Part shown: positions 1 to 64,000 of the stretch, piece after piece
Position numbering within the stretch: position 1 is the first letter of the stretch
How the letters are laid out: the number at the start of each line of letters is the position of its first letter
Origin: Robiginitomaculum sp.
GTDB taxonomy: Bacteria; Pseudomonadota; Alphaproteobacteria; Caulobacterales; Maricaulaceae
Assembly: GCA_021776565.1 (NCBI GenBank)
Contig: JAJFFQ010000034.1
Location: 62,001 to 126,000, forward strand
Direction: 5' to 3'
Length of the DNA: 64,000 nucleotides
Translations under genes and position numbers: made by a program
The notes under the pieces: model-generated
Database searches by the model: none
The model's input: the letters and a program-made list of their open reading frames with translations, nothing else
What the model was told of the DNA's origin: nothing

Positions 1-882
1 AGCCATAACACTGTTGCAGCCATGGGCAATATTGGCAAACGGCCCCCCATGTATAAAAGCCAGATTGTGTTCTATGCTTTGAACCAGATTGGGCTGAAGC
101 GCATCTTTGAGTAAAACGGCCATGGCCCCATCAGCGCCAAGATCACGCGCCGTAACCGGTGTCATGTCGTATGTGCGCGCAACAATTATATCGCCAAGTC
201 GGCGTTGCAGATCTGCCATGTCAGTCGCAAGGCAGAATATCGCCATGATTTCTGACGCGACCGTAATGTCAAAACCATTTTCGCGCGGCACCCCATGCAC
301 AGGGCCGCCAAGACCAACAACAATATTGCGCAATGCCCTGTCATTCATGTCTACAACCCGGCGCCAGCTGATACGGCGCGGATCAATACCCAGCTCGTTA
401 CCCCAATGCATGTGATTATCAAGCATCGCAGAGAGCAGGCTGTGCGCCGCCGTAATGGCATGGAAATCACCATTAAAATGAAGGTTTATGTCTTCCATCG
501 GGATAACTTGCGCACGCCCGCCGCCCGCTGCACCACCCTTCATGCCAAAGCACGGGCCAAGAGAAGGCTCGCGCAGACAAACCATGGATTTGACGCCAAT
601 TGCGTTCAAACCGTCATTCAGGCCGACACTAGTGGTGGTTTTGCCCTCGCCAGCAGGGGTTGGTGTTACCGCAGTGACCAAGACCAGCTTGCCTTTGGGA
701 CGATCTGCAAGCGATTGAATAAAAGCCAGCGAAAGTTTGGCTTTATGATGCCCATAAGGAATTAAAGCCTCTGGTGAAATACCCAGACGATCTTTTGCCA
801 ATGACAAAACAGGCTTCATGTTTGCTGCACGGGCAATGTCAATATCTGGCGCACCCGGTGCGGGAAGATTATCTTGTGTCAC
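1..882 (-). CDS. fhs: Formate--tetrahydrofolate ligase, N-terminal part (cut by window edge)
   Basis: This enzyme makes 10-formyl-tetrahydrofolate from formate, ATP and THF in cytoplasmic one-carbon metabolism. The frame is open for 294 codons from a GTG at 882 to the window edge with no internal stop. The family is about 557 residues, so roughly the first half is seen. The ATP-binding loop [12 protein letters not shown] lies near residues 73-84. Other family stretches are [28 protein letters not shown] and, at the edge, [16 protein letters not shown]. The GTG has an AGGG five bases upstream. No ATG extends the frame upstream, and the nearest upstream ATG starts a six-codon frame ending on the start codon. 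Identification is secure; the 3' end is outside the window. Confidence 0.95.
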
Positions 883-899
883 GTTTCCCTGACGGCCAT
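879..899 (-). CDS. Six-codon upstream ORF overlapping the fhs start
   Basis: An ATG at 899 with a good GGGAGG ribosome site reads MAVRET and stops at a TGA that overlaps the fhs GTG start as GTGA. The geometry suggests translational coupling or a start-site decoy. This is inferred only from spacing; it could be chance. Confidence 0.3.
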
Positions 900-1155
900 T
901 TGACCGTCCTCCCTTTTTGTGTGTGAGGCTTATGAATTGGGATTTTACCCGTACCCCATATCCTCTCAACATAGGGAGTAGAAAAATATAGTATTTTCTT
1001 CAAGCGACGTTAAGTTTAGTAATTACGACATTGCCGTGTGATTGTCTGAGAACAAATGGTATCAGCACTTGTAACAGGCAGGGCATGAAAAATGATGGTT
1101 CTTATCCGAGCTTATCAACACGTATCTGCTGTTCAAAATAATCTGGGACATTAAA

Positions 1156-2133
1156 ATGTTTGGCAATCATACTCAAAAAAAACCTCAAACCATCGGTTTT
1201 TTGCTGTTGCCGCATTTTTCGATGATCGCCTTCACATCTTGCATTGAGCCATTGCGTGCAGCCAATAGAATGAACGAGGGTAATCTCTATCAATGGAAAA
1301 CCTATAGCGTTGACGGTGACAAGGTGGCCGCCAGTAATGGGGTGAGTATTACAACAGATGCTGCCTTTACGGATACCATTGATGCTGATGTTGATGTTCT
1401 TTTTGTTTGCGCGGGCCTTCAAGCCAGGGATTACCGTAATTCGTCGATGACCGCCAAGCTGCAAGCCTATGCCCGGGCCGGTGTGCCCCTTGGCGGTGTT
1501 TGCACCGGTTCTATTGCGTTAGCTAATGCTGGATTGCTGGACAAGTGTCGTTGCACAATACACTGGGAGAACATTGAAGGGTTTGTTGAGGTTTATCCCG
1601 GGCTTGATGTGACCGCCACCTTGTTTGAAATTGATGGCGACAGGTATACCTGCTCTGGTGGCACGGCGCCGCTGGATATGATGATTTACTCCATTGCGAA
1701 GGATCATGGCAAACCCCTTGCCGCCAGTGTTGCAGAGCAAATGCTACACAGTCCGGTACGTCAGCCCCACGATCATCAACGCACGTCCATTCAATACAGA
1801 ACTGGTATCAGCCATCCAAAGCTATTAGCGGCCATTGCTTATATGGAGGCCTATATTGAAACGCCGCTTGGTCTGCCTGAATTTGCTAAACGCCTGAATA
1901 TTTCCCTAAGGCAGCTGGAAAGACTTTTTCGCTCCTTGTTGGGGACAACACCGTCCCGGTATTATCTGGCACTTCGCTTGCAGCGTGCCAGACAATTGTT
2001 GACACAAACCACAATGTCCATATTGCAAATTGCCGTGGCCACTGGCTTCAAGTCAGCCGCGCATTTTACCCAAGCCTATAAAAACCACTTCACATATCCG
2101 CCGCGTACGGAGCGCCTTAACGCGATAAACTAG
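1156..2133 (+). CDS. GlxA-family AraC-type transcriptional regulator
   Basis: A 325-residue DNA-binding regulator with a DJ-1/PfpI-like amidotransferase-fold N-terminal domain (about residues 12-180) and a C-terminal AraC double helix-turn-helix (about 225-320). The nucleophile-elbow-like segment GGVCTGSIALANAGLLD places a Cys at residue 116. The C-terminal segment with RQLERLFRSLLGTTPSRYY and IAVATGFKSAAHFTQAYK is typical of AraC. A GGGA lies seven bases before the ATG. Relatives often control carnitine, glycine betaine, choline or arginine catabolism. No such catabolic genes are adjacent, so the target is unknown. It is divergent from fhs across 256 bp. Confidence 0.88.
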   Translation: MFGNHTQKKPQTIGFLLLPHFSMIAFTSCIEPLRAANRMNEGNLYQWKTYSVDGDKVAASNGVSITTDAAFTDTIDADVDVLFVCAGLQARDYRNSSMTAKLQAYARAGVPLGGVCTGSIALANAGLLDKCRCTIHWENIEGFVEVYPGLDVTATLFEIDGDRYTCSGGTAPLDMMIYSIAKDHGKPLAASVAEQMLHSPVRQPHDHQRTSIQYRTGISHPKLLAAIAYMEAYIETPLGLPEFAKRLNISLRQLERLFRSLLGTTPSRYYLALRLQRARQLLTQTTMSILQIAVATGFKSAAHFTQAYKNHFTYPPRTERLNAIN

Positions 2134-2220
2134 ATCGGGCAGCGTCGAAGGTCTGACCCTAAAGTGCTCAACCAGTCTGGATGTGCCACTATGCTTGCAA
2201 AGTTAAAAGCTCGCCACGGT

Positions 2221-3537
2221 TTATTTGGCACCATAGCCTGTAAAAATAGTTCTTATTGTCCGGAACAGAATGATGATGTCGAGCCAGAGTGAGAAGTTTT
2301 TGATATAGTAAAAATCATATTGTAATTTTTGATCGACATCATCAATATCAACAACATGCCCCTGGTTAACCTGTGCCCATCCGCTAATACCAGGGCGCAC
2401 CACATGTCGGTAACTGTAAAATGGAATTTTGTTTTCATACCAGCTTGACAAGGTTTCAGCCTCTGGACGTGGCCCGATCCAGCTCATTTCCCCTTTGATG
2501 ATATTGATGACTTGTGGAAGCTCATCGAGACGCGTTTTTCGCAAAAATCCACCCAGTCTGGTAATGCGTGTGTCATTATCCCTGGTCATGGCGTTTGTAC
2601 GTATCTGGGATTCATCATCTTCCAGTTTTTCATCGCAGTGATGCATTGTTCTGAATTTGTAGCAGATAAAGGATTTGCCACCATAACCAATACGCCGCTG
2701 TCGAAAGATTGCCGGGCCAGGATTGCTTAATTTGACGGCCAGTGCCGTGCCCGCCAGAACGGGCATCAAAAAGACAAGAGCGATGAGCGCAAAAATACTA
2801 TCCACGAGAACCTTGATTTTTATGTAAATGATATTGGGTATCAGCGTACCCAAAGTGTTTTCAGATATGTGATTGATCCGAACCTTTCCGGTCATGGATT
2901 CGCGAATATACTTATAGTCAACAACAGGAATACCGGCCAGCGCGCATTGGGCCAATAAACGTTGCCATTTATCATCCATTTCGGCGTTAAAATCGGCGAT
3001 GACGGCACTGCAATCTTTCGGCAAGTCTGTGAGCAAGGTTTGAGATTGTTTCAATACCTCCCATTTGGCACCGGCAATCGCGGTTAATGTTTGGGTATTT
3101 TCTGTCGGGCAAATGGCAATGGTTGGCCTTGCCAGCTTTGAAACAATGTATTGCACCAAATAGACCCAGATCAGGGTCAGGATAAAACACATTCCCAATA
3201 GTGATCGACTATAATCAAGGCGAAGGAACAACAGGGCAGCAATCATCAGGCCATAAACGCTGGAAAACACTGGAATTATGTAAAAATTTGTATTGATACC
3301 CGGATAGGCTGTCAGTTTTTTCAGGGCGTAAAACCCTATAAAATAAGAGAGAAGGACAACAAGGATAGAATTATTTCTTGTGGCCGAGTCGTCAATCACA
3401 AAATCAAAATTTACCATTATCGGCGGCACAACGATAAACAGCAGGCCACCAAGCAATTGAACACGCAGACGCAAGATCAAAGACTTGATCCCGGTGCGCA
3501 CGCCTTGTGGCACTCTGTTAAGCATTATTGTTTCCAC
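2221..3537 (-). CDS. Exopolysaccharide polyprenyl glycosylphosphotransferase
   Basis: A membrane enzyme that starts polysaccharide repeat-unit assembly by moving a sugar-phosphate onto undecaprenyl phosphate at the inner face of the inner membrane. The 438 residues have about four N-terminal membrane spans, a soluble middle region, another span near 245-265 and the bacterial sugar transferase domain to the end. Family motifs seen are PAIFRQRRIGYGGKSFICYK, KFRTM, RKTRLDELPQ, SWIGPRPE and RPGISGWAQVNQG. The GTG at 3537 follows GGGGCT; an in-frame ATG at 3525 is an alternative start. It is the last gene of a leftward group facing the Wza/Wzc genes, so it probably primes the polymer they export. 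The sugar is not predictable. Confidence 0.9.
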   Translation of the reverse strand: METIMLNRVPQGVRTGIKSLILRLRVQLLGGLLFIVVPPIMVNFDFVIDDSATRNNSILVVLLSYFIGFYALKKLTAYPGINTNFYIIPVFSSVYGLMIAALLFLRLDYSRSLLGMCFILTLIWVYLVQYIVSKLARPTIAICPTENTQTLTAIAGAKWEVLKQSQTLLTDLPKDCSAVIADFNAEMDDKWQRLLAQCALAGIPVVDYKYIRESMTGKVRINHISENTLGTLIPNIIYIKIKVLVDSIFALIALVFLMPVLAGTALAVKLSNPGPAIFRQRRIGYGGKSFICYKFRTMHHCDEKLEDDESQIRTNAMTRDNDTRITRLGGFLRKTRLDELPQVINIIKGEMSWIGPRPEAETLSSWYENKIPFYSYRHVVRPGISGWAQVNQGHVVDIDDVDQKLQYDFYYIKNFSLWLDIIILFRTIRTIFTGYGAK

Positions 3538-3665
3538 AGCCCCGACCTCAGTTACACTTAACTATTGTTGGTCAGTGACATTGTATTCTAATATGACTGA
3601 CTGTCCATAATTATTTTCTGTGTGGCAGATTGTATGAAGTTAACACGCCTTGAGGTTATCCGTTT

Positions 3666-3938
3666 CTAAAACACTGTCGCAGACAGTAGATACATGCTGG
3701 CCCAGAACAAGCAACAACTCATCACTATCAACCTGAAAGCCCGGCCTATTGACCATTTGCTTTTTCCCTCTTGCACGGTTTCGTGCTCAAGAGTTAAACG
3801 CGTTAATAGTTTACGTGCCGGGGACTCGACCGGTAAACATGCGCCATTCCCATCTGAATTACTAACCGGTTTTACAGGCGGCGAACCTGTAGACACATCA
3901 GCATTACCTTGATGTTTTTCCTTGGCCAAATGTGCCAT
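3666..3938 (-). CDS. Small C-terminally anchored protein of the EPS locus, unknown function
   Basis: Not recognised. I chose the internal ATG at 3938 (90 residues) because GGAG lies seven bases before it; an earlier in-frame ATG at 3965 lacks such a site. The polar N-terminal two thirds are rich in Ser, Pro, Gly and Lys. One hydrophobic segment, FRLIVMSCCLFWASMYLLSA, ends the protein, which suggests a tail-anchored inner-membrane protein. It lies between the frameshifted gene and the sugar transferase on the same strand, so it may belong to the polysaccharide machinery. The coding call rests on ribosome site, strand and context only. Confidence 0.5.
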   Translation of the reverse strand: MAHLAKEKHQGNADVSTGSPPVKPVSNSDGNGACLPVESPARKLLTRLTLEHETVQEGKSKWSIGRAFRLIVMSCCLFWASMYLLSATVF

Positions 3939-4016
3939 TGCAATTCTCCACAAATCCAAGGCCAACCCCTAAACCTGAAATCTTTAGCAATACTATCAAA
4001 ATATAGACAATATTTT

Positions 4017-4624
4017 CTAAACCCCGATCATGACAAATGAAAGGAGCGGTATGCCCCGTGCCATTTCCATTGCAAATTTATTGCCGTGCAATAATGCCAT
4101 CATGCGCAATGACCGCAAGGCGGACTCCTGAAGTGGGTGGGGTAATTGTTGCCAATTGGCGAATACAAATTCCAGCCGCCATAGCATAAATTGCTTGTAA
4201 CCCGCTGGTTCAACCACAAATGAGCGGTCAAGATAGGTAATTTTTTTTCGTTGACTCTGCCATCTCGCAAAAGTTCGATATAGGCCAGCCTTGCCCAGCT
4301 TTCTGCCCGTGCGGGGCTGCGCTCAAGGGCATGCAGCGTTAGATTTTCGGATGTGCTCAAGCCTAACGGTTGCTTTAATAAATATAATTGCACTGCAAGG
4401 TCAAACAATTCGCTTGTTGGGCCCGGCGGTATTAGAGCGATTTCCATAGCATCCAGTATTTTATACTGGGCAACCGTATTGGTACTCGCGAGGTCAGATA
4501 GTAAGTTTCGTGCCCTGGACGTTCTTGTTTCATTTTGCATAACGGGCCATGTAAAGAGAATGGCCAGCAAACAGCACCCTATGAGTATGTACCGCAGGGT
4601 GCTCTCTTGTGCATGAACTGTCAC
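4017..4624 (-). pseudogene. Frameshifted membrane-anchored protein of the EPS locus
   Basis: Two overlapping frames read as one protein. The first runs from a GTG at 4624, with a membrane span near residues 11-29 followed by helical, TPR-like sequence up to ELLRDGRVNEKK. The second continues as ITYLDRSFVVEPAGYKQFML and WRLEFVFANWQQLPHPLQES and ends at 4017. The joint is an A8 tract (4241-4248, minus strand); one extra A or a -1 shift restores continuity. Unshifted, the first frame ends at 4100 after an unrelated tail. The WRLEF...ANWQQLP type segment is my recollection of uncharacterised proteins in alphaproteobacterial polysaccharide loci. It may be a true pseudogene, a homopolymer sequencing error, or a slippage-expressed gene, because A AAA AAA is in the zero frame. 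Confidence 0.6.
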
Positions 4625-4774
4625 ATTCAGGGTTCCCGGGCGTTATGGTTATCGGAATCGGCTGTTTTCGGCCTTTACTTGTATGGCTTTGACCTTCTTA
4701 TGGCAATTGTACTGCGCAAGTGCAGTCTGTATGCAGTTCATATTTGGCCGTTTTGTTTGGAAGTCCTGTTGACT

Positions 4775-5545
4775 ATGTCCTGGTTCAAGAACAAGAAAAA
4801 ACAATTTTGTGTACCGGAAGGACATGTTGTTTATGCCATTGGTGACATACATGGTCGGGATGATTTGCTGACCGAGCTGATTGAGAAAATTACTGAAGAT
4901 TTCCAAAATAACACCCAACGGAGTGTTACGAGTATCGTATTTCTTGGTGATTATGTGGATCGCGGACTGGGTTCTAAAGCTGTTATAGATAAATTGTTGC
5001 TCTTGAAAAAAGAATTCTGCGTGCCTGGCCAAGGCCCCGATGTGTATTTTTTGATGGGAAATCATGAAGAAGCATTATTACGATTTCTGGACGACCCGGA
5101 TTTTGGTGAACAATGGCAGGTTTATGGCGGTACGGAAACGCTAATATCTTACGGTATAACACCACCTCGTTTAAAGGCAGACAGTGCTGCATGGCATGCA
5201 GCATCGGGTGCGCTAGGTTTGGCTTTGGGGCATGAACACCTTGCTTTTCTTCAAGGCCTTAGGTGCTCATTAGAGATCGGAGACTATATTTTTGTGCATG
5301 CCGGTTTGCGACCAGGTGTCGCGCTGGAGGAACAACTGGAAAGTGATATGCTCTGGATACGCGAAGAATTCCTCAGCGATAGCGCAAGTTTTACAAAAAA
5401 AGTTGTCCACGGGCACTCCCCCAAAAAGCAACCATTTGAGGATCATCGCCGCATTGGCGTTGATACTGGTGCCTATATCACCGGCGTTTTGACTGCGGTT
5501 CGGCTTGAACAAAATTCTGTAAGTTATTTACAAACCGGTTTGTGA
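4775..5545 (+). CDS. Serine/threonine-type metallophosphoesterase
   Basis: A cytoplasmic two-metal phosphatase of the PPP/calcineurin-like family, 256 residues from the ATG at 4775. That ATG is preferred to upstream frame extension because the phosphatase fold begins directly after MSWFKNKKKQ and GGAAG lies upstream. Metal and phosphate motifs are in order: YAIGDIHGRDD, FLGDYVDRG, LMGNHEEALL, IFVHAGLRPG and VVHGHSP. Bacterial members remove phosphate from Ser/Thr, Tyr or small molecules. It sits between the leftward polysaccharide genes and the rightward wza/wzc-like group, which includes a tyrosine kinase, so it may counteract phosphorylation there. That role is inferred from position; the fold assignment is secure. 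Confidence 0.88.
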   Translation: MSWFKNKKKQFCVPEGHVVYAIGDIHGRDDLLTELIEKITEDFQNNTQRSVTSIVFLGDYVDRGLGSKAVIDKLLLLKKEFCVPGQGPDVYFLMGNHEEALLRFLDDPDFGEQWQVYGGTETLISYGITPPRLKADSAAWHAASGALGLALGHEHLAFLQGLRCSLEIGDYIFVHAGLRPGVALEEQLESDMLWIREEFLSDSASFTKKVVHGHSPKKQPFEDHRRIGVDTGAYITGVLTAVRLEQNSVSYLQTGL

Positions 5546-5639
5546 CAACCACAATAGGTTTATTAGATGAACACATCTGGAAATTGCACGAACACTAGCT
5601 TTAACGCTCTGCACACAAAATATTAGAGAGAACAGTAAA

Positions 5640-6221
5640 ATGCGGTCATTGATTTATTTGCTTGGTTTGGTTTGTGTCATTGGGTTGGCATCTTGTGCAA
5701 CAGGCCCGGCACCCAGTTTGGGTGGGGGAGAAATAATCCCAGCAAACCAATTGCGATCAGGTTCGGAATATCGGTTGGGTTCAGGGGATCAATTGCGTGT
5801 TATCGTTTTTGGTGAAGAAGACTTGTCGGGTGAATTTGTTGTCGATGGCGGTGGTCAGGTTTCGCTACCTCTGGTTGGCGAGGTAAGTGCCAATGGTAAA
5901 ACCGTCAGGGAGTTTCAACGTGCCGTTGTTGCCAAACTGAAAGAGGGTTATCTGACGGATCCGCGTGTTAGCGCAGAGGTTCTGAATTTCCGCCCATTTT
6001 ATATTCTGGGCGAAGTAAGCACGCCAGGTGAATACCCATATCTTAGCGGCTTGACGGTTATGAATGCTGTTGCCACCGCAGAAGGATTTACTTATCGGGC
6101 GGATACCCGAAAGGTGTATATCAAGCGTGCCGGAGAAGTGGGCGAGCGCGCCTATACCCTGACAACGGAAACGCCGGTTCAACCCGGAGACACCATCCGC
6201 ATTGGTGAAAGATTTTTCTAA
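5640..6221 (+). CDS. Polysaccharide export outer-membrane lipoprotein (Wza-like)
   Basis: A 193-residue secreted lipoprotein. The signal peptide ends at the lipobox LASC with Cys19 as the acylation site. A polysaccharide export (Poly_export) domain follows: YRLGSGDQLRVIVFGEEDLS, then GQVSLPLVGEVSANGKT and a segment ending TDPRVSAEVL. It is followed by an SLBB-type segment, FYILGEVSTPGEYPYLSGLT, to the C terminus. It is shorter than E. coli Wza and lacks the C-terminal amphipathic helix, as in the short alphaproteobacterial group. Such proteins form the periplasmic and outer-membrane part of the export channel, working with the Wzc-like protein at 8357-10606 and probably the barrel at 6955-8226. 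Confidence 0.92.
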   Translation: MRSLIYLLGLVCVIGLASCATGPAPSLGGGEIIPANQLRSGSEYRLGSGDQLRVIVFGEEDLSGEFVVDGGGQVSLPLVGEVSANGKTVREFQRAVVAKLKEGYLTDPRVSAEVLNFRPFYILGEVSTPGEYPYLSGLTVMNAVATAEGFTYRADTRKVYIKRAGEVGERAYTLTTETPVQPGDTIRIGERFF

Positions 6222-6425
6222 ATGATGCCGGAAAAGATGAGTTGTGGCAAACCCAGTACAAATTTCACACTCGCAATAGCGTGATTCTCCCAGGACGGGA
6301 AAGCCACGTATTAACTTTGACAAAATTACAACATTTTTTATAATTATAACAGTATAGCGATTATTGTACTTGTTATTCTTATATTGTATGATACGTAAGC
6401 ATTGTTGAGAGTCTTGGAGACAAAC

Positions 6426-6860
6426 ATGAAAAATTCATTTAGGGCAATTTTGATTGCCGGCGTTGCTGGCTTTGCCGCTGTCGGGGCGTTGACACTAGCT
6501 GTAGCGCCGGCTTTGGCCGACGCGCCAGTTGCCGCAACCCTGGCCGCACAAATTCAGGCCGCAATTGCCGCACTGCCGGCGGATGCATCTGAAGCAGACA
6601 TACAAGCGGCCATTAACCTGGCGGTTCAAAATGCAAGTGCTACACCGGCACAGGCAGCGGCCGCTTTGGCCCTTGTCGCTGCATCGCCTACTCTTTCGAC
6701 TAGCCAGGCGGCCGCCGTGTCAACGGCACAGGCGCAACCAGCCAATGGTGGAACAGGTTCATCTGCCGGTGGTGCTCCCGGTAGTTCCGGTGGTAGTACA
6801 ACTGGTGGAGCGCCACCTTCATCAGGTGGCGGCGGCGGTGGCTCGGATTACGGTAACTGA
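6426..6860 (+). CDS. Ala-rich secreted protein with Gly/Ser tail, unknown function
   Basis: Not recognised. The ATG at 6426 has GGAG about eight bases upstream and gives 144 residues. A signal peptide of about 30 residues ends near VAPALADAP. The middle (about 30-105) is mostly Ala with regularly spaced Gln, Ile and Leu, predicted helical. The last third is a low-complexity Gly/Ser/Pro/Thr tail that ends in a run of Gly and SDYGN. It lies between the Wza-like lipoprotein and the outer-membrane barrel, same strand, so it is likely exported and associated with the polymer or its secretion. A promoter of its own is possible in the AT-rich 180 bp before it. Confidence 0.65.
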   Translation: MKNSFRAILIAGVAGFAAVGALTLAVAPALADAPVAATLAAQIQAAIAALPADASEADIQAAINLAVQNASATPAQAAAALALVAASPTLSTSQAAAVSTAQAQPANGGTGSSAGGAPGSSGGSTTGGAPPSSGGGGGGSDYGN

Positions 6861-6954
6861 TCCTTTAGGGTTTGGTTCACGTTTTCGGATTTAGACTGTC
6901 GCAAATTTTGTTGGTTTAGAAGGCATGTTTTATATGCTATCTGGAGGGGGCGTC

Positions 6955-8226
6955 GTGCGCTTATCTTATATACTTGGTTCGGTTTCATTGTTGGGCCTGA
7001 TGGCGGGCGACGCATTTGCGCAACCGGCCTCAAACAGTTCATTCGCCCGGGATCGTAATATTTCGGTGACAGAGCGTCTGAAGCCTGAATATCAAACGTC
7101 AGGCGTTGATCTGGGCGGATTTATTCTTAGCCCTGAACTGACGACCGGTCTGCGTTATAACGATAATATTTTTGCCCTGAGTGCAAACAAGGTGGATGAC
7201 TTTATCGTTAAAATCAATCCGTCAGCGATCCTGCAGTCAAAATGGTCAAGGCACTCGCTAAGTTTTAATGCAAGCGTTGACCACAACGAGTATATGGATC
7301 TTTCGCAAGAGAGTTATACCGATATAACCATAGGCGCAGATGCAAATCTGGACGCGGGACGTGGTCTTGCGTTTGGTTTTGGTGGACAATTTCAGGCGCT
7401 AAATGAGCCAAGAACAAACTCCAGTTCTCCTTCAAACACCACCAAACCGGTTGAATATGACCTTGCGTCATTTTATGGCAATGTCTCGCGCGAAATTAAC
7501 CGGATTCGTCTGGTAGTGTCTGGTGGTCTAAGGGACTTTAACTATAAAGACGGTCAGATTATCGGTGGCGGTATATCCGATCAGGATGATCGTGATCGCC
7601 AGATGGTTGATTTTAATGGCCGTGCTGAATACGCGGTTAGCCCGGACACATCTGTGTTTTTTGAAGTAGGCTATAATGATCGTTCTTATGATCTCCAGCC
7701 ACCGACTGTTCCCCTGGATCGTGACTCAGATGGGTACCAGTTTCTGATCGGTACCAATTTTGATCTCTCCAATACGATGCGCGGTGAAGTTGCCATTGGT
7801 TATCTGGATCAGAATTTTGAAAGCGCATTACTGCCAGACATTGACGGCTTTGCAATTCGGGCAGATGTAGAATGGTTCCCCACTCAACTGACAACTTTTG
7901 GGTTGGGCGGCTCTCGCTCTGTTGAGGATTCAGGTATTCAGGGCGCTTCAGGCTATCTGGCCAATAAAGCATATTTCAGAATTGACCATGAACTTTTGCG
8001 GAACTTGATCGTTTCAGGCGAAGCTACATACGGGTTTGACGACTATAAGGGTATTGATCGGGAAGATGAACGGTTTGGCGGCACGTTGAGCGGAACGATA
8101 TTGCTGCGGCGTGGTGTAGGGCTTTCCATGTATTATCTTTATGCCGACCAAACCTCACGTGGCTTGGCTGGTGGGTCTGATTATACGAACAATGAAATTG
8201 GAATTAGCCTCAAGTTTCAACGTTAG
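6955..8226 (+). CDS. Outer-membrane beta-barrel protein of the EPS locus (BBP2-like)
   Basis: A 423-residue outer-membrane protein. The GTG at 6955 is chosen because GGAGG lies eight bases upstream and the signal peptide, beginning MRLSYILGSVSLLGLMAG and cleaved after AFAQ, then starts correctly. An ATG at 6925 would put ten unneeded residues before it. The mature part consists of alternating amphipathic strands typical of a barrel of 16 to 18 strands, and ends with the aromatic signature KFQR. Similar barrels (putative beta-barrel porin 2 family) accompany short Wza and Wzc proteins in alphaproteobacteria and probably provide the outer-membrane exit pore. The specific role is inferred from the locus. 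Confidence 0.8.
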   Translation: MRLSYILGSVSLLGLMAGDAFAQPASNSSFARDRNISVTERLKPEYQTSGVDLGGFILSPELTTGLRYNDNIFALSANKVDDFIVKINPSAILQSKWSRHSLSFNASVDHNEYMDLSQESYTDITIGADANLDAGRGLAFGFGGQFQALNEPRTNSSSPSNTTKPVEYDLASFYGNVSREINRIRLVVSGGLRDFNYKDGQIIGGGISDQDDRDRQMVDFNGRAEYAVSPDTSVFFEVGYNDRSYDLQPPTVPLDRDSDGYQFLIGTNFDLSNTMRGEVAIGYLDQNFESALLPDIDGFAIRADVEWFPTQLTTFGLGGSRSVEDSGIQGASGYLANKAYFRIDHELLRNLIVSGEATYGFDDYKGIDREDERFGGTLSGTILLRRGVGLSMYYLYADQTSRGLAGGSDYTNNEIGISLKFQR

Positions 8227-8356
8227 GCCCAAAAGGCAAGCTCAATTTACCATACATAAGCGGATGCTGCATTACCCTGTTTGAGATAGGTTACGGGTAT
8301 GCTGTATAGTGGCATTGTGTTTTTTCGCGAATTGATAGTCGTCAGGCAATAATCGT

Positions 8357-10606
8357 ATGGATACTAATTCTTCCCATCAAATAGTGAACTTACAACAAGA
8401 AAATGCTGACATTGGTGTGCTTGACCTCAGGCATTTGCTCACTGTTTTTCGCCGAAGATTTTCCATTTTCACAGCCGTTGCAGCGATCATTCTCGCGCTG
8501 GTCATTGTTGTAACATTTCAGCTTACACCACGCTTTAGCGCCAGTACTGAGCTTATCATTGATCCCAGACAAGAGCAGGTCATCGATCTTAACCAGGTGC
8601 TCTCTGGTCTAACGCCTGATACCGCCGTTGTTGAAAGCGAAGTGCAGATTATTAAATCTCGCTCGCTGGCTGGCAAAGTCATTGATGAGCTTGACCTGAC
8701 GCGCGACCCCGAATTTAACCCTGCTTTGGTTCAGCTCAAGGGTTTTTCCTTATGGAAGCAAAACACTAGCGCATGGGTGGGAAACCTTTTCAGTGCGCTA
8801 CTTCCAGATGACGGTAACAAGATATCATTGTCCGAAGAAGAGAGGCAATTAAAGGTCAAGAATAAAGCTGTTTCCATTCTTCTTGATCGTTTAAGTGTGC
8901 GTCGTTCGGGCTTGACTTATGTGATTGCCTTGAAATTTGAAAGTGAAGTTCCTGGAAAAGCCGCCAGGATCGCCAATACAATTGCTGACAAATATCTGGT
9001 CGATCAGCTTGAAGCCAAGTTTGATGCTACCAAGCGTGCTAATGAATGGCTGGAAGAACGTTTAGGTACTTTGCGCACTGAAGTACAAGGTGCAGAACGC
9101 GCCGTGGAAATATATCGTGCGCAAGAGGGGTTGCTTAATGCAGAAGGTTCGTCTTTGGCAGAACAGCAGATTGCAGAATTAACAGGGTCTGCAATTATAC
9201 TAAGAGCCGAACTTGCTGAAAAACAAGCGCGTCTTAATACAGTAGACCAGCAGATAAAATCCGGGCGGGGCGAAGATGTTTCGGCGGTTCTGGATTCTTC
9301 TGTTATGGCAGAGTTAAGGCGGCAACAGTCAGAAGTTACACGTAGACAGGGCGAACTTCAAAGCCGTTATGGTGCCAGGCACCCTGAGATATTGAAAGTC
9401 AAAAATGAACTTTCCGATATAGAAAATCAAATAAAGCAACAAATCAACAGGATCGTTTCAAGCCTTAGAGGAGAAGTATCTGTAGCCCGACAACGTGTTT
9501 CATCCCTTGAGCGAGATATTGCCAAATTAACCACAAAGCTGACCTCTAATAATTCAGCACTTGTGCGATTACGCGAGCTGGAGCGTGATGCCACAGCCAG
9601 TAGAACCTTATATGAGTCTTTTCTGGATCGGTTCAAACAAACCAGTCAACAGCAATCTCTGCTTGAGGCGGATGCGCGAATAATTTCGCGTGCCACAGCA
9701 CCAATTCGCCCAAGTTTTCCCAATAAACCCCTTATGTTATTATTGGGGTTTGTATTGGCTTTAGGTGCGGGTGGGGCAACGGTCTTTATTGCTGAGTCTC
9801 TTGATCGCGGATTGCACACATCTCATGATGTTGAATATGTGCTGGGCGTGCCCTGTCTTGCCTCTTTGCCAATTATCGACCGTAATAAAGGCCGTATAAG
9901 CCCGGCAGATTATGTAATTGATAAACCATTATCCAGTTTTTCAGAAGCATTACGCACAATGCGTGCGTCCTTGCTTTATGCTGATGATAATAAGGGCGGT
10001 TCAAAAATCATAGCCATTACCTCCGCTTTACCAGGCGAGGGTAAAACGTCTATGGCGCTGTCACTGGCCAGAGTTTCGGCCATGATGGGGGCAAAAACCC
10101 TGGTCATCGATGCCGATATTCGTCGCAGAATGTTGACCGAAACAGCGCAAGTGAAGCCAAAGGTAGGGCTTGTCGATCTTATTGAAGGCAAAGAAAGTTT
10201 TCAAAATGTAGCGATCGCTGACAAACAAAAAGGGCTGGATATATTACCTTTGGTTGACCGCAAGGAAAACCTGACCCTTGATCTCTTTGGTCGTCCGGCC
10301 ATGCGGGTGCTGCTTGAAGCTCTAAAAGAGCATTATGAGTTTATTGTTATTGATACGGCCCCAACCTTGCCGGTTGCAGAAACGCGGGTTCTGGCCACAT
10401 TGGTGGACTCGGTGGTGCTACTTGTGCGTTGGCGTAAAACCCCAAAAGAGATCGCACGATTAGCCCTGGAATCGCTAACACGAGTAAACGCACCTTTGGC
10501 TGGCGTTGCCTTGACACAGGTGGATCTGGCTGCACAACATAGTTATGGGTACGGTTATGGCTATGGCAGTTATTACAAAAACTACCATAAATACTACGTT
10601 GAGTAG
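8357..10606 (+). CDS. Wzc/ExoP-like polysaccharide co-polymerase and tyrosine autokinase
   Basis: A 749-residue inner-membrane protein that sets polymer length and export. The Wzz domain starts near residue 20 with the first span at about 35-53. A long periplasmic coiled-coil region with the GNVR-type segment RYGARHPEI (about 332) leads to the second span near 450-475 after IRPSFPNKP. The cytoplasmic BY-kinase domain has Walker A in ALPGEGKTSMAL (about 558), Walker A' in LVIDADIRRRM (about 580) and Walker B in FIVIDTAPT (about 660). The C-terminal tail is a Tyr cluster (YGYGYGYGSYYKNYHKYYVE), the expected autophosphorylation site. A phosphatase is encoded 3 kb upstream, although of PPP type rather than the usual low-molecular-weight type. 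Confidence 0.93.
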   Translation: MDTNSSHQIVNLQQENADIGVLDLRHLLTVFRRRFSIFTAVAAIILALVIVVTFQLTPRFSASTELIIDPRQEQVIDLNQVLSGLTPDTAVVESEVQIIKSRSLAGKVIDELDLTRDPEFNPALVQLKGFSLWKQNTSAWVGNLFSALLPDDGNKISLSEEERQLKVKNKAVSILLDRLSVRRSGLTYVIALKFESEVPGKAARIANTIADKYLVDQLEAKFDATKRANEWLEERLGTLRTEVQGAERAVEIYRAQEGLLNAEGSSLAEQQIAELTGSAIILRAELAEKQARLNTVDQQIKSGRGEDVSAVLDSSVMAELRRQQSEVTRRQGELQSRYGARHPEILKVKNELSDIENQIKQQINRIVSSLRGEVSVARQRVSSLERDIAKLTTKLTSNNSALVRLRELERDATASRTLYESFLDRFKQTSQQQSLLEADARIISRATAPIRPSFPNKPLMLLLGFVLALGAGGATVFIAESLDRGLHTSHDVEYVLGVPCLASLPIIDRNKGRISPADYVIDKPLSSFSEALRTMRASLLYADDNKGGSKIIAITSALPGEGKTSMALSLARVSAMMGAKTLVIDADIRRRMLTETAQVKPKVGLVDLIEGKESFQNVAIADKQKGLDILPLVDRKENLTLDLFGRPAMRVLLEALKEHYEFIVIDTAPTLPVAETRVLATLVDSVVLLVRWRKTPKEIARLALESLTRVNAPLAGVALTQVDLAAQHSYGYGYGYGSYYKNYHKYYVE

Positions 10607-10680
10607 ACCGGGGTCAAACAAGGTAAAATATTCTAAAAACACCCGATAATTATCGAAAAATCGTATAATAATGCATATTA

Positions 10681-10710
10681 TTGATATAATAGTGCTTGCA
10701 TAATTAAAAT
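10681..10710 (+). promoter_or_regulatory. Candidate sigma-70 promoter of the ilv-leu operon
   Basis: TTGATA (10681-10686) and TAAAAT (10705-10710) are 18 bases apart in the AT-rich stretch before the ilv leader. Transcription would begin near 10717 and give a leader of about 260 bases up to the attenuator. Assigned by eye; other AT-rich hexamers nearby could serve. Confidence 0.35.
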
Positions 10711-10780
10711 ATGAAGTTATTAAGCATCCAACGCTCACCATTGTGCAGTGCTGTGGTGACACGGATTTTGGAGTCTGGTC

Positions 10781-10918
10781 GTGAATTTGCGCACAGAAAA
10801 TACTAACAGCAGGATGTTCGTTCTAGCCCGGGCGAATAATCTGCCAGGCTCTGTCTCTTTACTTCTAGTCAGTGTGATTATTGTGGTCGTCCTTACCGGG
10901 GCGGGGCAGTTCGGATAA
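10781..10918 (+). CDS. ilv-leu operon leader peptide
   Basis: A 45-residue leader from a GTG at 10781, with GGAG seven bases upstream, to TAA at 10916. The translation starts MNLRTENTNSRMFVLAR and contains the control run SLLLVSVIIVVVLTG: 4 Leu, 5 Val and 2 Ile within 14 codons, including rare-type TTA and CTA codons. A ribosome short of charged Leu, Val or Ile tRNA would stall here. The peptide is followed after 27 bases by a terminator and then by ilvD. Peptide length, codon content and position match the multivalent attenuators known for ilvGMEDA and ilvBN in enterobacteria. It has no protein function of its own. Confidence 0.85.
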   Translation: MNLRTENTNSRMFVLARANNLPGSVSLLLVSVIIVVVLTGAGQFG

Positions 10919-10975
10919 AGCAAAATTAAAATGCGTTTACCGAAGCCCTGCTCCCAAAAGGAAGCGGGGTTTTTT
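10841..10975 (+). promoter_or_regulatory. Transcription attenuator of the ilv-leu operon
   Basis: Four segments can pair alternatively. Segment 1 CTGCC (10841-10845) lies within the leader before the control codons. Segment 2 GGGGCAG (10903-10909) ends the leader peptide. Segment 3 CTGCTCCC is at 10948-10955. Segment 4 GGAAGCGGG (10960-10968) is followed by T6 (10970-10975). Segments 1:2 pair through GGCAG/CTGCC, 2:3 through GGGGCAG/CTGC(T)CCC as antiterminator, and 3:4 as terminator. A ribosome reaching the TAA at 10916 covers segment 2 and lets the terminator form. Stalling at the Leu/Val/Ile codons frees segment 2. The pairings were found by eye, not folded. Confidence 0.8.
10946..10975 (+). 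terminator. Rho-independent terminator arm of the ilv-leu attenuator
   Basis: The stem CCC(T)GCTCC / GG(A)AGCGGG with a short A-rich loop is followed by six T residues ending at 10975, 31 bases before the ilvD start. It lies between the leader peptide and the first structural gene, so it is a regulated rather than an end-of-operon terminator. Confidence 0.8.
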
Positions 10976-11006
10976 GTTGCGCCTATAACAAGGAACCAAG
11001 AACTAG

Positions 11007-12689
11007 ATGTCCCAAACCAGGTCAAAACGCAGTGATGCGATTGTCAAAGGCGCGGCCCATGCTCCGGCGCGGGCAATGTTGCGTGCCACAGGCTTTGAAA
11101 CCGCCGATTTTGATGCGCCCATCATTGGTCTGGTTAACACCTGGACGACGGTAACGCCATGCAACATGCATCTGGACAAGCTGGCCGAACCGGTACGCGC
11201 GGGAATACAAGACGCCGGGGCGAGGCCAGTGGATTTCAATACTATTGTGGTTTCCGATGGCGTGACCATGGGGGCCGAGGGTATGCGTGCCTCACTTATC
11301 TCCCGTGAGGTTATTGCTGACTCTATCGAATTGGCTGTGCGTGGTCACAGTCTGGATGGTGCCATTATTCTGGTTGGTTGTGACAAGACCATTCCGGCCG
11401 CTGCCATGGCGCTGGCGCGCATGAACATACCCGGGATGGTTTTTTATGGCGGATCAATCATGCCGGGGGAGCGTGATGGGAAGCCCTTATCCATTCAGGA
11501 CGTGTTTGAGGCCGTAGGTGCCGAGGCCAGCGGCGCCATGTCCGAAGAGGAACTGGGCGAAATTGAACGTAAAGCCTGCCCGGGTGCCGGGGCATGTGGG
11601 GGGCAGTTTACGGCCAATACCATGGCTATGGCGATGAGCATGTTGGGGTTATCGCCCATGGGAGCCAATGACATTCCGGCAATCCACCCGGATAAAGGTA
11701 AGGCTGCACGTGCTTGTGGCCGCCGTGTAGTGGAACTGGCCAGAGAGGATGTATGCGCCCGCCAGTTTATCAATATGCAATCACTGGAAAATGCAGCTTT
11801 GGCGGCGTCTGCCTCTGGTGGGTCAACTAACGCTATTTTGCATTTGCTGGCGATTGCCCATGAGGCGGGTATTGCGTTTGACCTGGAAGACTTTCACAAG
11901 GCAGCCACACGCGCCCCGGTGATTGCTGACCTGAAACCAAGCGGGCAATATCTGGCAAACGATCTCTTTTTGGCGGGGGGGACACGCCTTTTGGCAGCGC
12001 GTTTGCGCGATGCCAATTTACTGGGCAACACACCAACGGTTAGTGGCAATTCTTTATTTGAAGAACTGGACGCGCTTGCTGAAACGCCGGGGCAGAAAAT
12101 AATTGTCCCGGTTAGTGCGCCGCTAAAAAAAAGCGGTGGCTATCGCATACTTTATGGTGACCTGGCTCCCGAAGGAGCCGTTCTGAAAGTTTCAGGCACG
12201 GCAGATAAAGTTTTTGAAGGCCCGGCCCTGGTTTTTGAAAGCGAAGAAGATTGTTTTGCCAACGTGAAAAAAGGCGGCGTTAAGGCCGGTGATGTCGTCA
12301 TCATACGCAATGAAGGTCCAAAAGGCGGCCCGGGTATGCGCGAAATGTTGGCCGTTACGGCTGCACTGGTCGGGCAGGGCATTGCCGATGATGTTGCCCT
12401 CATCACCGATGGGCGGTTTTCAGGGGCAAGCAAGGGCTTTGTTATTGGTCATTGCGCGCCGGAGGCGGCCAATGGCGGCCCCATCACTTTGATCCGTAAT
12501 GGTGATCGCATCCGCATAGATGCGCAAAAACGGCGTATTGATATTGATGCAGATATTAGCGCCCGGCGCGCCGCGTGGACGGCACCTAAACGCCGAAATT
12601 TCGGCGGTGTTTTCGATAAATACGCCCGCCTTGTTTCCTCGGCCTCAAAAGGGGCTGTTACCACAATTTTACAAACGGAGAATAACTAA
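11007..12689 (+). CDS. ilvD: Dihydroxy-acid dehydratase
   Basis: Converts 2,3-dihydroxy-isovalerate and 2,3-dihydroxy-3-methylvalerate to the 2-oxo acids of valine and isoleucine synthesis, using an iron-sulfur cluster. 560 residues, normal for IlvD. Cluster cysteines are seen in TPCNMHLD (Cys52), [10 protein letters not shown] (about Cys124) and [14 protein letters not shown] (about Cys197). Other family segments are [15 protein letters not shown] and [13 protein letters not shown]. It is the first structural gene after the attenuator, with AAGGAACC upstream of the ATG. Its stop TAA overlaps the ilvC ATG by one base, so the two are translationally coupled. Confidence 0.96.
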
Positions 12690-13666
12690 TGAACGCTCGT
12701 GAAGCAAAAATAGCCATTATAGGGTATGGCAGTCAGGGCCGCGCCCATGCCTTAAACCTGCGTGATAGCGGTTTTGATATAGTTGTCGGTGTGCGCGACG
12801 GTGGCAAGGGAGAAGGCCGCGCCAATGCAGACGGACTGCGTACAGCCAGCCCCGCAGAGGCAGCGGCTGAAGCCAGCCTGATTGCCATGCTGACCCCGGA
12901 TCTCAGCCATGAAGAGATATTTCGTGACAGCATTGCCCCTAATTTATCCGCAAACGACGCGTTGTTATTCGCTCATGGATTTACCATCCATTATGATCGC
13001 GTAATGCCCCCGCGCGGGATTGACGTCATCCTTGTAGCCCCCAAGGGGCCGGGTGATCTGGTGCGCCGCGAATATGAGAGAGGGCGCGGAGTGCCTTGTC
13101 TTTATGCGGTGCATCAGGACGCAAGTGGTCGCGCCGGGGATCGTGCTCAAAGCTATGCGAAAGGTATAGGCGGCGTCGAAGGCGGTGCCATAGAAACCAG
13201 TTTTGCCGAGGAGACAGAAACAGATTTGTTCGGTGAACAGGCGGTTTTGTGTGGCGGTGCAACGGAGCTGGTGATTGCAGGCTTTGAAACTCTGGTTGAG
13301 GCTGGGTACCAGCCCGAAGTGGCCTATTTTGAATGTATGCACGAGCTGAAATTGATTGTGGATCTGCTCTATGAGGGCGGTCTTGCCAAAATGCATGAAT
13401 TTATTTCCGAGACCGCTATTTATGGCGATTTGGTCTCCGGCCCGCGTATTATTAACGGCGAAACCCGTGCCCGCATGCGCGAAGTATTGACTGACATTCA
13501 AAATGGTAATTTTGCCCGAGACTGGATCAAGGAAAACCAGAACGGCCAGCCGCAATATAAGGCGCTTTTGGAAAAAGACCTGAACCAGCCAATTGAAAAA
13601 GTTGGTGCTCGTTTGCGCGCAAATATGGCTTGGTTAAGTCCAGCTGCCAAAACAGCAGCCGAGTAA
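12689..13666 (+). CDS. ilvC: Ketol-acid reductoisomerase (class I, short N terminus)
   Basis: Isomerises and reduces acetolactate or acetohydroxybutyrate to the dihydroxy acids, using Mg2+ and a nicotinamide cofactor. At 325 residues it is a little shorter than usual (about 335-340). The protein starts almost at the Rossmann strand [18 protein letters not shown], and the usual dozen leading residues are missing. Catalytic regions are intact: [34 protein letters not shown] (metal Asp and Glu), [16 protein letters not shown] and ISETAIYGD. The cofactor loop reads [11 protein letters not shown] and lacks the serines that commonly bind the NADPH 2'-phosphate. It overlaps ilvD by one base and lies 24 bp before ilvB. 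Confidence 0.95.
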
Positions 13667-13690
13667 ATTCAAGTTCTGAAAGACAGTACA

Positions 13691-15394
13691 ATGAACGCGA
13701 TTCAAACCACAATAAACCCGGAATGCCCCCCTGTGTGTTCGCAAGCGCCAACCGGTGCGGAACTGGTCGTGGCAGCATTGCGGGATCAGGATGTGGACAC
13801 GGTATTTGGGTATCCGGGCGGGGCTATTATGCCGCTTTATGATGCCTTGCCTGGTTCTGGTTTGAAGCACATTCTGGTGCGCCATGAACAGGCGGCGGCT
13901 TTTGCCGCTGATGCTTATGCCCGGGTGACGGGTAAGGCCGGGGTTTGCCTTGCAACATCTGGCCCGGGGGCAACAAATCTGCTTACCGGAATTGCCAATG
14001 CGTTTTTGGACTCGGTGCCCTTGATTGCCATTACCGGGCAAGTGCCAGCCAATGTAATGGGTACAGATGCTTTTCAGGAAATTGATATTTTTGGTATGTC
14101 CATGCCCGTGGTCAAACACAGCTTTTTGGTACGCCAGGCCGAAGATATTCCACAGATTATTGCCGAGGCTTTTGCCATTGCCACAACAGGGCGGCCTGGG
14201 CCAGTGTTAATCGATTTACCCAAGGATATTGCGCAAACCCGTGTTGAAAACCCAGTAACGGCAAAAATTGAAAAAAATGAGCGTCGAGCACCCGACCCGG
14301 TGGCAATTGTTGGTGCAGAGGCTTTGTTAAAACGTGCCAAGCGCCCTGTACTTTATATTGGTGGCGGGGTTGCCAAAGCAAAGGCGGTTCAGACCTTGCG
14401 GCGCTTTAACATGCTGGCGGGTATTCCTGCAGTTTCAACCCTGACCGGCCTTGGCGTACTGCCCACGGACAGTGCTGATTTTTATGGCATGTTGGGTATG
14501 CACGGCACCAAGGCTGCCAATATCCTGGTACAGGAATCTGATCTGTTACTGGTTTGCGGGGCACGCTTTGATGACCGCGCCACCGGCAAAGTGGACAGTT
14601 TTGCACCCGGTGCCAAGGTCATTCATCTGGATTGTGACCCGGCGGAAATTGGTAAAATACGCAACGCAGAGGCAGGGGTACAGGGCGATTTGAAAAGCGC
14701 ACTGGAAAGCCTGGCTGTTGGTATTCTGGATATATCGCCCTGGCGGGCACGGGCGCAAGAATTACGCAGCCTTCATGCGTTTAGTTATAACGCACCGGGT
14801 GCCGGTGTTTTTGCCCCCGCATTTTTGGAAGAACTTTCAAGGACTGCCGGGGATAGTTTTGTCGCCACCTGTGATGTGGGGCAGCACCAGATGTGGGTGG
14901 CCCAGCATTGCCATTTCACTCGCCCGGAAGCGCATTTGACCAGCGGCGGTCTTGGGGCCATGGGTTACGGCATTCCCGCTGGTATTGGTGCCAAACTGGC
15001 ACGCCCTGATGATTGTGTTGTCACCGTGACTGGCGATGGCTCCATCATGATGAATATTCAGGAACTGGCGACCATTCGCCGTTATGGCGTGGCTCTGAAA
15101 ATCGTACTTTTTGATAACTCAACATTAGGGCTTGTGCGCCAATGGCAAGAGCTTTTTTACGAGGGTAATTTCAGTGAGGTTGATCTTTATGACAACCCAG
15201 ATTTTGCCGAAGTCGCACGGTCTTTCGGGGTGGAAGCTTTTACTGTCACCCGCCGTGAACAAACCAGTTCTGCAATTAAACGCTTGTTGAACACACGCGG
15301 CCCGGTGCTGGCCCATATTCGTATCGATCCACGCGAAAATGTCTGGCCTTTGGTACCTCCTGGAAAATCCAACGCCGAAATGATGGAGCGATAA
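13691..15394 (+). CDS. ilvB: Acetolactate synthase large (catalytic) subunit
   Basis: A thiamine diphosphate and FAD enzyme that condenses two pyruvates, or pyruvate with 2-oxobutyrate, as the committed step to valine, leucine and isoleucine. 567 residues, normal length. Seen in order are [16 protein letters not shown], the catalytic Glu in [37 protein letters not shown], the FAD region around GLGVLPTD, and the ThDP-binding motif starting GDGSIMMN and ending about 30 residues later in [13 protein letters not shown]. The start at 13691 has only a weak GAAAG site. It ends two bases from the small subunit ATG. It could equally be called ilvG given the short partner subunit. Confidence 0.95.
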
Positions 15395-15395
15395 A

Positions 15396-15677
15396 ATGAC
15401 AACACAAACGTTACATATTGAATTTGAATCTGCCGAAGGCGCTTTGCTGCGACTGATTGGTCTGGTGGAGCGGCGTGGTTATGAGGTTTGCAGCATGAAC
15501 TTACCCACTCCGGCCACAGGCACAATGATTCTCGATCTGGGCATTATGGCCCGTGATGGTGATCGGGATATTGGGGTGCTCAGGCGCCAAATTCACCGCC
15601 TGACCGGTGTGCGCCGGGTTATGGGTGGCAAGAAGAGTGACAAAAAATCTATGGGAGATCATCATGGTGACGGGTAA
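15396..15677 (+). CDS. ilvM: Acetolactate synthase small (regulatory) subunit, short IlvM-like form
   Basis: A 93-residue protein with one ACT domain (about 1-75), starting MTTQTLHIEFESAEGALLRL and continuing GLVERRGYEVCSMNL. ACT subunits activate the catalytic subunit and often carry valine feedback. Its length fits E. coli IlvM (about 87) and not the 160-170 residue IlvH/IlvN type common in alphaproteobacteria, which has a second domain. It lies one base after ilvB and overlaps the leuA start by 14 bases. The symbol is by analogy; strong sequence similarity to IlvM itself was not tested. Confidence 0.8.
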   Translation: MTTQTLHIEFESAEGALLRLIGLVERRGYEVCSMNLPTPATGTMILDLGIMARDGDRDIGVLRRQIHRLTGVRRVMGGKKSDKKSMGDHHGDG

Positions 15678-17271
15678 AGCAAAAGGAGAAAAAGCTACTG
15701 AAATAATGTTTTTTGATACAACTTTGCGCGATGGTGAGCAGGCACCGGGTTTTTCCATGTCCGTCGAAGAAAAATTGATGATGGCGGGGGCTTTGTGTGA
15801 TCTGGGCGTTGATGTGATAGAGGCGGGTTTTGCCGCCGCATCCCCCGGCGATGCAGAGGCGGTGCGCCGCATTGCGCTTGAAACCGAAGGGCCAACAATC
15901 TGTAGCCTTTCACGGGCGAGTGAACATGACATCAAGATCGCCGCACAAGCCCTGAAACCAGCGGGCAAGAGCCGCATCCATATCTTTTTGGGAACCAGCC
16001 CTATTCACCGCAAGGCCAAGTTGAATATGGATACAGATGAGGTGTTGGCGGCGATAGAACATTCAGTATCTTTGGCAACAACCCTTTGTGATGAGGTTGA
16101 ATTTTCTGCTGAAGATGCGATCCGCACAGAGCGGGATTTTTTGGTTGAAGCCCTTGAATGTGCGGCCAGGGCTGGCGCGCGGGTGCTGAACGTCCCGGAT
16201 ACTGTGGGTTACACTACGCCGGATGAAATTTATGACTTGTTTAAGTTCCTGATTGCCAAGGTGAATAACGCAGACAATGCCATTTTCAGCACCCATTGTC
16301 ATGATGATCTGGGTATGGCAGTGGCCAATTCCCTTGCGGCAGTGCGTGCAGGTGCGCGCCAGGTTGAAGGGGCCATTAACGGCATTGGCGAGCGAGCGGG
16401 TAATTGTGCGCTGGAAGAAATGATAATGATCTTTGCCACGCGCAAGGATGTTTTTAATGCGCAGATCAATGTGGACACCAGCAAAATTTACCCGGCCAGT
16501 CGTATGTTGGCTAAAATGACGGGAAATCCGGTGCCACGTAACAAGGCCATAGTTGGCCGCAACGCCTTTGCCCATGAGGCAGGTATCCACCAGCATGGTG
16601 TGCTCAATGACCGGCGTACTTATGAGATTATGCGCCCTGAGGACATTGGTCTATCCGGTAATGCCCTGATTTTAGGCAAGCACAGCGGCAAGCATGCCCT
16701 GGCCGCACGGGCAAAAGAACTGGGCTTTGAAATTGATGACGATCGCCTGGCCGCCGTTTTTGTATCATTCAAGGTATTGGCTGATGAATTTGGCGAGATT
16801 GCCGATGCACAGCTCATCGACCTGATCTCTGGCGTCACAGGAACAGCCAGTGCCGTTTGGTCATTGAAACGTGTGGAAATGCGCGCCGCCTATGGGGCGC
16901 AGGTGGAGCCGTTTGCCCGTGTGGAACTGGAGCATCCTGAACGAGGTGCCGTTACCGATATTGCCACGGGTGAGGGGCCGATCCATGCGGCGTTTAATGC
17001 CGTGCAGCACATTACAGGCTTCACAGCGAGCGTAGAAGAACTTGAGATAAATCATGTGGGTGCCAAGGGTCGAACTGATTGTATCGCTGATATTGTGCTG
17101 CGTATTGATGGCCAACTCTTTGTTGGCCGTTCACGCACTCGCGATGTGATCCCGGCGGGGGTGGAGGCTTATGTAGATGCCATAAACCGTGCCGCCGCCA
17201 GCTTGAACCGCGACGCTTTTGGGCAGGAAAAACCTGCCACTGACCCCGGTAAAACCAAGGATGCGGCTTAA
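15664..17271 (+). CDS. leuA: 2-isopropylmalate synthase
   Basis: Condenses acetyl-CoA with 2-oxoisovalerate, the first committed step to leucine. The ATG at 15664 has GGGAG just upstream and starts MVTGKAKGEKATEIMFFDTT, giving 535 residues. Extending the frame back to 15607 would only run further into the small-subunit gene. The TIM-barrel catalytic domain (about 12-280) has FFDTTLRDGEQAPGFSM and the metal motif HCHDDLGMAVANSL, then GARQVEGAINGIGERAGN. The C-terminal LeuA dimer regulatory domain (about 380-510) usually binds leucine. The start overlaps ilvM by 14 bases. Confidence 0.95.
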   Translation: MVTGKAKGEKATEIMFFDTTLRDGEQAPGFSMSVEEKLMMAGALCDLGVDVIEAGFAAASPGDAEAVRRIALETEGPTICSLSRASEHDIKIAAQALKPAGKSRIHIFLGTSPIHRKAKLNMDTDEVLAAIEHSVSLATTLCDEVEFSAEDAIRTERDFLVEALECAARAGARVLNVPDTVGYTTPDEIYDLFKFLIAKVNNADNAIFSTHCHDDLGMAVANSLAAVRAGARQVEGAINGIGERAGNCALEEMIMIFATRKDVFNAQINVDTSKIYPASRMLAKMTGNPVPRNKAIVGRNAFAHEAGIHQHGVLNDRRTYEIMRPEDIGLSGNALILGKHSGKHALAARAKELGFEIDDDRLAAVFVSFKVLADEFGEIADAQLIDLISGVTGTASAVWSLKRVEMRAAYGAQVEPFARVELEHPERGAVTDIATGEGPIHAAFNAVQHITGFTASVEELEINHVGAKGRTDCIADIVLRIDGQLFVGRSRTRDVIPAGVEAYVDAINRAAASLNRDAFGQEKPATDPGKTKDAA

Positions 17272-17294
17272 CCAAGAAGCCGAAGGAGAATGTA

Positions 17295-18254
17295 ATGAGT
17301 ATTTCAGAAGCAAAATACATATGGCGTGATGGCCAGATGCTGCCCTGGGCAGAGGCAACCACCCATGTTTTGAGCCACGGCCTGCACTATGGCACGTCCA
17401 TGTTTGAGGGTATTCGTGTTTATGACACACCAAATGGCCCATGCGGATTTCGTCTGACCGAGCATGTCGCCCGGCTGTTTGCTTCAGCGCGTATTTACGC
17501 CATGGAAATTCCCTTTGAGGAGGAGGAACTGGTTGAAGCCTGCCGCGAAACCGTGCGGGTTAATCAGTTAACCAGTGCTTATTTGCGCCCCATCGCCTAT
17601 CATGGTTATGGTGATATTGGTGTTGCACCGGGGCCGGATACACCGATCAATGTTGCCATTGCCGCCTTTCCCTGGGGTGCCTATCTGGGCGAGGCTGGTC
17701 GACAAAATGGCGTTGATGTTTGTGTGTCTTCCTGGCGGAGACCTGCACCAGGCACCATTCCCATGAGTGCCAAGGCTGCGGGTAATTATCTTTCTGGATT
17801 TCTTATTTCTAGAGAGGCAAAGCGCAATGGTTATGCCGAAGGAATCGCTCTGGATGTTGATGGGAGGCTTTCTGAAGGTGCGGGTGAAAATCTCTTTATT
17901 GTCAAGGGCGAAACCTTGCACACTCCGCCAGCCGCCTCGTCAATATTAAGTGGTATCACCCGCGATACAGTGATGAAACTGGCCGTTAAAATGGGGTTTA
18001 ATATCCGCGAAGAACCTCTGCCCCGGGAAATGCTCTATGTGGCGGATGAGTTATTTTTTACGGGTACGGCCGCTGAAATAACGCCAATTAGATCGGTGGA
18101 TGGCACCAAAACCCTGGCCCGAGGGTGCGGCCCGATAACCCGTGCCTTGCAAGACCAGTTTTTTGGCCTTTTCAATGGCAAGACACCCGACACAGAAGGC
18201 TGGCTGGAACCCATTGGCGTGTCCAGTACCCGGGAGGTATCCAATGTCGCCTAA
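17295..18254 (+). CDS. ilvE: Branched-chain amino acid aminotransferase
   Basis: A fold-type IV, PLP-dependent aminotransferase that makes valine, isoleucine and leucine from their oxo acids and glutamate. 319 residues. The PLP lysine lies in [15 protein letters not shown] (about residue 160). Other family stretches are [16 protein letters not shown] near the N terminus, [42 protein letters not shown] and [24 protein letters not shown] precedes the ATG, 23 bp after leuA. Its last 11 bases overlap the leuC start. Confidence 0.95.
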
Positions 18255-19659
18255 ATCACTTTTTGACAAGGTGTGGGAACGCCATTTGGTTCGCGTTGAA
18301 ACGGTAGAGCAACCGGCAGTGCTCTACATTGATCGCCATCTGGTGCATGAGGTCACCTCACCCCAAGCCTTCGCGATGCTCAAAGAGCGCGGTTTGAGAG
18401 TTCGCTGCCCGGATCGTACTTTTGCAACCATGGATCATTCAACGCCTACCGTGCCGCTTGGCCCGGATGGTGACCCCGTTTATGCCAACGAGGATGCCCG
18501 TATGCAGGTGCAAACCTTGCAGGAAAACTGCGCAGAGTTTGGCATAGAACTTTTTGGCTGGGACAGCCCCCATCGCGGTGTTATTCACGTTATGGCACCA
18601 GAGCTAGGCCTGACCTTGCCGGGAATGACCATTGTGTGCGGCGACAGTCATACCGCCACACATGGTGCATTTGGGGCGCTGGCTTTTGGTATTGGCACAA
18701 CCGAGGTTAGTCATGTTCTGGCCACTCAATGTCTGCTGCAAAACAAGCCAAGATCAATGCGTGTGACCTTGAACGGGCGGTTAAATGCAGGGGTTAGCGC
18801 CAAGGATATGGCTTTGGCGGTGATTGCGGCGCTGGGTTCGGGTGGTGGCACGGGTTACGTCATTGAATATGCTGGCGAAGCTGTGCGTACCCTTGGTATG
18901 GAAGAGCGCATGACGCTGTGCAACATGACAATTGAAGCTGGCGCCCGCGCGGGTATGATTGCCCCAGACCAGGTGACTTTTGATTGGTTGAAAGGCCGCG
19001 CACATGCACCCAAAGGCGATGCCTGGGAGCATGAGATTGAGGATTGGAGAGCACTAAAAAGTGATAAAAATGCTGTTTATGATGCCGAGATCACACTAGA
19101 GGCTCGGTTGATTGCACCGATGATTACCTATGGGCCTTCGCCGGATCAGGGCATGGCCGTGGATTCAATAACGCCGCATCCTTGCGGTGCGGTAGAGCGC
19201 CAGGGCCTTGATTATATGCGCTTTACGCCAGGTCGACCAGTTATGGGGGAAAAGGTGGATGTGGTGTTTATCGGTAGTTGCACCAATGGGAGGTTAAGCG
19301 ATTTACAAGCTGCCGCACAGGTATTGCTGGGCCATCGTATTCACCCGGATGTGCGCATGCTGATTGTACCAGGTTCGGAACAAGTGCGCCGTGAGGCAGA
19401 GCATGAGGGTTTGCATGAAATATTCAAGACTGCGGGCGCTGAATGGCGTCTGCCTGGGTGCTCCATGTGCATTGCAATGAATGGCGATATGGCAATGCCT
19501 GGTGAACTGGTGGTTTCTACGTCAAACCGTAATTTTGAAGGTCGGCAAGGCAAGGGCGCGCGCACTGTGCTTGCCTCGCCAGCCACGGCTGCCGCCAGCG
19601 CCATCTGGGGGGAAATTGCTGACCCACGGCCATTTATGGAGGCCCCTCGTGTTGCTTGA
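18244..19659 (+). CDS. leuC: 3-isopropylmalate dehydratase large subunit
   Basis: The iron-sulfur half of isopropylmalate isomerase, which acts with LeuD in leucine synthesis. The ATG at 18244 is chosen for the GGGAGG seven bases upstream; it gives 471 residues starting [16 protein letters not shown], the normal length and start. Cluster cysteines are in [14 protein letters not shown] and [12 protein letters not shown]. Other aconitase-family stretches are [20 protein letters not shown] and TYGPSPDQG. It overlaps ilvE by 11 bases and leuD by 11 bases, so translation is probably coupled along the operon. Confidence 0.96.
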
Positions 19660-20230
19660 TAAATTTTCAAAACTAACCTCCCGGACTATGGTTCTGGCAC
19701 AGGAAAATATCGATACTGACCAGATCATCCCGGCACGTTTTTTAACCACAACCAGCCGTAACGGTCTGGGCCGAGCTGCGTTTTATGACTGGCGATATGA
19801 TGAAGCGGGAATGGCCCGCAACTCGGATCCCTTTGCGGGCAAAGAACCACAGGCGCATCAGATTTTGGTCGGGGGCGCCAATTTTGGCTGCGGATCATCG
19901 CGCGAACATGCGCCTTGGGCTTTGGCTGATTTTGGTTTTCGCGCTGTGGTCAGCACCAAAATTGCCGATATTTTTAAAAGTAATGCCATAAAAAACAGTA
20001 TTTTACCTATTGAGGTTAGCTCGGAAACTCATGCGGATCTGATTGCAACACCGGGTGCAGAACTCACCATAGATCTGGAGCGGTTAGAAATATTACGCCC
20101 GGGAAAATGGAAGCAATCTTTTGAAATGGATGCTTTTGGACGGCGCTGCCTCCTGGATGGTGTTGATCCACTGGGTTTTTTGCAAAACTGTGAAGATGAA
20201 ATTACACAATTTGAGGCAAGGCGCGCATGA
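19649..20230 (+). CDS. leuD: 3-isopropylmalate dehydratase small subunit
   Basis: The swivel-domain partner of LeuC. The start is set at a GTG (19649) with GGAGG six bases upstream; a TTG at 19652 is possible. Both give about 193 residues, the usual size, beginning [20 protein letters not shown]. Family motifs are [11 protein letters not shown], the substrate loop [34 protein letters not shown] and KNSILPIEV. It overlaps the end of leuC by 11 bases, and its stop shares ATGA with the start of leuB. Confidence 0.95.
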
Positions 20231-21276
20231 GTTACAAAATTGTTGTTCTGCCTGGTGACGGGGTTGGGCCAGAAGTGGCAGACGCGGCAATGTCTGTGCT
20301 TGTCGCGACATCAGGTGTATTCGATCTATCCCTTGAATTTGATAACCATGCCTTTGGCGGAGCGGCGATTGATGCCTGTGAAAATCCATTGCCGACTGAA
20401 ACCATGGCCGCTTGCAAGGTGGCCGATGCAGTATTTTTAGGAGCGGTTGGTGGGCCAAAATGGGATGGCGCGGCACTACGCCCTGAGGCCGGATTGCTTG
20501 GGCTTCGTGCCGGGTTAAATTTGTTTGCTAATTTACGTCCTGTGGATGTTCATCCTGCTCTGGTTGAATATTCACCTTTGCGACCAGAGCGCGTATCAGA
20601 TGTGGATATACTGATCGTGCGCGAACTGACGGGCGGGCTTTATTTTGGCAAGAAAAATCGCGAAGGCGACAATGCCAGCGACCTCTGTAAATATTCTAAA
20701 TTTGAAATCATCCGTGTTGCTCGTATTGCTTTTGAGGCTGCTCGTGGTCGCAAAAACCACGTTACATCCATCGACAAGGCCAATGTACTGGAAACCAGCC
20801 GTCTGTGGCGGGAAACCGTAACAGCTTTGCAAAAAAAAGAATTTCCGAATGTAGAACTGCGTCATGAATTGGTGGACTCGGCGGCGATGAAACTCATCAC
20901 TTCGCCGGGCAGTTATGATGTGGTGCTAACTGAAAACCTGTTTGGTGACATCCTTAGCGATGAGTGTTCTGTACTGTCTGGTTCAATTGGTCTTTTGGGT
21001 TCGGCGTCGCTTGGTTCTGGCCGGTTAGGGCTTTATGAGCCAATTCACGGCTCGGCCCCCGATATTGCAGGACAGAATATTGCCAATCCGGTGGGGGCCA
21101 TTTCCAGTGTGGCCATGATGTTGCGCCATAGCCTGAACGCCCCCAAAGCCGCTCAGGCAATTGACAATGCGATTTATTCTGCGCTCGAAAACGGGGTACG
21201 AACTTCCGACCTGGGCGGCGCATTTAGCTGTTCACAAATGGCTGATGAAATCCAAAACCGGATTTTTGCTGACTGA
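20227..21276 (+). CDS. leuB: 3-isopropylmalate dehydrogenase
   Basis: NAD-dependent oxidative decarboxylation of 3-isopropylmalate, the third leucine step. 349 residues. Motifs in order are VVLPGDGVGPEVADAA, LGAVGGPKWD, IVRELTGGLYFGKKN, the catalytic Lys region IDKANVLETSRLWRE, ELVDSAAMKLITSP, NLFGDILSDECSVLSGSIG and the NAD site LYEPIHGSAPDIAGQNIANP. It starts on ATGA overlapping leuD and is the last gene of the ilv-leu operon. No convincing T-tailed terminator follows; only a small AGGG/CCCT stem lies just after the stop. Confidence 0.96.
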   Translation: MSYKIVVLPGDGVGPEVADAAMSVLVATSGVFDLSLEFDNHAFGGAAIDACENPLPTETMAACKVADAVFLGAVGGPKWDGAALRPEAGLLGLRAGLNLFANLRPVDVHPALVEYSPLRPERVSDVDILIVRELTGGLYFGKKNREGDNASDLCKYSKFEIIRVARIAFEAARGRKNHVTSIDKANVLETSRLWRETVTALQKKEFPNVELRHELVDSAAMKLITSPGSYDVVLTENLFGDILSDECSVLSGSIGLLGSASLGSGRLGLYEPIHGSAPDIAGQNIANPVGAISSVAMMLRHSLNAPKAAQAIDNAIYSALENGVRTSDLGGAFSCSQMADEIQNRIFAD

Positions 21277-21554
21277 ACTTTAGGGAAATAACCCTCAAGT
21301 TATAGAGAATTTGCTTCTTTCAGAACTAAAAATGTTTTCCCTGTATATGCCCCGGGAACAAAAAATTTATGACCAGACTGCTAAAAAAACAATCCAGCAG
21401 TGATAAACGTATAAATTACTCTGAAAGCGACCTTGTTATCTGATGCAACCCAAAAAATTAAACCATTAACAAGAGTGTACAGATAAATTTTAAGAAAATC
21501 AGGTAAACAAAACAAAGATTTTTCCTGATCGATTGTATTTTGAGGGATATTAAA

Positions 21555-22772
21555 ATGATCCGGCATAAGTTTTTAAAACCAGGGTTTGCGGCGACAATCC
21601 TTGTTTTAAGTACCTTTGTTTTTGGTGATGCCGCGGCAAAGGCAGAAACCAAAACTCAAAAAAAGTTCAAGATCGTGACGCTCAACATATCGGGACGCAT
21701 CATGGTGGATTATACGAATGCCTATGCTAAAAATACAGACTTTGATTTGCAAAACTTGGAATTGCGCCGGGCATATTTAGGTCTTGATGGGAAAGTTGGC
21801 AAAACGTTTAGCTATGCCGTTGTTGGTAAGGTTGATGGCTCTGGTGACGTTGGCCTGGTTGGCTTTACCTTTGACTGGAAACCCAAAGGGACAAATTTCC
21901 AGGTTCGCCTGGGGCAATTTAAAACGCCTATGTCTTTAGATGAGTCTACATCGTCAAAATATACCTCAGTTTTTGAAAGGGCCGCATTTACCGACGCTAT
22001 AGAGATCAACCGCCGGATTGGCGTCGGGGTTTTTCACACCGGCAAGAAACATACATTTTCAGCAGGGGTCTTTGGCGGCAACATCGAAGACAGGCCCCTA
22101 CATAGTGGCACCGCATTCGCTTCGAGGGTGACGTTCACACCTATCAAAAACAAAACAGAAATTCTGCATTTGGGCGTGTCAATTCGGTATCGCACAGATG
22201 ACAAAACCAACGGCGAATTGCGCTATCGCCAACGGCCTTTTACTCATGTGTCAAATAGAATTATTAGTACCGGCAGGGTGGCAAAATCAGATACTGTGCT
22301 TGGACTGGAAGCTGCCGCTATTCATAAAAATTTTTGGGCCGCTGGTGAATACAGTACCATACAAACCAATTGTCCCAATTGTGTTTCGGATCCGGATTTT
22401 AAGGGGTATTATTTGGAGACAGGCATGTTTTTTGGGGGCCGTAAGAAATATAGCAATGGCAGTTTTGCGCGCCCCATAGTCAAGAAACCTGCCACCAAAG
22501 GTGGCCTAGGTGCCTTAGCCATTGTCGCTCGCTATGACAGCATCGATTTGAACGATAAAGAGGTTAAGGGGGGAACTTTAAGTACCTTGATTCTAGGCGC
22601 TGACTGGTATCCCGCTGACCACATCCGAATGGGCATCAATTATTTTAGATCTAGTGCAGGGTTGGGGAATAGTGGTTCTGGATTGGGTTCAAAATTTAAC
22701 AAACTAAGAAAGTCTGGTGTTGCGGATGAGAAAGTAAAAGGCGCTATATTGCGTGTGCAATACGATTTTTAA
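21555..22772 (+). CDS. OprP/OprO-like outer-membrane porin
   Basis: A 405-residue outer-membrane channel. The ATG at 21555 has GAGGGA upstream and gives a signal peptide of about 35 residues ending near AAKAETK. The mature protein is a beta-barrel of the phosphate-selective porin O/P family, with the early segment starting LQNLELRRAYLGLDGKVG and VRLGQFKTPMSLDESTSS, typical of that family. Family members pass phosphate or other small anions, but the selectivity here cannot be read from sequence, and no pst or pho genes are adjacent. It is separated from leuB by 278 bp, which contain only a CTGCT/AGCAG stem and AT-rich sequence, and converges on flgL. Confidence 0.82.
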   Translation: MIRHKFLKPGFAATILVLSTFVFGDAAAKAETKTQKKFKIVTLNISGRIMVDYTNAYAKNTDFDLQNLELRRAYLGLDGKVGKTFSYAVVGKVDGSGDVGLVGFTFDWKPKGTNFQVRLGQFKTPMSLDESTSSKYTSVFERAAFTDAIEINRRIGVGVFHTGKKHTFSAGVFGGNIEDRPLHSGTAFASRVTFTPIKNKTEILHLGVSIRYRTDDKTNGELRYRQRPFTHVSNRIISTGRVAKSDTVLGLEAAAIHKNFWAAGEYSTIQTNCPNCVSDPDFKGYYLETGMFFGGRKKYSNGSFARPIVKKPATKGGLGALAIVARYDSIDLNDKEVKGGTLSTLILGADWYPADHIRMGINYFRSSAGLGNSGSGLGSKFNKLRKSGVADEKVKGAILRVQYDF

Positions 22773-22777
22773 CAGAC

Positions 22778-22811
22778 AATACCAATAATGCCCCCTATAA
22801 AGGGAGGTATT
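22778..22811. terminator. Possible bidirectional terminator between the porin gene and flgL
   Basis: Outer arms AATACC/GGTATT (22778-22783 and 22806-22811) enclose CCCT ATAA AGGG. It lies in the 44-bp gap between two convergent genes. No long T run, so the assignment is tentative. Confidence 0.35.
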
Positions 22812-22816
22812 ACAGG

Positions 22817-23743
22817 CTAGCGCAGGAAGTTCAGCAGCGAGAGATTACTTAACAGGGAAAATGTCCGTGCCGAGGCTTCAACGGCGGTTTGTGCCTGGGT
22901 TAGCCGGGTGGCCGCCTGGGCCAGATCCGCGTCTTCAATGTCACCAACCACCTGGCGCAGCAATAATTGTTGATCTTCGGCGCGGGCTTGCGCATTTTCT
23001 ACCCGGGTTTGTAACAAACCATTTTTACCGACTACAGCGTTTAAGCCGTTTGAGGCACTGGTAATGCCGGCCAGGGTGCCTTGCAGAAAGGTTTTTTGGG
23101 CGGCTGTCAATTGCGCCCCAAAGGGGCCGGAGGCACCATCGTTAAAGTCCTTGATGGATTTAATGACGGTCAGAAGGTTTGTGCCAACATCGTCGGCAAG
23201 AAAGCCGATTTTAATTGGCTGGCCTTCATCAACCCGTGCGCTTGCTTTGACTTTGGTATTGTCAAAAATGTCGGCAATGACGACGGTTGGACTTAGATCA
23301 TTCAACGTCTTGATGTTGACCGGTGGAGTGTCCACCTTGCTGCCGCCAAACAGGGGGCGGCCAGAATATGTCTGGTTAAGGGCATTGAGGGCCCGGTCAA
23401 AGACGGCTTCAAGCTGCTGTACCAGTGTGGTGCCAGAATCCAGTCCAATCGCATCTATGACGGCTTGCCTCAAATCATCACCAGCCCCTGCAATTTCGTT
23501 TAAGGCCAGATCTTGCGTCGCCAGGCGACCAGAGATTGCCTTCCCGGCTTCAATATACCCCTCATTGCGAGCGGTCAGGGCATGGGCCGCGCTTAATGCA
23601 CCCAGTTGTGGTGCCAGGCCTTTCAGGTCACTGGATATCTTGCCGCTAGCCACCTGTTTTTGGGCTTCCAGCAATTGGCTCTGATTACGCAATAACTCAG
23701 ATAGAGAAACCTGATTGGATATGTTGGTGGCGATGCGGGTCAT
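22817..23743 (-). CDS. flgL: Flagellar hook-filament junction protein FlgL
   Basis: A 308-residue flagellin-like protein that joins the hook (through FlgK) to the filament and is exported by the flagellar type III system. The N-terminal coiled-coil segment begins MTRIATNISNQVSLSELL and the C-terminal one ends FSLLSNLSLLNFLR, as in the flagellin/FlgL family. Both ends are helical and the centre is variable. It lies 17 bp downstream of flgK on the same strand, the usual FlgKL arrangement. It is probably co-transcribed with flgK from the sigma-54 promoter at 26071-26086. Confidence 0.85.
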   Translation of the reverse strand: MTRIATNISNQVSLSELLRNQSQLLEAQKQVASGKISSDLKGLAPQLGALSAAHALTARNEGYIEAGKAISGRLATQDLALNEIAGAGDDLRQAVIDAIGLDSGTTLVQQLEAVFDRALNALNQTYSGRPLFGGSKVDTPPVNIKTLNDLSPTVVIADIFDNTKVKASARVDEGQPIKIGFLADDVGTNLLTVIKSIKDFNDGASGPFGAQLTAAQKTFLQGTLAGITSASNGLNAVVGKNGLLQTRVENAQARAEDQQLLLRQVVGDIEDADLAQAATRLTQAQTAVEASARTFSLLSNLSLLNFLR

Positions 23744-23760
23744 TATTGGCTTTCAACGGG

Positions 23761-25890
23761 CTAGATTATGGCAAGAAGGGTGTCGGTTAACTCTTTGGCG
23801 GCCTGGATCAGGCGTGCTGAGGCATTATAGGATTGCTGGAACTGGGTCATCAGGGCCAGTTCTTCGTCAATGTTGACCCCCTGGGTGTTGGCCAGTCTTT
23901 GTTCAGCCTCGGTTTTTAGTGCCGATGCCGCATCTGACTGGCGCAAGGCCCGGGCGGCCCGGCTGCCGATGTCGGTGGCGAAACGCCCGGCAAAATCACT
24001 TAAAGAACTGGCAACCCCGGATAAGGAACCGGCGCTTTGAAACGTGCGCGTTTGTTCAAGAGCGCGTTGGATAGCCTCACCGCCGCGCCCGTCACCACTA
24101 CCCAATACGACATCGCCAACAATTGTTGCGGGTAATAACTCCAGTTGTGCCAAAGCCAGTAAATCAGGATTGGTGGCAATATCGCTGCGTATGGCAAAGG
24201 CCGATGTGCGTGTGCCGCGAACGCCTTCGCCAAGGCCAAAGAGTTGCGAAAAGGAAACGCCGGTAGCTCCTCGTAGCGTCGTATCGGCGCTAACCTCTGT
24301 TGTATAGCTTTCGGCGCCCATTGTGGGGGTCTGGATCAGGCGCCCGTTGCCATCAAGCGAGAACGTAACAAAGCGGCCAATACCGGTTGTGGTATTGTTT
24401 AATGCTGCCAGATAATCATTGATACTCACCCCGGCTACTGGCACGCTGATCTGGGCTGATACCCGTCCATCCGGGCCGGTTATGGTAAAGCTCAAGGCTC
24501 CACCACCGGCAAGCCCGTGGGCATCTGCGCCTGTAAGGCCGGTTTCAAACTGCGTTGGCCTGGCGCTGGTGACCAGTTCATTTAATCCAAAGAACTGGGC
24601 AAAGCTACGCCCGGCACGCGCCGATGGCGTGGTCGCATCTGAAATGAGCGAGACACCGTTGGCACCGGCGGCACTGATGCTTAGTTCGCCATTTGTAAAA
24701 CCAACCGTGCCCAGGGCACCCAATGCAGTATCCAGCGCCGTGGTGACACTGCCGATAGTGGCACCCAGTGCGGCGGATGCACCGCCATCGACGCTAAGGG
24801 TTCCCGCATCAAAATCTATATCCACCCGGCGCACCAGCGCCCCTGAGGCATCAACCAGAGCCAAGCTGGTTTTGCCGGTAAAGTTCAGGGTATCTGTGCT
24901 CACTAACCCGGTATTGCGACCACGCAGGGTGGAAGGAGCGGGTACGGCGGTAGCATTGGTATGAGCAGCGTTCAGGGCATCGGCGGTGCCGGAAGCAAAT
25001 TCTGCCAGTTCCAGGGCGAGGGCAGGTAGTTCCTTGTCACGCAAGTCGAGGTAACCGCGCAAGGCACCGCTTTTGAAATGTGATTGCAGTTCAACAACAT
25101 TGCCCGTTGGCGTGCGTCCCTGAATAGGGGAAAAGCTTTGTCCAAGATTGCCAGGCCCGGCTGTGGGGCCTTCCAAGGTCAGGGGAAACTGGCCAAGCAG
25201 TAAAACACCATCAGATGTTCGTAAAATCGCTGTCCCTATGTCCGTGCGATCCACTTTAATATCTAATATTTCTGACAAGTCGGCAATCAGGGCTTCCTGG
25301 CGATTTTCTGCGCCGGTGGCATCACCTTGCAGACGCCCCCTGGTAATGTCACTGTTCATGTCAGCGATTTGTAAAATCAACGCGTTGGCACGGTCTATAC
25401 TGAAGCCTATTTGACGTTGGGCCTCACTTCGAGCGGTTAGAATTTCGCCTTCAAGGCGGGCAAATTCATCAAACAAGAACTGCACATCTGAAACAGCAGT
25501 GAGACGGCGCACACCAGAAGCAGGGTCAAGCGCAGCGGCACCAATTTCTGCAAAGGCACTGTTCAGGCGAGCGAACAATGACCCGGCGTCATCAAAAGTC
25601 CCAAATTGCGCCTGTACTCGATCCAGAATACTGGCCTTTGCTTCACCAGCGGCAGCATCACCGTTGGCGCTCAGTGAGGTCGCCAATAAAAAACGGTCGG
25701 TAATGCGGGTCAAACTTGCGGCATCAACCCCTAGTCCGGCACCGGCAACATTACGCGAGACAATGTTGGCTTCGGTGCGGGCATAGGCTGGTGTGTTTAC
25801 ATTGCTGATGTTTGTTGAGGCTGAACGCAGGCCCAGTTGAGCTGCATTTAGCCCTGAAAGTGCGCTGCCAAGGATCGTGTTTATGGACAT
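23761..25890 (-). CDS. flgK: Flagellar hook-associated protein FlgK
   Basis: A 709-residue junction protein between hook and filament, at the upper end of family size owing to an enlarged central region. The N terminus has the rod/hook signature starting SINTILGSALSGLNAAQLGL and continuing SASTNISNVNTPAYARTE. The C terminus has VNIDEELALMTQFQQSYNAS and ARLIQAAKELTDTLLAII, the terminal heptad helix. Ala-, Ser- and Thr-rich surface domains fill the middle. First gene of the leftward flgKL unit. Its start lies about 170 bases from the predicted sigma-54 start site. Confidence 0.92.
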   Translation of the reverse strand: MSINTILGSALSGLNAAQLGLRSASTNISNVNTPAYARTEANIVSRNVAGAGLGVDAASLTRITDRFLLATSLSANGDAAAGEAKASILDRVQAQFGTFDDAGSLFARLNSAFAEIGAAALDPASGVRRLTAVSDVQFLFDEFARLEGEILTARSEAQRQIGFSIDRANALILQIADMNSDITRGRLQGDATGAENRQEALIADLSEILDIKVDRTDIGTAILRTSDGVLLLGQFPLTLEGPTAGPGNLGQSFSPIQGRTPTGNVVELQSHFKSGALRGYLDLRDKELPALALELAEFASGTADALNAAHTNATAVPAPSTLRGRNTGLVSTDTLNFTGKTSLALVDASGALVRRVDIDFDAGTLSVDGGASAALGATIGSVTTALDTALGALGTVGFTNGELSISAAGANGVSLISDATTPSARAGRSFAQFFGLNELVTSARPTQFETGLTGADAHGLAGGGALSFTITGPDGRVSAQISVPVAGVSINDYLAALNNTTTGIGRFVTFSLDGNGRLIQTPTMGAESYTTEVSADTTLRGATGVSFSQLFGLGEGVRGTRTSAFAIRSDIATNPDLLALAQLELLPATIVGDVVLGSGDGRGGEAIQRALEQTRTFQSAGSLSGVASSLSDFAGRFATDIGSRAARALRQSDAASALKTEAEQRLANTQGVNIDEELALMTQFQQSYNASARLIQAAKELTDTLLAII

Positions 25891-26070
25891 CTCTTATACC
25901 TTCTCGGCAGGACTTGCCGCCCTTCGGGTTATTTTTTCCCGTGTTCTTGCGCTTTTATAATCAACAGAAAAACCGCCGTTATTCGCCATAACCATCTGTT
26001 TATTAAACAAAATATTCATTTTTATATTCAATTTCTGACACGTGTGTCCATTAACCATAAGAGGAGTAAC

Positions 26071-26086
26071 GCAAGGGTCGGGCCAA
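26071..26086 (-). promoter_or_regulatory. Sigma-54 promoter of flgKL
   Basis: On the minus strand the site reads TTGGCCCGACCCTTGC, with GG and GC ten bases apart as required for -24/-12 recognition. It points at flgK and shares TTGGCCCG-N4-TTGC with the opposite promoter at 26233-26248. This implies late flagellar expression, with FlbD as the likely activator. Confidence 0.7.
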
Positions 26087-26120
26087 ATTTTTGAAGATGA
26101 GCGTGATCCCCTGTCCAATT

Positions 26121-26136
26121 GCCCCGGCAAAATACG
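26121..26136. promoter_or_regulatory. Possible FlbD-binding (ftr-like) element
   Basis: GCCCCGGCAAAATACG lies between the two facing sigma-54 promoters, about 35 bases from one and 100 from the other. Its CCCGGCAAAA core resembles the ftr enhancer motif as I recall it for Caulobacter flagellar promoters. Recognition is from memory and unverified. Confidence 0.35.
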
Positions 26137-26232
26137 CAACTGGGCAGAAACCGCCGCATGAAACTCATGTAAACATTACCCATGAAGATGATTAACATGC
26201 TGTTTTTATTATTATATATTTGAATTATTAAG

Positions 26233-26248
26233 TTGGCCCGGCTTTTGC
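26233..26248 (+). promoter_or_regulatory. Sigma-54 promoter of fliK-flgD-flgE
   Basis: TTGGCCCGGCTTTTGC has -24 GG and -12 GC with ten bases between them. It lies about 49 bases before the chosen fliK ATG. Together with the mirror site at 26071-26086 it makes a divergent late-flagellar promoter region in the 406-bp gap between flgK and fliK. Confidence 0.75.
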
Positions 26249-26296
26249 GTTGTGTTGGCCAACGCGCGTGTGATGCGTGAAATACAGGCGAACAGA

Positions 26297-27814
26297 ATGT
26301 ATCTGGCGAATAATTTCCTGACCACAATAATCGGCACCGGTGTAAAACCCGGTACGAATTCTGTTGTGCCTGGAATTACTGGCTTACCACAAACATCGCT
26401 ACCGCAATCGACGGATCAAATTTCAGATTTTTCCCTGTTGCTAGGGACAAGCCAGACAATTTCCAGCCAGAAAATCACGGATAAAAATCCCGTTACTATA
26501 AAGGTGCCAGAACGGACTGAGTCACAAAGTCAGAGTTTAGGCCAAAATTTGGATTTGGTAAATAAAACCGGTTCCCAAGCAGATGATAGTTTGATCGCCA
26601 GTAATGCCATTACCACTTTTGTTACGACTGATTCAAGAACCGTCATTGACGCTGGATTAACTCAAGTGCTGCCGCAAAGTGAATACCAGCTAACCTCAAC
26701 AGAGAATTCATCGTATCCATCAATACAAGAAATCCAGCCTGACATTGGTATCTTTAATCAAAATTTCCAAGCTCCTACGCCTTTTATTTCTCCAATACCT
26801 TCTGGCACACCGGGTGTTCAAACCGGGCCAGTGGTAACGCAGCTTGATCTCAAGGCTCCGGTCACACCGCAAATCTCCACCGCACCGGGTGTTCAAACCG
26901 GGCCAGCGGTAACGCAACTTGATCCAAAAATATTGACTTCAAATGTTACCCTAGCTTCTACACAGGCGATCAGTACTAATCGTCATTTGGCCGAGATTGC
27001 ACCTCTATTGCATAGTGTAAGGACAATCGTTTCCAATCAGCCAAAACCCGTTTCCAATGTATCCAGTGGCGCGGTAAACGCATCAACATTGACAGCGGCA
27101 CAAGTCAGTGTTGTCAGTTCGGCCAATCATGGAGCGAATGTTGTTGTGAGCCACAATAACATTGCGCTTACGCCAAATGTGATTGGCATTGAAAATCCTG
27201 GGCATACAGCGAAAGCAATCGAGCCTGGTTCATTGCGTTTGGTTGATATAGGGTTGGATGTTCGCCCTGTTGCACAGGATATGGAGCCGGTGCAACTCGT
27301 GCGTGCCGGGCAAGAACAGACAGTAGTAACGCCCAAAGCTATGACTTCTGCGCTCGCTAATATGCCGCGACTGGATCAGGCCAGCCTAGCCGGGTTTGCT
27401 TCGGCTTTGGCGCAGCGTGTGCAGAGTGGTGCTACGAAATTTGAAATACGCCTTGATCCTGCGGAATTGGGCAGGGTGCAGGTTCGTATGGAAGTTAGCG
27501 CCGATAACCGCGTAGAAGCGGTTGTTAGTACCCAGCGCCCTGAAGTGCTTGCCGATTTGCAAAGAGGAGCGGACTCCCTGCGCCGCGCCCTGGCTGAAGC
27601 GGGTTTTGAACTTGGCACTGATGGCCTGAGTTTCTCCCTTGAACAGGGATCACAAAACACAGGTGCGGATCAGGACACACTGACCGGATATGAAGCAAAT
27701 AGTGCAGGAACGCAGGAAGATAATGCGGAACAGATGCGCACACCTCCTGTTGAAATTGCGCAAAATTATGGTCTGACACGGATGTTGAACGTCCGTGTTG
27801 ATGTGAAGGTATAA
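26297..27814 (+). CDS. fliK: Flagellar hook-length control protein FliK
   Basis: A 505-residue export-switch ruler for hook length. The ATG at 26297 is preferred for its AGG-containing site and distance from the sigma-54 promoter; an ATG at 26273 is also in frame. The N-terminal 370 residues are Gln/Thr/Ser/Val-rich, low in structure and poorly conserved, as usual for the ruler part. The C-terminal Flg_hook domain (about 370-460) contains FASALAQRVQSGATKFEIRL, DPAELGRVQVRM and RRALAEAGFEL. A near-perfect 42-bp duplication lies in the ruler part. It leads into flgD after 9 bp. Confidence 0.88.
   Translation: MYLANNFLTTIIGTGVKPGTNSVVPGITGLPQTSLPQSTDQISDFSLLLGTSQTISSQKITDKNPVTIKVPERTESQSQSLGQNLDLVNKTGSQADDSLIASNAITTFVTTDSRTVIDAGLTQVLPQSEYQLTSTENSSYPSIQEIQPDIGIFNQNFQAPTPFISPIPSGTPGVQTGPVVTQLDLKAPVTPQISTAPGVQTGPAVTQLDPKILTSNVTLASTQAISTNRHLAEIAPLLHSVRTIVSNQPKPVSNVSSGAVNASTLTAAQVSVVSSANHGANVVVSHNNIALTPNVIGIENPGHTAKAIEPGSLRLVDIGLDVRPVAQDMEPVQLVRAGQEQTVVTPKAMTSALANMPRLDQASLAGFASALAQRVQSGATKFEIRLDPAELGRVQVRMEVSADNRVEAVVSTQRPEVLADLQRGADSLRRALAEAGFELGTDGLSFSLEQGSQNTGADQDTLTGYEANSAGTQEDNAEQMRTPPVEIAQNYGLTRMLNVRVDVKV
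26808..26924 (+). repeat. 42-bp direct repeat inside fliK (two copies, 75 bp apart)
   Basis: Bases 26808-26849 and 26883-26924 are identical except for two positions. Both encode PGVQTGPxVTQLD in the same frame. The copies sit in the flexible ruler part of FliK, where gain or loss of 75 bp would change length without breaking the frame. Confidence 0.85.
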
Positions 27815-27823
27815 GGATAGGTC

Positions 27824-28498
27824 ATGCCAGCATTAAATGGATTAGGGTTAAACCTTGCCGCTTCAAACACCCAGACGGCTGGCACAGCCCTCGCCGATGA
27901 TTTTGATACGTTCCTTGTGTTGCTAACGGAGCAACTCAAAAACCAGGATCCACTTAGTCCACTGGATTCAAATGAGTTTGTAGGCCAGTTGGTACAATTT
28001 TCCGGGGTTGAACAGCAGATTGCCCAGAACCGTAATCTGGAATCCCTTATCAATCTTAATGCGGTTAATTCTGCCACCTCTGCGGTCAGTTTTATTGGCA
28101 AGGAAGTCGATGTCCTTGGCCCGACCGCCGATCTTGTCAATGGCAGTGCCAAATGGACGTATGCCAGTGATGCTGGTGCCAGTTCAGTCACTATTCTAGT
28201 CAAGGATGCCAACGGAAAAATTGTCTTCCAGGCCGAGGGTGATACCGGCAATGGCGATCACAGCTTTATCTGGAATGGACGTGATAACTTTGGCACGGCC
28301 CTCCCGGATGGGCCTTATGATCTGGAGGTCAGTGCGCTGGATGAAGATGGTAATTTACTGTCCACATCTGTTTCCACCAGCCTTGTTATTACCGGTGCAG
28401 ATTTTTCAGGGGTGGAGCCAGCCTTGCTGGTTGGTGACACCCGTATCGCCTTTGCCAATATCCTTGCGGTTCGTGACCGCTCAACTCTCAATACTTAA
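27824..28498 (+). CDS. flgD: Flagellar hook cap / hook assembly protein FlgD
   Basis: A 224-residue scaffold that caps the growing hook. The N-terminal FlgD signature is FDTFLVLLTEQLKNQDPLSP followed by LDSNEFVGQLVQFSGVEQQ (about 25-65). The C-terminal half has the Ig/tudor-like FlgD fold with NGDHSFIWNGRDNFGTALPD and GPYDLEVSALDEDG. Normal length. It lies 9 bp after fliK and 82 bp before flgE, whose gap shows no convincing promoter. Confidence 0.93.
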   Translation: MPALNGLGLNLAASNTQTAGTALADDFDTFLVLLTEQLKNQDPLSPLDSNEFVGQLVQFSGVEQQIAQNRNLESLINLNAVNSATSAVSFIGKEVDVLGPTADLVNGSAKWTYASDAGASSVTILVKDANGKIVFQAEGDTGNGDHSFIWNGRDNFGTALPDGPYDLEVSALDEDGNLLSTSVSTSLVITGADFSGVEPALLVGDTRIAFANILAVRDRSTLNT

Positions 28499-28580
28499 AC
28501 CACGGGATCCAGAATGGTGATCCTTTTTCTGAAGCAGAAGCTCCTCAAAAAACAGGCATTATAAATATCAGGAGCAAAAA

Positions 28581-29966
28581 ATGTCACTTTATTCAGCACT
28601 CACTATCGGGGTTGCCGGCCTGCGCGCCAATTCATCTGCGCTTAGCGGCATTTCCAATAATATCGCCAATATCAACACGGTTGGTTATAAACGCACCCGG
28701 TCGGATTTTTCTTCACTGGTTACGTCCTCTGCGAATATCAGCAATCTTGATGCCGGTGCCGGTGTATCGGCAGGCTCTCAGCGCCTGATCTCGGAACAGG
28801 GACAATTACAATCTTCCAGTTCAACGACTGATCTGGGCATTGCCGGTTCTGGCTTCTTTGTTGTGGGTACCGCCGTTCAAAATGGTGCCGCGAATGATGC
28901 GTTGCGCTTTACCCGGGCCGGTAATTTTGCACCGGACGAGCAAGGTTTTCTGAAAAATGCAGCGGGTTATTATTTAAGAGGCTGGGCCGCACAAGCCAAT
29001 GGCAGCTTTAGTAACAATGCTTCAGACATAACGGCATTGTCCACAGTCAACATCGCCTCGATCAGTGGTGCTTCACAACCGACCAGCACGATGCAATTCA
29101 ACGGTAATCTCAAAGCCAGTCAGGCAGTGTCTGCGGCTGAGGCAACCTATGCAGCAACGGTCTCAACAACCAATATGGCATCGGGCGGGGTTACCCCGGA
29201 CTTTGTGCGAACGGTTCAGGTGTTTGACAGTCAGGGCGGCGTTCGCAATGTCAATCTTGCCTTTTTGAAAAGCAGTGCGGCAGCCAATACATGGCATGTT
29301 GAGGTTTATGCCTCTCCGGCCAGCGACGTTGCCATTGGTGCACCTCTGGTTGATGGTCAACTTGCTACGGGCAATGTGGTGTTTGATGCCAATGGTAAAT
29401 TTGATGCTGCGGCATCCATGCCCTTGAACCTGGCCTTTGGTGCTTCATCAGCGGGTGCGCCAGCTGCCGGTGCCGTGAATTGGGCCGCCGGGCTTGGTAT
29501 TGCTGCACAAACCATCAATATCAGCCTGGGTACGGCGGGTGCCTCAGGGGGGTTGACCCAGTTTGATTCCACCTCCGTTCTCGACTCGTCCATCGTTGAT
29601 GGCACCATATTTGGCACACTGACCGGGGTTGATGTGGATGCACAAGGTTTTGTTATCGCCAGTTTTTCAAATGGCGTTACACAAAAAATCTATCAGGTTC
29701 CCCTGGCCACCTTCATCAATCCAAACGGATTAAATGCCGAAGATGGTGATGCCTTTAGTTTGGCACAAAACTCAGGCTCGCTAAACCTTAAAGCTGCAGG
29801 GAACGGGGTAGGCAAGGTTGCCTCGAAAACCCTGGAAGGCTCGAATGTTGATCTGGCTGAGGAGTTTACCAATTTGATTACAGTACAACGAGCGTATTCG
29901 GCGTCATCGAAAATTATCACGACGGCTGATGAAATGCTCGACGAACTTATCAGGATCAAACGATAA
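28581..29966 (+). CDS. flgE: Flagellar hook protein FlgE
   Basis: A 461-residue structural subunit of the hook. The N-terminal rod/hook motif starts MSLYSALTIGVAGLRANSSA and continues LSGISNNIANINTVGYKRT. The C terminus ends in SNVDLAEEFTNLITVQRAYS and ASSKIITTADEMLDELIRIK, the family coiled-coil end. The centre is Ala/Gly/Ser-rich as in surface hook domains. Caggagcaaaa upstream of the ATG is a good ribosome site. Transcription probably comes from the fliK promoter and ends at the hairpin after the stop. Confidence 0.94.
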   Translation: MSLYSALTIGVAGLRANSSALSGISNNIANINTVGYKRTRSDFSSLVTSSANISNLDAGAGVSAGSQRLISEQGQLQSSSSTTDLGIAGSGFFVVGTAVQNGAANDALRFTRAGNFAPDEQGFLKNAAGYYLRGWAAQANGSFSNNASDITALSTVNIASISGASQPTSTMQFNGNLKASQAVSAAEATYAATVSTTNMASGGVTPDFVRTVQVFDSQGGVRNVNLAFLKSSAAANTWHVEVYASPASDVAIGAPLVDGQLATGNVVFDANGKFDAAASMPLNLAFGASSAGAPAAGAVNWAAGLGIAAQTINISLGTAGASGGLTQFDSTSVLDSSIVDGTIFGTLTGVDVDAQGFVIASFSNGVTQKIYQVPLATFINPNGLNAEDGDAFSLAQNSGSLNLKAAGNGVGKVASKTLEGSNVDLAEEFTNLITVQRAYSASSKIITTADEMLDELIRIKR

Positions 29967-29975
29967 CGGACTAAT

Positions 29976-30000
29976 CCCCTCCGGTTAATGGCCGGAGGGG
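29976..30000 (+). terminator. Hairpin terminator after flgE
   Basis: A perfect 9-bp stem CCCCTCCGG/CCGGAGGGG with a 7-base loop starts nine bases after the flgE stop. An ATTTAATT tract follows rather than a pure T run. It separates the hook genes from sciP. Confidence 0.65.
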
Positions 30001-30130
30001 ATTTAATTAAAATTGTGGTTAGGTTTTTTGGGAGGAATTCACCAGCTTTGTTTGCCGGATATTTAAGGTCTTTGGTTAAGGTCACAACCAGAGACAGACA
30101 ATGTCCGCTTAAAAGATGGGAACGGGTGAT

Positions 30131-30403
30131 ATGGGCTACGCAAGAAAAGCACGAGAAACACTGGTTATTGGGCCTGATGGCAGTCCTTTAACACTGGCAG
30201 ATCTGCCAAGGCCGGAAACACGGCGATGGGTCATCAGGCGCAAGGCCGAAGTGGTGGCAGCCGTTCGCGGCGGTTTGCTGACTTTGGAGGATGCGTGTAA
30301 TCGCTACCGACTGACGGTTGAAGAGTTTCTGGGTTGGCAACAAATGATTGATCGACATGGCCTTGCTGGTCTGCGCACAACCAAAGTGCAGCAGTACCGC
30401 TAG
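30131..30403 (+). CDS. sciP: CtrA inhibitor SciP (DUF1153)
   Basis: A 90-residue helix-turn-helix protein that, in Caulobacter, binds CtrA and blocks its transcriptional activation in swarmer cells. Sequence features are MGYARKARETLVIGPDGSPL, TLADLPRPETRRWVIRRKAE and the HTH part LTLEDACNRYRLTVEEFLGW. The C terminus LRTTKVQQYR is typical of the family. The ATG at 30131 is preferred (GGGAACGGG upstream); one at 30116 adds five residues. As I recall, sciP also sits between flgE and fliF in Caulobacter. It is flanked by terminators on both sides and so is probably transcribed alone. Confidence 0.93.
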   Translation: MGYARKARETLVIGPDGSPLTLADLPRPETRRWVIRRKAEVVAAVRGGLLTLEDACNRYRLTVEEFLGWQQMIDRHGLAGLRTTKVQQYR

Positions 30404-30432
30404 TGAGCGCAAATCCTAAGCAAATCTGAACA

Positions 30433-30467
30433 AAAGAGCCGGTTGTTTACCTTCCGGCTCTTTTTTT
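30433..30467 (+). terminator. Rho-independent terminator after sciP
   Basis: AAAGAGCCGG (30433-30442) pairs with CCGGCTCTTT (30454-30463) and the T run continues to 30467. It is a strong T-tailed hairpin 30 bases after the sciP stop, isolating sciP from fliF. Confidence 0.88.
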
Positions 30468-30497
30468 ATGCTTTTTCATGCCTCTGTGTCGGTTTCA

Positions 30498-30512
30498 TTA
30501 AGTATACGTTTA
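30498..30512 (+). promoter_or_regulatory. Candidate CtrA box upstream of fliF
   Basis: TTAA-N7-TTTA at 30498-30512 differs by one base from the CtrA consensus TTAA-N7-TTAA and lies about 65 bases before the fliF GTG. In Caulobacter the fliF operon is a CtrA-activated early flagellar operon. A one-mismatch site can occur by chance. Confidence 0.4.
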
Positions 30513-30577
30513 CGACGTGATGGGAAATTCCTGCCTAGTGAAGTGTGCAAAAGTGCGTTTTCAGGACAGGAAAATAA

Positions 30578-32239
30578 GTGAACAGTCTTCTTAATACGCT
30601 TAACCAGTTTGGCCCTATGCGGCTAATAATCATTTTGGGTGTTACCGTTGGCGTCACATTGGCGCTGATGATGATGGCATTAAATATCGGTTCAGCTGAA
30701 AAGGCGCTGCTTTATTCCGGGCTTGATCTTAAAGAGGCCTCAGAAATTGGTGCGCGTCTCGACCAGATGGGCATCGCCTATGAGACGGGCGCTGGCGGAT
30801 CAACGATTATGGTGCCGCGCAAAAAAGTTGATATGGCGCGCATGGCCCTTGCCGGGGAAAACTTGCCCAGTTCAGGTTCCATGGGCTATGAAATTTTTGA
30901 CAAAACCGGGGCAATGGGCCAAACCAGCTTTGCCCAAAATACCTCCATGTTACGCGCCATGCAGGGCGAACTGGAACGTACCATTACCACACTGGACGGG
31001 GTAAGTGCGGCACGGGTGCTTTTGGCTTTACCAACACGGGGCCTGTTTGAGCGCGAGGCACAGCAGGCCAAGGCATCTGTTATTGTACGCTTGCAGGTCA
31101 ATGTCATTGGGGTCACACAAACCCAGGCTATACGTCAGTTGGTGGCCAGTGCTGTACCCGGATTGAAAGCTGGCGCGGTTACGGTTGCTGATGAATCCGG
31201 GCGAGTTCTGGCGCGTCAGGATGATGGCCAGGGCGGCGGTGAAATTGCGGCCGGGCAACGGGCCAATACTGAGGCGGCTCTTGCCAGAAAAATAACCAGC
31301 ATGTTGCGCTCAATCACTGGCTCTGATGGTGTGCAGGTTCAGGTCAGTGCAGAACTTGATATGAAGCAGATAACAGAACAATCAACTATTTTTGACCCTG
31401 ATAATCGTGTAATTATTTCCAGCGATACGACCGAAGAAAACTCTGATGAGTCCGAAGCCAGGGAAGAGGGCGGGGTCAGCGTAGGGGCAAACGTACCAGG
31501 CGATACAACCACCACAGACGCGGCACCAAAATCCAATTCTGCCAGTTCACGCACTAACGAAATTGTTAATTACGGCAACTCAAAAACCGCTCGGACAACC
31601 GTTTACCAGTCAGGCGCAATCCGCCGTCTGTCTGTCGCTGTTGTCGTTGATGGCACGGTAAGTGCGGATGCTGATGGGGTTGAAACCTATACGCCGCGCA
31701 CCCCGGCACAGATGGGTGAGATTGAAGCTCTGGTCAAAACCGCCATTGGGTTTGATGCGGCGCGCGGGGATAATGTTACGGTCACCAACGTGCAGTTTTC
31801 CAGGCCGGCACCTATCGGCGAAACTGTCAAACCAGGGATGTTTTCTTTCGACAAGAATGACATCATGCGGGCGATTGAATTACTAATACTGGCGCTGGTT
31901 TCCATTGCCATGATGATCTTCATCGTCAAACCACTTGTAAGCGGCATTGCCAGTAATGGTGCAAGTGCTGGCCCGATGTTGGCCAGTGCGGGTGCGGCAC
32001 CGGCGCTTGCCGGGCCAGTCAACACTACCGCCCCATCAATACCAGCAGGAGGAATGACTTCTGAGACAATGGAAGCATTGCCAGCACCGCAAGGTAATAC
32101 GAATATGCAAGAGACTATCGATGTTGCCAGGATTCAGGGTCAGGTAAAAACCTCCTCAATCAATCAGGTTTCAGAGATCGTAGATTCCAATCCTGAGGAA
32201 ACCGTTTCGGTTCTGCGCTCCTGGTTGCATGAGGCATAA
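30578..32239 (+). CDS. fliF: Flagellar MS-ring protein FliF
   Basis: A 553-residue inner-membrane ring protein. GTG start at 30578 after AGGACAGGAAAATAA. First membrane span at about 14-36, then the YscJ/FliF domain with [20 protein letters not shown] and the [15 protein letters not shown]-like segment ([19 protein letters not shown]). A second periplasmic region precedes a Ser/Asn/Glu-rich stretch and the second span near 430-455. The C-terminal FliG-binding tail ends [17 protein letters not shown]. It starts the operon fliF-fliG-fliH-fliN-flbD-flhA, with two bases between it and fliG. Confidence 0.95.
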
Positions 32240-32241
32240 AC

Positions 32242-33276
32242 ATGGCAAACGCAGCACAATCCCGACCAACAATAGACGACGTGACCCGCCTTAGCGGTGC
32301 GGACAAGGCCGCCATTATACTGCTGGCTCTGGGCGAAGAGCATCACCAGCTTTGGGAGTTAATGGATGAGGAGGAGATTAAGGAAATTTCTCAGGCCATG
32401 TCCAATCTGGGTAACGTCACTGCCTCTGCGGTAGAAAAACTGATTGTCGAGTTTGTCGGCCAAATGTCCAATACTGGATCTCTGATGGGTTCCTATGACG
32501 CCACCCAACGCCTTCTCACCAAGTTTATGCCGGACGATAAGGTCGAAAGCGTCATGGAGGAAATCCGTGGCCCGGCTGGACGCACCATGTGGGACAAGCT
32601 GGGCAATGTGAATGAAGGCGTGTTGGCCAATTATCTGAAAAATGAATATCCGCAAACGGTGGCTGTGGTTCTGTCCAAAGTGAAAGCCGACCACGCATCG
32701 CGGGTATTAAGTGCGCTACCGGAAGAATTTTCTTTAGAAGTGGTCATGCGCATGTTGCGGATGGAACCGGTTCAAAAAGAAATTATGGATGAAATCGAGG
32801 CCACACTGCGCCGTGAATTCATGTCCAATCTGGCCAGAACCAACAAGCGTGACAGCCATGAAATGATGGCCGATATTTTCAATAATTTTGACCGCCAGAC
32901 TGAAAACCGGTTTTTGGCGGCGCTGGAAGAGCGTAATCGTGATGCATCAGAACGTATTCGGTCTCTCATGTTTGTTTATGAAGACCTGCAAAAGCTCGAT
33001 CCGGGCGGTGCGCAAACTTTGCTGCGAGCTGTCGATAAAGAACAGTTGGGTCTGGCCATGAAAGGCGCGTCAGAGGCACTTCGAGATCTGTTTTTCTCGA
33101 ATATGTCCGAGCGGGCTGCAAAAATTTTACGTGAAGATATGGAGGCCATGGGGCCGGTGCGTCTCAAGGATGTTGAGGGCGCGCAGCAATTGATGGTCAA
33201 CCTCGCCAAGGATCTTGCCGCCAAAGGTGAGATTTTGTTGGCAGACGGTGGCGCAGATGATGAGTTGGTTTATTAA
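32242..33276 (+). CDS. fliG: Flagellar motor switch protein FliG
   Basis: A 344-residue rotor protein linking FliF to the C ring and carrying the torque-generating charged helix. Three-domain layout: N-terminal [20 protein letters not shown], middle domain with the EHPQ-like [20 protein letters not shown] and [14 protein letters not shown], and a C-terminal domain with [20 protein letters not shown] and [20 protein letters not shown]. Length is normal for FliG. It follows fliF after two bases and precedes the FliH-like gene by one. Confidence 0.96.
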
Positions 33277-33277
33277 C

Positions 33278-33949
33278 ATGAGTACCAATTCGGCAACTAA
33301 ATACGTGTTTGATACAGAGTTTGCCTCTGACGGGACGATATTGCGTGATGGTGATAGCTACCGGATGCATTTCACCCGCGAGGAAATGCAGATCGAACGG
33401 GACAAGGCGTTTGCAGAAGGACAACAGGCGGCTCTGGTCAAAGCAGAAGAACAATCGTGCGCCCATTTGAAGGCGCTTTGCGAACAAAGCACGCAAATTC
33501 TCTCCACATTTAAGGCCCATAGTGATGAGTGCCGTTCACAAGCTATTGATCTGGTATTGGTTGCTGCCCGAAAAATCGCTGGTACCGCTCTGGAACAGTA
33601 TCCTGATGAACGGGTGCAGGGCGTGGTTGGCGATGTTCTCAAGGATTTACGCGGCGCGGCGCGCCTGGTCATCATCTGTCCCGAAGGGGTCTCGGACGCT
33701 GCCAAACAGGGCTTGCAAGATTTGGCCAAAGACAATGACTTTAATGGTGCGCTGGTTTTTCGTTGCGCCGAAAATGCTGAACCGGGCGATGTGGTGCTGG
33801 AATGGGCGCAAGGCGAGATATGCGTCAATACTGCGGAGATTGCCGACAGGGTTGAAAGCACTGTTCGGCATTGGCTGTCGGCCACCCAGGCGCAAGAGAG
33901 CCAATATGACCTTTTTGCCGCAAAAAATGACTCCGAGGAAGGAAAATAA
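33278..33949 (+). CDS. fliH: Flagellar export ATPase regulator FliH-like (FlbE)
   Basis: A 223-residue cytoplasmic coiled-coil protein, start ATG at 33278 right after the fliG stop; extension upstream would overlap fliG. The N terminus contains FTREEMQIERDKAFAEGQQA and a helical middle. The C-terminal domain with IDLVLVAARKIAGTALEQYP, DERVQGVVGDVLKDLRGAAR and AEPGDVVLEWAQGEI is the FliH/YscL-type ATPase-binding part. Alphaproteobacterial relatives at this place in the operon are called FliH or FlbE. It regulates FliI, which is encoded 5 kb downstream on the other strand. Confidence 0.8.
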   Translation: MSTNSATKYVFDTEFASDGTILRDGDSYRMHFTREEMQIERDKAFAEGQQAALVKAEEQSCAHLKALCEQSTQILSTFKAHSDECRSQAIDLVLVAARKIAGTALEQYPDERVQGVVGDVLKDLRGAARLVIICPEGVSDAAKQGLQDLAKDNDFNGALVFRCAENAEPGDVVLEWAQGEICVNTAEIADRVESTVRHWLSATQAQESQYDLFAAKNDSEEGK

Positions 33950-33952
33950 TTT

Positions 33953-34327
33953 ATGCCCGATAATGAAGCTGATCTTGAACTGGAAGACTTTGACAAGCCA
34001 GGTGATGCTCCGGTGGATGAAATTCCGCCTGATGCGCCCCCTGCGGCTGTTGCCGAGGATGAAGAGCCAAAAACCGCCGCTGAACTTGCACCGGTTTATG
34101 ATGTTCCTGTTCGCATATCTGCCGTGCTTGGCAAAACAAAAATTAACGTAAACGAATTGCTGGCCCTGGGTCAGGGTTCTATTCTGGAACTGGATCGAAA
34201 AGTAGGTGAAGCTATTGATATTTATGTCAATAATAGATTAGTCGCCAGAGGCGAAGTGGTGATTGTGGATGAACAACTTGGCGTCACCATGACGGAAATT
34301 ATCAAGGAAGACGGTAGCGGTAACTGA
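33953..34327 (+). CDS. fliN: Flagellar motor switch protein FliN
   Basis: A 124-residue C-ring protein. The first 40 residues are acidic and Pro/Ala-rich. The C-terminal SpoA domain has VYDVPVRISAVLGKTKINVN, ELLALGQGSILELDRKVGEA and YVNNRLVARGEVVIVDEQLG. AGGAAGGAAAATAATT precedes the ATG, three bases after fliH. Length and domain are normal. Confidence 0.94.
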   Translation: MPDNEADLELEDFDKPGDAPVDEIPPDAPPAAVAEDEEPKTAAELAPVYDVPVRISAVLGKTKINVNELLALGQGSILELDRKVGEAIDIYVNNRLVARGEVVIVDEQLGVTMTEIIKEDGSGN

Positions 34328-34358
34328 TGGGCGCTAATCGACTAAAAAGGAGAATAAA

Positions 34359-35738
34359 ATGCGGGTATTGATTATCGGGAGCCTTGACGGCCAGCTTGGT
34401 GAAGCCACTAAAATTGCCATGAATAATGGTGCCAAAGTTGCCCATGTTGAGGGCATTGAGGCGGCGATGAAGGCCTTGCGCGCCGGGCAGGGAGCAGACC
34501 TGTTAATGGCTGATATTGGTCATGATATTGCCAGACTGGCATCGGCATTAAAGGCCGAGCGTATTCATGTGCCCATTGTGGCCTGTGGGGTCTCTGCAAC
34601 GCCCTCCGCCGCCGCCGCCGCCATTCGTGCCGGGGCAAAGGAATTTATTCCACTGCCACCCGATACAGACCTTATCGCTGCTGTGTTGGCGGCGGTTGCC
34701 GACGATGAGCGCCCGATGATTGCGCGCGATCCGGTCATCCGCCAGGTGGTGACACTGGCCGACCAGATTGCGCCATCCAACGCATCAATTCTAATCACCG
34801 GAGAATCGGGTTCTGGCAAAGAGGTGATGGCTCGTTATGTTCATGAAAAATCCAAACGTGCTGCCAAGTCTTTTATTTCTATCAATTGTGCGGCAATTCC
34901 GGATAACTTGCTGGAATCAGAACTTTTCGGGCATGAAAAAGGCGCGTTTACTGGCGCCATTGCCCGACGCATCGGCAAATTTGAAGAGGCCGACGGTGGC
35001 ACCTTGCTGCTCGATGAAATCTCTGAAATGGATGCGCGTTTGCAGGCTAAACTGCTGCGTGCCATTCAGGAACGCGAGATCGACAGGGTAGGCGGTTCCC
35101 GTCCGGTCAAAGTGGATATTCGGATTTTGGCAACATCAAACCGCGACCTGGCTTTGGCGGTTCGTGATGGCAGCTTTCGCGAAGATTTGTTGTTTCGCCT
35201 GAATGTTGTTAATCTGAAACTGCCGCCCTTACGTGATCGCCCGGGCGATATTGCGGCACTGGCGGATCATTTTTCAGCGCGCTATGCCGCCGCCAACGGC
35301 GTTGCTGTGCGCCCGATCTCTGATGCGGCTCGCCACATCCTTCTCAATCGTACATGGCCGGGCAATGTTCGTGAGCTGGAAAATGCCATGCACCGGGCGG
35401 TATTATTGGCCGAAGGTGATGAAATTGGCCCTGATGCCTTGCGCGCGCCTGATGGGACAAAAATGGGTGAAATTGCTCCGCGCGGCGTGGCTGAAGCGGC
35501 GGCAGAAGCGGCGCAGGTTTCTGTGCAGAGCACAGTTGGTTTGACGGTCGCGCAGGTCGAACAAGACCTAATACTGGATACTCTGGATCATTGCCTGGGT
35601 AATCGAACTCACGCAGCCAATATTTTAGGTATTTCCATTCGTACCTTGCGCAACAAGCTTAAAATTTACGCGGAACATGGTGCCTCTGTACCCATGCCTG
35701 GCGGTGAGCGCAATCGGGGCGTTGGTGCCGCGGCCTGA
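34359..35738 (+). CDS. flbD: Sigma-54 activator FlbD with atypical receiver domain
   Basis: A 459-residue enhancer-binding protein that activates late flagellar sigma-54 promoters. N-terminal receiver-like domain (about 1-115), AAA+ domain (about 120-345) with Walker A GESGSGKEV, the sigma-54 contact loop GAFTGA in ELFGHEKGAFTGAIARRIGK, and Walker B GGTLLLDEISEM. A Fis-type HTH is at the C terminus (LGNRTHAANILGISIRTLRN). The receiver starts RVLIIGSLDGQ and lacks the usual acidic pair, and no KPF-type lysine is in place, so it is probably not controlled by ordinary phosphorylation. In Caulobacter FlbD is controlled through FliX, which is not in this window. AAGGAG ribosome site; likely targets are the promoters near 26 kb. 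Confidence 0.93.
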   Translation: MRVLIIGSLDGQLGEATKIAMNNGAKVAHVEGIEAAMKALRAGQGADLLMADIGHDIARLASALKAERIHVPIVACGVSATPSAAAAAIRAGAKEFIPLPPDTDLIAAVLAAVADDERPMIARDPVIRQVVTLADQIAPSNASILITGESGSGKEVMARYVHEKSKRAAKSFISINCAAIPDNLLESELFGHEKGAFTGAIARRIGKFEEADGGTLLLDEISEMDARLQAKLLRAIQEREIDRVGGSRPVKVDIRILATSNRDLALAVRDGSFREDLLFRLNVVNLKLPPLRDRPGDIAALADHFSARYAAANGVAVRPISDAARHILLNRTWPGNVRELENAMHRAVLLAEGDEIGPDALRAPDGTKMGEIAPRGVAEAAAEAAQVSVQSTVGLTVAQVEQDLILDTLDHCLGNRTHAANILGISIRTLRNKLKIYAEHGASVPMPGGERNRGVGAAA

Positions 35739-35771
35739 ATGATGTTTGTAAGCGCGTTCCAAGGATTATAG

Positions 35772-37883
35772 ATGGCTGAAAGCGCAGACATAGGATCGCC
35801 CGATACCGGGTTGAGCGCGCAAAGTTTTGCCAAAGCGATCTTGCGCGGCGATGTGGCGCTGGCCGTTGGTATTGTTGCCATTTTGGTCATGCTGATCGTG
35901 CCGATGCCAAAATGGCTGCTGGACATTGCTCTGGCAGTTTCTATATCTTTTTCTGTGCTGGTATTGATGACGGCACTGTTTATCCGCAAACCATTGGAGT
36001 TTAGTGCCTTTCCTGCCGTATTGCTGATCGCCACCATGCTCAGGCTTGGGCTTAACCTGGCCTCTACACGCCTAATTTTATCCGATGGTGCGCAAGGTTC
36101 TGATGCAGCGGGGGAGATTATCCGCGCCTTCGGTGCGCTGATTACCCAGGGCAATTATGTCATTGGCATTATTGTTTTTATCATATTGGTGATTGTTAAT
36201 TTTGTCGTGATTACCAAAGGCTCTGGCCGTATTGCCGAGGTGGCGGCCCGCTTTTCTCTGGATGCCATGCCGGGCAAGCAAATGGCCATTGATGCAGATC
36301 TGAGTTCAGGTCTTTTGAAAGAAGATGAAGCCCGGCAAAAACGTAAAGATCTTGAGGCAGAATCAAATTTTTACGGCTCTATGGATGGTGCTTCAAAATT
36401 TGTTCGAGGCGATGCGATAGCCGGGCTTCTCATTACAGCCATCAACATTATTGGTGGTATGATTATTGGCGTAGGCCAGGAAGGCATGCCGTTTGCGCAA
36501 GCCGCTTCAAATTATACCATGTTGACCATTGGTGACGGGCTGGTCAGCCAAATTCCAGCTTTGGTAATTTCCATTGCGGCGGGTCTTCTGGTCTCCAAGG
36601 CCGGGGTTGAAGGTGCGGCCGACAAGGCAATCTTTGCGCAGTTTACCGGTTATCCGCAAGGCCTTGTTATTGTCGCCGGGATTAGCCTGATTGCGGCACT
36701 TCTTCCGGGCATGCCGTTTGTGCCATTCGCCCTTATGGCTGCGCTTTTAGGTGGTGGTGCCTGGTCGCTTCACAGACGTAAAGCCATCGAGCGGACACGC
36801 ACCGCTGTGGCCGATGCCAGTGAAGCCAAAAAAGAAAATGAAAATACCGATCAACCTATATCCGAGAGCTTGCATATTGATGGCCTGAAGATCGAACTGG
36901 GTTATAATTTGCTCAGTCTTATCAACGATATGGAAGGGCGTCGCCTTACCGATCAGATCAAGGCCTTGCGTCGCCAGATGGCGCAGGAAATGGGATTTGT
37001 CATGCCGCCGGTGCGTATCTTGGATAATATGCAACTGTCCAATGATGACTATATGATCCGCGTCAAGGAGATAGATGCCGGGTCAGGCATGTTAAAACTT
37101 GGTCATTTACTGGTTATGGATCCTGCCGGAACGCAGGTTGAATTGCCAGGTGACCATGTGAAGGAGCCTACTTTTGGCTTGCCGGCGACCTGGATCACGG
37201 AGTCTTTACGTGAGGAAGCCACTTTTCGGGGACTGACAGTGGTTGATCCGGCAACGGTTCTGGCTACCCATCTGACCGAGATTTTGCGCGATAACATGCC
37301 TGATCTGCTTTCTTTTGCGGAGACGGAAAAACTGTTGGAAGGGCTTGGCAAGGAAGACAAAAAACTGCTGGAGGAAATCAGTCCATCACAAATCAGTCGC
37401 TCTGGCATACAACAGGTTGTGCAAGGCCTGTTGAAGGAGCGTGTTTCCATCCGTGATTTACCTGCCATTCTGGAGGCTATTGCCGAGGCCAGTGCCACAA
37501 CACAAAACCTTGGTGCCATTATTGAGCACGTGCGTACCCGCCTTGCGCGCCAATTATGTCATGCCTCGGCAGCACCGGATGGTTCGCTGCCAATGCTGGG
37601 GCTTTCGCCGGAATGGGAGCAGGCCTTTGCTGAAAACCTGATCGGCGATAATGAAAACCGTCAACTGTCTTTGCCGCCCTCAAAATTGCATGAATTTATC
37701 AATGCCGTGCGTGAAGCGTTTGATAAAGCCGCCGAGGGCGGTGATGCGCCGGTGTTGCTGACATCACCAGCAATTCGACCCTATGTGCGCTCAATCATTG
37801 AACGTTTTAGAGGGCAAACCATTGTCATGTCGCAAAATGAAATATATCCTAAGGCACGATTGAAAGTTGTGGGGCAAGTCTGA
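35772..37883 (+). CDS. flhA: Flagellar type III export protein FlhA
   Basis: A 703-residue inner-membrane export-gate component. About eight membrane spans fill residues 25-330. The conserved cytoplasmic FHIPEP-type loop is seen as PLEFSAFPAVLLIATMLRLG, LNLASTRLIL, and RFSLDAMPGKQMAIDADLSS. The large cytoplasmic domain (about 360-700) contains VRVKEIDAGSG-like YMIRVKEIDAGSGMLKLGHL and SREGIQ-like ISRSGIQQVVQGLLKERVSI, and ends RLKVVGQV. AAGGA precedes the ATG. Its stop TGA overlaps the next ATG by one base. Confidence 0.96.
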   Translation: MAESADIGSPDTGLSAQSFAKAILRGDVALAVGIVAILVMLIVPMPKWLLDIALAVSISFSVLVLMTALFIRKPLEFSAFPAVLLIATMLRLGLNLASTRLILSDGAQGSDAAGEIIRAFGALITQGNYVIGIIVFIILVIVNFVVITKGSGRIAEVAARFSLDAMPGKQMAIDADLSSGLLKEDEARQKRKDLEAESNFYGSMDGASKFVRGDAIAGLLITAINIIGGMIIGVGQEGMPFAQAASNYTMLTIGDGLVSQIPALVISIAAGLLVSKAGVEGAADKAIFAQFTGYPQGLVIVAGISLIAALLPGMPFVPFALMAALLGGGAWSLHRRKAIERTRTAVADASEAKKENENTDQPISESLHIDGLKIELGYNLLSLINDMEGRRLTDQIKALRRQMAQEMGFVMPPVRILDNMQLSNDDYMIRVKEIDAGSGMLKLGHLLVMDPAGTQVELPGDHVKEPTFGLPATWITESLREEATFRGLTVVDPATVLATHLTEILRDNMPDLLSFAETEKLLEGLGKEDKKLLEEISPSQISRSGIQQVVQGLLKERVSIRDLPAILEAIAEASATTQNLGAIIEHVRTRLARQLCHASAAPDGSLPMLGLSPEWEQAFAENLIGDNENRQLSLPPSKLHEFINAVREAFDKAAEGGDAPVLLTSPAIRPYVRSIIERFRGQTIVMSQNEIYPKARLKVVGQV

Positions 37884-38206
37884 TGGCACCTGGCGTATTA
37901 TCAATCATGGAGCAAAGTTTTACCCCGGCTGATCTGGTTTTGATTAGCGCCATAGCTCTGGTGTGTGCCGGGGTGATGCGCAATTATAGTCATATCGTCA
38001 TGGCTGTATTCATCGCCGCAATAGTTGATTTCATGTTGCCCGGCATTTTTGCCCTTATTACCGGTGCACCTGTGGGCGAGGCGTTGCTGGCCAGCTGGAC
38101 ACGACTGGCGGGTTATTCCAGTGTAGCCCTTCTTGTACGTGCGCTGGTTTATTTTGCGGCGATCAGCCTGTTGTTTGGCACCAAGGCCGCCTATGGACGA
38201 CGTTAA
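37883..38206 (+). CDS. Small membrane protein A after flhA, unknown function
   Basis: Not recognised as a named family. 107 residues with about three membrane spans (roughly 17-33, 38-60 and 82-100). The ATG overlaps the flhA stop, so it is translated with flhA. Its sequence is visibly related to the next protein: both share F(T/A)P(A/G)(D/E)L near the start, S-x4-AV-x2-A-x3-D-x3-P in the middle and R-x3-YF-x-AI near the end. This means a tandem duplication. Position in the fliF-flhA operon suggests a role in export-gate assembly or regulation. It is not FliO, FliP, FliQ, FliR or FlhB by length and motifs. Confidence 0.7.
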   Translation: MAPGVLSIMEQSFTPADLVLISAIALVCAGVMRNYSHIVMAVFIAAIVDFMLPGIFALITGAPVGEALLASWTRLAGYSSVALLVRALVYFAAISLLFGTKAAYGRR

Positions 38207-38281
38207 ACGCTCCCCTCTCTTTGGCCTGAAAATTGCGCGTATGCTGACGGGTTGTGTGCAAATGGGACGCGGGAGACGGGA

Positions 38282-38605
38282 ATGGAAACGCTACAATTAA
38301 TTGGTGAAATAGCCTTTGCCCCCGGGGAATTGGCTGTTTGTGCGGTTATTGCCCTTGGCGTTGGCCTGGCGACAGGGCAGTTTTCAAGGGTCTGGTTGGC
38401 CGTTATTGTCGCCCTTGCCGCCGATATTGCCTGGCCCTGGGTACAGATAACCAGCAATGGGGCTGGTGCAATATCTGCACAAGATACGCTCACCGAACAC
38501 CTTGCGCGTGATGGCGGTGCGGCCATCATATTGCGCATGGTGCTTTATTTTGTGGCTATTACAATTGTGCTGATGTTCAAGCGTTTACTGGGAACAGAAA
38601 GTTAG
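38282..38605 (+). CDS. Small membrane protein B, paralogue of the preceding gene
   Basis: Not recognised as a named family. 107 residues from the ATG at 38282, which has GGGAGACGGGA upstream. About three membrane spans (roughly 14-29, 36-52, 80-98). It shares spacing, length and motifs with the protein at 37883-38206: FAPGEL, SRVWLAVIVALAADIAWP and RMVLYFVAITIVLMFKR. It differs by a polar loop with AISAQDTLTEHLARDGG before the last span. 75 bp separate the two genes. Probably the last gene of the rightward flagellar operon, followed by an inverted-repeat pair. Confidence 0.7.
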   Translation: METLQLIGEIAFAPGELAVCAVIALGVGLATGQFSRVWLAVIVALAADIAWPWVQITSNGAGAISAQDTLTEHLARDGGAAIILRMVLYFVAITIVLMFKRLLGTES

Positions 38606-38663
38606 CCATATTGTGTTTGATTAAACATGAAGACGGCTCTAACATGCAAAATATGCCCAATTT

Positions 38664-38742
38664 GTCATTACCCGGTTTATCCGGGTAATCCAGTCAAGCC
38701 TTTACAGCCGTTCTGGATTGCCGGAACATGCCCGGCAATGAC
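38664..38742. repeat. Pair of facing palindromic intergenic repeats (BIME-like)
   Basis: Unit 1 (38664-38693) begins GTCATTACCCGG and ends CCGGGTAATCCAG. Unit 2 (38713-38742) begins CTGGATTGCCGG and ends CCCGGCAATGAC. Each unit folds on itself, and the two are inverted copies with a few differences, so the whole also folds into one long cruciform. They lie in the 167-bp gap between two convergent flagellar units and may act as a transcription end or be a dispersed genomic repeat. Confidence 0.75.
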
Positions 38743-38772
38743 ACCTTGTAAATATGGCTAAACTATAGGCGC

Positions 38773-39183
38773 TTAACGTGCTGCGCGGGCACCGGCAATC
38801 TCGTCCAGTTCGTTCTGCTCGGCTTTGGCGCGGGCCTCGGCGATGCGTTGCAAGCGGCGCTCTTCCATAAGTTCAAACTTTTTCAACTCTAAAAACGCGT
38901 CTTCAAGCTGCACACGAAATGCGGCGGTCTGGGCATCAAGTTCAACCATGGATGCGCGCAAATTGTTTTTGCGCTCAATCACAGCCTGAGCATAGGAGCC
39001 ATAGGCCATAAACCCTTCGCGGCTTTCATCAGCAGCGACCTGTTCTTCAGGAACGCTGCGTTCCAGATCAGCCGTGCGGCTTTCAAGATGGGCACGTGCC
39101 TCATCCAGAGCCGCCATTTGTTTTTGCAGTTCTTCGACCTTGAACCGTGCCAGTTTAACTAGGGACGCAAAATTACGCATCAT
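38773..39183 (-). CDS. fliJ: Flagellar export chaperone FliJ-like coiled-coil protein
   Basis: A 136-residue protein that is almost entirely coiled coil with a high Glu, Ala and Arg content, starting MMRNFASLVKLARFKVEELQ. FliJ sits in the FliI hexamer centre and helps energise export. Assigned from its length, coiled-coil nature and position 12 bp downstream of fliI on the same strand, since FliJ sequences are weakly conserved. It converges on the flhA operon. Confidence 0.78.
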   Translation of the reverse strand: MMRNFASLVKLARFKVEELQKQMAALDEARAHLESRTADLERSVPEEQVAADESREGFMAYGSYAQAVIERKNNLRASMVELDAQTAAFRVQLEDAFLELKKFELMEERRLQRIAEARAKAEQNELDEIAGARAAR

Positions 39184-39195
39184 TCCCCTCCATTA

Positions 39196-40539
39196 TCACC
39201 CGTTATCGGGTTTGTTATTGTCACCCAAAATCCCGGCCAGACGCTGGAAGCCATCATCCAAGGATGTAACTTCTTCTTTGCCCTGACCAAGAAACGCTTC
39301 CAACGGGTCGTGCAAGTCAATTGCCCGATCCACGTCGGCATTGGATCCGCGGGCATAAGCACCCAAACGGATCAATTCTTCCATATCTGCATAATCACTA
39401 AGCGCCCGGCGCGCTTTGCGGATTAACTCATTTTCTTCATCTGTGCTGCACCCTGGCATGGTGCGCGATACACTTTTAAGAACATTGATGGCCGGAAACC
39501 GGCCACGTTCGGCAATGGCGCGCTCCATAACGATATGACCATCGAGTATGCCGCGTGTGGCGTCAGCTATCGGCTCGTTATGGTCATCACCATCGACCAG
39601 CACAGTAAAAATGCCCGTGATTGCCCCTTCGGCCCGCCCATCGGTACGTCGCCCGGGGCCGGCGCGCTCAAGAAGGCGTGGTAATTCATTAAATACAGAC
39701 GGTGTGTAGCCGCGTGTGGTTGGCGGCTCACCTGCGGCCAACCCGATCTCGCGCTGGGCCATGGCAAAGCGGGTTACCGAATCCATTAAACACAAGACGT
39801 GTTGCCCCTGATCGCGAAAGTATTCGGCAACGCTTAGGGTAAGTTGGGCGGCCTGGCGACGGCTCAAGGCCGGCTCATCCGAGGTCGCCACCACAACAAC
39901 GGTGCGCTTCATCCCTTCGGGGCCAAGTACATCGTCGATAAACTCCTTGACCTCGCGGCCTCGCTCGCCGATCAACCCAATAACAGCAACATCACAATCT
40001 GCATTTTGTGCCAGCATTGACATCAAAACAGATTTGCCAACGCCAGAACCGGCAAAAACGCCCATGCGCTGGCCTTTGCAAACTTGCGTAAAGGTATTGA
40101 TGGTGCGCACACCGGTATCCATGCGCGCACCAACCCGCGCCCGGGCATGTGGTGCCGGGGGGCGGCCACGTAAGGGATAGGGGTGTAATCCTGGCAATAA
40201 TGGCCCGCCATTATCAATCGGCTTGCCAAAGGCATCAATAACCCGGCCCAGCCAGGCAGGGGAGGGGCGCACAAACGGGCCTTCGGGGTCTATTTCCATG
40301 CGCGATCCTGCCCGCACACCATCCAAAGCACCAAACGGCATCATCAGGGCATGGTCACCGCGAAAACCAACGACTTCACAGGCAATTTCACCGTTGCGGG
40401 TATGGGCTTTTGCCCTGGCCCCAAGCTCCAGCGCATCGGCTGGCCCTTCGGCCTCGATCATCAAACCGTTGACAGCGGTGATCCGCCCACGAAAACGCCG
40501 TGGCTCTATAGCCTCTATGCTGGCGCGAAGAGCGTGCAT
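39196..40539 (-). CDS. fliI: Flagellum-specific ATPase FliI
   Basis: A 447-residue F1-beta-like ATPase of the flagellar type III secretion system. Walker A is in [20 protein letters not shown] and Walker B in the segment ending [20 protein letters not shown]. Other family marks are [33 protein letters not shown] and the C-terminal [15 protein letters not shown]. Normal length. It is transcribed away from the OYE region with 169 bp of upstream sequence in which I see no clear promoter. Forms a two-gene unit with fliJ. Confidence 0.95.
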
Positions 40540-40708
40540 GTAATCAACTCCATCCCGAAACTGTCAGGTTCGGATAAGACATTATCCGCATCACCTTGAG
40601 ATCACGTAAACGCGCAGATTAAAATTTTTACTATTTTGAGGCCTGCCCACAGGCCGATAAAAATTACGACATGCTCACCTTGACCGCCAAGCAGGATTAT
40701 GTGGCGGA

Positions 40709-41803
40709 CTACCAATACCGATCCATTACATCTTCGGGCATTGGCAGAAAGTTTGCATTATCCGTATTGCGTACTTTAGCCAACCATGCGGGGTCATTCA
40801 TTAGTGCGCGGCCCACGGCGATAAGGTCAAACTCGCCCTCCTCCATGCGTTTGACAAGGTTATCCAGACTTGCGGGAACTGTACCGGTACGCAAAAATGC
40901 GGTCAGAAAGTCCCCCTCCAGGCCGACCGAACCCACGGCCATGGTCGGCTTGCCGGTAAGTCGTTTTATCCATCCTGCCAGGTTAAGCGTAGAGTTTTCA
41001 TATTCCGGTTCCCAATACCGGCGCAAGGAGCAGTCAAATATATCGACCCCGGCATCAACGAACAAACCCATTATTGTCTCAAGCTCTTTTGGTGAATTCC
41101 ATAACCTGGCTTCAAAATCCTGTTGTTTCCATTGAGAAAGTCTGGCGAAAATTGGAAAATCCTCTCCGACCTCCCGGCGTACCTGTCTGACCACCTCCAC
41201 CGGCAAGGCCGCCCGTTCTTCGGGTTTGGCACCACCCCAGCGTCCTGCCCGCAAATTGGTCGTTGACCACAAAAACTGGTCAAGCAAATATCCATGTGCA
41301 CAATGTATCTCTATGGCGTCAAAACCGGCATTTACAGCACAACATGCACTACGAACATAGGCGTCAACAATATCCTGAATTGCTTCATCAGACAGTGGTG
41401 TTCCAGCAAAACCGGATACCGCAGACACGGCTGAATTTTCACAATCCGGATTGGGGGCATCCGCAGGTACCCTGATGGTACCTGCATGCCATAACTGACA
41501 CCCCATTTTGGAGCCAGCACCATGCACCGTCGAAACAACGTTTTTCCACCCCTCCCTAGCTTCATGTGTTGAAAGGGATGGTACATTGCAGCTTGGTGAA
41601 GCGGTAGGATGGTCTATGGTGATACCTTCGCTCATTATAAAGCCAACATCATTGTTGGCACGCCTGTGGTAATAGTCAGCGACGTTTTGCCCAGGCACAC
41701 CTTTTAGGCATTGAAACCGCGTCATGGGTGCCATGGTTACCCGACCGGGGAAGTGTAATTTGGGTGTGGTGAATGGTTTGAATAAAATACTGTAATCGGA
41801 CAT
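40709..41803 (-). CDS. NADH:flavin oxidoreductase, Old Yellow Enzyme family
   Basis: A 364-residue FMN TIM-barrel ene-reductase. Seen are LHFPGRVTMAPMTRFQCLKG near the N terminus, EGITIDHPTA, the catalytic region AIEIHCAHGYLLDQFLWSTT, NLRAGRWGGA and the phosphate site GSVGLEGDFLTAFL. The C-terminal FDLIAVGRALMNDPAWLAKV completes the FMN site. Such enzymes reduce activated C=C bonds; the substrate is unknown. It follows the XRE regulator by 45 bp on the same strand, so it is probably the gene that regulator controls. Confidence 0.9.
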   Translation of the reverse strand: MSDYSILFKPFTTPKLHFPGRVTMAPMTRFQCLKGVPGQNVADYYHRRANNDVGFIMSEGITIDHPTASPSCNVPSLSTHEAREGWKNVVSTVHGAGSKMGCQLWHAGTIRVPADAPNPDCENSAVSAVSGFAGTPLSDEAIQDIVDAYVRSACCAVNAGFDAIEIHCAHGYLLDQFLWSTTNLRAGRWGGAKPEERAALPVEVVRQVRREVGEDFPIFARLSQWKQQDFEARLWNSPKELETIMGLFVDAGVDIFDCSLRRYWEPEYENSTLNLAGWIKRLTGKPTMAVGSVGLEGDFLTAFLRTGTVPASLDNLVKRMEEGEFDLIAVGRALMNDPAWLAKVRNTDNANFLPMPEDVMDRYW

Positions 41804-41848
41804 TGGTATTTTTCCTGCTTTGGATCAAGGGTGCACCATTTCAATCAG

Positions 41849-42679
41849 TTACATGTCAGAATTTTCAGACAGTTTGGTCAAGACAAGCCTTGTCTCGTTG
41901 TCGGCAGGGAAAAAGGTTTCAATACGCAACCCGTCCAGGGTGATGTCATAGGGTGTTCCAATGGTTGTAATGGTGGCGAGAAAACTCAGCCTGTTTCCCT
42001 GCGCAAGAAAGGTCATCACCATGGACGGCGGTAGCGCCAGATCCCAGACAATCTTTCGCCAAGTGCTGGGCAGGCCGGGCATTTTTAGAATATCTGCCAG
42101 AAGCGCGGCAATCGGCCCGTCTTTTCCCTGAGAAGCGGCATCCCTGTGCAGACGTTGCAACACGGCACTGGCAACATAATCCCATTCATCAATAAAGGGT
42201 TTGAGACCATCAGCATCAAAAAAAAGTTTGAGGACATTGACCGGCTCACCGATCAAAAACAGGTCAGCAAATTTTTGTTGCCCGAGCACATAGGAAAAAA
42301 ACCGCACAGCACCTGTATTTGTGGAAATTAGTTGCCAGCAACCATCCACAATAAAGGAAGGGGCTGGCTCGACGCCTTCTAATAATGCATCAGCTGCGCT
42401 CCTGACTGGCTCCAGGTGGTCGGATGATAATTTACGCTCCTGAAATACCGGGGCAAACCCAGCACTGAACAACAAGGTGTTTCTTTGTTCCAGTGGAACG
42501 CAAAGCGTTTCCGACAACCGCAGCACCATATTGCGCGAAGGTGTTGAGCGTCCGGATTCAAGAAAAGAAATATGGCGCTGCGAAACGGCGCTTTCCAGCG
42601 CAAGAGAAAGTTGGCTAAACCCCCGTTGGTTTCGCCAACTGCTCAACAAATTGCCAAATGTTGTGTCCGTATGGTGCAT
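41849..42679 (-). CDS. XRE-family regulator with MmyB-like ligand-binding domain
   Basis: A 276-residue regulator. N-terminal Cro/CI-type HTH (about 8-65) in LLSSWRNQRGFSQLSLALES and SQRHISFLESGRSTPSRNMV. The C-terminal PAS-like MmyB ligand domain (about 100-265) contains APSFIVDGCWQLISTNTGAV and ends in the usual LRIETFFPADNETRLVL. These proteins bind small aromatic or fatty ligands and often control a neighbouring oxidoreductase. It precedes the OYE gene by 45 bp and is divergent from a membrane protein across 143 bp holding a palindrome. Confidence 0.88.
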   Translation of the reverse strand: MHHTDTTFGNLLSSWRNQRGFSQLSLALESAVSQRHISFLESGRSTPSRNMVLRLSETLCVPLEQRNTLLFSAGFAPVFQERKLSSDHLEPVRSAADALLEGVEPAPSFIVDGCWQLISTNTGAVRFFSYVLGQQKFADLFLIGEPVNVLKLFFDADGLKPFIDEWDYVASAVLQRLHRDAASQGKDGPIAALLADILKMPGLPSTWRKIVWDLALPPSMVMTFLAQGNRLSFLATITTIGTPYDITLDGLRIETFFPADNETRLVLTKLSENSDM

Positions 42680-42721
42680 TTGTATGTCTCTCTTATGTAT
42701 TGATTTTCAGGAAAAAGAACA

Positions 42722-42748
42722 TGTATACAATTACCTCACTGGTAATTG
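42722..42748. promoter_or_regulatory. Palindromic operator candidate for the XRE regulator
   Basis: CAATTACC TCACT GGTAATTG (42728-42748) is a perfect 8-bp inverted repeat with a 5-base spacer. It is preceded by and overlaps TGTATACA (42722-42729). It lies between the divergent starts of the XRE gene and the small membrane protein, 43 bases before the XRE start. Such symmetry fits a dimeric HTH regulator. Confidence 0.6.
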
Positions 42749-42822
42749 AAATAGAACCATGATCGATGGCATCAATTCATTGCGGTCACTAAACTGGAAG
42801 TCTGACGACAAGGGATACGGAC

Positions 42823-43233
42823 ATGTTATCAATTGCATTACGGGCAAACGCTTTATTTTCCATGCTTTCAGCACTGATACTGGTATTGGCTGCCCCGCGT
42901 ATTGCCAGCTTGACCTTTATACAGCCGGGCATGTTTGCCGGGCAGACGGAACTGGCAATTTTGTATCTGGCTGGTGCAGGTGTTGGAATTTTTGGCATTT
43001 TCTGTCTTTTTTTGAGCTTTGCCAAGCCAGCGGATTTCAGATTGGTCAAGGCCGTAATCGCGGCTGATTTTCTTTGGGTGATGGCGTCGGCTGCTCTGCT
43101 GATACTTGTGCCTGGTGTGTTGAGCCGTTCCGGGATGATGCTGGTAGGCATGATCGCAATACTGGTGGGTTGTTTTGGACTTTTGCAGGGATTGGGCCTG
43201 AAACAGGGAATCCAACCTAAGTCCAGACCTTAA
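42823..43233 (+). CDS. Four-span integral membrane protein, unknown function
   Basis: Not recognised. 136 residues, very hydrophobic, with about four membrane spans (roughly 8-28, 45-65, 80-98, 102-122) and a basic C terminus GIQPKSRP. AAGGGATACGG precedes the ATG. It is divergent from the XRE/OYE unit and shares the palindromic intergenic region, so it may be part of the same response. The 165 bp after it belong to the ctrA promoter region. Confidence 0.65.
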   Translation: MLSIALRANALFSMLSALILVLAAPRIASLTFIQPGMFAGQTELAILYLAGAGVGIFGIFCLFLSFAKPADFRLVKAVIAADFLWVMASAALLILVPGVLSRSGMMLVGMIAILVGCFGLLQGLGLKQGIQPKSRP

Positions 43234-43299
43234 TTTCCTGATTAGCGCCGCACAAAACCCCGGCCACCCATTAACACAAAAAATATGGACTGCATTTGC

Positions 43300-43377
43300 T
43301 TTACTTTTGGTTAAGGGGATTCCCCTAGCGTAGGGATAGAGTTAACCATTATGCCAATGAAGCCTGCTAACTGATTC
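43300..43377 (+). promoter_or_regulatory. ctrA promoter region with GANTC methylation sites and a CtrA-like box
   Basis: Two GATTC sites (43318-43322 and 43373-43377) match the CcrM methyltransferase motif GANTC. The first lies inside the palindrome GGGGATTCCCC. TTTA-N7-TTAA at 43300-43314 is one base from the CtrA consensus, and a further GTTAACC occurs at 43341-43347. In Caulobacter the ctrA P1 promoter is controlled by GANTC methylation and by CtrA itself, so this arrangement suggests the same logic here. Promoter hexamers were not assigned. Confidence 0.55.
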
Positions 43378-43398
43378 GCAGGCCAGTGGGAGGGGCCG

Positions 43399-44094
43399 AT
43401 GAGAGTTCTCTTGGTTGAGGATGACAGCGCAACAGCGCAGTCCATAGAGCTGATGTTAAAATCGGAAGGTTTTAATATTTATACAACAGACCTTGGTGAA
43501 GAAGGGGTCGATCTGGGCAAGTTATATGATTATGACATTATACTGCTTGATCTGAACCTTCCAGATATGCCAGGCTTTGATGTATTGAAGCAATTACGGG
43601 TATCAAAGGTGGAAACGCCAGTATTGATCCTGTCGGGAACTGCCGACACCGAGATCAAGGTTCAGGGATTGGGATATGGTGCAGATGACTATCTGACCAA
43701 ACCCTTTCACAAGGATGAACTGGTTGCCCGTATCCACGCGGTGGTGCGGCGCTCCAAAGGTCATTCTCAATCGATCATTACCACAGGCGCGGTTGCGGTA
43801 AATCTTGATGCCAAAACGGTGGATGTGAACAAGCAGCGTGTGCATCTGACAGGTAAGGAATACCAGATGCTTGAGCTACTTTCCTTGCGCAAGGGCACGA
43901 CCCTGACCAAGGAAATGTTCCTCAACCAGCTTTATGGCGGCATGGATGAGCCGGAACTGAAAATTATTGACGTATTTATCTGCAAATTGCGCAAAAAACT
44001 GGCCAATGCCACGGGCGGTGAGCATTATATCGAAACTGTATGGGGCCGAGGTTATGTTTTGCGCGATCCGGTTGAAGAAGAAGTCGCAGCGTAA
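43399..44094 (+). CDS. ctrA: Cell-cycle master response regulator CtrA
   Basis: A 231-residue OmpR-type regulator. Receiver domain with VLLVEDDS, phosphoacceptor Asp51 in [17 protein letters not shown], and Lys in [20 protein letters not shown]. Winged-helix DNA-binding domain with [40 protein letters not shown] and [16 protein letters not shown]. The C terminus ends in Ala-Ala, as in CtrA proteins degraded by ClpXP. It controls flagellar, chemotaxis and division genes. ChpT, SciP and RcdA, its phosphate donor, inhibitor and proteolysis adaptor, are all encoded in this window. It is followed by a strong terminator. Confidence 0.97.
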
Positions 44095-44114
44095 ATCTGC
44101 GCCATATAATCATT

Positions 44115-44146
44115 AAAAAAGGCGACCCTTTCGGGTCGCCTTTTTT
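44115..44146. terminator. Bidirectional Rho-independent terminator between ctrA and cheR
   Basis: A6 (44115-44120), perfect stem GGCGACCC/GGGTCGCC with loop TTTC, then T6 (44141-44146). Symmetric, so it ends both ctrA and the leftward che operon, which converge here. Confidence 0.93.
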
Positions 44147-44170
44147 GTATATACATAATAGCAGTTTATA

Positions 44171-45007
44171 TCATGCGACCCTGGCAATTGCCGGCTTATC
44201 CTTGCGTACATAGAGCCCGCGCTTGCCTGGCACTGGGGCAAAGGCATCAGTTAACCCCATGACAGTTTCAGCGGCGCCCAGGAACAGGAACCCATCGGGC
44301 GCTATAGACTGTGCGAGGCGGTTGAGAATATCAGATTTGGTTTCCTGATCGAAATAAATCAACACATTACGGCAGAACACCACATCAAACTGACCCATGA
44401 CACGAAAGCTGTCGAGCAGGTTGAATTTACGAAAGGTAATGTGTTGTTGCAAGCTGGGGTCTATGCGCCATAGATCACCAGCTTTCTCAAAATATTTGAC
44501 CATCAGTTGTACAGGCAGACCGCGTTGCACTTCAAATTGCGAGTAAAGCCCGGTTTTGGCTTTGTTCAGAACTTTTTCAGAAATATCGGTGGCCAGAATA
44601 CTGTGTTGAACGCCTTTCATGCGGGCAGCCTCTTCGCGCTGGATCATTGCCAGCGAATAAGGCTCCTGCCCTGACGATGCCGCAGCACACCAGATTTTTA
44701 CCTTCGAGCCTGCAGTGCGGTTTGCTGCAAGGTGTGGAATCACTTCGCTTTTGAACAAATCAAAGGGTGTGCGGTCGCGAAAGAAAAAGGTTTCGTTGGT
44801 GGTCATGGCCTCGGTGACGGTAGCATTCAGGCGTTCGTCATTACGTGTTCGCATCGCCTGAACAAGCGCATCAACTGAGTCAAAATTTTCTTTACGGGCG
44901 ATTGGCCCTAGACGACTGTCCAGCAAATAACCCTTGTCTGCTGCCAGAATATGCCCTGAGTTTTTTTTCAGCATATTGACCAAAAATGTAAAATCCTGAT
45001 TGTTCAT
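44171..45007 (-). CDS. cheR: Chemotaxis protein methyltransferase CheR
   Basis: A 278-residue SAM-dependent enzyme that methylates glutamates of chemoreceptors. N-terminal helical domain (about 1-75), then the methyltransferase domain with TNETFFFRDRTPFDLF, the SAM motif KIWCAAASSGQEPYSLAM, ILATDISEKVLNKAK and FDVVFCRNVLIYFDQETKSD. It overlaps cheB by four bases as ATGA and is the last gene of the che operon. No chemoreceptor gene is in this window. Confidence 0.95.
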   Translation of the reverse strand: MNNQDFTFLVNMLKKNSGHILAADKGYLLDSRLGPIARKENFDSVDALVQAMRTRNDERLNATVTEAMTTNETFFFRDRTPFDLFKSEVIPHLAANRTAGSKVKIWCAAASSGQEPYSLAMIQREEAARMKGVQHSILATDISEKVLNKAKTGLYSQFEVQRGLPVQLMVKYFEKAGDLWRIDPSLQQHITFRKFNLLDSFRVMGQFDVVFCRNVLIYFDQETKSDILNRLAQSIAPDGFLFLGAAETVMGLTDAFAPVPGKRGLYVRKDKPAIARVA

Positions 45008-46134
45008 TTTTGAATTTCCCCACTGACAATACGCATAATTGTTGCCCCTATTTGATTGAGAGGTTTGATTTGTTCTGCCAACCCGGCCTCAACGACAGAA
45101 CCAGGCATGCCCCAGACAACTGAACTGGCTTCATCCTGTGCAATAACCATGGCCCCGGCTGTGACCATATCTTTGGCACCATCACAGCCATCATGACCCA
45201 TGCCGGTAAGAATGACGCCAAGGGCTGCATTGCGATAAATTTCGGCGGCACTGCGGAACATCGGATCGACTGCCGGGCGACAGTAATTTTCCGGTGGCCG
45301 TTGATTCAACCCGATGACCAGGCCACTACCAGCGCGGCGCACCGTCATGTGAAAATCGCCGGGGGCGAGGTAAATGCCGTCCTGTTTAACGGGCATCCCG
45401 TCACGGCCTTCAACAACAGGTTTACGGGCGCTTTTACTCAGATGCTCGGCCAGCACTGCGGTAAAGGCTTTGGGCATGTGCTGGGTAATAAAGACAGGTA
45501 TTTTTATCCTGGGGCCAATCGTGCCTATGACATCACGCAAGGCTTGCGGCCCTCCGGTAGATGATCCGATAAACAATGCCTTGGGGGTTGTTGGTTTGGG
45601 TTGATTTGCTTGTGAGCGTACTCGTGCAGCCATTCTTGCCGGTGGTACCATCGGGCGTTTCAGAGCACCAATACGTTTGCGCCCTGCCTCACCCAGCGCC
45701 CGAATCTTGGAGATAAGGTTTTTTTGAAAATCTGTAGCCGTGGCCAGAGAACTGGATTCGGGTTTTGGCAAATAATCAGCCGCGCCATTGGAAAGCGCCC
45801 GTAAGGTAATATCCGCATTGCGATGGGTCAGGGTTGAGGCCATGACCACTTTGGTTTTGGGGGCAGCTTTCAGAATTTGTGGTAAAGCAGCCAAACCATC
45901 CAGGCGTGGCATTTCCACATCCAGGATAACCACATCGGGCTGGGTCTTTTCAGCCATTTTGATGGCCTGAATTCCGTCAGAAGCCTTGGCAACAATCTCT
46001 ATGCCTGCCTCGTTGTCCAACCAACGCGTAATCAAGCCACGAACGACCGCCGAATCGTCGGTAATCATGACCCGGATCGGGTCATTTCCGCGACGTGCTG
46101 CAGGGCGTTGCACAAGGGGAGTGTTAAGGGTCAT
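45004..46134 (-). CDS. cheB: Chemotaxis response regulator and glutamate methylesterase CheB
   Basis: A 376-residue enzyme that removes receptor methyl groups (or deamidates glutamines) when phosphorylated by CheA. Receiver domain at about 20-140 with the acidic pair in ITDDSAVVRGL and phospho-Asp72 in DVVILDVEMPRLDGLAALPQ. The linker is about 150-180. The esterase domain has catalytic Ser in FIGSSTGGPQALRDVI, His in FITQHMPKAFTAVLAEHL and Asp in GMGHDGCDGAKDM. It lies two bases after cheY on the same strand and overlaps cheR. Confidence 0.95.
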   Translation of the reverse strand: MTLNTPLVQRPAARRGNDPIRVMITDDSAVVRGLITRWLDNEAGIEIVAKASDGIQAIKMAEKTQPDVVILDVEMPRLDGLAALPQILKAAPKTKVVMASTLTHRNADITLRALSNGAADYLPKPESSSLATATDFQKNLISKIRALGEAGRKRIGALKRPMVPPARMAARVRSQANQPKPTTPKALFIGSSTGGPQALRDVIGTIGPRIKIPVFITQHMPKAFTAVLAEHLSKSARKPVVEGRDGMPVKQDGIYLAPGDFHMTVRRAGSGLVIGLNQRPPENYCRPAVDPMFRSAAEIYRNAALGVILTGMGHDGCDGAKDMVTAGAMVIAQDEASSVVWGMPGSVVEAGLAEQIKPLNQIGATIMRIVSGEIQK

Positions 46135-46136
46135 AA

Positions 46137-46508
46137 TTACACAGATACCAGGCCAGCTTCGGCAAATTTTGAACTCAGGATTTCACCGTCAAACGGCTTC
46201 ATAATATATTCATTGGCTCCGGCGCGCAGGGCTTCGGTGATATGGCCCATATCGTTTTCTGTCGTACAAAAAACAACAACGGGTTGTTCTCCGCCTTCTT
46301 CCTTGCGCAAGGCACGAAGAAAGTCGATGCCACTCATCACCGGCATATTCCAGTCCAGCAGAATTGCGTCAGGCATGGTTTTGCGACATTGCGCCAAAGC
46401 TTGCGCACCATCGGCAGCCTCTTCGCAAGCGAATTTCATGTCCTCAAGAATACGCCGTGCAACCTTTCTAATCACGCGACTATCGTCGACTACTAGACAA
46501 TTTTTCAT
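46137..46508 (-). CDS. cheY: Chemotaxis response regulator CheY
   Basis: A 123-residue single-domain receiver that carries the CheA signal to the flagellar switch FliM. It has the acidic pair in CLVVDDSRVIRKVARRILED, Asp52 in AILLDWNMPVMSGIDFLRAL, Thr in VVFCTTEND and Lys in YIMKPFDGEIL. AAAAGGACGAAATAAA precedes the ATG. 36 bp separate it from cheW upstream. FliM itself is outside the window. Confidence 0.94.
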   Translation of the reverse strand: MKNCLVVDDSRVIRKVARRILEDMKFACEEAADGAQALAQCRKTMPDAILLDWNMPVMSGIDFLRALRKEEGGEQPVVVFCTTENDMGHITEALRAGANEYIMKPFDGEILSSKFAEAGLVSV

Positions 46509-46544
46509 TTTATTTCGTCCTTTTTAGTCTCCTGAGCGCGCACG

Positions 46545-47030
46545 TTATGCGGCGCACGCTTCGGGTTCGCCAATGTGCAGCATTTTTTGGATGTCCAGGA
46601 TAATCAACAGGCGTCCGTCCAAACGGTAAATACCCCTGGATACCTCCTGCCACCGCGGATCTATATTACTTGGCAGGGGTTTAAGATCCGCCCGGGCAAG
46701 GCGTAAAACTTCGCCAACCTTGTCAATGATGAGGCCATAGGATTCATTGTCCATTTCCACACCAATGGCCATATCATGGCGACCTTCCTTTTCCGGTTTT
46801 GGAAGATCAAGCCGTATCCGCGCATCAATGGCGGTAACAATGCGCCCTCGCAAATTTAAAACGCCTTTTACCTCAGGCGGTGCCAAAGGGACTTTGGTTA
46901 ATGAATGAGGTTGAAAAACATCATGAATATCGGTGACTTTTATGCCAAAAAGCTGGTCAGCAATGTCTACGGTGACATATTCATGCGTATTTTCATCTAT
47001 AAGGATTTGTTTGTCATCAGCAGTGGTCAT
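46545..47030 (-). CDS. cheW: Chemotaxis coupling protein CheW
   Basis: A 161-residue SH3-like adaptor that links chemoreceptors to CheA. CheW domain from about 15 to 150 with YVTVDIADQLFGIKVTDIHD, LAPPEVKGVLNLRGRIVTAI-type sequence and DNESYGLIIDKVGEVLRL. The ATG overlaps the cheA stop by four bases. Normal length. Confidence 0.95.
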   Translation of the reverse strand: MTTADDKQILIDENTHEYVTVDIADQLFGIKVTDIHDVFQPHSLTKVPLAPPEVKGVLNLRGRIVTAIDARIRLDLPKPEKEGRHDMAIGVEMDNESYGLIIDKVGEVLRLARADLKPLPSNIDPRWQEVSRGIYRLDGRLLIILDIQKMLHIGEPEACAA

Positions 47031-49756
47031 GCCGCTTCTCCATGGGTTTGAAGAACATAATCAATAGTGGAAATCAGTGATTCCCGATCGGCTTTGCGCA
47101 CGATATCAGTAAAGGCATCGGTGGCGCCCATCCGCTCCAGGTCATTCTGGCCCATTGCCGACAAGGCAAGTCTGGGGATGGAAGACCAATGCTCGTCTTT
47201 TGCCAGCTTGGTTGCAAAGGCTACGCCGGTTTCATCGGGCATTTCAATGTCAGAAACAATAACATCAAAACTGGCACCGCTTTCATTGAGATGCCATGCC
47301 TCTGCCGCGCTGCCAACAGCGGTAACGTCATAACCGGCAGCGGCTAACAATGGGGCGACCATATTGCGGAAGAAGGCATTGTCATCGACCAGCAAAATAC
47401 GTTGTTTTTGCGGAATTTCGACTTCCCTGTCTTTTTGGGCATTCTCAAACCAGTCGTGATAGGCCATGGTCAGGTAATGGCCGACATCAATCACTTCGGT
47501 AGCTTTGCCTTTGAGAACGGCTGCACCAATTATACCCGGCGTACTGCCTTTCTTTTCGACATTCAGAACTTCCTCGACAATATCGACGATTTCATCAACT
47601 ACCAGTCCAACCGAACGACCCCGGTCGGTAAAGACCAGAACCGGCTGGCGCTCATTGTTTTCAATAGTGGCATATCCGCCAACTTGCACCAGTGGCATCA
47701 AACTGTCGCGATACTGTACCAATTGTTCACCATCAACATTTTCAATGGTACCGGTATCGATTTCTTCAAGTCGGGTGACCAGGCTTAAGGGCACGGCCTT
47801 TGGCTCGGCACCATCGGCATTGAACAACAGCATTGCTGTGGTTTCCTCGTTACGCTCTGCGGTCATTTCTTCACCGTCTGCTTCGTATTCTGTGTCTTCA
47901 TTGGTGCTGACGGATTTGGCGATACCATTGGGATCAACGATCAAAATCACCGTGCCATCACCCAAGATAGTGTTGCCGGAAAATACCGGAATACTGCTAA
48001 GGACTTTGGCAAGTGGTTTGACCACGATTTCTTCGGTATCAAAGACGTTATCAACCACCAGGCCAAAGCGTTGCTCACCAACACACATAACAACGACAAA
48101 GGCGTTTTCAGAAACGGTTTCGATTTTGGGTATGCCCAGAATATCGGCCAGGTCGATCAAGGGCAGGAGGGTATCACGCAAACGCAATACCCGGGTGTTG
48201 TGTATTTCCTCTACCCGGTGCTCACCGTCTTGCGTGGTTCGCACCAGTTCCAGTACTGATAATTGGGGAATGGCGAAGCGACTGTCCGCCGCCTCAACAA
48301 TCAGAGCTGATACAATGGCCAGGGTTAACGGGATTTTGATAGTAAAGGTTGTGCCTTCTCCATCAATTGAAAGCAGATCAATGGTGCCACCGATTTGTTC
48401 GATATTATTGCGCACCACATCCATGCCGACACCGCGTCCGGAAATTGATGTCACTTCCTTGGCGGTAGAAAGGCCGGCGGCAAAAACCAGACGGTGTATC
48501 TGGTTCTCCGTCATAGTTTGCGCATCTGCTTCGGTAATGGTGCCGTTTTCTATGGCTTTGCGTTTAATTTTAGATGTTGGCAGCCCCGCCCCGTCATCGG
48601 CTATTTCTATGACAATATGCCCGCCTTCATGAAAAGCGCGCAGGGTGATTTGCCCGGCTTCGGGTTTGTTGGCAGCAATGCGAATGTCACCAGGCTCCAG
48701 CCCGTGATCGCATGAATTACGAACCATGTGGGTAAGGGGGTCGCGGATCAGTTCCAGAACCTGACGATCCAGCTCTGTGCTTTCCCCATCCATATGCAAT
48801 TCTATTTTCTTGCCCACGGCCTTGGCGCTGTCACGAACAATACGTGGCAGCTTCTTCCAGGCGTTACCAATGGGTTGCATCCGGGTTTTCATAACCCCGT
48901 CCTGCAATTCAGCCGTTACGCTAGAGAGCCGTTGTAATGGCACTTTAATCTCAGTATCGCCCATTTGGCGAACCATCTGTAATAACTGGTTTCTGGTTAA
49001 AACCAGCTCGGAAACCATGGTCATCAGGTCTTCAAGCACATCCACATTAACCCGGATGGATTGTGAAACCAGCGAGACCTCAACGGTTGTTTTGTTAGCC
49101 TCTTTTTCCAGGGCTTCTTTTTTCTCCTGTTCTTCGTTTATTTTTGCTTGCTCGGCTTCTGTTGCCAATTGCTCAAGATCCGGCCCGTCGGCCTCCATAA
49201 AGGCGCGTTCAAGATCAGCCAGGGAAACCTCGCCGGGCCGCAAAGGACGCTCCAGGTCAACATCATAACTTTCACTGCCCGGTTCTTCACTGCTTGCAGT
49301 TGTGTCATCATTTTTTTCTTCTGCAATCGTTTCTTTGACCGTTTCGGTCTCAGCCACAATCTCGGCAGAGGCTTCCATTTTTCCTTCAGAAGCAGCAACC
49401 AATTGAGCGATCATGGGGCCATCATCGCCATCCGGCTCACTTTGTTCAGCGCCGAGATGGCCCAGGATGACTTTTAACTGGTCAATGGATTCAAGGATTA
49501 ACGTAACCGTATCAGGGTTTGGTACCAACGCTTTGTCACGGTATTTGCCTAATAACGTTTCGCCAGCATGGGCCAGAGCCTCAAGCCGGGGCAGACCTAA
49601 AAACCCGCATGTACCTTTTATCGTATGCACCAGCCGGAAAATATTGTTGAGCGTTTCCTCATCATTGGGATTTTGCTCAAACTTGACCAGTTCCGCATCA
49701 ACGGTTTCAAGACTTTCTGAGGTTTCAGTCAGAAACTCTTCTAATAGATCATCCAT
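47027..49756 (-). CDS. cheA: Hybrid chemotaxis histidine kinase CheA with second CheW-like domain and C-terminal receiver
   Basis: A 909-residue kinase, longer than classical CheA (about 650-750). HPt domain (about 1-105) with phospho-His44 in RLVHTIKGTCGFLGL, an acidic linker, dimerisation helices near 225-290, ATPase domain with N box HMVRNSCDHGLEPGDI and ISGRGVGMDVVRNNI, then a CheW domain (about 465-600). A second CheW-like segment (about 635-775) with MLLFNADGAEPKAVPLSLV and VGLVVDEIVDIVEEVLNVEK follows. A receiver (784-909) ends the protein, with QRILLVDDNAFFRNMVAPLL and FDVIVSDIEMPDETG (Asp near 836). No separate P2 domain is obvious. First gene of the che operon. Confidence 0.95.
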   Translation of the reverse strand: MDDLLEEFLTETSESLETVDAELVKFEQNPNDEETLNNIFRLVHTIKGTCGFLGLPRLEALAHAGETLLGKYRDKALVPNPDTVTLILESIDQLKVILGHLGAEQSEPDGDDGPMIAQLVAASEGKMEASAEIVAETETVKETIAEEKNDDTTASSEEPGSESYDVDLERPLRPGEVSLADLERAFMEADGPDLEQLATEAEQAKINEEQEKKEALEKEANKTTVEVSLVSQSIRVNVDVLEDLMTMVSELVLTRNQLLQMVRQMGDTEIKVPLQRLSSVTAELQDGVMKTRMQPIGNAWKKLPRIVRDSAKAVGKKIELHMDGESTELDRQVLELIRDPLTHMVRNSCDHGLEPGDIRIAANKPEAGQITLRAFHEGGHIVIEIADDGAGLPTSKIKRKAIENGTITEADAQTMTENQIHRLVFAAGLSTAKEVTSISGRGVGMDVVRNNIEQIGGTIDLLSIDGEGTTFTIKIPLTLAIVSALIVEAADSRFAIPQLSVLELVRTTQDGEHRVEEIHNTRVLRLRDTLLPLIDLADILGIPKIETVSENAFVVVMCVGEQRFGLVVDNVFDTEEIVVKPLAKVLSSIPVFSGNTILGDGTVILIVDPNGIAKSVSTNEDTEYEADGEEMTAERNEETTAMLLFNADGAEPKAVPLSLVTRLEEIDTGTIENVDGEQLVQYRDSLMPLVQVGGYATIENNERQPVLVFTDRGRSVGLVVDEIVDIVEEVLNVEKKGSTPGIIGAAVLKGKATEVIDVGHYLTMAYHDWFENAQKDREVEIPQKQRILLVDDNAFFRNMVAPLLAAAGYDVTAVGSAAEAWHLNESGASFDVIVSDIEMPDETGVAFATKLAKDEHWSSIPRLALSAMGQNDLERMGATDAFTDIVRKADRESLISTIDYVLQTHGEAA

Positions 49757-49855
49757 AGTGTTCGCTCCCCCAGGGGCTTCAGTTCAACCCAGGTGGGGCT
49801 ATAATTAACCGGAGTGGTTAAGGGGGTGCTAAAGAGTGTCTTATTATTGAGAGAA

Positions 49856-50554
49856 TTATACAGCTTGGGCGCGAGTGCCGATGGTTTCAATCTCAACCTC
49901 ATCGGTAAGTGCGGTAAACTCTACGCCGTCGTCCAGCACCTGGGCTTCGGTACGACCACCAAGTGATCTGGCAATAAGACCAGTATAAAACGGCTGGATA
50001 GAACGACCATCATACCCATTGTCCATGGGCAGACCTTTTAATGCGGTTGTCACCGTTGGTAGCAGCTTGGTCATGCCGCCTCTGGCGCAAACCCGCATCC
50101 GGGCAGCAGAGGCAGCCTCGATATGTACTTCACCGCCGCGCAGGGCTGCTTCAACCCCTAAAATAACCATGTTCAACAACAGGCGCGACGCGGTTTTTGA
50201 TAAATGAGATGCGCTCACGCGCCAGACAATTTCGGATCGTGCCGATGAAAAGGTTCCCATGACCAGGCGTTTTAACTCGCGGGTTTCCACCATGCCCGGT
50301 GCCGATGTTCCGGCACCAAAGGCAATACGGGCAAATTCCAGCTTTGCAGATGCTTGTTTAGCTGAAAGGTGCAAGAGCTTTAAGGCTTCTTCGCGCATAT
50401 CTGATGCACTGTCGTCTTCCATAACCTCCAGTGCTGTATTGATCGCACTGACCGGGGCGACAAGATCATGGCAAAGCCGGGCGCACAAAAGTGCAGCCAG
50501 TTCTTCGGCGGGCATATCAACAGGCACTGTAGTGTTGGTCATATTGGCACTCAT
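49856..50554 (-). CDS. chpT: Histidine phosphotransferase ChpT
   Basis: A 232-residue dimeric phosphotransferase that passes phosphate from the kinase CckA to CtrA (and CpdR). Phospho-His29 is in LLCARLCHDLVAPVSAINTA, directly followed by Asp as in the family. The rest is a degenerate ATPase-like domain with SRLLLNMVILGVEAALRGGE and FYTGLIARSLGGRTEAQVLD. In Caulobacter ChpT feeds CtrA. Here it sits 99 bp upstream of cheA on the same strand, and ctrA lies at the other end of the che operon. cckA is not in the window. Confidence 0.92.
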   Translation of the reverse strand: MSANMTNTTVPVDMPAEELAALLCARLCHDLVAPVSAINTALEVMEDDSASDMREEALKLLHLSAKQASAKLEFARIAFGAGTSAPGMVETRELKRLVMGTFSSARSEIVWRVSASHLSKTASRLLLNMVILGVEAALRGGEVHIEAASAARMRVCARGGMTKLLPTVTTALKGLPMDNGYDGRSIQPFYTGLIARSLGGRTEAQVLDDGVEFTALTDEVEIETIGTRAQAV

Positions 50555-50802
50555 TCTGATTCGGAATCATAACCTGATTTGGCTGTAAACCTAGATTGAG
50601 GGCATAGCCTTACCATCTGGTGAACGCCGGGTAGTGGCACGTGTAGTGTCCTTGTCATTGCACGCCAGCGGCGAGATGGCTTGGATTTTTCATCACAATA
50701 CGTCATTTTGCCTGTTAACTTGTGACAAATGCTTAGACTTCTTTAACCTCGCTGGCTTTGACTGCGGCCAGAGCGTTGATGAGATGGTGTTTCGGGATTG
50801 GT

Positions 50803-52209
50803 ATGAATACGAACATTTTCGTACAGAACGGTATTAAGTCAGAGCACAAGGCGTGGGCGCTGGTCGCTTTGCTGGTTCCGGCATTGTTGATGGGTGCGGC
50901 AATTTATAATCTCAACACCATGCCGACGATCAATGCGGTTAAAAGCAGCGATAGTCCTGTTGCAAAAATAGCACCGGTTACACCTGTACCGGTATTGCCG
51001 GATATGGCGGCACTTGAACAGGCGGTCTTTGCCGAGTTTATTGAGGCGGGCTTTCTTAAAACCAGACATCAGAAAATTAAAGTCAAACCCGGGGCAACGC
51101 TTTCAAACCTGCTGGAAAAGGCTGGCATTGATCGACGCGAGGCCGCCCGGGCCATCGCGGTGCTGAGCGGTACATATAACCTCAGACAATTACGTGCTGG
51201 ACAGATATTAAATCTCACTCTTGAGGAAACCGGTGCAGCATCAAACAAGAAAAACGCCAGTTTTCATTTGGTGGGCTTGACGACCAAGCCAGATGTTACC
51301 CGGACGATTTTTCTTGAACGCACTCATGATGGCCAGTTTTCCGCACGTGAGCTGGTCATGGATCTTGAGCGGGGACTGACCCGCGCCAGCGGGGCCATTG
51401 AGGCATCGCTTTATGTTGACGGATTGGGTGCCGGAGCCAGTGACGCGGTTATATCTTCATTTGCACAGCTTTTTGCCTATTCGGTTGATTTTCAGCGCGG
51501 TATTCGCCCCGGTGATCGTTTTGATATGGTATATGAGGATTTTCGTGATGAGCGCGGTGCATCAATCAAGAGCGGTAATCTCATCTTTGCCATGCTGGCC
51601 CCACGGGGCAAGGCACGGGCATATTATCGCTTTGAAACCCCCGACGGTGAAGTGGGTTATTATAATGAGGACGGCCAAAGCGCAAAACGGTTTTTGATGA
51701 AAACCCCGGTAAAAGGCGCACGTATTTCCTCAGGTTTTGGGCGTCGACGTCACCCGGTTCTTGGCTATACACGGGCACATAAAGGCACAGATTTTGCCGC
51801 TGTGCGCGGCACCCCGATCCTGGCCGCAGGTAATGGTGTGGTCGAGCGTTCCTCGCGCTATGGCTCCTATGGGAATTATATCCGTATCCGCCATGCCAAT
51901 GGCTACAAGACGGCGTATGCTCATCTTTCAGGGTATGGCCGAAATATCAAAAAAGGCCGCCGGGTCACGCAAGGACAAATCATCGGTTATGTTGGCGCGA
52001 CAGGCCGGGTAACCGGTGCGCATTTGCATTATGAAGTGTTGAAGAACAACCGTCAGGTCAACCCGATGACGGTGAAGGTGCCTACAGGCCGCAAGCTGAA
52101 GGCAGCGGAATTAAAACTTTTTGCCATTGAGAAAGCCCGCATTGACGCCCTGATAGAAACCGCACGCCCCGGTGGTATGGCTTCGCGCACGCTGGCGACG
52201 GCGGGTTAG
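50803..52209 (+). CDS. M23-family (LytM) murein endopeptidase
   Basis: A 468-residue envelope protein. The ATG at 50803 has GGGA six bases upstream; an in-frame ATG at 50779 is possible. An N-terminal signal-anchor (about 15-35) is followed by an OapA/LysM-like region (about 85-150, VKPGATLSNLLEKAGIDRRE and LRQLRAGQILNLTLE). The catalytic LytM domain covers about 305-415. Zinc ligands are in FGRRRHPVLGYTRAHKGTDF (H-x3-D type) and GAHLHYEVLKNN (HxH). All ligands are present, so it should be active against peptidoglycan cross-links, as in MepM/ShyA-type enzymes. It stands alone and is divergent from chpT. Confidence 0.9.
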   Translation: MNTNIFVQNGIKSEHKAWALVALLVPALLMGAAIYNLNTMPTINAVKSSDSPVAKIAPVTPVPVLPDMAALEQAVFAEFIEAGFLKTRHQKIKVKPGATLSNLLEKAGIDRREAARAIAVLSGTYNLRQLRAGQILNLTLEETGAASNKKNASFHLVGLTTKPDVTRTIFLERTHDGQFSARELVMDLERGLTRASGAIEASLYVDGLGAGASDAVISSFAQLFAYSVDFQRGIRPGDRFDMVYEDFRDERGASIKSGNLIFAMLAPRGKARAYYRFETPDGEVGYYNEDGQSAKRFLMKTPVKGARISSGFGRRRHPVLGYTRAHKGTDFAAVRGTPILAAGNGVVERSSRYGSYGNYIRIRHANGYKTAYAHLSGYGRNIKKGRRVTQGQIIGYVGATGRVTGAHLHYEVLKNNRQVNPMTVKVPTGRKLKAAELKLFAIEKARIDALIETARPGGMASRTLATAG

Positions 52210-52255
52210 TTTACAGTGCAAATAAGTAAAATTACCCTCTAGTAATTGAACTCGA

Positions 52256-53095
52256 TTACAAACCATAACCTGCGTCGCAAACTATCGTACCCAAAACAAA
52301 TATAAAACCATAAAGTATTGTTAGCCCCCTTTTAGTATATTGGTTACCAAAAAACGACCCACCTTCTTTCTTAAAATCTTTATACCCAGCTATTATTCTC
52401 CTAACACCTGTAATAATTATAAATATAATAATTAGTATTAGTGGCAATTGCACATTATTATCTAAGAAATTATACTTTATATTTGACAATACAATAATAA
52501 ATATTATAATTGTTGTGAATGTCGTCTCCTTTAGTAATTGTTTGAAAGAAAATTTATCAGACTTATTAATTGGTAACCATACAACATAAACAGTCATAAA
52601 GAATGCACTTATTGGCAGTGCTGCAATAAGGGTATTATTCCACACCGAGTCAGCAACCAAAGGGATCACTCCTGCCAGTACAGATGAAATGAGGCCGATT
52701 AACAAGCTTATTGATAACGCCCAAATTGCAAACTTCCGTTTGCCTTCCAAAAAGGTATTAAGAGTCAAGGAGTTTGAAATAAGCAATAATGGAACAAATA
52801 TATGCCTCCAATGTGGATATAATGTTGGTATCTCGTCCAGGTCGAATTGATTTGCTATAAAGGTGATGATAAATTCAATAAATTGTTGAATGTAAAGCGT
52901 GGTAAACACAGTATCTAAGAATGAATCCCAGTATTCAACCATTACTATAATTGGTGCTGCCCAGCTTTTTTCAGTAAGAGCATATTGCAGAAGATGCAAT
53001 ATGGAAATGCCGCTAATAAATGCTCCAGATACAGCAGTTATTAGTCCAATAATAAAACACATTCCTCTTTGTGGGGGAGGAGAATTTATTGCCAT
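52256..53095 (-). CDS. AT-rich multi-spanning membrane protein, probably acquired
   Basis: Not recognised. 279 residues from the ATG at 53095, which has GGTGG six bases upstream; an ATG at 53107 lacks such a site. About seven hydrophobic segments and Lys/Asn/Ile-rich composition, for example FTTIIIFIIVLSNIKYNFLD. The gene is strikingly richer in A and T than all its neighbours and uses ATA, TTA and AAT codons freely, which suggests recent transfer. No transposase, integrase or repeats border it. It lies between the M23 endopeptidase and a secreted protein of normal composition. Confidence 0.65.
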   Translation of the reverse strand: MAINSPPPQRGMCFIIGLITAVSGAFISGISILHLLQYALTEKSWAAPIIVMVEYWDSFLDTVFTTLYIQQFIEFIITFIANQFDLDEIPTLYPHWRHIFVPLLLISNSLTLNTFLEGKRKFAIWALSISLLIGLISSVLAGVIPLVADSVWNNTLIAALPISAFFMTVYVVWLPINKSDKFSFKQLLKETTFTTIIIFIIVLSNIKYNFLDNNVQLPLILIIIFIIITGVRRIIAGYKDFKKEGGSFFGNQYTKRGLTILYGFIFVLGTIVCDAGYGL

Positions 53096-53127
53096 TGTTT
53101 CCACCATAAAATGTCGGAACTAAATGC

Positions 53128-53940
53128 TTAGTCCTTATCAGCACGTTTGCGCTTTCCCGATAAAAACCCGGCCAGGCGCAAGGAAGAAGGCCGTCCAGCA
53201 AATCCCTCCGATATAACCATATGAATTTCCAGTTTGGCATCTTGCAGCAAGACGTTTTGTTTTTGCGAGGCAACAAGCCTGATCTCGTTTAATTCAGGGA
53301 GAATACGCCCTTTGCGATCGGGGTTGCGCATAATCCGGTTAATGGCACTGCGGGCATTGAGGGCCGTATCGAGATATAACCAGGCCGAGCTTTCATCTGC
53401 ACCGCGCGCAGAAATGGTAACATCATGATCCAGTATGGTCACCAGATCGCTGGCGATATTGGCCAGTGCGGGTCGCAGGTCTTCCAGATGGACGGTTTGT
53501 GGCCCAAGGGGCAAGGCGGGGCCGGCACGCCATGCCGGGATGCCGTTGGAGCTGCGTTCGGGAAAAAGCACAGGGCCGCCAACGCGGCTCATGCGCACCA
53601 TAACCGCACCAAGGTCATTTTTAAGCATCATATCGCCGCGTGGCCCGGGCACACGTTGCAGGACAAAAACCTCACGCGAGCGTACATAACGAAACAGCAA
53701 TGGCCCTTGTGGACGCTGGTCAAGAATAAATGCTTCGCTTTTCTTGCCAACATCAAAACGGGTAACGGGCTGGGTGTTGACCGGCACCTCATAGGCTTCA
53801 CGAAGAACCTGCCCTGACTGCTCGCCCGCCCATGTAGGCGCAATACCCAGTATTGCGCACCCGGCAGTGGCTGCCAGAGCGCCAAAGAGCCTTAATATAT
53901 TCAATTTGCCTTTCCTCATACGGCATACGTTTTCATTCAA
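53128..53940 (-). CDS. Conserved secreted protein, unknown function (DUF4908-like)
   Basis: A 270-residue protein with a signal peptide of about 38 residues ending near GIAPTWAGEQ. The mature part has no catalytic motif I recognise. It contains FLFRYVRSREVFVLQRVPGP-like stretches and a basic C terminus GKRKRADKD. The pattern resembles what I remember as DUF4908 proteins of alphaproteobacteria, but that is unchecked. Probably periplasmic. It lies 27 bp downstream of phbB on the same strand, so the two may be co-transcribed. Confidence 0.6.
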   Translation of the reverse strand: MNENVCRMRKGKLNILRLFGALAATAGCAILGIAPTWAGEQSGQVLREAYEVPVNTQPVTRFDVGKKSEAFILDQRPQGPLLFRYVRSREVFVLQRVPGPRGDMMLKNDLGAVMVRMSRVGGPVLFPERSSNGIPAWRAGPALPLGPQTVHLEDLRPALANIASDLVTILDHDVTISARGADESSAWLYLDTALNARSAINRIMRNPDRKGRILPELNEIRLVASQKQNVLLQDAKLEIHMVISEGFAGRPSSLRLAGFLSGKRKRADKD

Positions 53941-53967
53941 AAGCGGCGGTTTTGGGGCTAAATCTAC

Positions 53968-54690
53968 CTAATACATATGTTGCCCACCGTTTATGGACAG
54001 GGTTGAGCCGGTGACAAATCCGGCATTGTCAGTAACCAGAAAATGTACACCACGGGCAATTTCATGAGCTTGACCAAGGCGGCCAACCGGAATCCCGGCA
54101 ATAATTTTCTCCAGCACGTGATCTGGTACAGCGGCCACCATGTCCGTGTCTATATAACCAGGTGCGATGGCATTGACGGTTATGCCGTGGGCTGCGCCTT
54201 CCTGGGCCAGGGCTTTGGTAAACCCGTGAATCCCCGATTTCGCGGCAGCGTAATTGACCTGGCCATATTGTCCGGCTTGCCCGTTAATGGATCCGATATT
54301 GACGATCCGGCCAAATTTTCTGGCCAACATGCCTTTCCATACGGCGCTGGCCATATTGTAACAACCACCAAGATTCACGTCGATGACTTTTTTCCAGGCG
54401 TCAGGTGACATGCGTTTCATGGTGCCATCGCGGGTGATGCCGGCATTGTTGACCACAATATCCACCGGCCCCAGCTCATTTTCAATCTGTTCAATACCCG
54501 TCTTGCACGCCTCATAATCGGCTACATCCCACTTATAGCATGTGATCCCGCCCACTGCCTGACATTCCCGTGCCGCCTCGTCATTGCCGGCATAAATCGC
54601 GGCGACCTTATATCCTGCATTGGCAAGGCGTTCGCTAATGGCGCGCCCAATGCCTCGTGTTCCTCCGGTAACAACGGCTAGTCTTTCCAT
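53968..54690 (-). CDS. phbB: Acetoacetyl-CoA reductase
   Basis: NADPH-dependent reduction of acetoacetyl-CoA to 3-hydroxybutyryl-CoA for polyhydroxybutyrate synthesis. 240 residues from the ATG at 54690, which has GAGGAG upstream; extending to 54879 would run into the region before phaR. SDR motifs are AVVTGGTRGIGRAISERLAN, VNNAGITRDGTMKRM, and the catalytic Ser-Tyr-Lys in IGSINGQAGQYGQVNYAAAK. SGIHGFTKALAQEGA and NAIAPGYIDTDMVAA are typical of PhbB. phaR is divergent 133 bp away, which supports the PHB role. Synthase phaC and thiolase phaA are not in the window. Confidence 0.92.
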   Translation of the reverse strand: MERLAVVTGGTRGIGRAISERLANAGYKVAAIYAGNDEAARECQAVGGITCYKWDVADYEACKTGIEQIENELGPVDIVVNNAGITRDGTMKRMSPDAWKKVIDVNLGGCYNMASAVWKGMLARKFGRIVNIGSINGQAGQYGQVNYAAAKSGIHGFTKALAQEGAAHGITVNAIAPGYIDTDMVAAVPDHVLEKIIAGIPVGRLGQAHEIARGVHFLVTDNAGFVTGSTLSINGGQHMY

Positions 54691-54823
54691 GATATTCTCC
54701 TCTTTGGCGAAAACACAGTGTGCCAAATCCCCCGACAAAAGAAAACACCCTGTTTGACTTGCGAAGCTGTGCTGCACTTGCGAAACTCGGGTCTTCTTAT
54801 TTTCCTGATGACGGGATTGTGCA

Positions 54824-55405
54824 ATGGTCAAGGCAAGTAGAAATCCGGATGACCCTGTGGTGATAAAAAAATACGCCAACCGACGGCTTTATGACACCAC
54901 ACGCAGCGCCTATATCACGTTAGGTGACGTGAAGGGCATGGTTCATGACGGCACGGATTTTATCGTGCAGGACGCCAAAACCGGCGAAGACCTGACCCAT
55001 TCCATTCTCACCCAGATTATTTTTGAGCAGGAAGCACAAGGGGAGCATTTATTGCCTGTTGATTTTTTGCGACAATTGATTCGGTTTTACGGGGACAGCA
55101 TGCAAAGCGTTGTGCCGGGTTTTTTGAATATGAGTATGGATTCGTTGTCACAGGGAAAAGAACGTTTTGCCAAACAAATGGGTAAGGCGACGGGTAACCC
55201 GGCTCTTGGTGTTTTTGAAGAACAGGTTCGCCAAAACATGAAAATGTTTGAAACGGCACTAAGTGCGTTTACGCCGTATGGTGGTTTTGCAAAGACCAAA
55301 ACTGAAACTAAAGCGACATCTTCCCAACCAGATCGTAATGATGAACTGGATGAATTGCGTGCGCAAATGGCGGCCATGCAGGAAAAGCTGAATTCTCTGG
55401 ATTAA
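54824..55405 (+). CDS. phaR: Polyhydroxyalkanoate synthesis repressor PhaR
   Basis: A 193-residue DNA- and PHB-granule-binding repressor. The N-terminal DNA-binding domain is VVIKKYANRRLYDTTRSAYI, then TLGDVKGMVHDGTDFIVQDA (about 10-70). The PHB accumulation regulatory domain follows: LTHSILTQIIFEQEAQGEHL and VDFLRQLIRFYGDSMQSVVP (about 70-120). The C-terminal 30 residues form a coiled coil with DELDELRAQMAAMQEKLNSL. Divergent from phbB, as often, so it probably controls that gene and granule-associated phasins. Confidence 0.95.
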   Translation: MVKASRNPDDPVVIKKYANRRLYDTTRSAYITLGDVKGMVHDGTDFIVQDAKTGEDLTHSILTQIIFEQEAQGEHLLPVDFLRQLIRFYGDSMQSVVPGFLNMSMDSLSQGKERFAKQMGKATGNPALGVFEEQVRQNMKMFETALSAFTPYGGFAKTKTETKATSSQPDRNDELDELRAQMAAMQEKLNSLD

Positions 55406-55540
55406 ACTGTTTCGATCCGGGACAGGGTTTGCATAAGTTTGACTGTGCGCAGCATTTTTTATGGTTAATACCGCGTTAATGGCCTAAATGGTGCCAAAGC
55501 GTGCCAGTTGATCCGGCGCGCCTTTTGCAACCAGGAAAAC

Positions 55541-55843
55541 ATGAGCCGCATAACATCCATATCCAGCGCAGCACGCACGTATTCCCGGTTAGCATCTGCA
55601 CGACCGGTAAAACCGGTAGCCACTAACAGGGCGCTTCCCGTGCCTATAGCCGCATCACCGGGCCGCCCATCGCACACAATACGCCCATCACAAGTTGCAG
55701 CATTTTCCGCGCAGATGCTGGCTGGTGCACCCCGGCGTGGTCTGAAAGCTGATCCGGCAGAGCAGGTACGAATTTTCAATTTGTATGCTCGCATGCAAAA
55801 TGGTGATCCACGGCCTGGCACACAGTTAAAACTCTGGGCCTAA
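55541..55843 (+). CDS. Small basic protein, unknown function
   Basis: Not recognised. 100 residues from an ATG at 55541 with AGGAAAAC directly upstream. The protein is rich in Arg, Ala, Pro and Ser. The C-terminal half (QMLAGAPRRGLKADPAEQVR, then IFNLYARMQNGDPRPGTQLK) looks like a helical motif followed by a conserved-looking end. A minus-strand frame across 55465-55821 exists but lacks a ribosome site and has a less natural composition. It overlaps the converging membrane-protein gene by four bases. Coding status is likely but not certain. Confidence 0.5.
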   Translation: MSRITSISSAARTYSRLASARPVKPVATNRALPVPIAASPGRPSHTIRPSQVAAFSAQMLAGAPRRGLKADPAEQVRIFNLYARMQNGDPRPGTQLKLWA

Positions 55844-56274
55844 TCTTCGTAATCTTCTTCGCTAACCTGTTCATTTTGTATTGACATAACGGTAATCATG
55901 AAGCCGGCAATGACGTCCAGCAGTGCCATGACCGTGATGACAAAAAACAGGGTAGTGGCAAAAGTCGGGATCAATAAAAATTCAACCAGGCAAATAATAA
56001 ACAGGGCCAGAGAGAGTGTGTGATTAAGCATGGCTTCGCGGCCATGACGTGCCGCCTTGAGAAACTCTGCAAACAACATCAACAGGGCGACAAGGAGGAT
56101 GACATCACCAGAAGTGACAAGCCATGGAGTACCAGAGGCCATAGGCACGGTAACAAGAACACGGGCCAACACCTCCAACACGTCTTGAAATGATCGCGAC
56201 AACACACCACCGCTTAGCGCCAAAACATTATAAATTACGATCGGCGCAGCCAATAGTGGAAATTTTTTTATCAT
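55840..56274 (-). CDS. Small integral membrane protein, unknown function
   Basis: Not recognised. 144 residues from the ATG at 56274, chosen because GGGGG lies just upstream; an ATG at 56286 adds four residues. About four membrane spans (roughly 8-25, 50-72, 84-104, 106-130) and an acidic C terminus EQVSEEDYED. No signature motifs. It converges with the small protein at 55541-55843. Confidence 0.65.
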   Translation of the reverse strand: MIKKFPLLAAPIVIYNVLALSGGVLSRSFQDVLEVLARVLVTVPMASGTPWLVTSGDVILLVALLMLFAEFLKAARHGREAMLNHTLSLALFIICLVEFLLIPTFATTLFFVITVMALLDVIAGFMITVMSIQNEQVSEEDYED

Positions 56275-56351
56275 ACTTGCCCCCATACGTGGACTTTAAT
56301 GGGCATTGTCCTGATTGTCAGGGGCGTAACGGCAGGATGAGACCGAAACCC

Positions 56352-56558
56352 TCAGGCGATGATGTCTGGTGTCAGTTGAATTTCTATGCGGTGTATATGG
56401 TCTTTTAGCGACAATTTACGTTTTTTCAGACGGGCAATCTTTAGCTGATCCTTGGCTTGGGCATCGATCAGAGCGGAAATGGCTTCATCAAGGTCACGGT
56501 GTTCCTCAGTGAGTTCTAAAAGACGCGCCCTAAGGGTTTCATCACCACTAAAACTCAT
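56352..56558 (-). CDS. DUF465 (YdcH-family) small helical protein
   Basis: A 68-residue protein from the ATG at 56558, with GAGGGGAAG upstream. Two predicted helices: residues starting DETLRARLLELTEEHRDLDE and then QLKIARLKKRKLSLKDHIHR. The LKKRKLxLKD segment is the DUF465/YdcH signature. Function is unknown throughout the family. A second member is encoded divergently at 56734-56901. Confidence 0.82.
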   Translation of the reverse strand: MSFSGDETLRARLLELTEEHRDLDEAISALIDAQAKDQLKIARLKKRKLSLKDHIHRIEIQLTPDIIA

Positions 56559-56733
56559 GAAACTTCCCCTCAGCAAGACCCGGTAATTGCCGGGCGAGCG
56601 ATTCACCTGTTAAGCATATTATGGGCGCAGAAAACCGGGCTAGGCAAGTTTTCATTTGCCCTATTGTAAAGATGTGAGGTGACGTAGCCAGGAGAACGTG
56701 GCATGGTGGTGCGTCAAACCTATGGAGGAGCTT

Positions 56734-56901
56734 ATGGCTGTGGATGCGCGTATTCGCGAATTGGGAAATAGACACTCTCACCTTGAACATGAAATCGAAC
56801 GAGAACTCAAACACCCTGCCCACGATCCATTGCACATATCCGACCTGAAAAAGCAAAAACTCAAGCTTAAAGAAGAGATGCAAAGCCTTCGACAGACCTA
56901 G
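56734..56901 (+). CDS. DUF465 (YdcH-family) small helical protein, second copy
   Basis: A 55-residue protein from the ATG at 56734 with GGAGGAG just upstream. The sequence has IRELGNRHSHLEHEIEREL and LHISDLKKQKLKLKEEMQSL, the same two-helix plan and LKKxKLxLKxE signature as its divergent neighbour. Family function unknown. Extending to 56698 would add residues with no ribosome site. Confidence 0.8.
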   Translation: MAVDARIRELGNRHSHLEHEIERELKHPAHDPLHISDLKKQKLKLKEEMQSLRQT

Positions 56902-56947
56902 GGCCAGACCTCATTAATATCATCCATTCTGCAAGTACAGGTTTTAT

Positions 56948-56980
56948 GCCAGACCCTAGGATTTTGGCCTAGCGTCTGGC
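56948..56980. repeat. Long imperfect inverted repeat between DUF465 and the SDR gene
   Basis: GCCAGACCCTAGG (56948-56960) and CCTAGCGTCTGGC (56968-56980) pair along 13 positions with one mismatch and a 7-base loop. It lies 47 bases after one stop and 48 before the next start. There is no T run, so it may be an operator, an RNA element or a weak terminator. Confidence 0.5.
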
Positions 56981-57027
56981 ACCACTTCGCTTATAATCTG
57001 ACACGACTTAGGCTATAAGGAAGAAGA

Positions 57028-57831
57028 ATGGCAGACGAACGGGTTGTTATCATCACCGGTGCCTCCAAAGGCATAGGGCTTGCCTGTGCTCGGCGCTTTG
57101 CCGAGGAAAAATGCAAACTGGTGCTGGCCGATATTGATACTGACGCTGGAAAACAGGCCGCCGATGACCTTGGGGCGGCCAATAACAAGGCCTTGTTTAT
57201 CGATTGCGATGTTGCTGATCCCCTGTCGGTGCGTAATTTGTTTGCCGAAACCCGATCTGCCTTTGGCCGCGTTGACGTTCTGGTTAATAATGCCGGCATG
57301 GTGCGTGCGGGCAATATCCTAGACCTTAGTGTTGAGGATTTTGACGCGGTTCTGGGGGTTAATTTACGCGGTGCCTTTTTGGTCGCCCGTGAAGCAGCCC
57401 GGCAAATGGTTGACCAGATCAAAGAAGCCGAAGGGCGGGCCAGCGAAGCCCGGCACCGCTACGCCATTATCAATATGTCCTCGGTTAATGCGGTTATGGC
57501 TATCGCCGATCACACCGCCTATGTGGTTTCAAAGGGTGGCATGAACCAGTTGACCAAAGCCATGGCACTGGCATTGGCGCCGCACGGCATAAGAGTTAAC
57601 GCTATTGGGCCGGGCAGTATCAATACCGATGTACTCAAAGCCGTTGCAGATAACCCCGATGCGCGCCGCAAAATCCTTGGACGCACGCCTTTAGGTCATA
57701 TCGGTGACCCGGACGAAATTGCCTCTATCGCCAGCTTTCTGGCCAGCAAGGATGCCAGCTATATCACTGGGCAGTGCCTTTATGCCGATGGCGGCAGATT
57801 GGCGCTGAACTATACGGTTGCTGCGGATTAG
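57028..57831 (+). CDS. SDR-family oxidoreductase
   Basis: A 267-residue NAD(P)-dependent dehydrogenase with a Rossmann fold. The cofactor motif is VIITGASKGIGLACARRFAE, then DVLVNNAGMVRAGNI, the catalytic Ser-Tyr-Lys in MSSVNAVMAIADHTAYVVSK, and NAIGPGSINTDVLKAVAD. An Asp follows the second strand (LVLADIDTDAG), which usually favours NAD. AGGAAGAAG precedes the ATG. The substrate is not predictable. It converges on trcR with a four-base overlap. Confidence 0.9.
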   Translation: MADERVVIITGASKGIGLACARRFAEEKCKLVLADIDTDAGKQAADDLGAANNKALFIDCDVADPLSVRNLFAETRSAFGRVDVLVNNAGMVRAGNILDLSVEDFDAVLGVNLRGAFLVAREAARQMVDQIKEAEGRASEARHRYAIINMSSVNAVMAIADHTAYVVSKGGMNQLTKAMALALAPHGIRVNAIGPGSINTDVLKAVADNPDARRKILGRTPLGHIGDPDEIASIASFLASKDASYITGQCLYADGGRLALNYTVAAD

Positions 57832-58541
57832 GCTTCTTCGGGTTTTTCCTTGAACGAGCCAAAAACCGAAGCGGCATCTACCGGCTTGTTGGCCATTTCC
57901 TGCACCCGTTCTTCTTCGGCCTTGGCTTTTTCTTCCTGTGCAGCTGTTTCTTCTGCAGCGCGCAGGGTATCTAGATCTTCACCGCGTTCCAGCGCCGCTT
58001 TTTCATCAGCCTTGCGTTTTTTTGCTGCCGCTTTGGTGACAATGGCATCGAGGTCAATTTGTTTACATAGCGCCAGACTGACCGGATCAACGGGTTTGAT
58101 GTTATTGCTATTCCAGTGGTTACGGGTGCGCACGGCATCGATTGTGGTTTTGGTTGTGCCGAGTAATTTACCGATCTGCGAATCAGGTACTTCTGGGTGG
58201 TTGCGAAGCATCCAGGCAATGGCATCAGGGCGATCCTGACGGCGCGAAAGCGGGGTGTAGCGCGGGCCTTTTCGTTTTTGTTCCATTTTATCGGCATGTT
58301 TGGGCGAGACGGCTTGCATGTCATGTCCGGTATCAGCTTCGGCTTTTTCGATCTCGTCGCGGGTTAACTGCCCGGCGCTAATGGGATCAAGCCCGCGCAC
58401 ACCAGCGGCAACATCACCATCGGCAATGCCTTTGACTTCAAGGGCGTGCAACTGGCAAAACCGTGCAATCTGGTCAAAGCTCAAAGATGTGTTGTCTATC
58501 AGCCAAACGGCGGTGGCTTTAGGCATCAGGATGCTGGCCAT
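57828..58541 (-). CDS. trcR: Cell-cycle transcriptional regulator TrcR (DUF1013)
   Basis: A 237-residue protein from the ATG at 58541 with GGAGAG upstream; the frame stays open further upstream but only through the terminator-like leader. DUF1013 features are MPKATAVWLIDNTSLSFDQI, ARFCQLHALEVKGIADGDV, RRQDRPDAIAWMLRNHPEVP and SQIGKLLGTTKTTIDAVRTR, the latter a helix-turn-helix. The C-terminal third is a charged Lys/Glu/Ala-rich coiled coil. In Caulobacter TrcR is described as an RNA-polymerase-associated cell-cycle regulator. The assignment is by family; its targets here are unknown. Confidence 0.88.
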   Translation of the reverse strand: MASILMPKATAVWLIDNTSLSFDQIARFCQLHALEVKGIADGDVAAGVRGLDPISAGQLTRDEIEKAEADTGHDMQAVSPKHADKMEQKRKGPRYTPLSRRQDRPDAIAWMLRNHPEVPDSQIGKLLGTTKTTIDAVRTRNHWNSNNIKPVDPVSLALCKQIDLDAIVTKAAAKKRKADEKAALERGEDLDTLRAAEETAAQEEKAKAEEERVQEMANKPVDAASVFGSFKEKPEEA

Positions 58542-58565
58542 GGGTCTCTCCACAAAAAAATCCAC

Positions 58566-58593
58566 AAAAAAACCCGGCGCGCGAGGCGTCGGG
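58566..58593 (-). terminator. Terminator-like hairpin in the trcR leader
   Basis: On the minus strand CCCGACGC and GCGCCGGG pair around a short loop and are followed by T7 (58572 down to 58566), 25 bases before the trcR start. A second T7 follows at 58560-58554. It sits between any upstream promoter and trcR, so it could be an attenuator or the end of a short RNA. Confidence 0.6.
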
Positions 58594-58766
58594 TGGACGT
58601 CTGCCGGTCTGGCTGTGCAAGCACTCTCCAAACCTGTTGGACGACATATAGTCGGCTTTTGAGATAAAGAAAACACCCTATCATCAGGGAATAAGCAGCA
58701 GCGTTGGTTCAGACTGGCTTAAATGCTCGCAAAAGCGTAAAAAGATTCCATATCATGGAGCGCGCA

Positions 58767-58955
58767 ATGTTTGATGAAGAAAAACCCGTCCCCAAAGGGG
58801 AGATAAAACTGGGCGAAGACCTGTATGATTTTTCCGTTGAAGACCTGACAGAACGCCTGTCTTCGTTGAAAGATGAAATCATCAGAGTGCAGAAGGCACA
58901 AGATGACAAACGTGTCGGACTTGACGCAGCGGCAGCAATCTTTGGGAAATCTTAA
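58767..58955 (+). CDS. DUF1192 family small protein
   Basis: A 62-residue protein from the ATG at 58767 with GGAG nine bases upstream. Features are MFDEEKPVPKGEIKLGEDLY and DFSVEDLTERLSSLKDEIIR, then VQKAQDDKRVGLDAAAAIFG, the DUF1192 pattern with a central coiled-coil helix. Function unknown. It lies 64 bp before rcdA on the same strand. Confidence 0.82.
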   Translation: MFDEEKPVPKGEIKLGEDLYDFSVEDLTERLSSLKDEIIRVQKAQDDKRVGLDAAAAIFGKS

Positions 58956-59019
58956 AACAAAACGGCAAGACCATTGCATAGGAACAGTACGAATCAGTCA
59001 AAATGATACGAGATAAAAC

Positions 59020-59511
59020 ATGAGTGACGATCTCTTTGCCGCCCGCCTTGGTGATTTTGCCGGGTCAGAGTTGTTCCAGCGCACGTTTCGCGAGGGTATG
59101 GATATGGTTGAGGAGACGGCAGCATATCTGGATGGGCCGGGCCGCGAAGAATCCCGTGCTTTGTCCCGCTCTGGCGCACTTGCCTATGCCGGGGAAAGCA
59201 TGCGCCTGACCACACGATTGATGCAGGTGGCTTCATGGTTGCTGGTGCAAAGGGCGGTGCGTGAAAATGAAATGAGCGCCACGGATGCCCGTGCTGACAA
59301 ATATCGCATCAATGATGTTAATTTAAGCAAGAGCCTTGCCGGCACACAGGAATTGCCCGCCGCCTTGCAGGACATTATCACTCGAGCAGCAAGAATTTAT
59401 GAGCGTACACGCCGCCTAGATGAACAATTATATGGTGACGGTCAGGAAAACACCGGTGCCAAGGCCGTCTCTGAGCAGATGGCCCGCCTGAACGCTGCCT
59501 TTGGTGGTTAA
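59020..59511 (+). CDS. rcdA: Regulator of CtrA degradation RcdA (DUF1465)
   Basis: A 163-residue helical adaptor that, in Caulobacter, helps ClpXP degrade CtrA together with CpdR and PopA. DUF1465 features are LFQRTFREGMDMVEETAAYL, DGPGREESRALSRSGALAYA and GESMRLTTRLMQVASWLLVQ, and the C terminus has RIYERTRRLDEQLYG. Length is normal. It is followed after eight bases by the convergent rpmE, a neighbourhood I recall from other alphaproteobacteria. Confidence 0.9.
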   Translation: MSDDLFAARLGDFAGSELFQRTFREGMDMVEETAAYLDGPGREESRALSRSGALAYAGESMRLTTRLMQVASWLLVQRAVRENEMSATDARADKYRINDVNLSKSLAGTQELPAALQDIITRAARIYERTRRLDEQLYGDGQENTGAKAVSEQMARLNAAFGG

Positions 59512-59519
59512 AGTGCTAC

Positions 59520-59741
59520 TTACTTTACAAAACCGGCAAACTTGTCCTTGAACTTACTGAGGCGTCCGCCACGGTCGATCAGGTGCTGGTTACCGCCCGT
59601 CCATGCCGGATGAGTTTTGCTATCAATGTCCAGATTAAGGGTTGCCCCTTCTTCGCCATAGGTGGAGTGGGTCTGGTAGGTAGAGCCATCGGTCATGACC
59701 ACGTTAATCATGTGATAGTCGGGGTGCGTATCTTTTTTCAT
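59520..59741 (-). CDS. rpmE: 50S ribosomal protein L31, zinc-free (C-minus) form
   Basis: A 73-residue large-subunit ribosomal protein from the ATG at 59741, beginning [20 protein letters not shown]. The family end has [20 protein letters not shown]. No cysteine occurs in the whole protein, so the CxxC zinc ribbon of zinc-type L31 is absent. C-minus L31 needs no zinc. A Zur-like gene lies 1 kb away, but no zinc-regulated box was seen upstream. Confidence 0.93.
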
Positions 59742-59863
59742 CAATCTATTCCGAGAAAACTGGCAAAATGGGGACGTACCCCCTCAAGAAGCGCGGCTTA
59801 TACTCCTGTGTTTAGACAAGAGCAAGGACATAAAATGATTTGAATGAGTCTGAACCCATAAGG

Positions 59864-60379
59864 CTACATTTCAATGTTATCGCCAATGTTATCGGCTGTC
59901 CGGCGCTTGCCCTTTTTTCCTTTTGTAATGCGTCGTCGTCGATCTGGCCCCTGATAGGCGACCTTGTCAATAAATTCGCGTGAGGCCTTTAATGCCGCGC
60001 AAACCCGTAGCCTCAGGCTTTTCGCGGATAGCGGTGTAGAGACAATTTCTGTAACGCCGCTATCGCGCACTTCTTCAACCGCCGCTTTGGTGTTTTGTGT
60101 GCTAATCACAACAATAGGCACATCTTTGGCAACACCTGTTTTGCCGCCCCTTATATCAGCCATGAATTCTACTAATGGTTTGGGGAAAAGCTCATCCCCC
60201 AGGATGATAAGGCTGGGGACATTGAAATACATCTGGTCGAGTGCTTCCTCGGTATTGCTGGCCAGCATGATTTGCGCAAAGCCCATGTCTTCCAGTACAA
60301 ATCGATAAAGTGATGTATTTTCTGCCTGACGTTCGACCAGTAAAACCCGAACATCAGGAAACTGTTGTTTCGTGACCAT
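59864..60379 (-). CDS. Response-regulator-like protein with a degenerate acidic pocket
   Basis: A 171-residue single receiver-like domain (about 9-130) followed by a basic tail. RVLLVERQAENTSLYRFVLE replaces the usual DD pair with Glu-Arg. The phosphoacceptor position reads LIILGDELFPKPLVEFM, where an extra Gly precedes Asp. Switch positions look present in VVISTQNTKAAVEEVRDSG and IVSTPLSAKSL, but Lys of KP is replaced by Thr-Pro. The tail has a GPDRRRR motif and KGKKGKRRTADN. It may be a phosphorylation-independent or weak receiver. No kinase is adjacent. Confidence 0.75.
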   Translation of the reverse strand: MVTKQQFPDVRVLLVERQAENTSLYRFVLEDMGFAQIMLASNTEEALDQMYFNVPSLIILGDELFPKPLVEFMADIRGGKTGVAKDVPIVVISTQNTKAAVEEVRDSGVTEIVSTPLSAKSLRLRVCAALKASREFIDKVAYQGPDRRRRITKGKKGKRRTADNIGDNIEM

Positions 60380-60474
60380 TTCCCACCCCGTGCGCTTTTC
60401 GCGTCTTGTTGCTTATGGGGGACAGTAGAGTAAAACTTTTACAATCCGGTAAATGCAGAAACGTAAGTTTTATT

Positions 60475-60894
60475 TTATCGACAATTCATGCATTGGCCAT
60501 AATGCTCGATTACGCTCCGCGTAACGCAAAACCCTTCAGGTTTGTGTTCCTGCCCGGGGCGTGCGCCCTGCACTTCTGTGACTTTGGTGCAAACCTCACA
60601 AATATACAGCACCGCTGCATGGCCATGACCTGCCTGGGGGCAGGCAACAAAGGCATTGAGTGCCTCCACCCGATGAACCAGTCCGGCATTTATCAGAAAA
60701 TCAAGGGCGCGATAAACGGTTGGTGGTTTGGCACTGGTATTGGAGCGATCAATTTGAGATAGCAAATCATAAGCCTTCACCGGTGCATCGGCACGCACCA
60801 CCAGTTCCAGCACCCGTCGCCGTAATGGCGTCAGGCGAGCACCGGTTTTTGTGCAGTGCCGCTCAGCATCTTTCAGGATGTCCTGCTCGTTCAT
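60475..60894 (-). CDS. zur: Fur-family regulator, probably zinc uptake regulator Zur
   Basis: A 139-residue metalloregulator from the ATG at 60894 with AGGGG nine bases upstream. Winged helix in GARLTPLRRRVLELVVRADA and AKPPTVYRALDFLINAGLVH. The metal part contains VACPQAGHGHAAVLYICEVC and ends GQCMNCR, so two CxxC pairs form the structural zinc site. It is divergent from a ZnuD-like receptor across 154 bp with a palindrome, which favours Zur over Fur or Mur. The assignment to zinc is by context and residue pattern. Confidence 0.8.
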   Translation of the reverse strand: MNEQDILKDAERHCTKTGARLTPLRRRVLELVVRADAPVKAYDLLSQIDRSNTSAKPPTVYRALDFLINAGLVHRVEALNAFVACPQAGHGHAAVLYICEVCTKVTEVQGARPGQEHKPEGFCVTRSVIEHYGQCMNCR

Positions 60895-60984
60895 AATCAC
60901 CCCTAAGACCTGAACCTGGCAGGTTCGCAATTATTCAAATAACCTATTTCACACCTTACAAAAAGGATACTTGCCAGTTTGTTT

Positions 60985-60999
60985 TGTTATGTTATCACA
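60985..60999. promoter_or_regulatory. Candidate Zur box
   Basis: TGTTAT-GTT-ATCACA (60985-60999) is an inverted repeat with one mismatch and resembles the TGTTAT-N3-ATAACA type palindrome known for Zur in several alphaproteobacteria. It lies 50 bases before the TonB-dependent receptor start and 91 before zur. Unverified. Confidence 0.5.
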
Positions 61000-61048
61000 T
61001 CCGCACAAAATTATACAAGCATCAAAGCATGGTATTGGGACGGCACGG

Positions 61049-63040
61049 ATGAAATTTCAATGTTACAATTGGCTGGTTTTAGGTGTGTGTCTAATCACAG
61101 GATTTACCGGCGTTGCAAGGGCACAAGTTCCTGATCCAAAAGGTAATGCCGTAGAAGAAACTATTATTGTCACATCGTCTGCGGTGGGGGCACGCGCTGA
61201 TGAACTGTTACAAGGCGTAACGGTTGTTGGGGACAGCCAGTTGTCCGAGACTGCGGCGGCAGGTCTTGGTGATGTTCTGGCCAGTATGCCCGGGATTTCC
61301 ACCACCGCGTTTGGCCCAGCCGCCAGCCGTCCGGTCATTCGTGGTCTTGGTGGTGATCGGGTGCGTATGCTGGTCAATGGTGTTGGTATTATGGATGCCT
61401 CGACGGCCAGCCCGGATCATGCGGTTTCTGCCGAAGCCCTTGAGGCCACGCGGATTGAAGTGGTGCGCGGCCCTGCCGCTATTGTCTATGGCGGCAATGC
61501 CATTGGCGGTGTGGTTAATGTCATTGACGGGCGTATTCCTGAGGCAAAGCTGGACGCGCCTATAGTAGGCCGCTTTGTCACCGGCGTGTCATCGGTTGAT
61601 CGTGGAGATGTTGAGGCTTTGCGTCTGCGCACCGGTCTTGGGCCATTGGTGTTTAACGGCGAAACTGTGCGCCGTCATGGCGGCGTGGAGCGTATTTCGG
61701 GTTTTGCCCGCACCCCGGCCTTGCGCGCTCTGGAGGGCGATGGCCCAAAAGACCGCCTTCCCAACTCTGACCTGACCTTCAACACCCGGGCCATTGGTGG
61801 TTCCTATGTGGGTAATTGGGGCTTTGGCGGCGCTTCTATAAAGCGTAGTACGGCCAATTATGGCCTGCCACAAGAGGAGGATGCGCGCATAGACATGGCG
61901 CAAACCCGCCTTGATGCGCGCACGAAAATTGATCTAAACCTTGCTGCTTTCGATCAATTAAGTGTTGATTTTGGTATTTCAGATTACCGGCATTTTGAGC
62001 TGGAGAATGGCGATATTGGTACGCGCTTTGATAATGAAAGCTGGGAAGTGCGCGCCCGCACCAGGCAAAAAGAGATCAAGGGTTGGGCTGGATCACTTGG
62101 GTTTGATGCGGTACGCAAGGTTTTTTCGGCTGTGGGGGACGAATCTTTCCTTCCTAAAACTCGCACGCGTGATCTTGGTGCTTTCATCGCCGAGCGTCGA
62201 GATTATGGCAAATGGGGTATTGAAATTGGCGGTAGGCTTGAGACGCGCGATCTGCGCACCGCTTTTGCTTCACGTGATTTTACCGTCATCAGCCTTTCAG
62301 GGGGCGCTTTTATACGCCCTCGTGCGGATATGTTTCTGTCGCTGTCTGCTTCGCGAACAGAGCGCGCCCCAACCGATATTGAGCTTTTTTCTGACGGGCC
62401 ACATTTGGCCGAAAGCACGTTTGAGCGCGGCAACCAGAACCTGAACAAGGAAAGCGCCTTGTCATTTGAGGCGGTTGCCCGCTTTCATGCGGCCGGGTGG
62501 GATACCCACGTCAATCTTTTCCACTCTGATTTTCGTGACTTTGTTTTTCTTAATCCCACCGGGGGCATTATTGATGGGTTAGCAGAATTTATCTATTTAC
62601 AAGATAACGCCAAACTAAGTGGTACCGAAATTTCGGTTGAACGGGATTTATGGCAACAGGGAACATGGCGCATTAACGGTGGCCTGGCACTGGAATATGT
62701 GAGGGCCAGAACTGATAACTTCGGAAATCTGCCCCGCATCCCACCATTGGAAATTACCGGAGAGCTTAATCTTGTTTCAGACAGACTTGAAAATCACGCC
62801 GAACTAATATGGACTAATCATCAATCCAGAACGGCTGTTTTTGAAACGCCGACCAAAGGGTCAATCATGGTCAATTTTAGCACCACAATTCGGCCCATTG
62901 CCACCAGTGAAGACGTGCGAGTAGTTTTTAAACTTAGTAATTTAACCAACGCCACGCATCGCACACATGCGTCTTTTCTGAAAGACCGGCTGCCCGCTGC
63001 CGGGCGTTCTTTAAGCGCACGACTGGTCATTGATTTTTAA
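61049..63040 (+). CDS. TonB-dependent outer-membrane receptor, ZnuD-like
   Basis: A 663-residue receptor from the ATG at 61049, beginning MKFQCYNWLVLGVCLITG with cleavage after VARAQ; the longer frame from 60971 would bury the signal peptide. Plug domain (about 35-155) with GLGDVLASMPGISTTAFGPA, RPVIRGLGGDRVRMLVNGV and the segment with DHAVSAEALEATRIEVVRGP and YGGNAIGGVVNVIDGRIP. The last closely resembles ZnuD zinc receptors as I know them. A barrel of about 22 strands ends in RLVIDF. With the Zur-like gene and box upstream, zinc import is the likely role; other metals or cobalamin cannot be excluded. Confidence 0.88.
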   Translation: MKFQCYNWLVLGVCLITGFTGVARAQVPDPKGNAVEETIIVTSSAVGARADELLQGVTVVGDSQLSETAAAGLGDVLASMPGISTTAFGPAASRPVIRGLGGDRVRMLVNGVGIMDASTASPDHAVSAEALEATRIEVVRGPAAIVYGGNAIGGVVNVIDGRIPEAKLDAPIVGRFVTGVSSVDRGDVEALRLRTGLGPLVFNGETVRRHGGVERISGFARTPALRALEGDGPKDRLPNSDLTFNTRAIGGSYVGNWGFGGASIKRSTANYGLPQEEDARIDMAQTRLDARTKIDLNLAAFDQLSVDFGISDYRHFELENGDIGTRFDNESWEVRARTRQKEIKGWAGSLGFDAVRKVFSAVGDESFLPKTRTRDLGAFIAERRDYGKWGIEIGGRLETRDLRTAFASRDFTVISLSGGAFIRPRADMFLSLSASRTERAPTDIELFSDGPHLAESTFERGNQNLNKESALSFEAVARFHAAGWDTHVNLFHSDFRDFVFLNPTGGIIDGLAEFIYLQDNAKLSGTEISVERDLWQQGTWRINGGLALEYVRARTDNFGNLPRIPPLEITGELNLVSDRLENHAELIWTNHQSRTAVFETPTKGSIMVNFSTTIRPIATSEDVRVVFKLSNLTNATHRTHASFLKDRLPAAGRSLSARLVIDF

Positions 63041-63177
63041 TTGAGACCCACAGGTGCAACACAGTTGCATGCGACAACCTGTCCCTTCTTGTCCTTATAA
63101 AAAATAAGGTAATACAACATCGACAGTATGAAACTGGTTCAGATGGCTGAACCGGCTGTCTAGATGGGGGATTAGCG

Positions 63178-63816
63178 ATGAAATTTTCTAAAATCGCTGC
63201 TGCGGCCCTAGCCGCGACGTTTTTAAGTTCTGGTGTTGCCCTGGCCCAGGAAGGCCCATGGCAGGTGCGGTTTCGCGCCATTGCCGTGCTTCCTGATATA
63301 GACTCCGTTGTGTCACCTATTGGTGGCCGCGCATCGATAGATCAGGCCTATGTGCCAGAGTTGGATATTTCCTATTTTTTTAGTGACAACGTTTCTATGG
63401 AACTGGTTCTTGCCACGACCAACCATGATGTTTCTGCCAAGGCAACCGCCTTGGGAAATCTGGATTTAGGTGATGTGTGGTTGTTGCCACCAACTCTGGT
63501 GCTTCAATACCATTTTGCGCCAGAAGCCATGATAAATCCTTATATCGGTGCCGGTGTGAATTACACAGTGACCTATTCTTCTGATTTGCCAGGAGCCTCA
63601 CCGCTTGCAAATATTCATTATAAAGACAATATCGGACTGGCGCTAAACGCCGGATTTGATGTCAACTTTGGTGGCGACTGGTTCTGGAATTTTGATGTCA
63701 AAAAAGTATACCTGAATACCGATGTTACGATTGATGCCGGGGGGCTTGGTATTGTCAACGCCGATGTTGATCTGGATCCATGGATTGTTGGCATAGGATT
63801 TGGCAGACGCTTCTGA
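63178..63816 (+). CDS. OmpW-family outer-membrane protein
   Basis: A 212-residue outer-membrane barrel of about eight strands. Signal peptide MKFSKIAAAALAATFLSSGV ends after VALAQ. Family features are GPWQVRFRAIAVLPDIDSVV, YVPELDISYFFSDNVSMELV and LPPTLVLQYHFAPEAMINPY with the hallmark YIGAGVNYT. It ends in WIVGIGFGRRF with the terminal aromatic residue. GGGGA precedes the ATG. OmpW forms a narrow channel for small hydrophobic molecules. A strong hairpin follows. Confidence 0.9.
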   Translation: MKFSKIAAAALAATFLSSGVALAQEGPWQVRFRAIAVLPDIDSVVSPIGGRASIDQAYVPELDISYFFSDNVSMELVLATTNHDVSAKATALGNLDLGDVWLLPPTLVLQYHFAPEAMINPYIGAGVNYTVTYSSDLPGASPLANIHYKDNIGLALNAGFDVNFGGDWFWNFDVKKVYLNTDVTIDAGGLGIVNADVDLDPWIVGIGFGRRF

Positions 63817-63834
63817 TTGCAGCATTGAGCACAT

Positions 63835-63872
63835 AAAAGGCTGGTCTGCGCGGGGCGTTGGTCGGCCTTTTT
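63835..63872 (+). terminator. Terminator after the OmpW gene
   Basis: AAAAGGC (63835-63841) pairs with GCCTTTT (63865-63871) around a GC-rich inner hairpin, ending in a run of five T, 19 bases after the ompW stop. Confidence 0.6.
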
Positions 63873-63973
63873 GATGTAAAGCGTGTCAACAATCTGCATG
63901 TGTACAGTTGGCAGACAAGGCACGATCCGTTAAGACGCCCGCTGCACCGACCACAACTCATTTGGGGAATATC

Positions 63974-64000
63974 ATGGCGGACGATAATACAGGCACGATC
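63974..64000 (+). CDS. Start of an unidentified gene cut by the window edge
   Basis: An ATG at 63974 with GGGGA about six bases upstream opens a frame MADDNTGTI that runs to the window end. Nine residues are too few to identify. Coding is likely from the ribosome site and position after a terminator. Confidence 0.4.

Follow-up and report, generated by a model that had tools for sequence, protein, structure and literature searches.

Introduction

What controls an operon in which genes for the synthesis of leucine, valine and isoleucine stand together behind a single leader? This question is raised by a 64,000-nt stretch of DNA from the marine alphaproteobacterium Robiginitomaculum sp. (Caulobacterales; GCA_021776565.1, contig JAJFFQ010000034.1, positions 62,001–126,000, forward strand), which we refer to as a whole as the window and whose numbering is used throughout; all features described below are on its forward strand. 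A first-pass annotation of this DNA had proposed that a multivalent attenuator precedes nine ilv and leu genes. Branched-chain attenuators have already been reported in alphaproteobacteria, and their mechanism is textbook. The classical multivalent examples are ilvGMEDA and ilvBN of E. coli; the leader peptide of the former, ilvL, is 32 aa long and contains 15 branched-chain residues (PMC6123439). In Caulobacter crescentus, the leader of the ilvBN (ilvIH) attenuator contains Ile and Val codons (Tarleton, Malakooti and Ely 1994, as cited in PMC4117421), and branched-chain leaders occur before ilvIH or ilvB in alphaproteobacteria, Sinorhizobium meliloti included, according to the citations of a comparative survey in later papers (Vitreschak et al. 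2004, cited in PMC2573895 and PMC1273637).

The analysis presented here leads us to consider it very probable that the region upstream of ilvD is a ribosome-mediated, multivalent transcription attenuator, one that would respond jointly to the charging of Leu, Val and Ile tRNA.

Genes downstream of the leader

Gene names were assigned with NCBIfam models at their curated cut-offs. The operon opens with ilvD (dihydroxy-acid dehydratase, 11007–12689; NF002068 and TIGR00110), followed by ilvC (ketol-acid reductoisomerase, 12689–13666; NF004017 and TIGR00465), an ilvG-like ilvB encoding the catalytic subunit of an acetolactate synthase 2 (AHAS II) type enzyme (13691–15394; NF006524), leuA (2-isopropylmalate synthase, 15664–17271; NF002086 and TIGR00973), ilvE (branched-chain aminotransferase, 17295–18254; NF005146 and TIGR01122), leuC (18244–19659; NF004016 and TIGR00170), leuD (19655–20230; NF002458 and TIGR00171) and leuB (20227–21276; TIGR00169), all of which score above cut-off. 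The starts of leuA, leuC and leuD are predicted ones, the listed leuA frame opening at 15607. Between ilvB and leuA lies an ilvM-like small-subunit gene (15396–15677) that matches NF008362 with an E-value of 6e-7 and scores below cut-off (29.2 vs 68 bits); its place and length fit. The proposed gene set of ilvD-C-B-M, leuA, ilvE and leuCDB is therefore borne out by models above cut-off for every gene except ilvM. Threonine deaminase lies outside the operon, as had been claimed, with an ilvA-like gene on another contig. The genes 3' of the leader make the amino acids that the leader would sense, and all nine would be carried on one transcript.

We did not find a second branched-chain acetolactate synthase in the genome, where the next match is 29% identical; because the assembly is 96% complete, this absence is not certain. 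The closest named relative of the window's IlvD is that of the Robiginitomaculum MAG NORP54 (84% identical), and other relatives are found in Hellea, Algimonas, Maricaulis and Parvularculaceae, in keeping with an alphaproteobacterial source within the Caulobacterales.

The leader frame and its control codons

The leader peptide gene (10781–10918) has 45 codons, from a GTG start at 10781 to a TAA stop at 10916–10918, in agreement with the coordinates given in the first-pass annotation. It has its own ribosome-binding site, a GGAG Shine-Dalgarno sequence at 10770–10773, and GGAG or a close variant precedes the GTG in congeneric sequences. Codons 27–38 (10859–10894) read TTA CTT CTA GTC AGT GTG ATT ATT GTG GTC GTC CTT, encoding LLLVSVIIVVVL. 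The leader thus joins, in one short frame, a ribosome-binding site to a run of codons for the products of the pathway. This run is conserved in the genus, is present in relatives and is biased toward rare synonyms. Twelve-codon stretches with 11 Ile, Leu or Val codons are found at two places when the window is read in all six frames, the second being at ∼20630 within leuB, and 20 first-order Markov simulations of the same 64 kb length produced none.

Alignment of 12 sequences from the genus is consistent with translation of this frame. The GTG start is kept in 12/12, and gaps within the leader frame are all multiples of three, whereas those outside it are not. The N-terminal part of the leader varies freely in both sequence and length; the position of the control run, by comparison, is tied to that of segment 2, the antiterminator arm described below.

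Synonymous codon choice sets the control runs apart from the neighboring ilvD. In the genus, CTG makes up 0.11 of Leu codons in the runs vs 0.53 in ilvD. The corresponding values in Brevundimonas are 0.16 vs 0.89 for CTG, 0.79 vs 0.07 for ATT and 0.54 vs 0.01 for GTA. Three Obscuribacterales leaders differ in that CTG is common in their runs. Codon bias in the control regions of attenuators is established and has been explained by selective tRNA charging (PMC1183508).

These features bear on the idea that the leader is a hydrophobic small (membrane) protein with a function of its own, in which case the terminator would end its small transcript and regulation of ilvD would be incidental. The run LLLVSVIIVVVL could indeed span a membrane, and the frame has its own ribosome-binding site. 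A protein function, however, would not need the strong synonymous codon bias of the run, nor does it fit with an N-terminal part that varies freely while the run keeps a fixed position relative to segment 2. In the loci examined, moreover, the leader heads branched-chain operons even where the first gene has changed. We regard this explanation as very improbable and favor a leader peptide whose translation would serve to regulate the operon.

Competing hairpins upstream of ilvD

An intrinsic terminator (10942–10973) lies between the leader and the first structural gene. Its 3' arm, segment 4 (10960–10973), contains GAAGCGGGG, which is nearly invariant in the genus. The T6 tract (10970–10975) is conserved in 12/12 sequences and is the expected 3' end of an attenuated transcript. 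The ATG of ilvD is at 11007, in agreement with the 31 bases that had been counted between the T6 tract and ilvD. Segment 3 (10940–10955) is common to the terminator and to an antiterminator whose 5' arm, segment 2 (10898–10914), lies within the leader frame just before the stop codon. The antiterminator pairing, 10898–10914 with 10940–10954, excludes the terminator.

Folding of 10890–10975 gives the 2:3 antiterminator at −35.0 kcal/mol (z −3.84, with 0/200 shuffles as good), and removal of segment 2 allows the terminator to form (−19.8 kcal/mol, z −3.06). When segments 3 and 4 are absent, segment 2 pairs weakly with the last control codons (10882–10893 with 10898–10908), and the former stretch is the candidate segment 1. 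Taken as a whole, the fold of this truncated RNA does not outperform shuffled sequences (z 0.28). From these z-scores, the mutually exclusive pairings claimed for four segments are well supported for segments 2, 3 and 4, but segment 1 as a protector of segment 2 is only plausible.

A small stem (GCA...TGC) at 10920–10934 caps the antiterminator loop, and a similar short stem with changed bases can be seen by eye in several relatives.

The simplest interpretation of this arrangement is that RNA polymerase and a translating ribosome would move along the leader together. Poor charging of Leu, Val or Ile tRNA would stall the ribosome in the control run, at codons 27–36, leaving segment 2 free. Free segment 2 would pair with segment 3, no terminator would form and the nine ilv–leu genes would be transcribed. 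When Leu, Val and Ile are all plentiful, the ribosome would reach the stop codon and cover segment 2, so that segments 3 and 4 could pair and transcription would end at ∼10975.

Switch geometry and covariation

We simulated stalled ribosomes by masking a footprint whose leading edge lies 12 bases beyond the first base of the A-site codon; the remainder was then folded. The footprint size follows E. coli practice. For the leader in the window, stalls at codons 31–36 give the antiterminator with a probability of 0.95 to 1.0 and stalls at codons 27–30 with a probability of 0.61–0.74, whereas stalls from codon 37 on, the stop codon included, give the terminator with a probability of 0.96–1.0. A ribosome at the leader stop is therefore able, in silico, to block the antiterminator that excludes the terminator.

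In many relatives, equilibrium folding with segment 4 present gives the terminator at nearly all stall positions, so the switch in those relatives must be kinetic. After this equilibrium test of full leaders had failed for many relatives, we chose to fold the leaders as they would be before segment 4 is made. In each lineage, 2:3 pairing is then lost at stalls about 8 to 11 codons upstream of the stop (codons ∼−8 to −11): stalls upstream of this point leave segment 3 largely paired with segment 2, and later stalls leave it free. In each lineage, the end of the Leu/Val/Ile run is close to this switch point.

The position and content of the run are relevant to a second alternative, that attenuation is driven by translation of the leader as such, with the initiation rate or global translation setting readthrough and no amino acid being sensed. 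Because the fold favors the antiterminator when no ribosome is present, expression should rise whenever leader translation falls, as this alternative would have it. It offers no account, however, of a run that is made up of exactly the operon's three amino acids and ends near the switch point, and we judge it highly unlikely compared with sensing of charged tRNA.

The pairing of segments 2 and 3 is maintained by covariation across lineages. We re-paired segments between loci in place of counting base pairs, the MAFFT alignment of the genus having gaps inside segment 3. Among 66 loci, namely those with an automatically found terminator (the finder missed seven loci and mis-set locus L090), the mean pairing energy of segment 2 is −20.8 kcal/mol with the native segment 3, −17.3 with segment 3 of other lineages and −13.5 after shuffling of segment 2; the native pairing is better than that with shuffled segment 2 in 66/66. 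For 61 distinct loci, which share ancestry and hence do not represent 61 independent events, the mean is −21.2 kcal/mol, a value that none of 5000 re-pairings across loci reached (mean −17.98, sd 0.38). Re-pairing within lineages is significant only in Xanthomonadales and in a mixed group of other Caulobacterales; it is not significant in the genus (P 0.12) or in Brevundimonas (P 0.56). Three-way changes are seen in Lysobacter (GGCGCGGGG / CCCCGCGCC / GGCGCGGGG) and in Wenzhouxiangellaceae (AGGTAGCGGG / CCCGCTACC / GGAGCGGGG).

Elements upstream of the leader

A likely promoter, TTGCAT and TTATTA separated by 16 bases, is located at 10696–10723. Its CTTG and TANTAAGC blocks recur with the same spacing in most of 12 congeneric sequences. 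Because a consensus scan did not recover it, this promoter is a guess from conservation. Between it and the ribosome-binding site of the leader, the predicted 5' UTR folds into a stem-loop at 10735–10759. A hairpin is found at this position in most, but not all, members of the genus, with a changed stem sequence.

This stem-loop is what would speak for control by a trans-acting factor or metabolite-binding RNA, such as a repressor acting on the 5' UTR palindrome, a T-box or a riboswitch. Its sequence is not conserved, however, and the other matches to its pattern in the genome are too degenerate to define a regulon, which we rejected on these grounds. Nor does the leader region match any Rfam family at gathering score, Leu_leader, Trp_leader and similar families and the T-box included, and a T-box or other Rfam element was rejected accordingly; the best leader match was to Trp_leader, at 17.2 bits vs a cut-off of 41. 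Leu_leader and similar families use the same mechanism as that proposed for the ilv–leu leader. As a replacement for attenuation, a trans-acting factor or metabolite-binding RNA seems to us extremely unlikely, although one could act in addition to the attenuator.

Comparison with known branched-chain leaders

The Caulobacter crescentus ilvBN attenuator belongs to the same order and, like the leader described here, combines an Ile/Val leader frame and an intrinsic terminator with a branched-chain acetolactate synthase downstream. It differs in having a short leader that controls ilvBN only, whereas the leader in the window has 45 codons, more control codons and nine genes behind it, with a synthase of the AHAS II type. 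Several genomes of the order also contain short ilvI (ilvIH) leader-like frames with terminators, for example MRNVALVLVRMPRLGEG. The leaders of Sinorhizobium meliloti and other alphaproteobacteria are alike in pairing a branched-chain leader peptide with a terminator and unlike in standing upstream of acetolactate synthase genes alone. The 2004 survey of Vitreschak et al. reportedly may cover Xanthomonas operons as well. The closest parallel in content is E. coli ilvGMEDA, where a multivalent leader likewise precedes AHAS II (ilvGM), ilvE and ilvD. In E. coli, however, leuABCD and ilvC are under separate control and ilvA is part of the operon; the operon described here takes in leuA-CDB and ilvC, with ilvA located outside it.

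We found no paper naming this ilv–leu leader in a search that covered few subscription journals. What appears to be new, as far as we found, is the reach that the attenuator would have over the ilv–leu pathway and its apparent retention through gene loss and enzyme replacement. If the attenuator is real, the supply of leucine, valine and isoleucine would be set by a single leader peptide across much of the Caulobacterales. Starvation for any one of these amino acids should therefore raise the enzymes for all three.

Conservation of the leader and operon

The gene ilvC is present in 15/18 congeneric genomes, and each of these (15/15) has the leader and terminator. Many distant genomes keep both as well, so the loss of frame or hairpins in relatives, which the first-pass annotation had named as evidence against an attenuator, is not what we observe. 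The leader is located before ilvD in 13 of the 15 genomes and directly before ilvC in two (G014 and G005). In these two (loci L177 and L178/L193, respectively), the window-type ilvD is absent from the head of the operon; G014 has a different IlvD (37% identical), encoded at the far end in the opposite orientation. No ilvC, window-type ilvD or branched-chain acetolactate synthase was found in the remaining three genomes (G008, G013 and G016; 73 to 93% completeness), which are either incomplete assemblies or branched-chain auxotrophs.

Beyond the genus, we found Leu/Val/Ile leaders ahead of ilvD-first operons in Brevundimonas and other Caulobacterales, in three records from Obscuribacterales, and in Lysobacter, Luteimonas and Wenzhouxiangellaceae. 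Oceanicaulis (L068) and Sphingosinicella (L094) have the leader in front of ilvC-first operons. No such leader is seen in some ilvD records that extend far enough upstream (L074, L087). The gene order ilvD-C-B-(M)-leuA-(ilvE)-leuC-D-B is likewise widespread, being common among the Caulobacterales examined and recurring in Lysobacter and Wenzhouxiangellaceae; the layout is thus not the unusual one that had been suggested. The operon's acetolactate synthase is of the ilvIH type (∼41% identical to that in the window) in some Parvularculaceae and relatives, where the leader is kept. Four such loci (L033, L035, L125 and L126) retain the operon layout.

Tentatively, these distributions may reflect one old attenuator module that was kept at the head of the ilv–leu operon through loss of ilvD and replacement of the acetolactate synthase and that spread, or descended, across Alphaproteobacteria, Xanthomonadales and Obscuribacterales, with leader and operon forming one evolutionary unit; we consider this possible but somewhat doubtful. 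The many natural variants, some of them before ilvC and not ilvD, provide a ready set for the study of control-codon choice and placement outside enterobacteria.

The three Obscuribacterales (Cyanobacteriota) records, L078, L084 and L103, are MAGs in which an ilvD-C-B-leu operon is preceded by a Leu/Val/Ile leader and a terminator. We rejected horizontal transfer of the operon to Obscuribacterales as a conclusion; the trees show these sequences as one group only and indicate no donor. One contig labelled Bordetella (L049) has an operon and leader that closely resemble those of Brevundimonas diminuta; it is probably a mislabelled or contaminated MAG.
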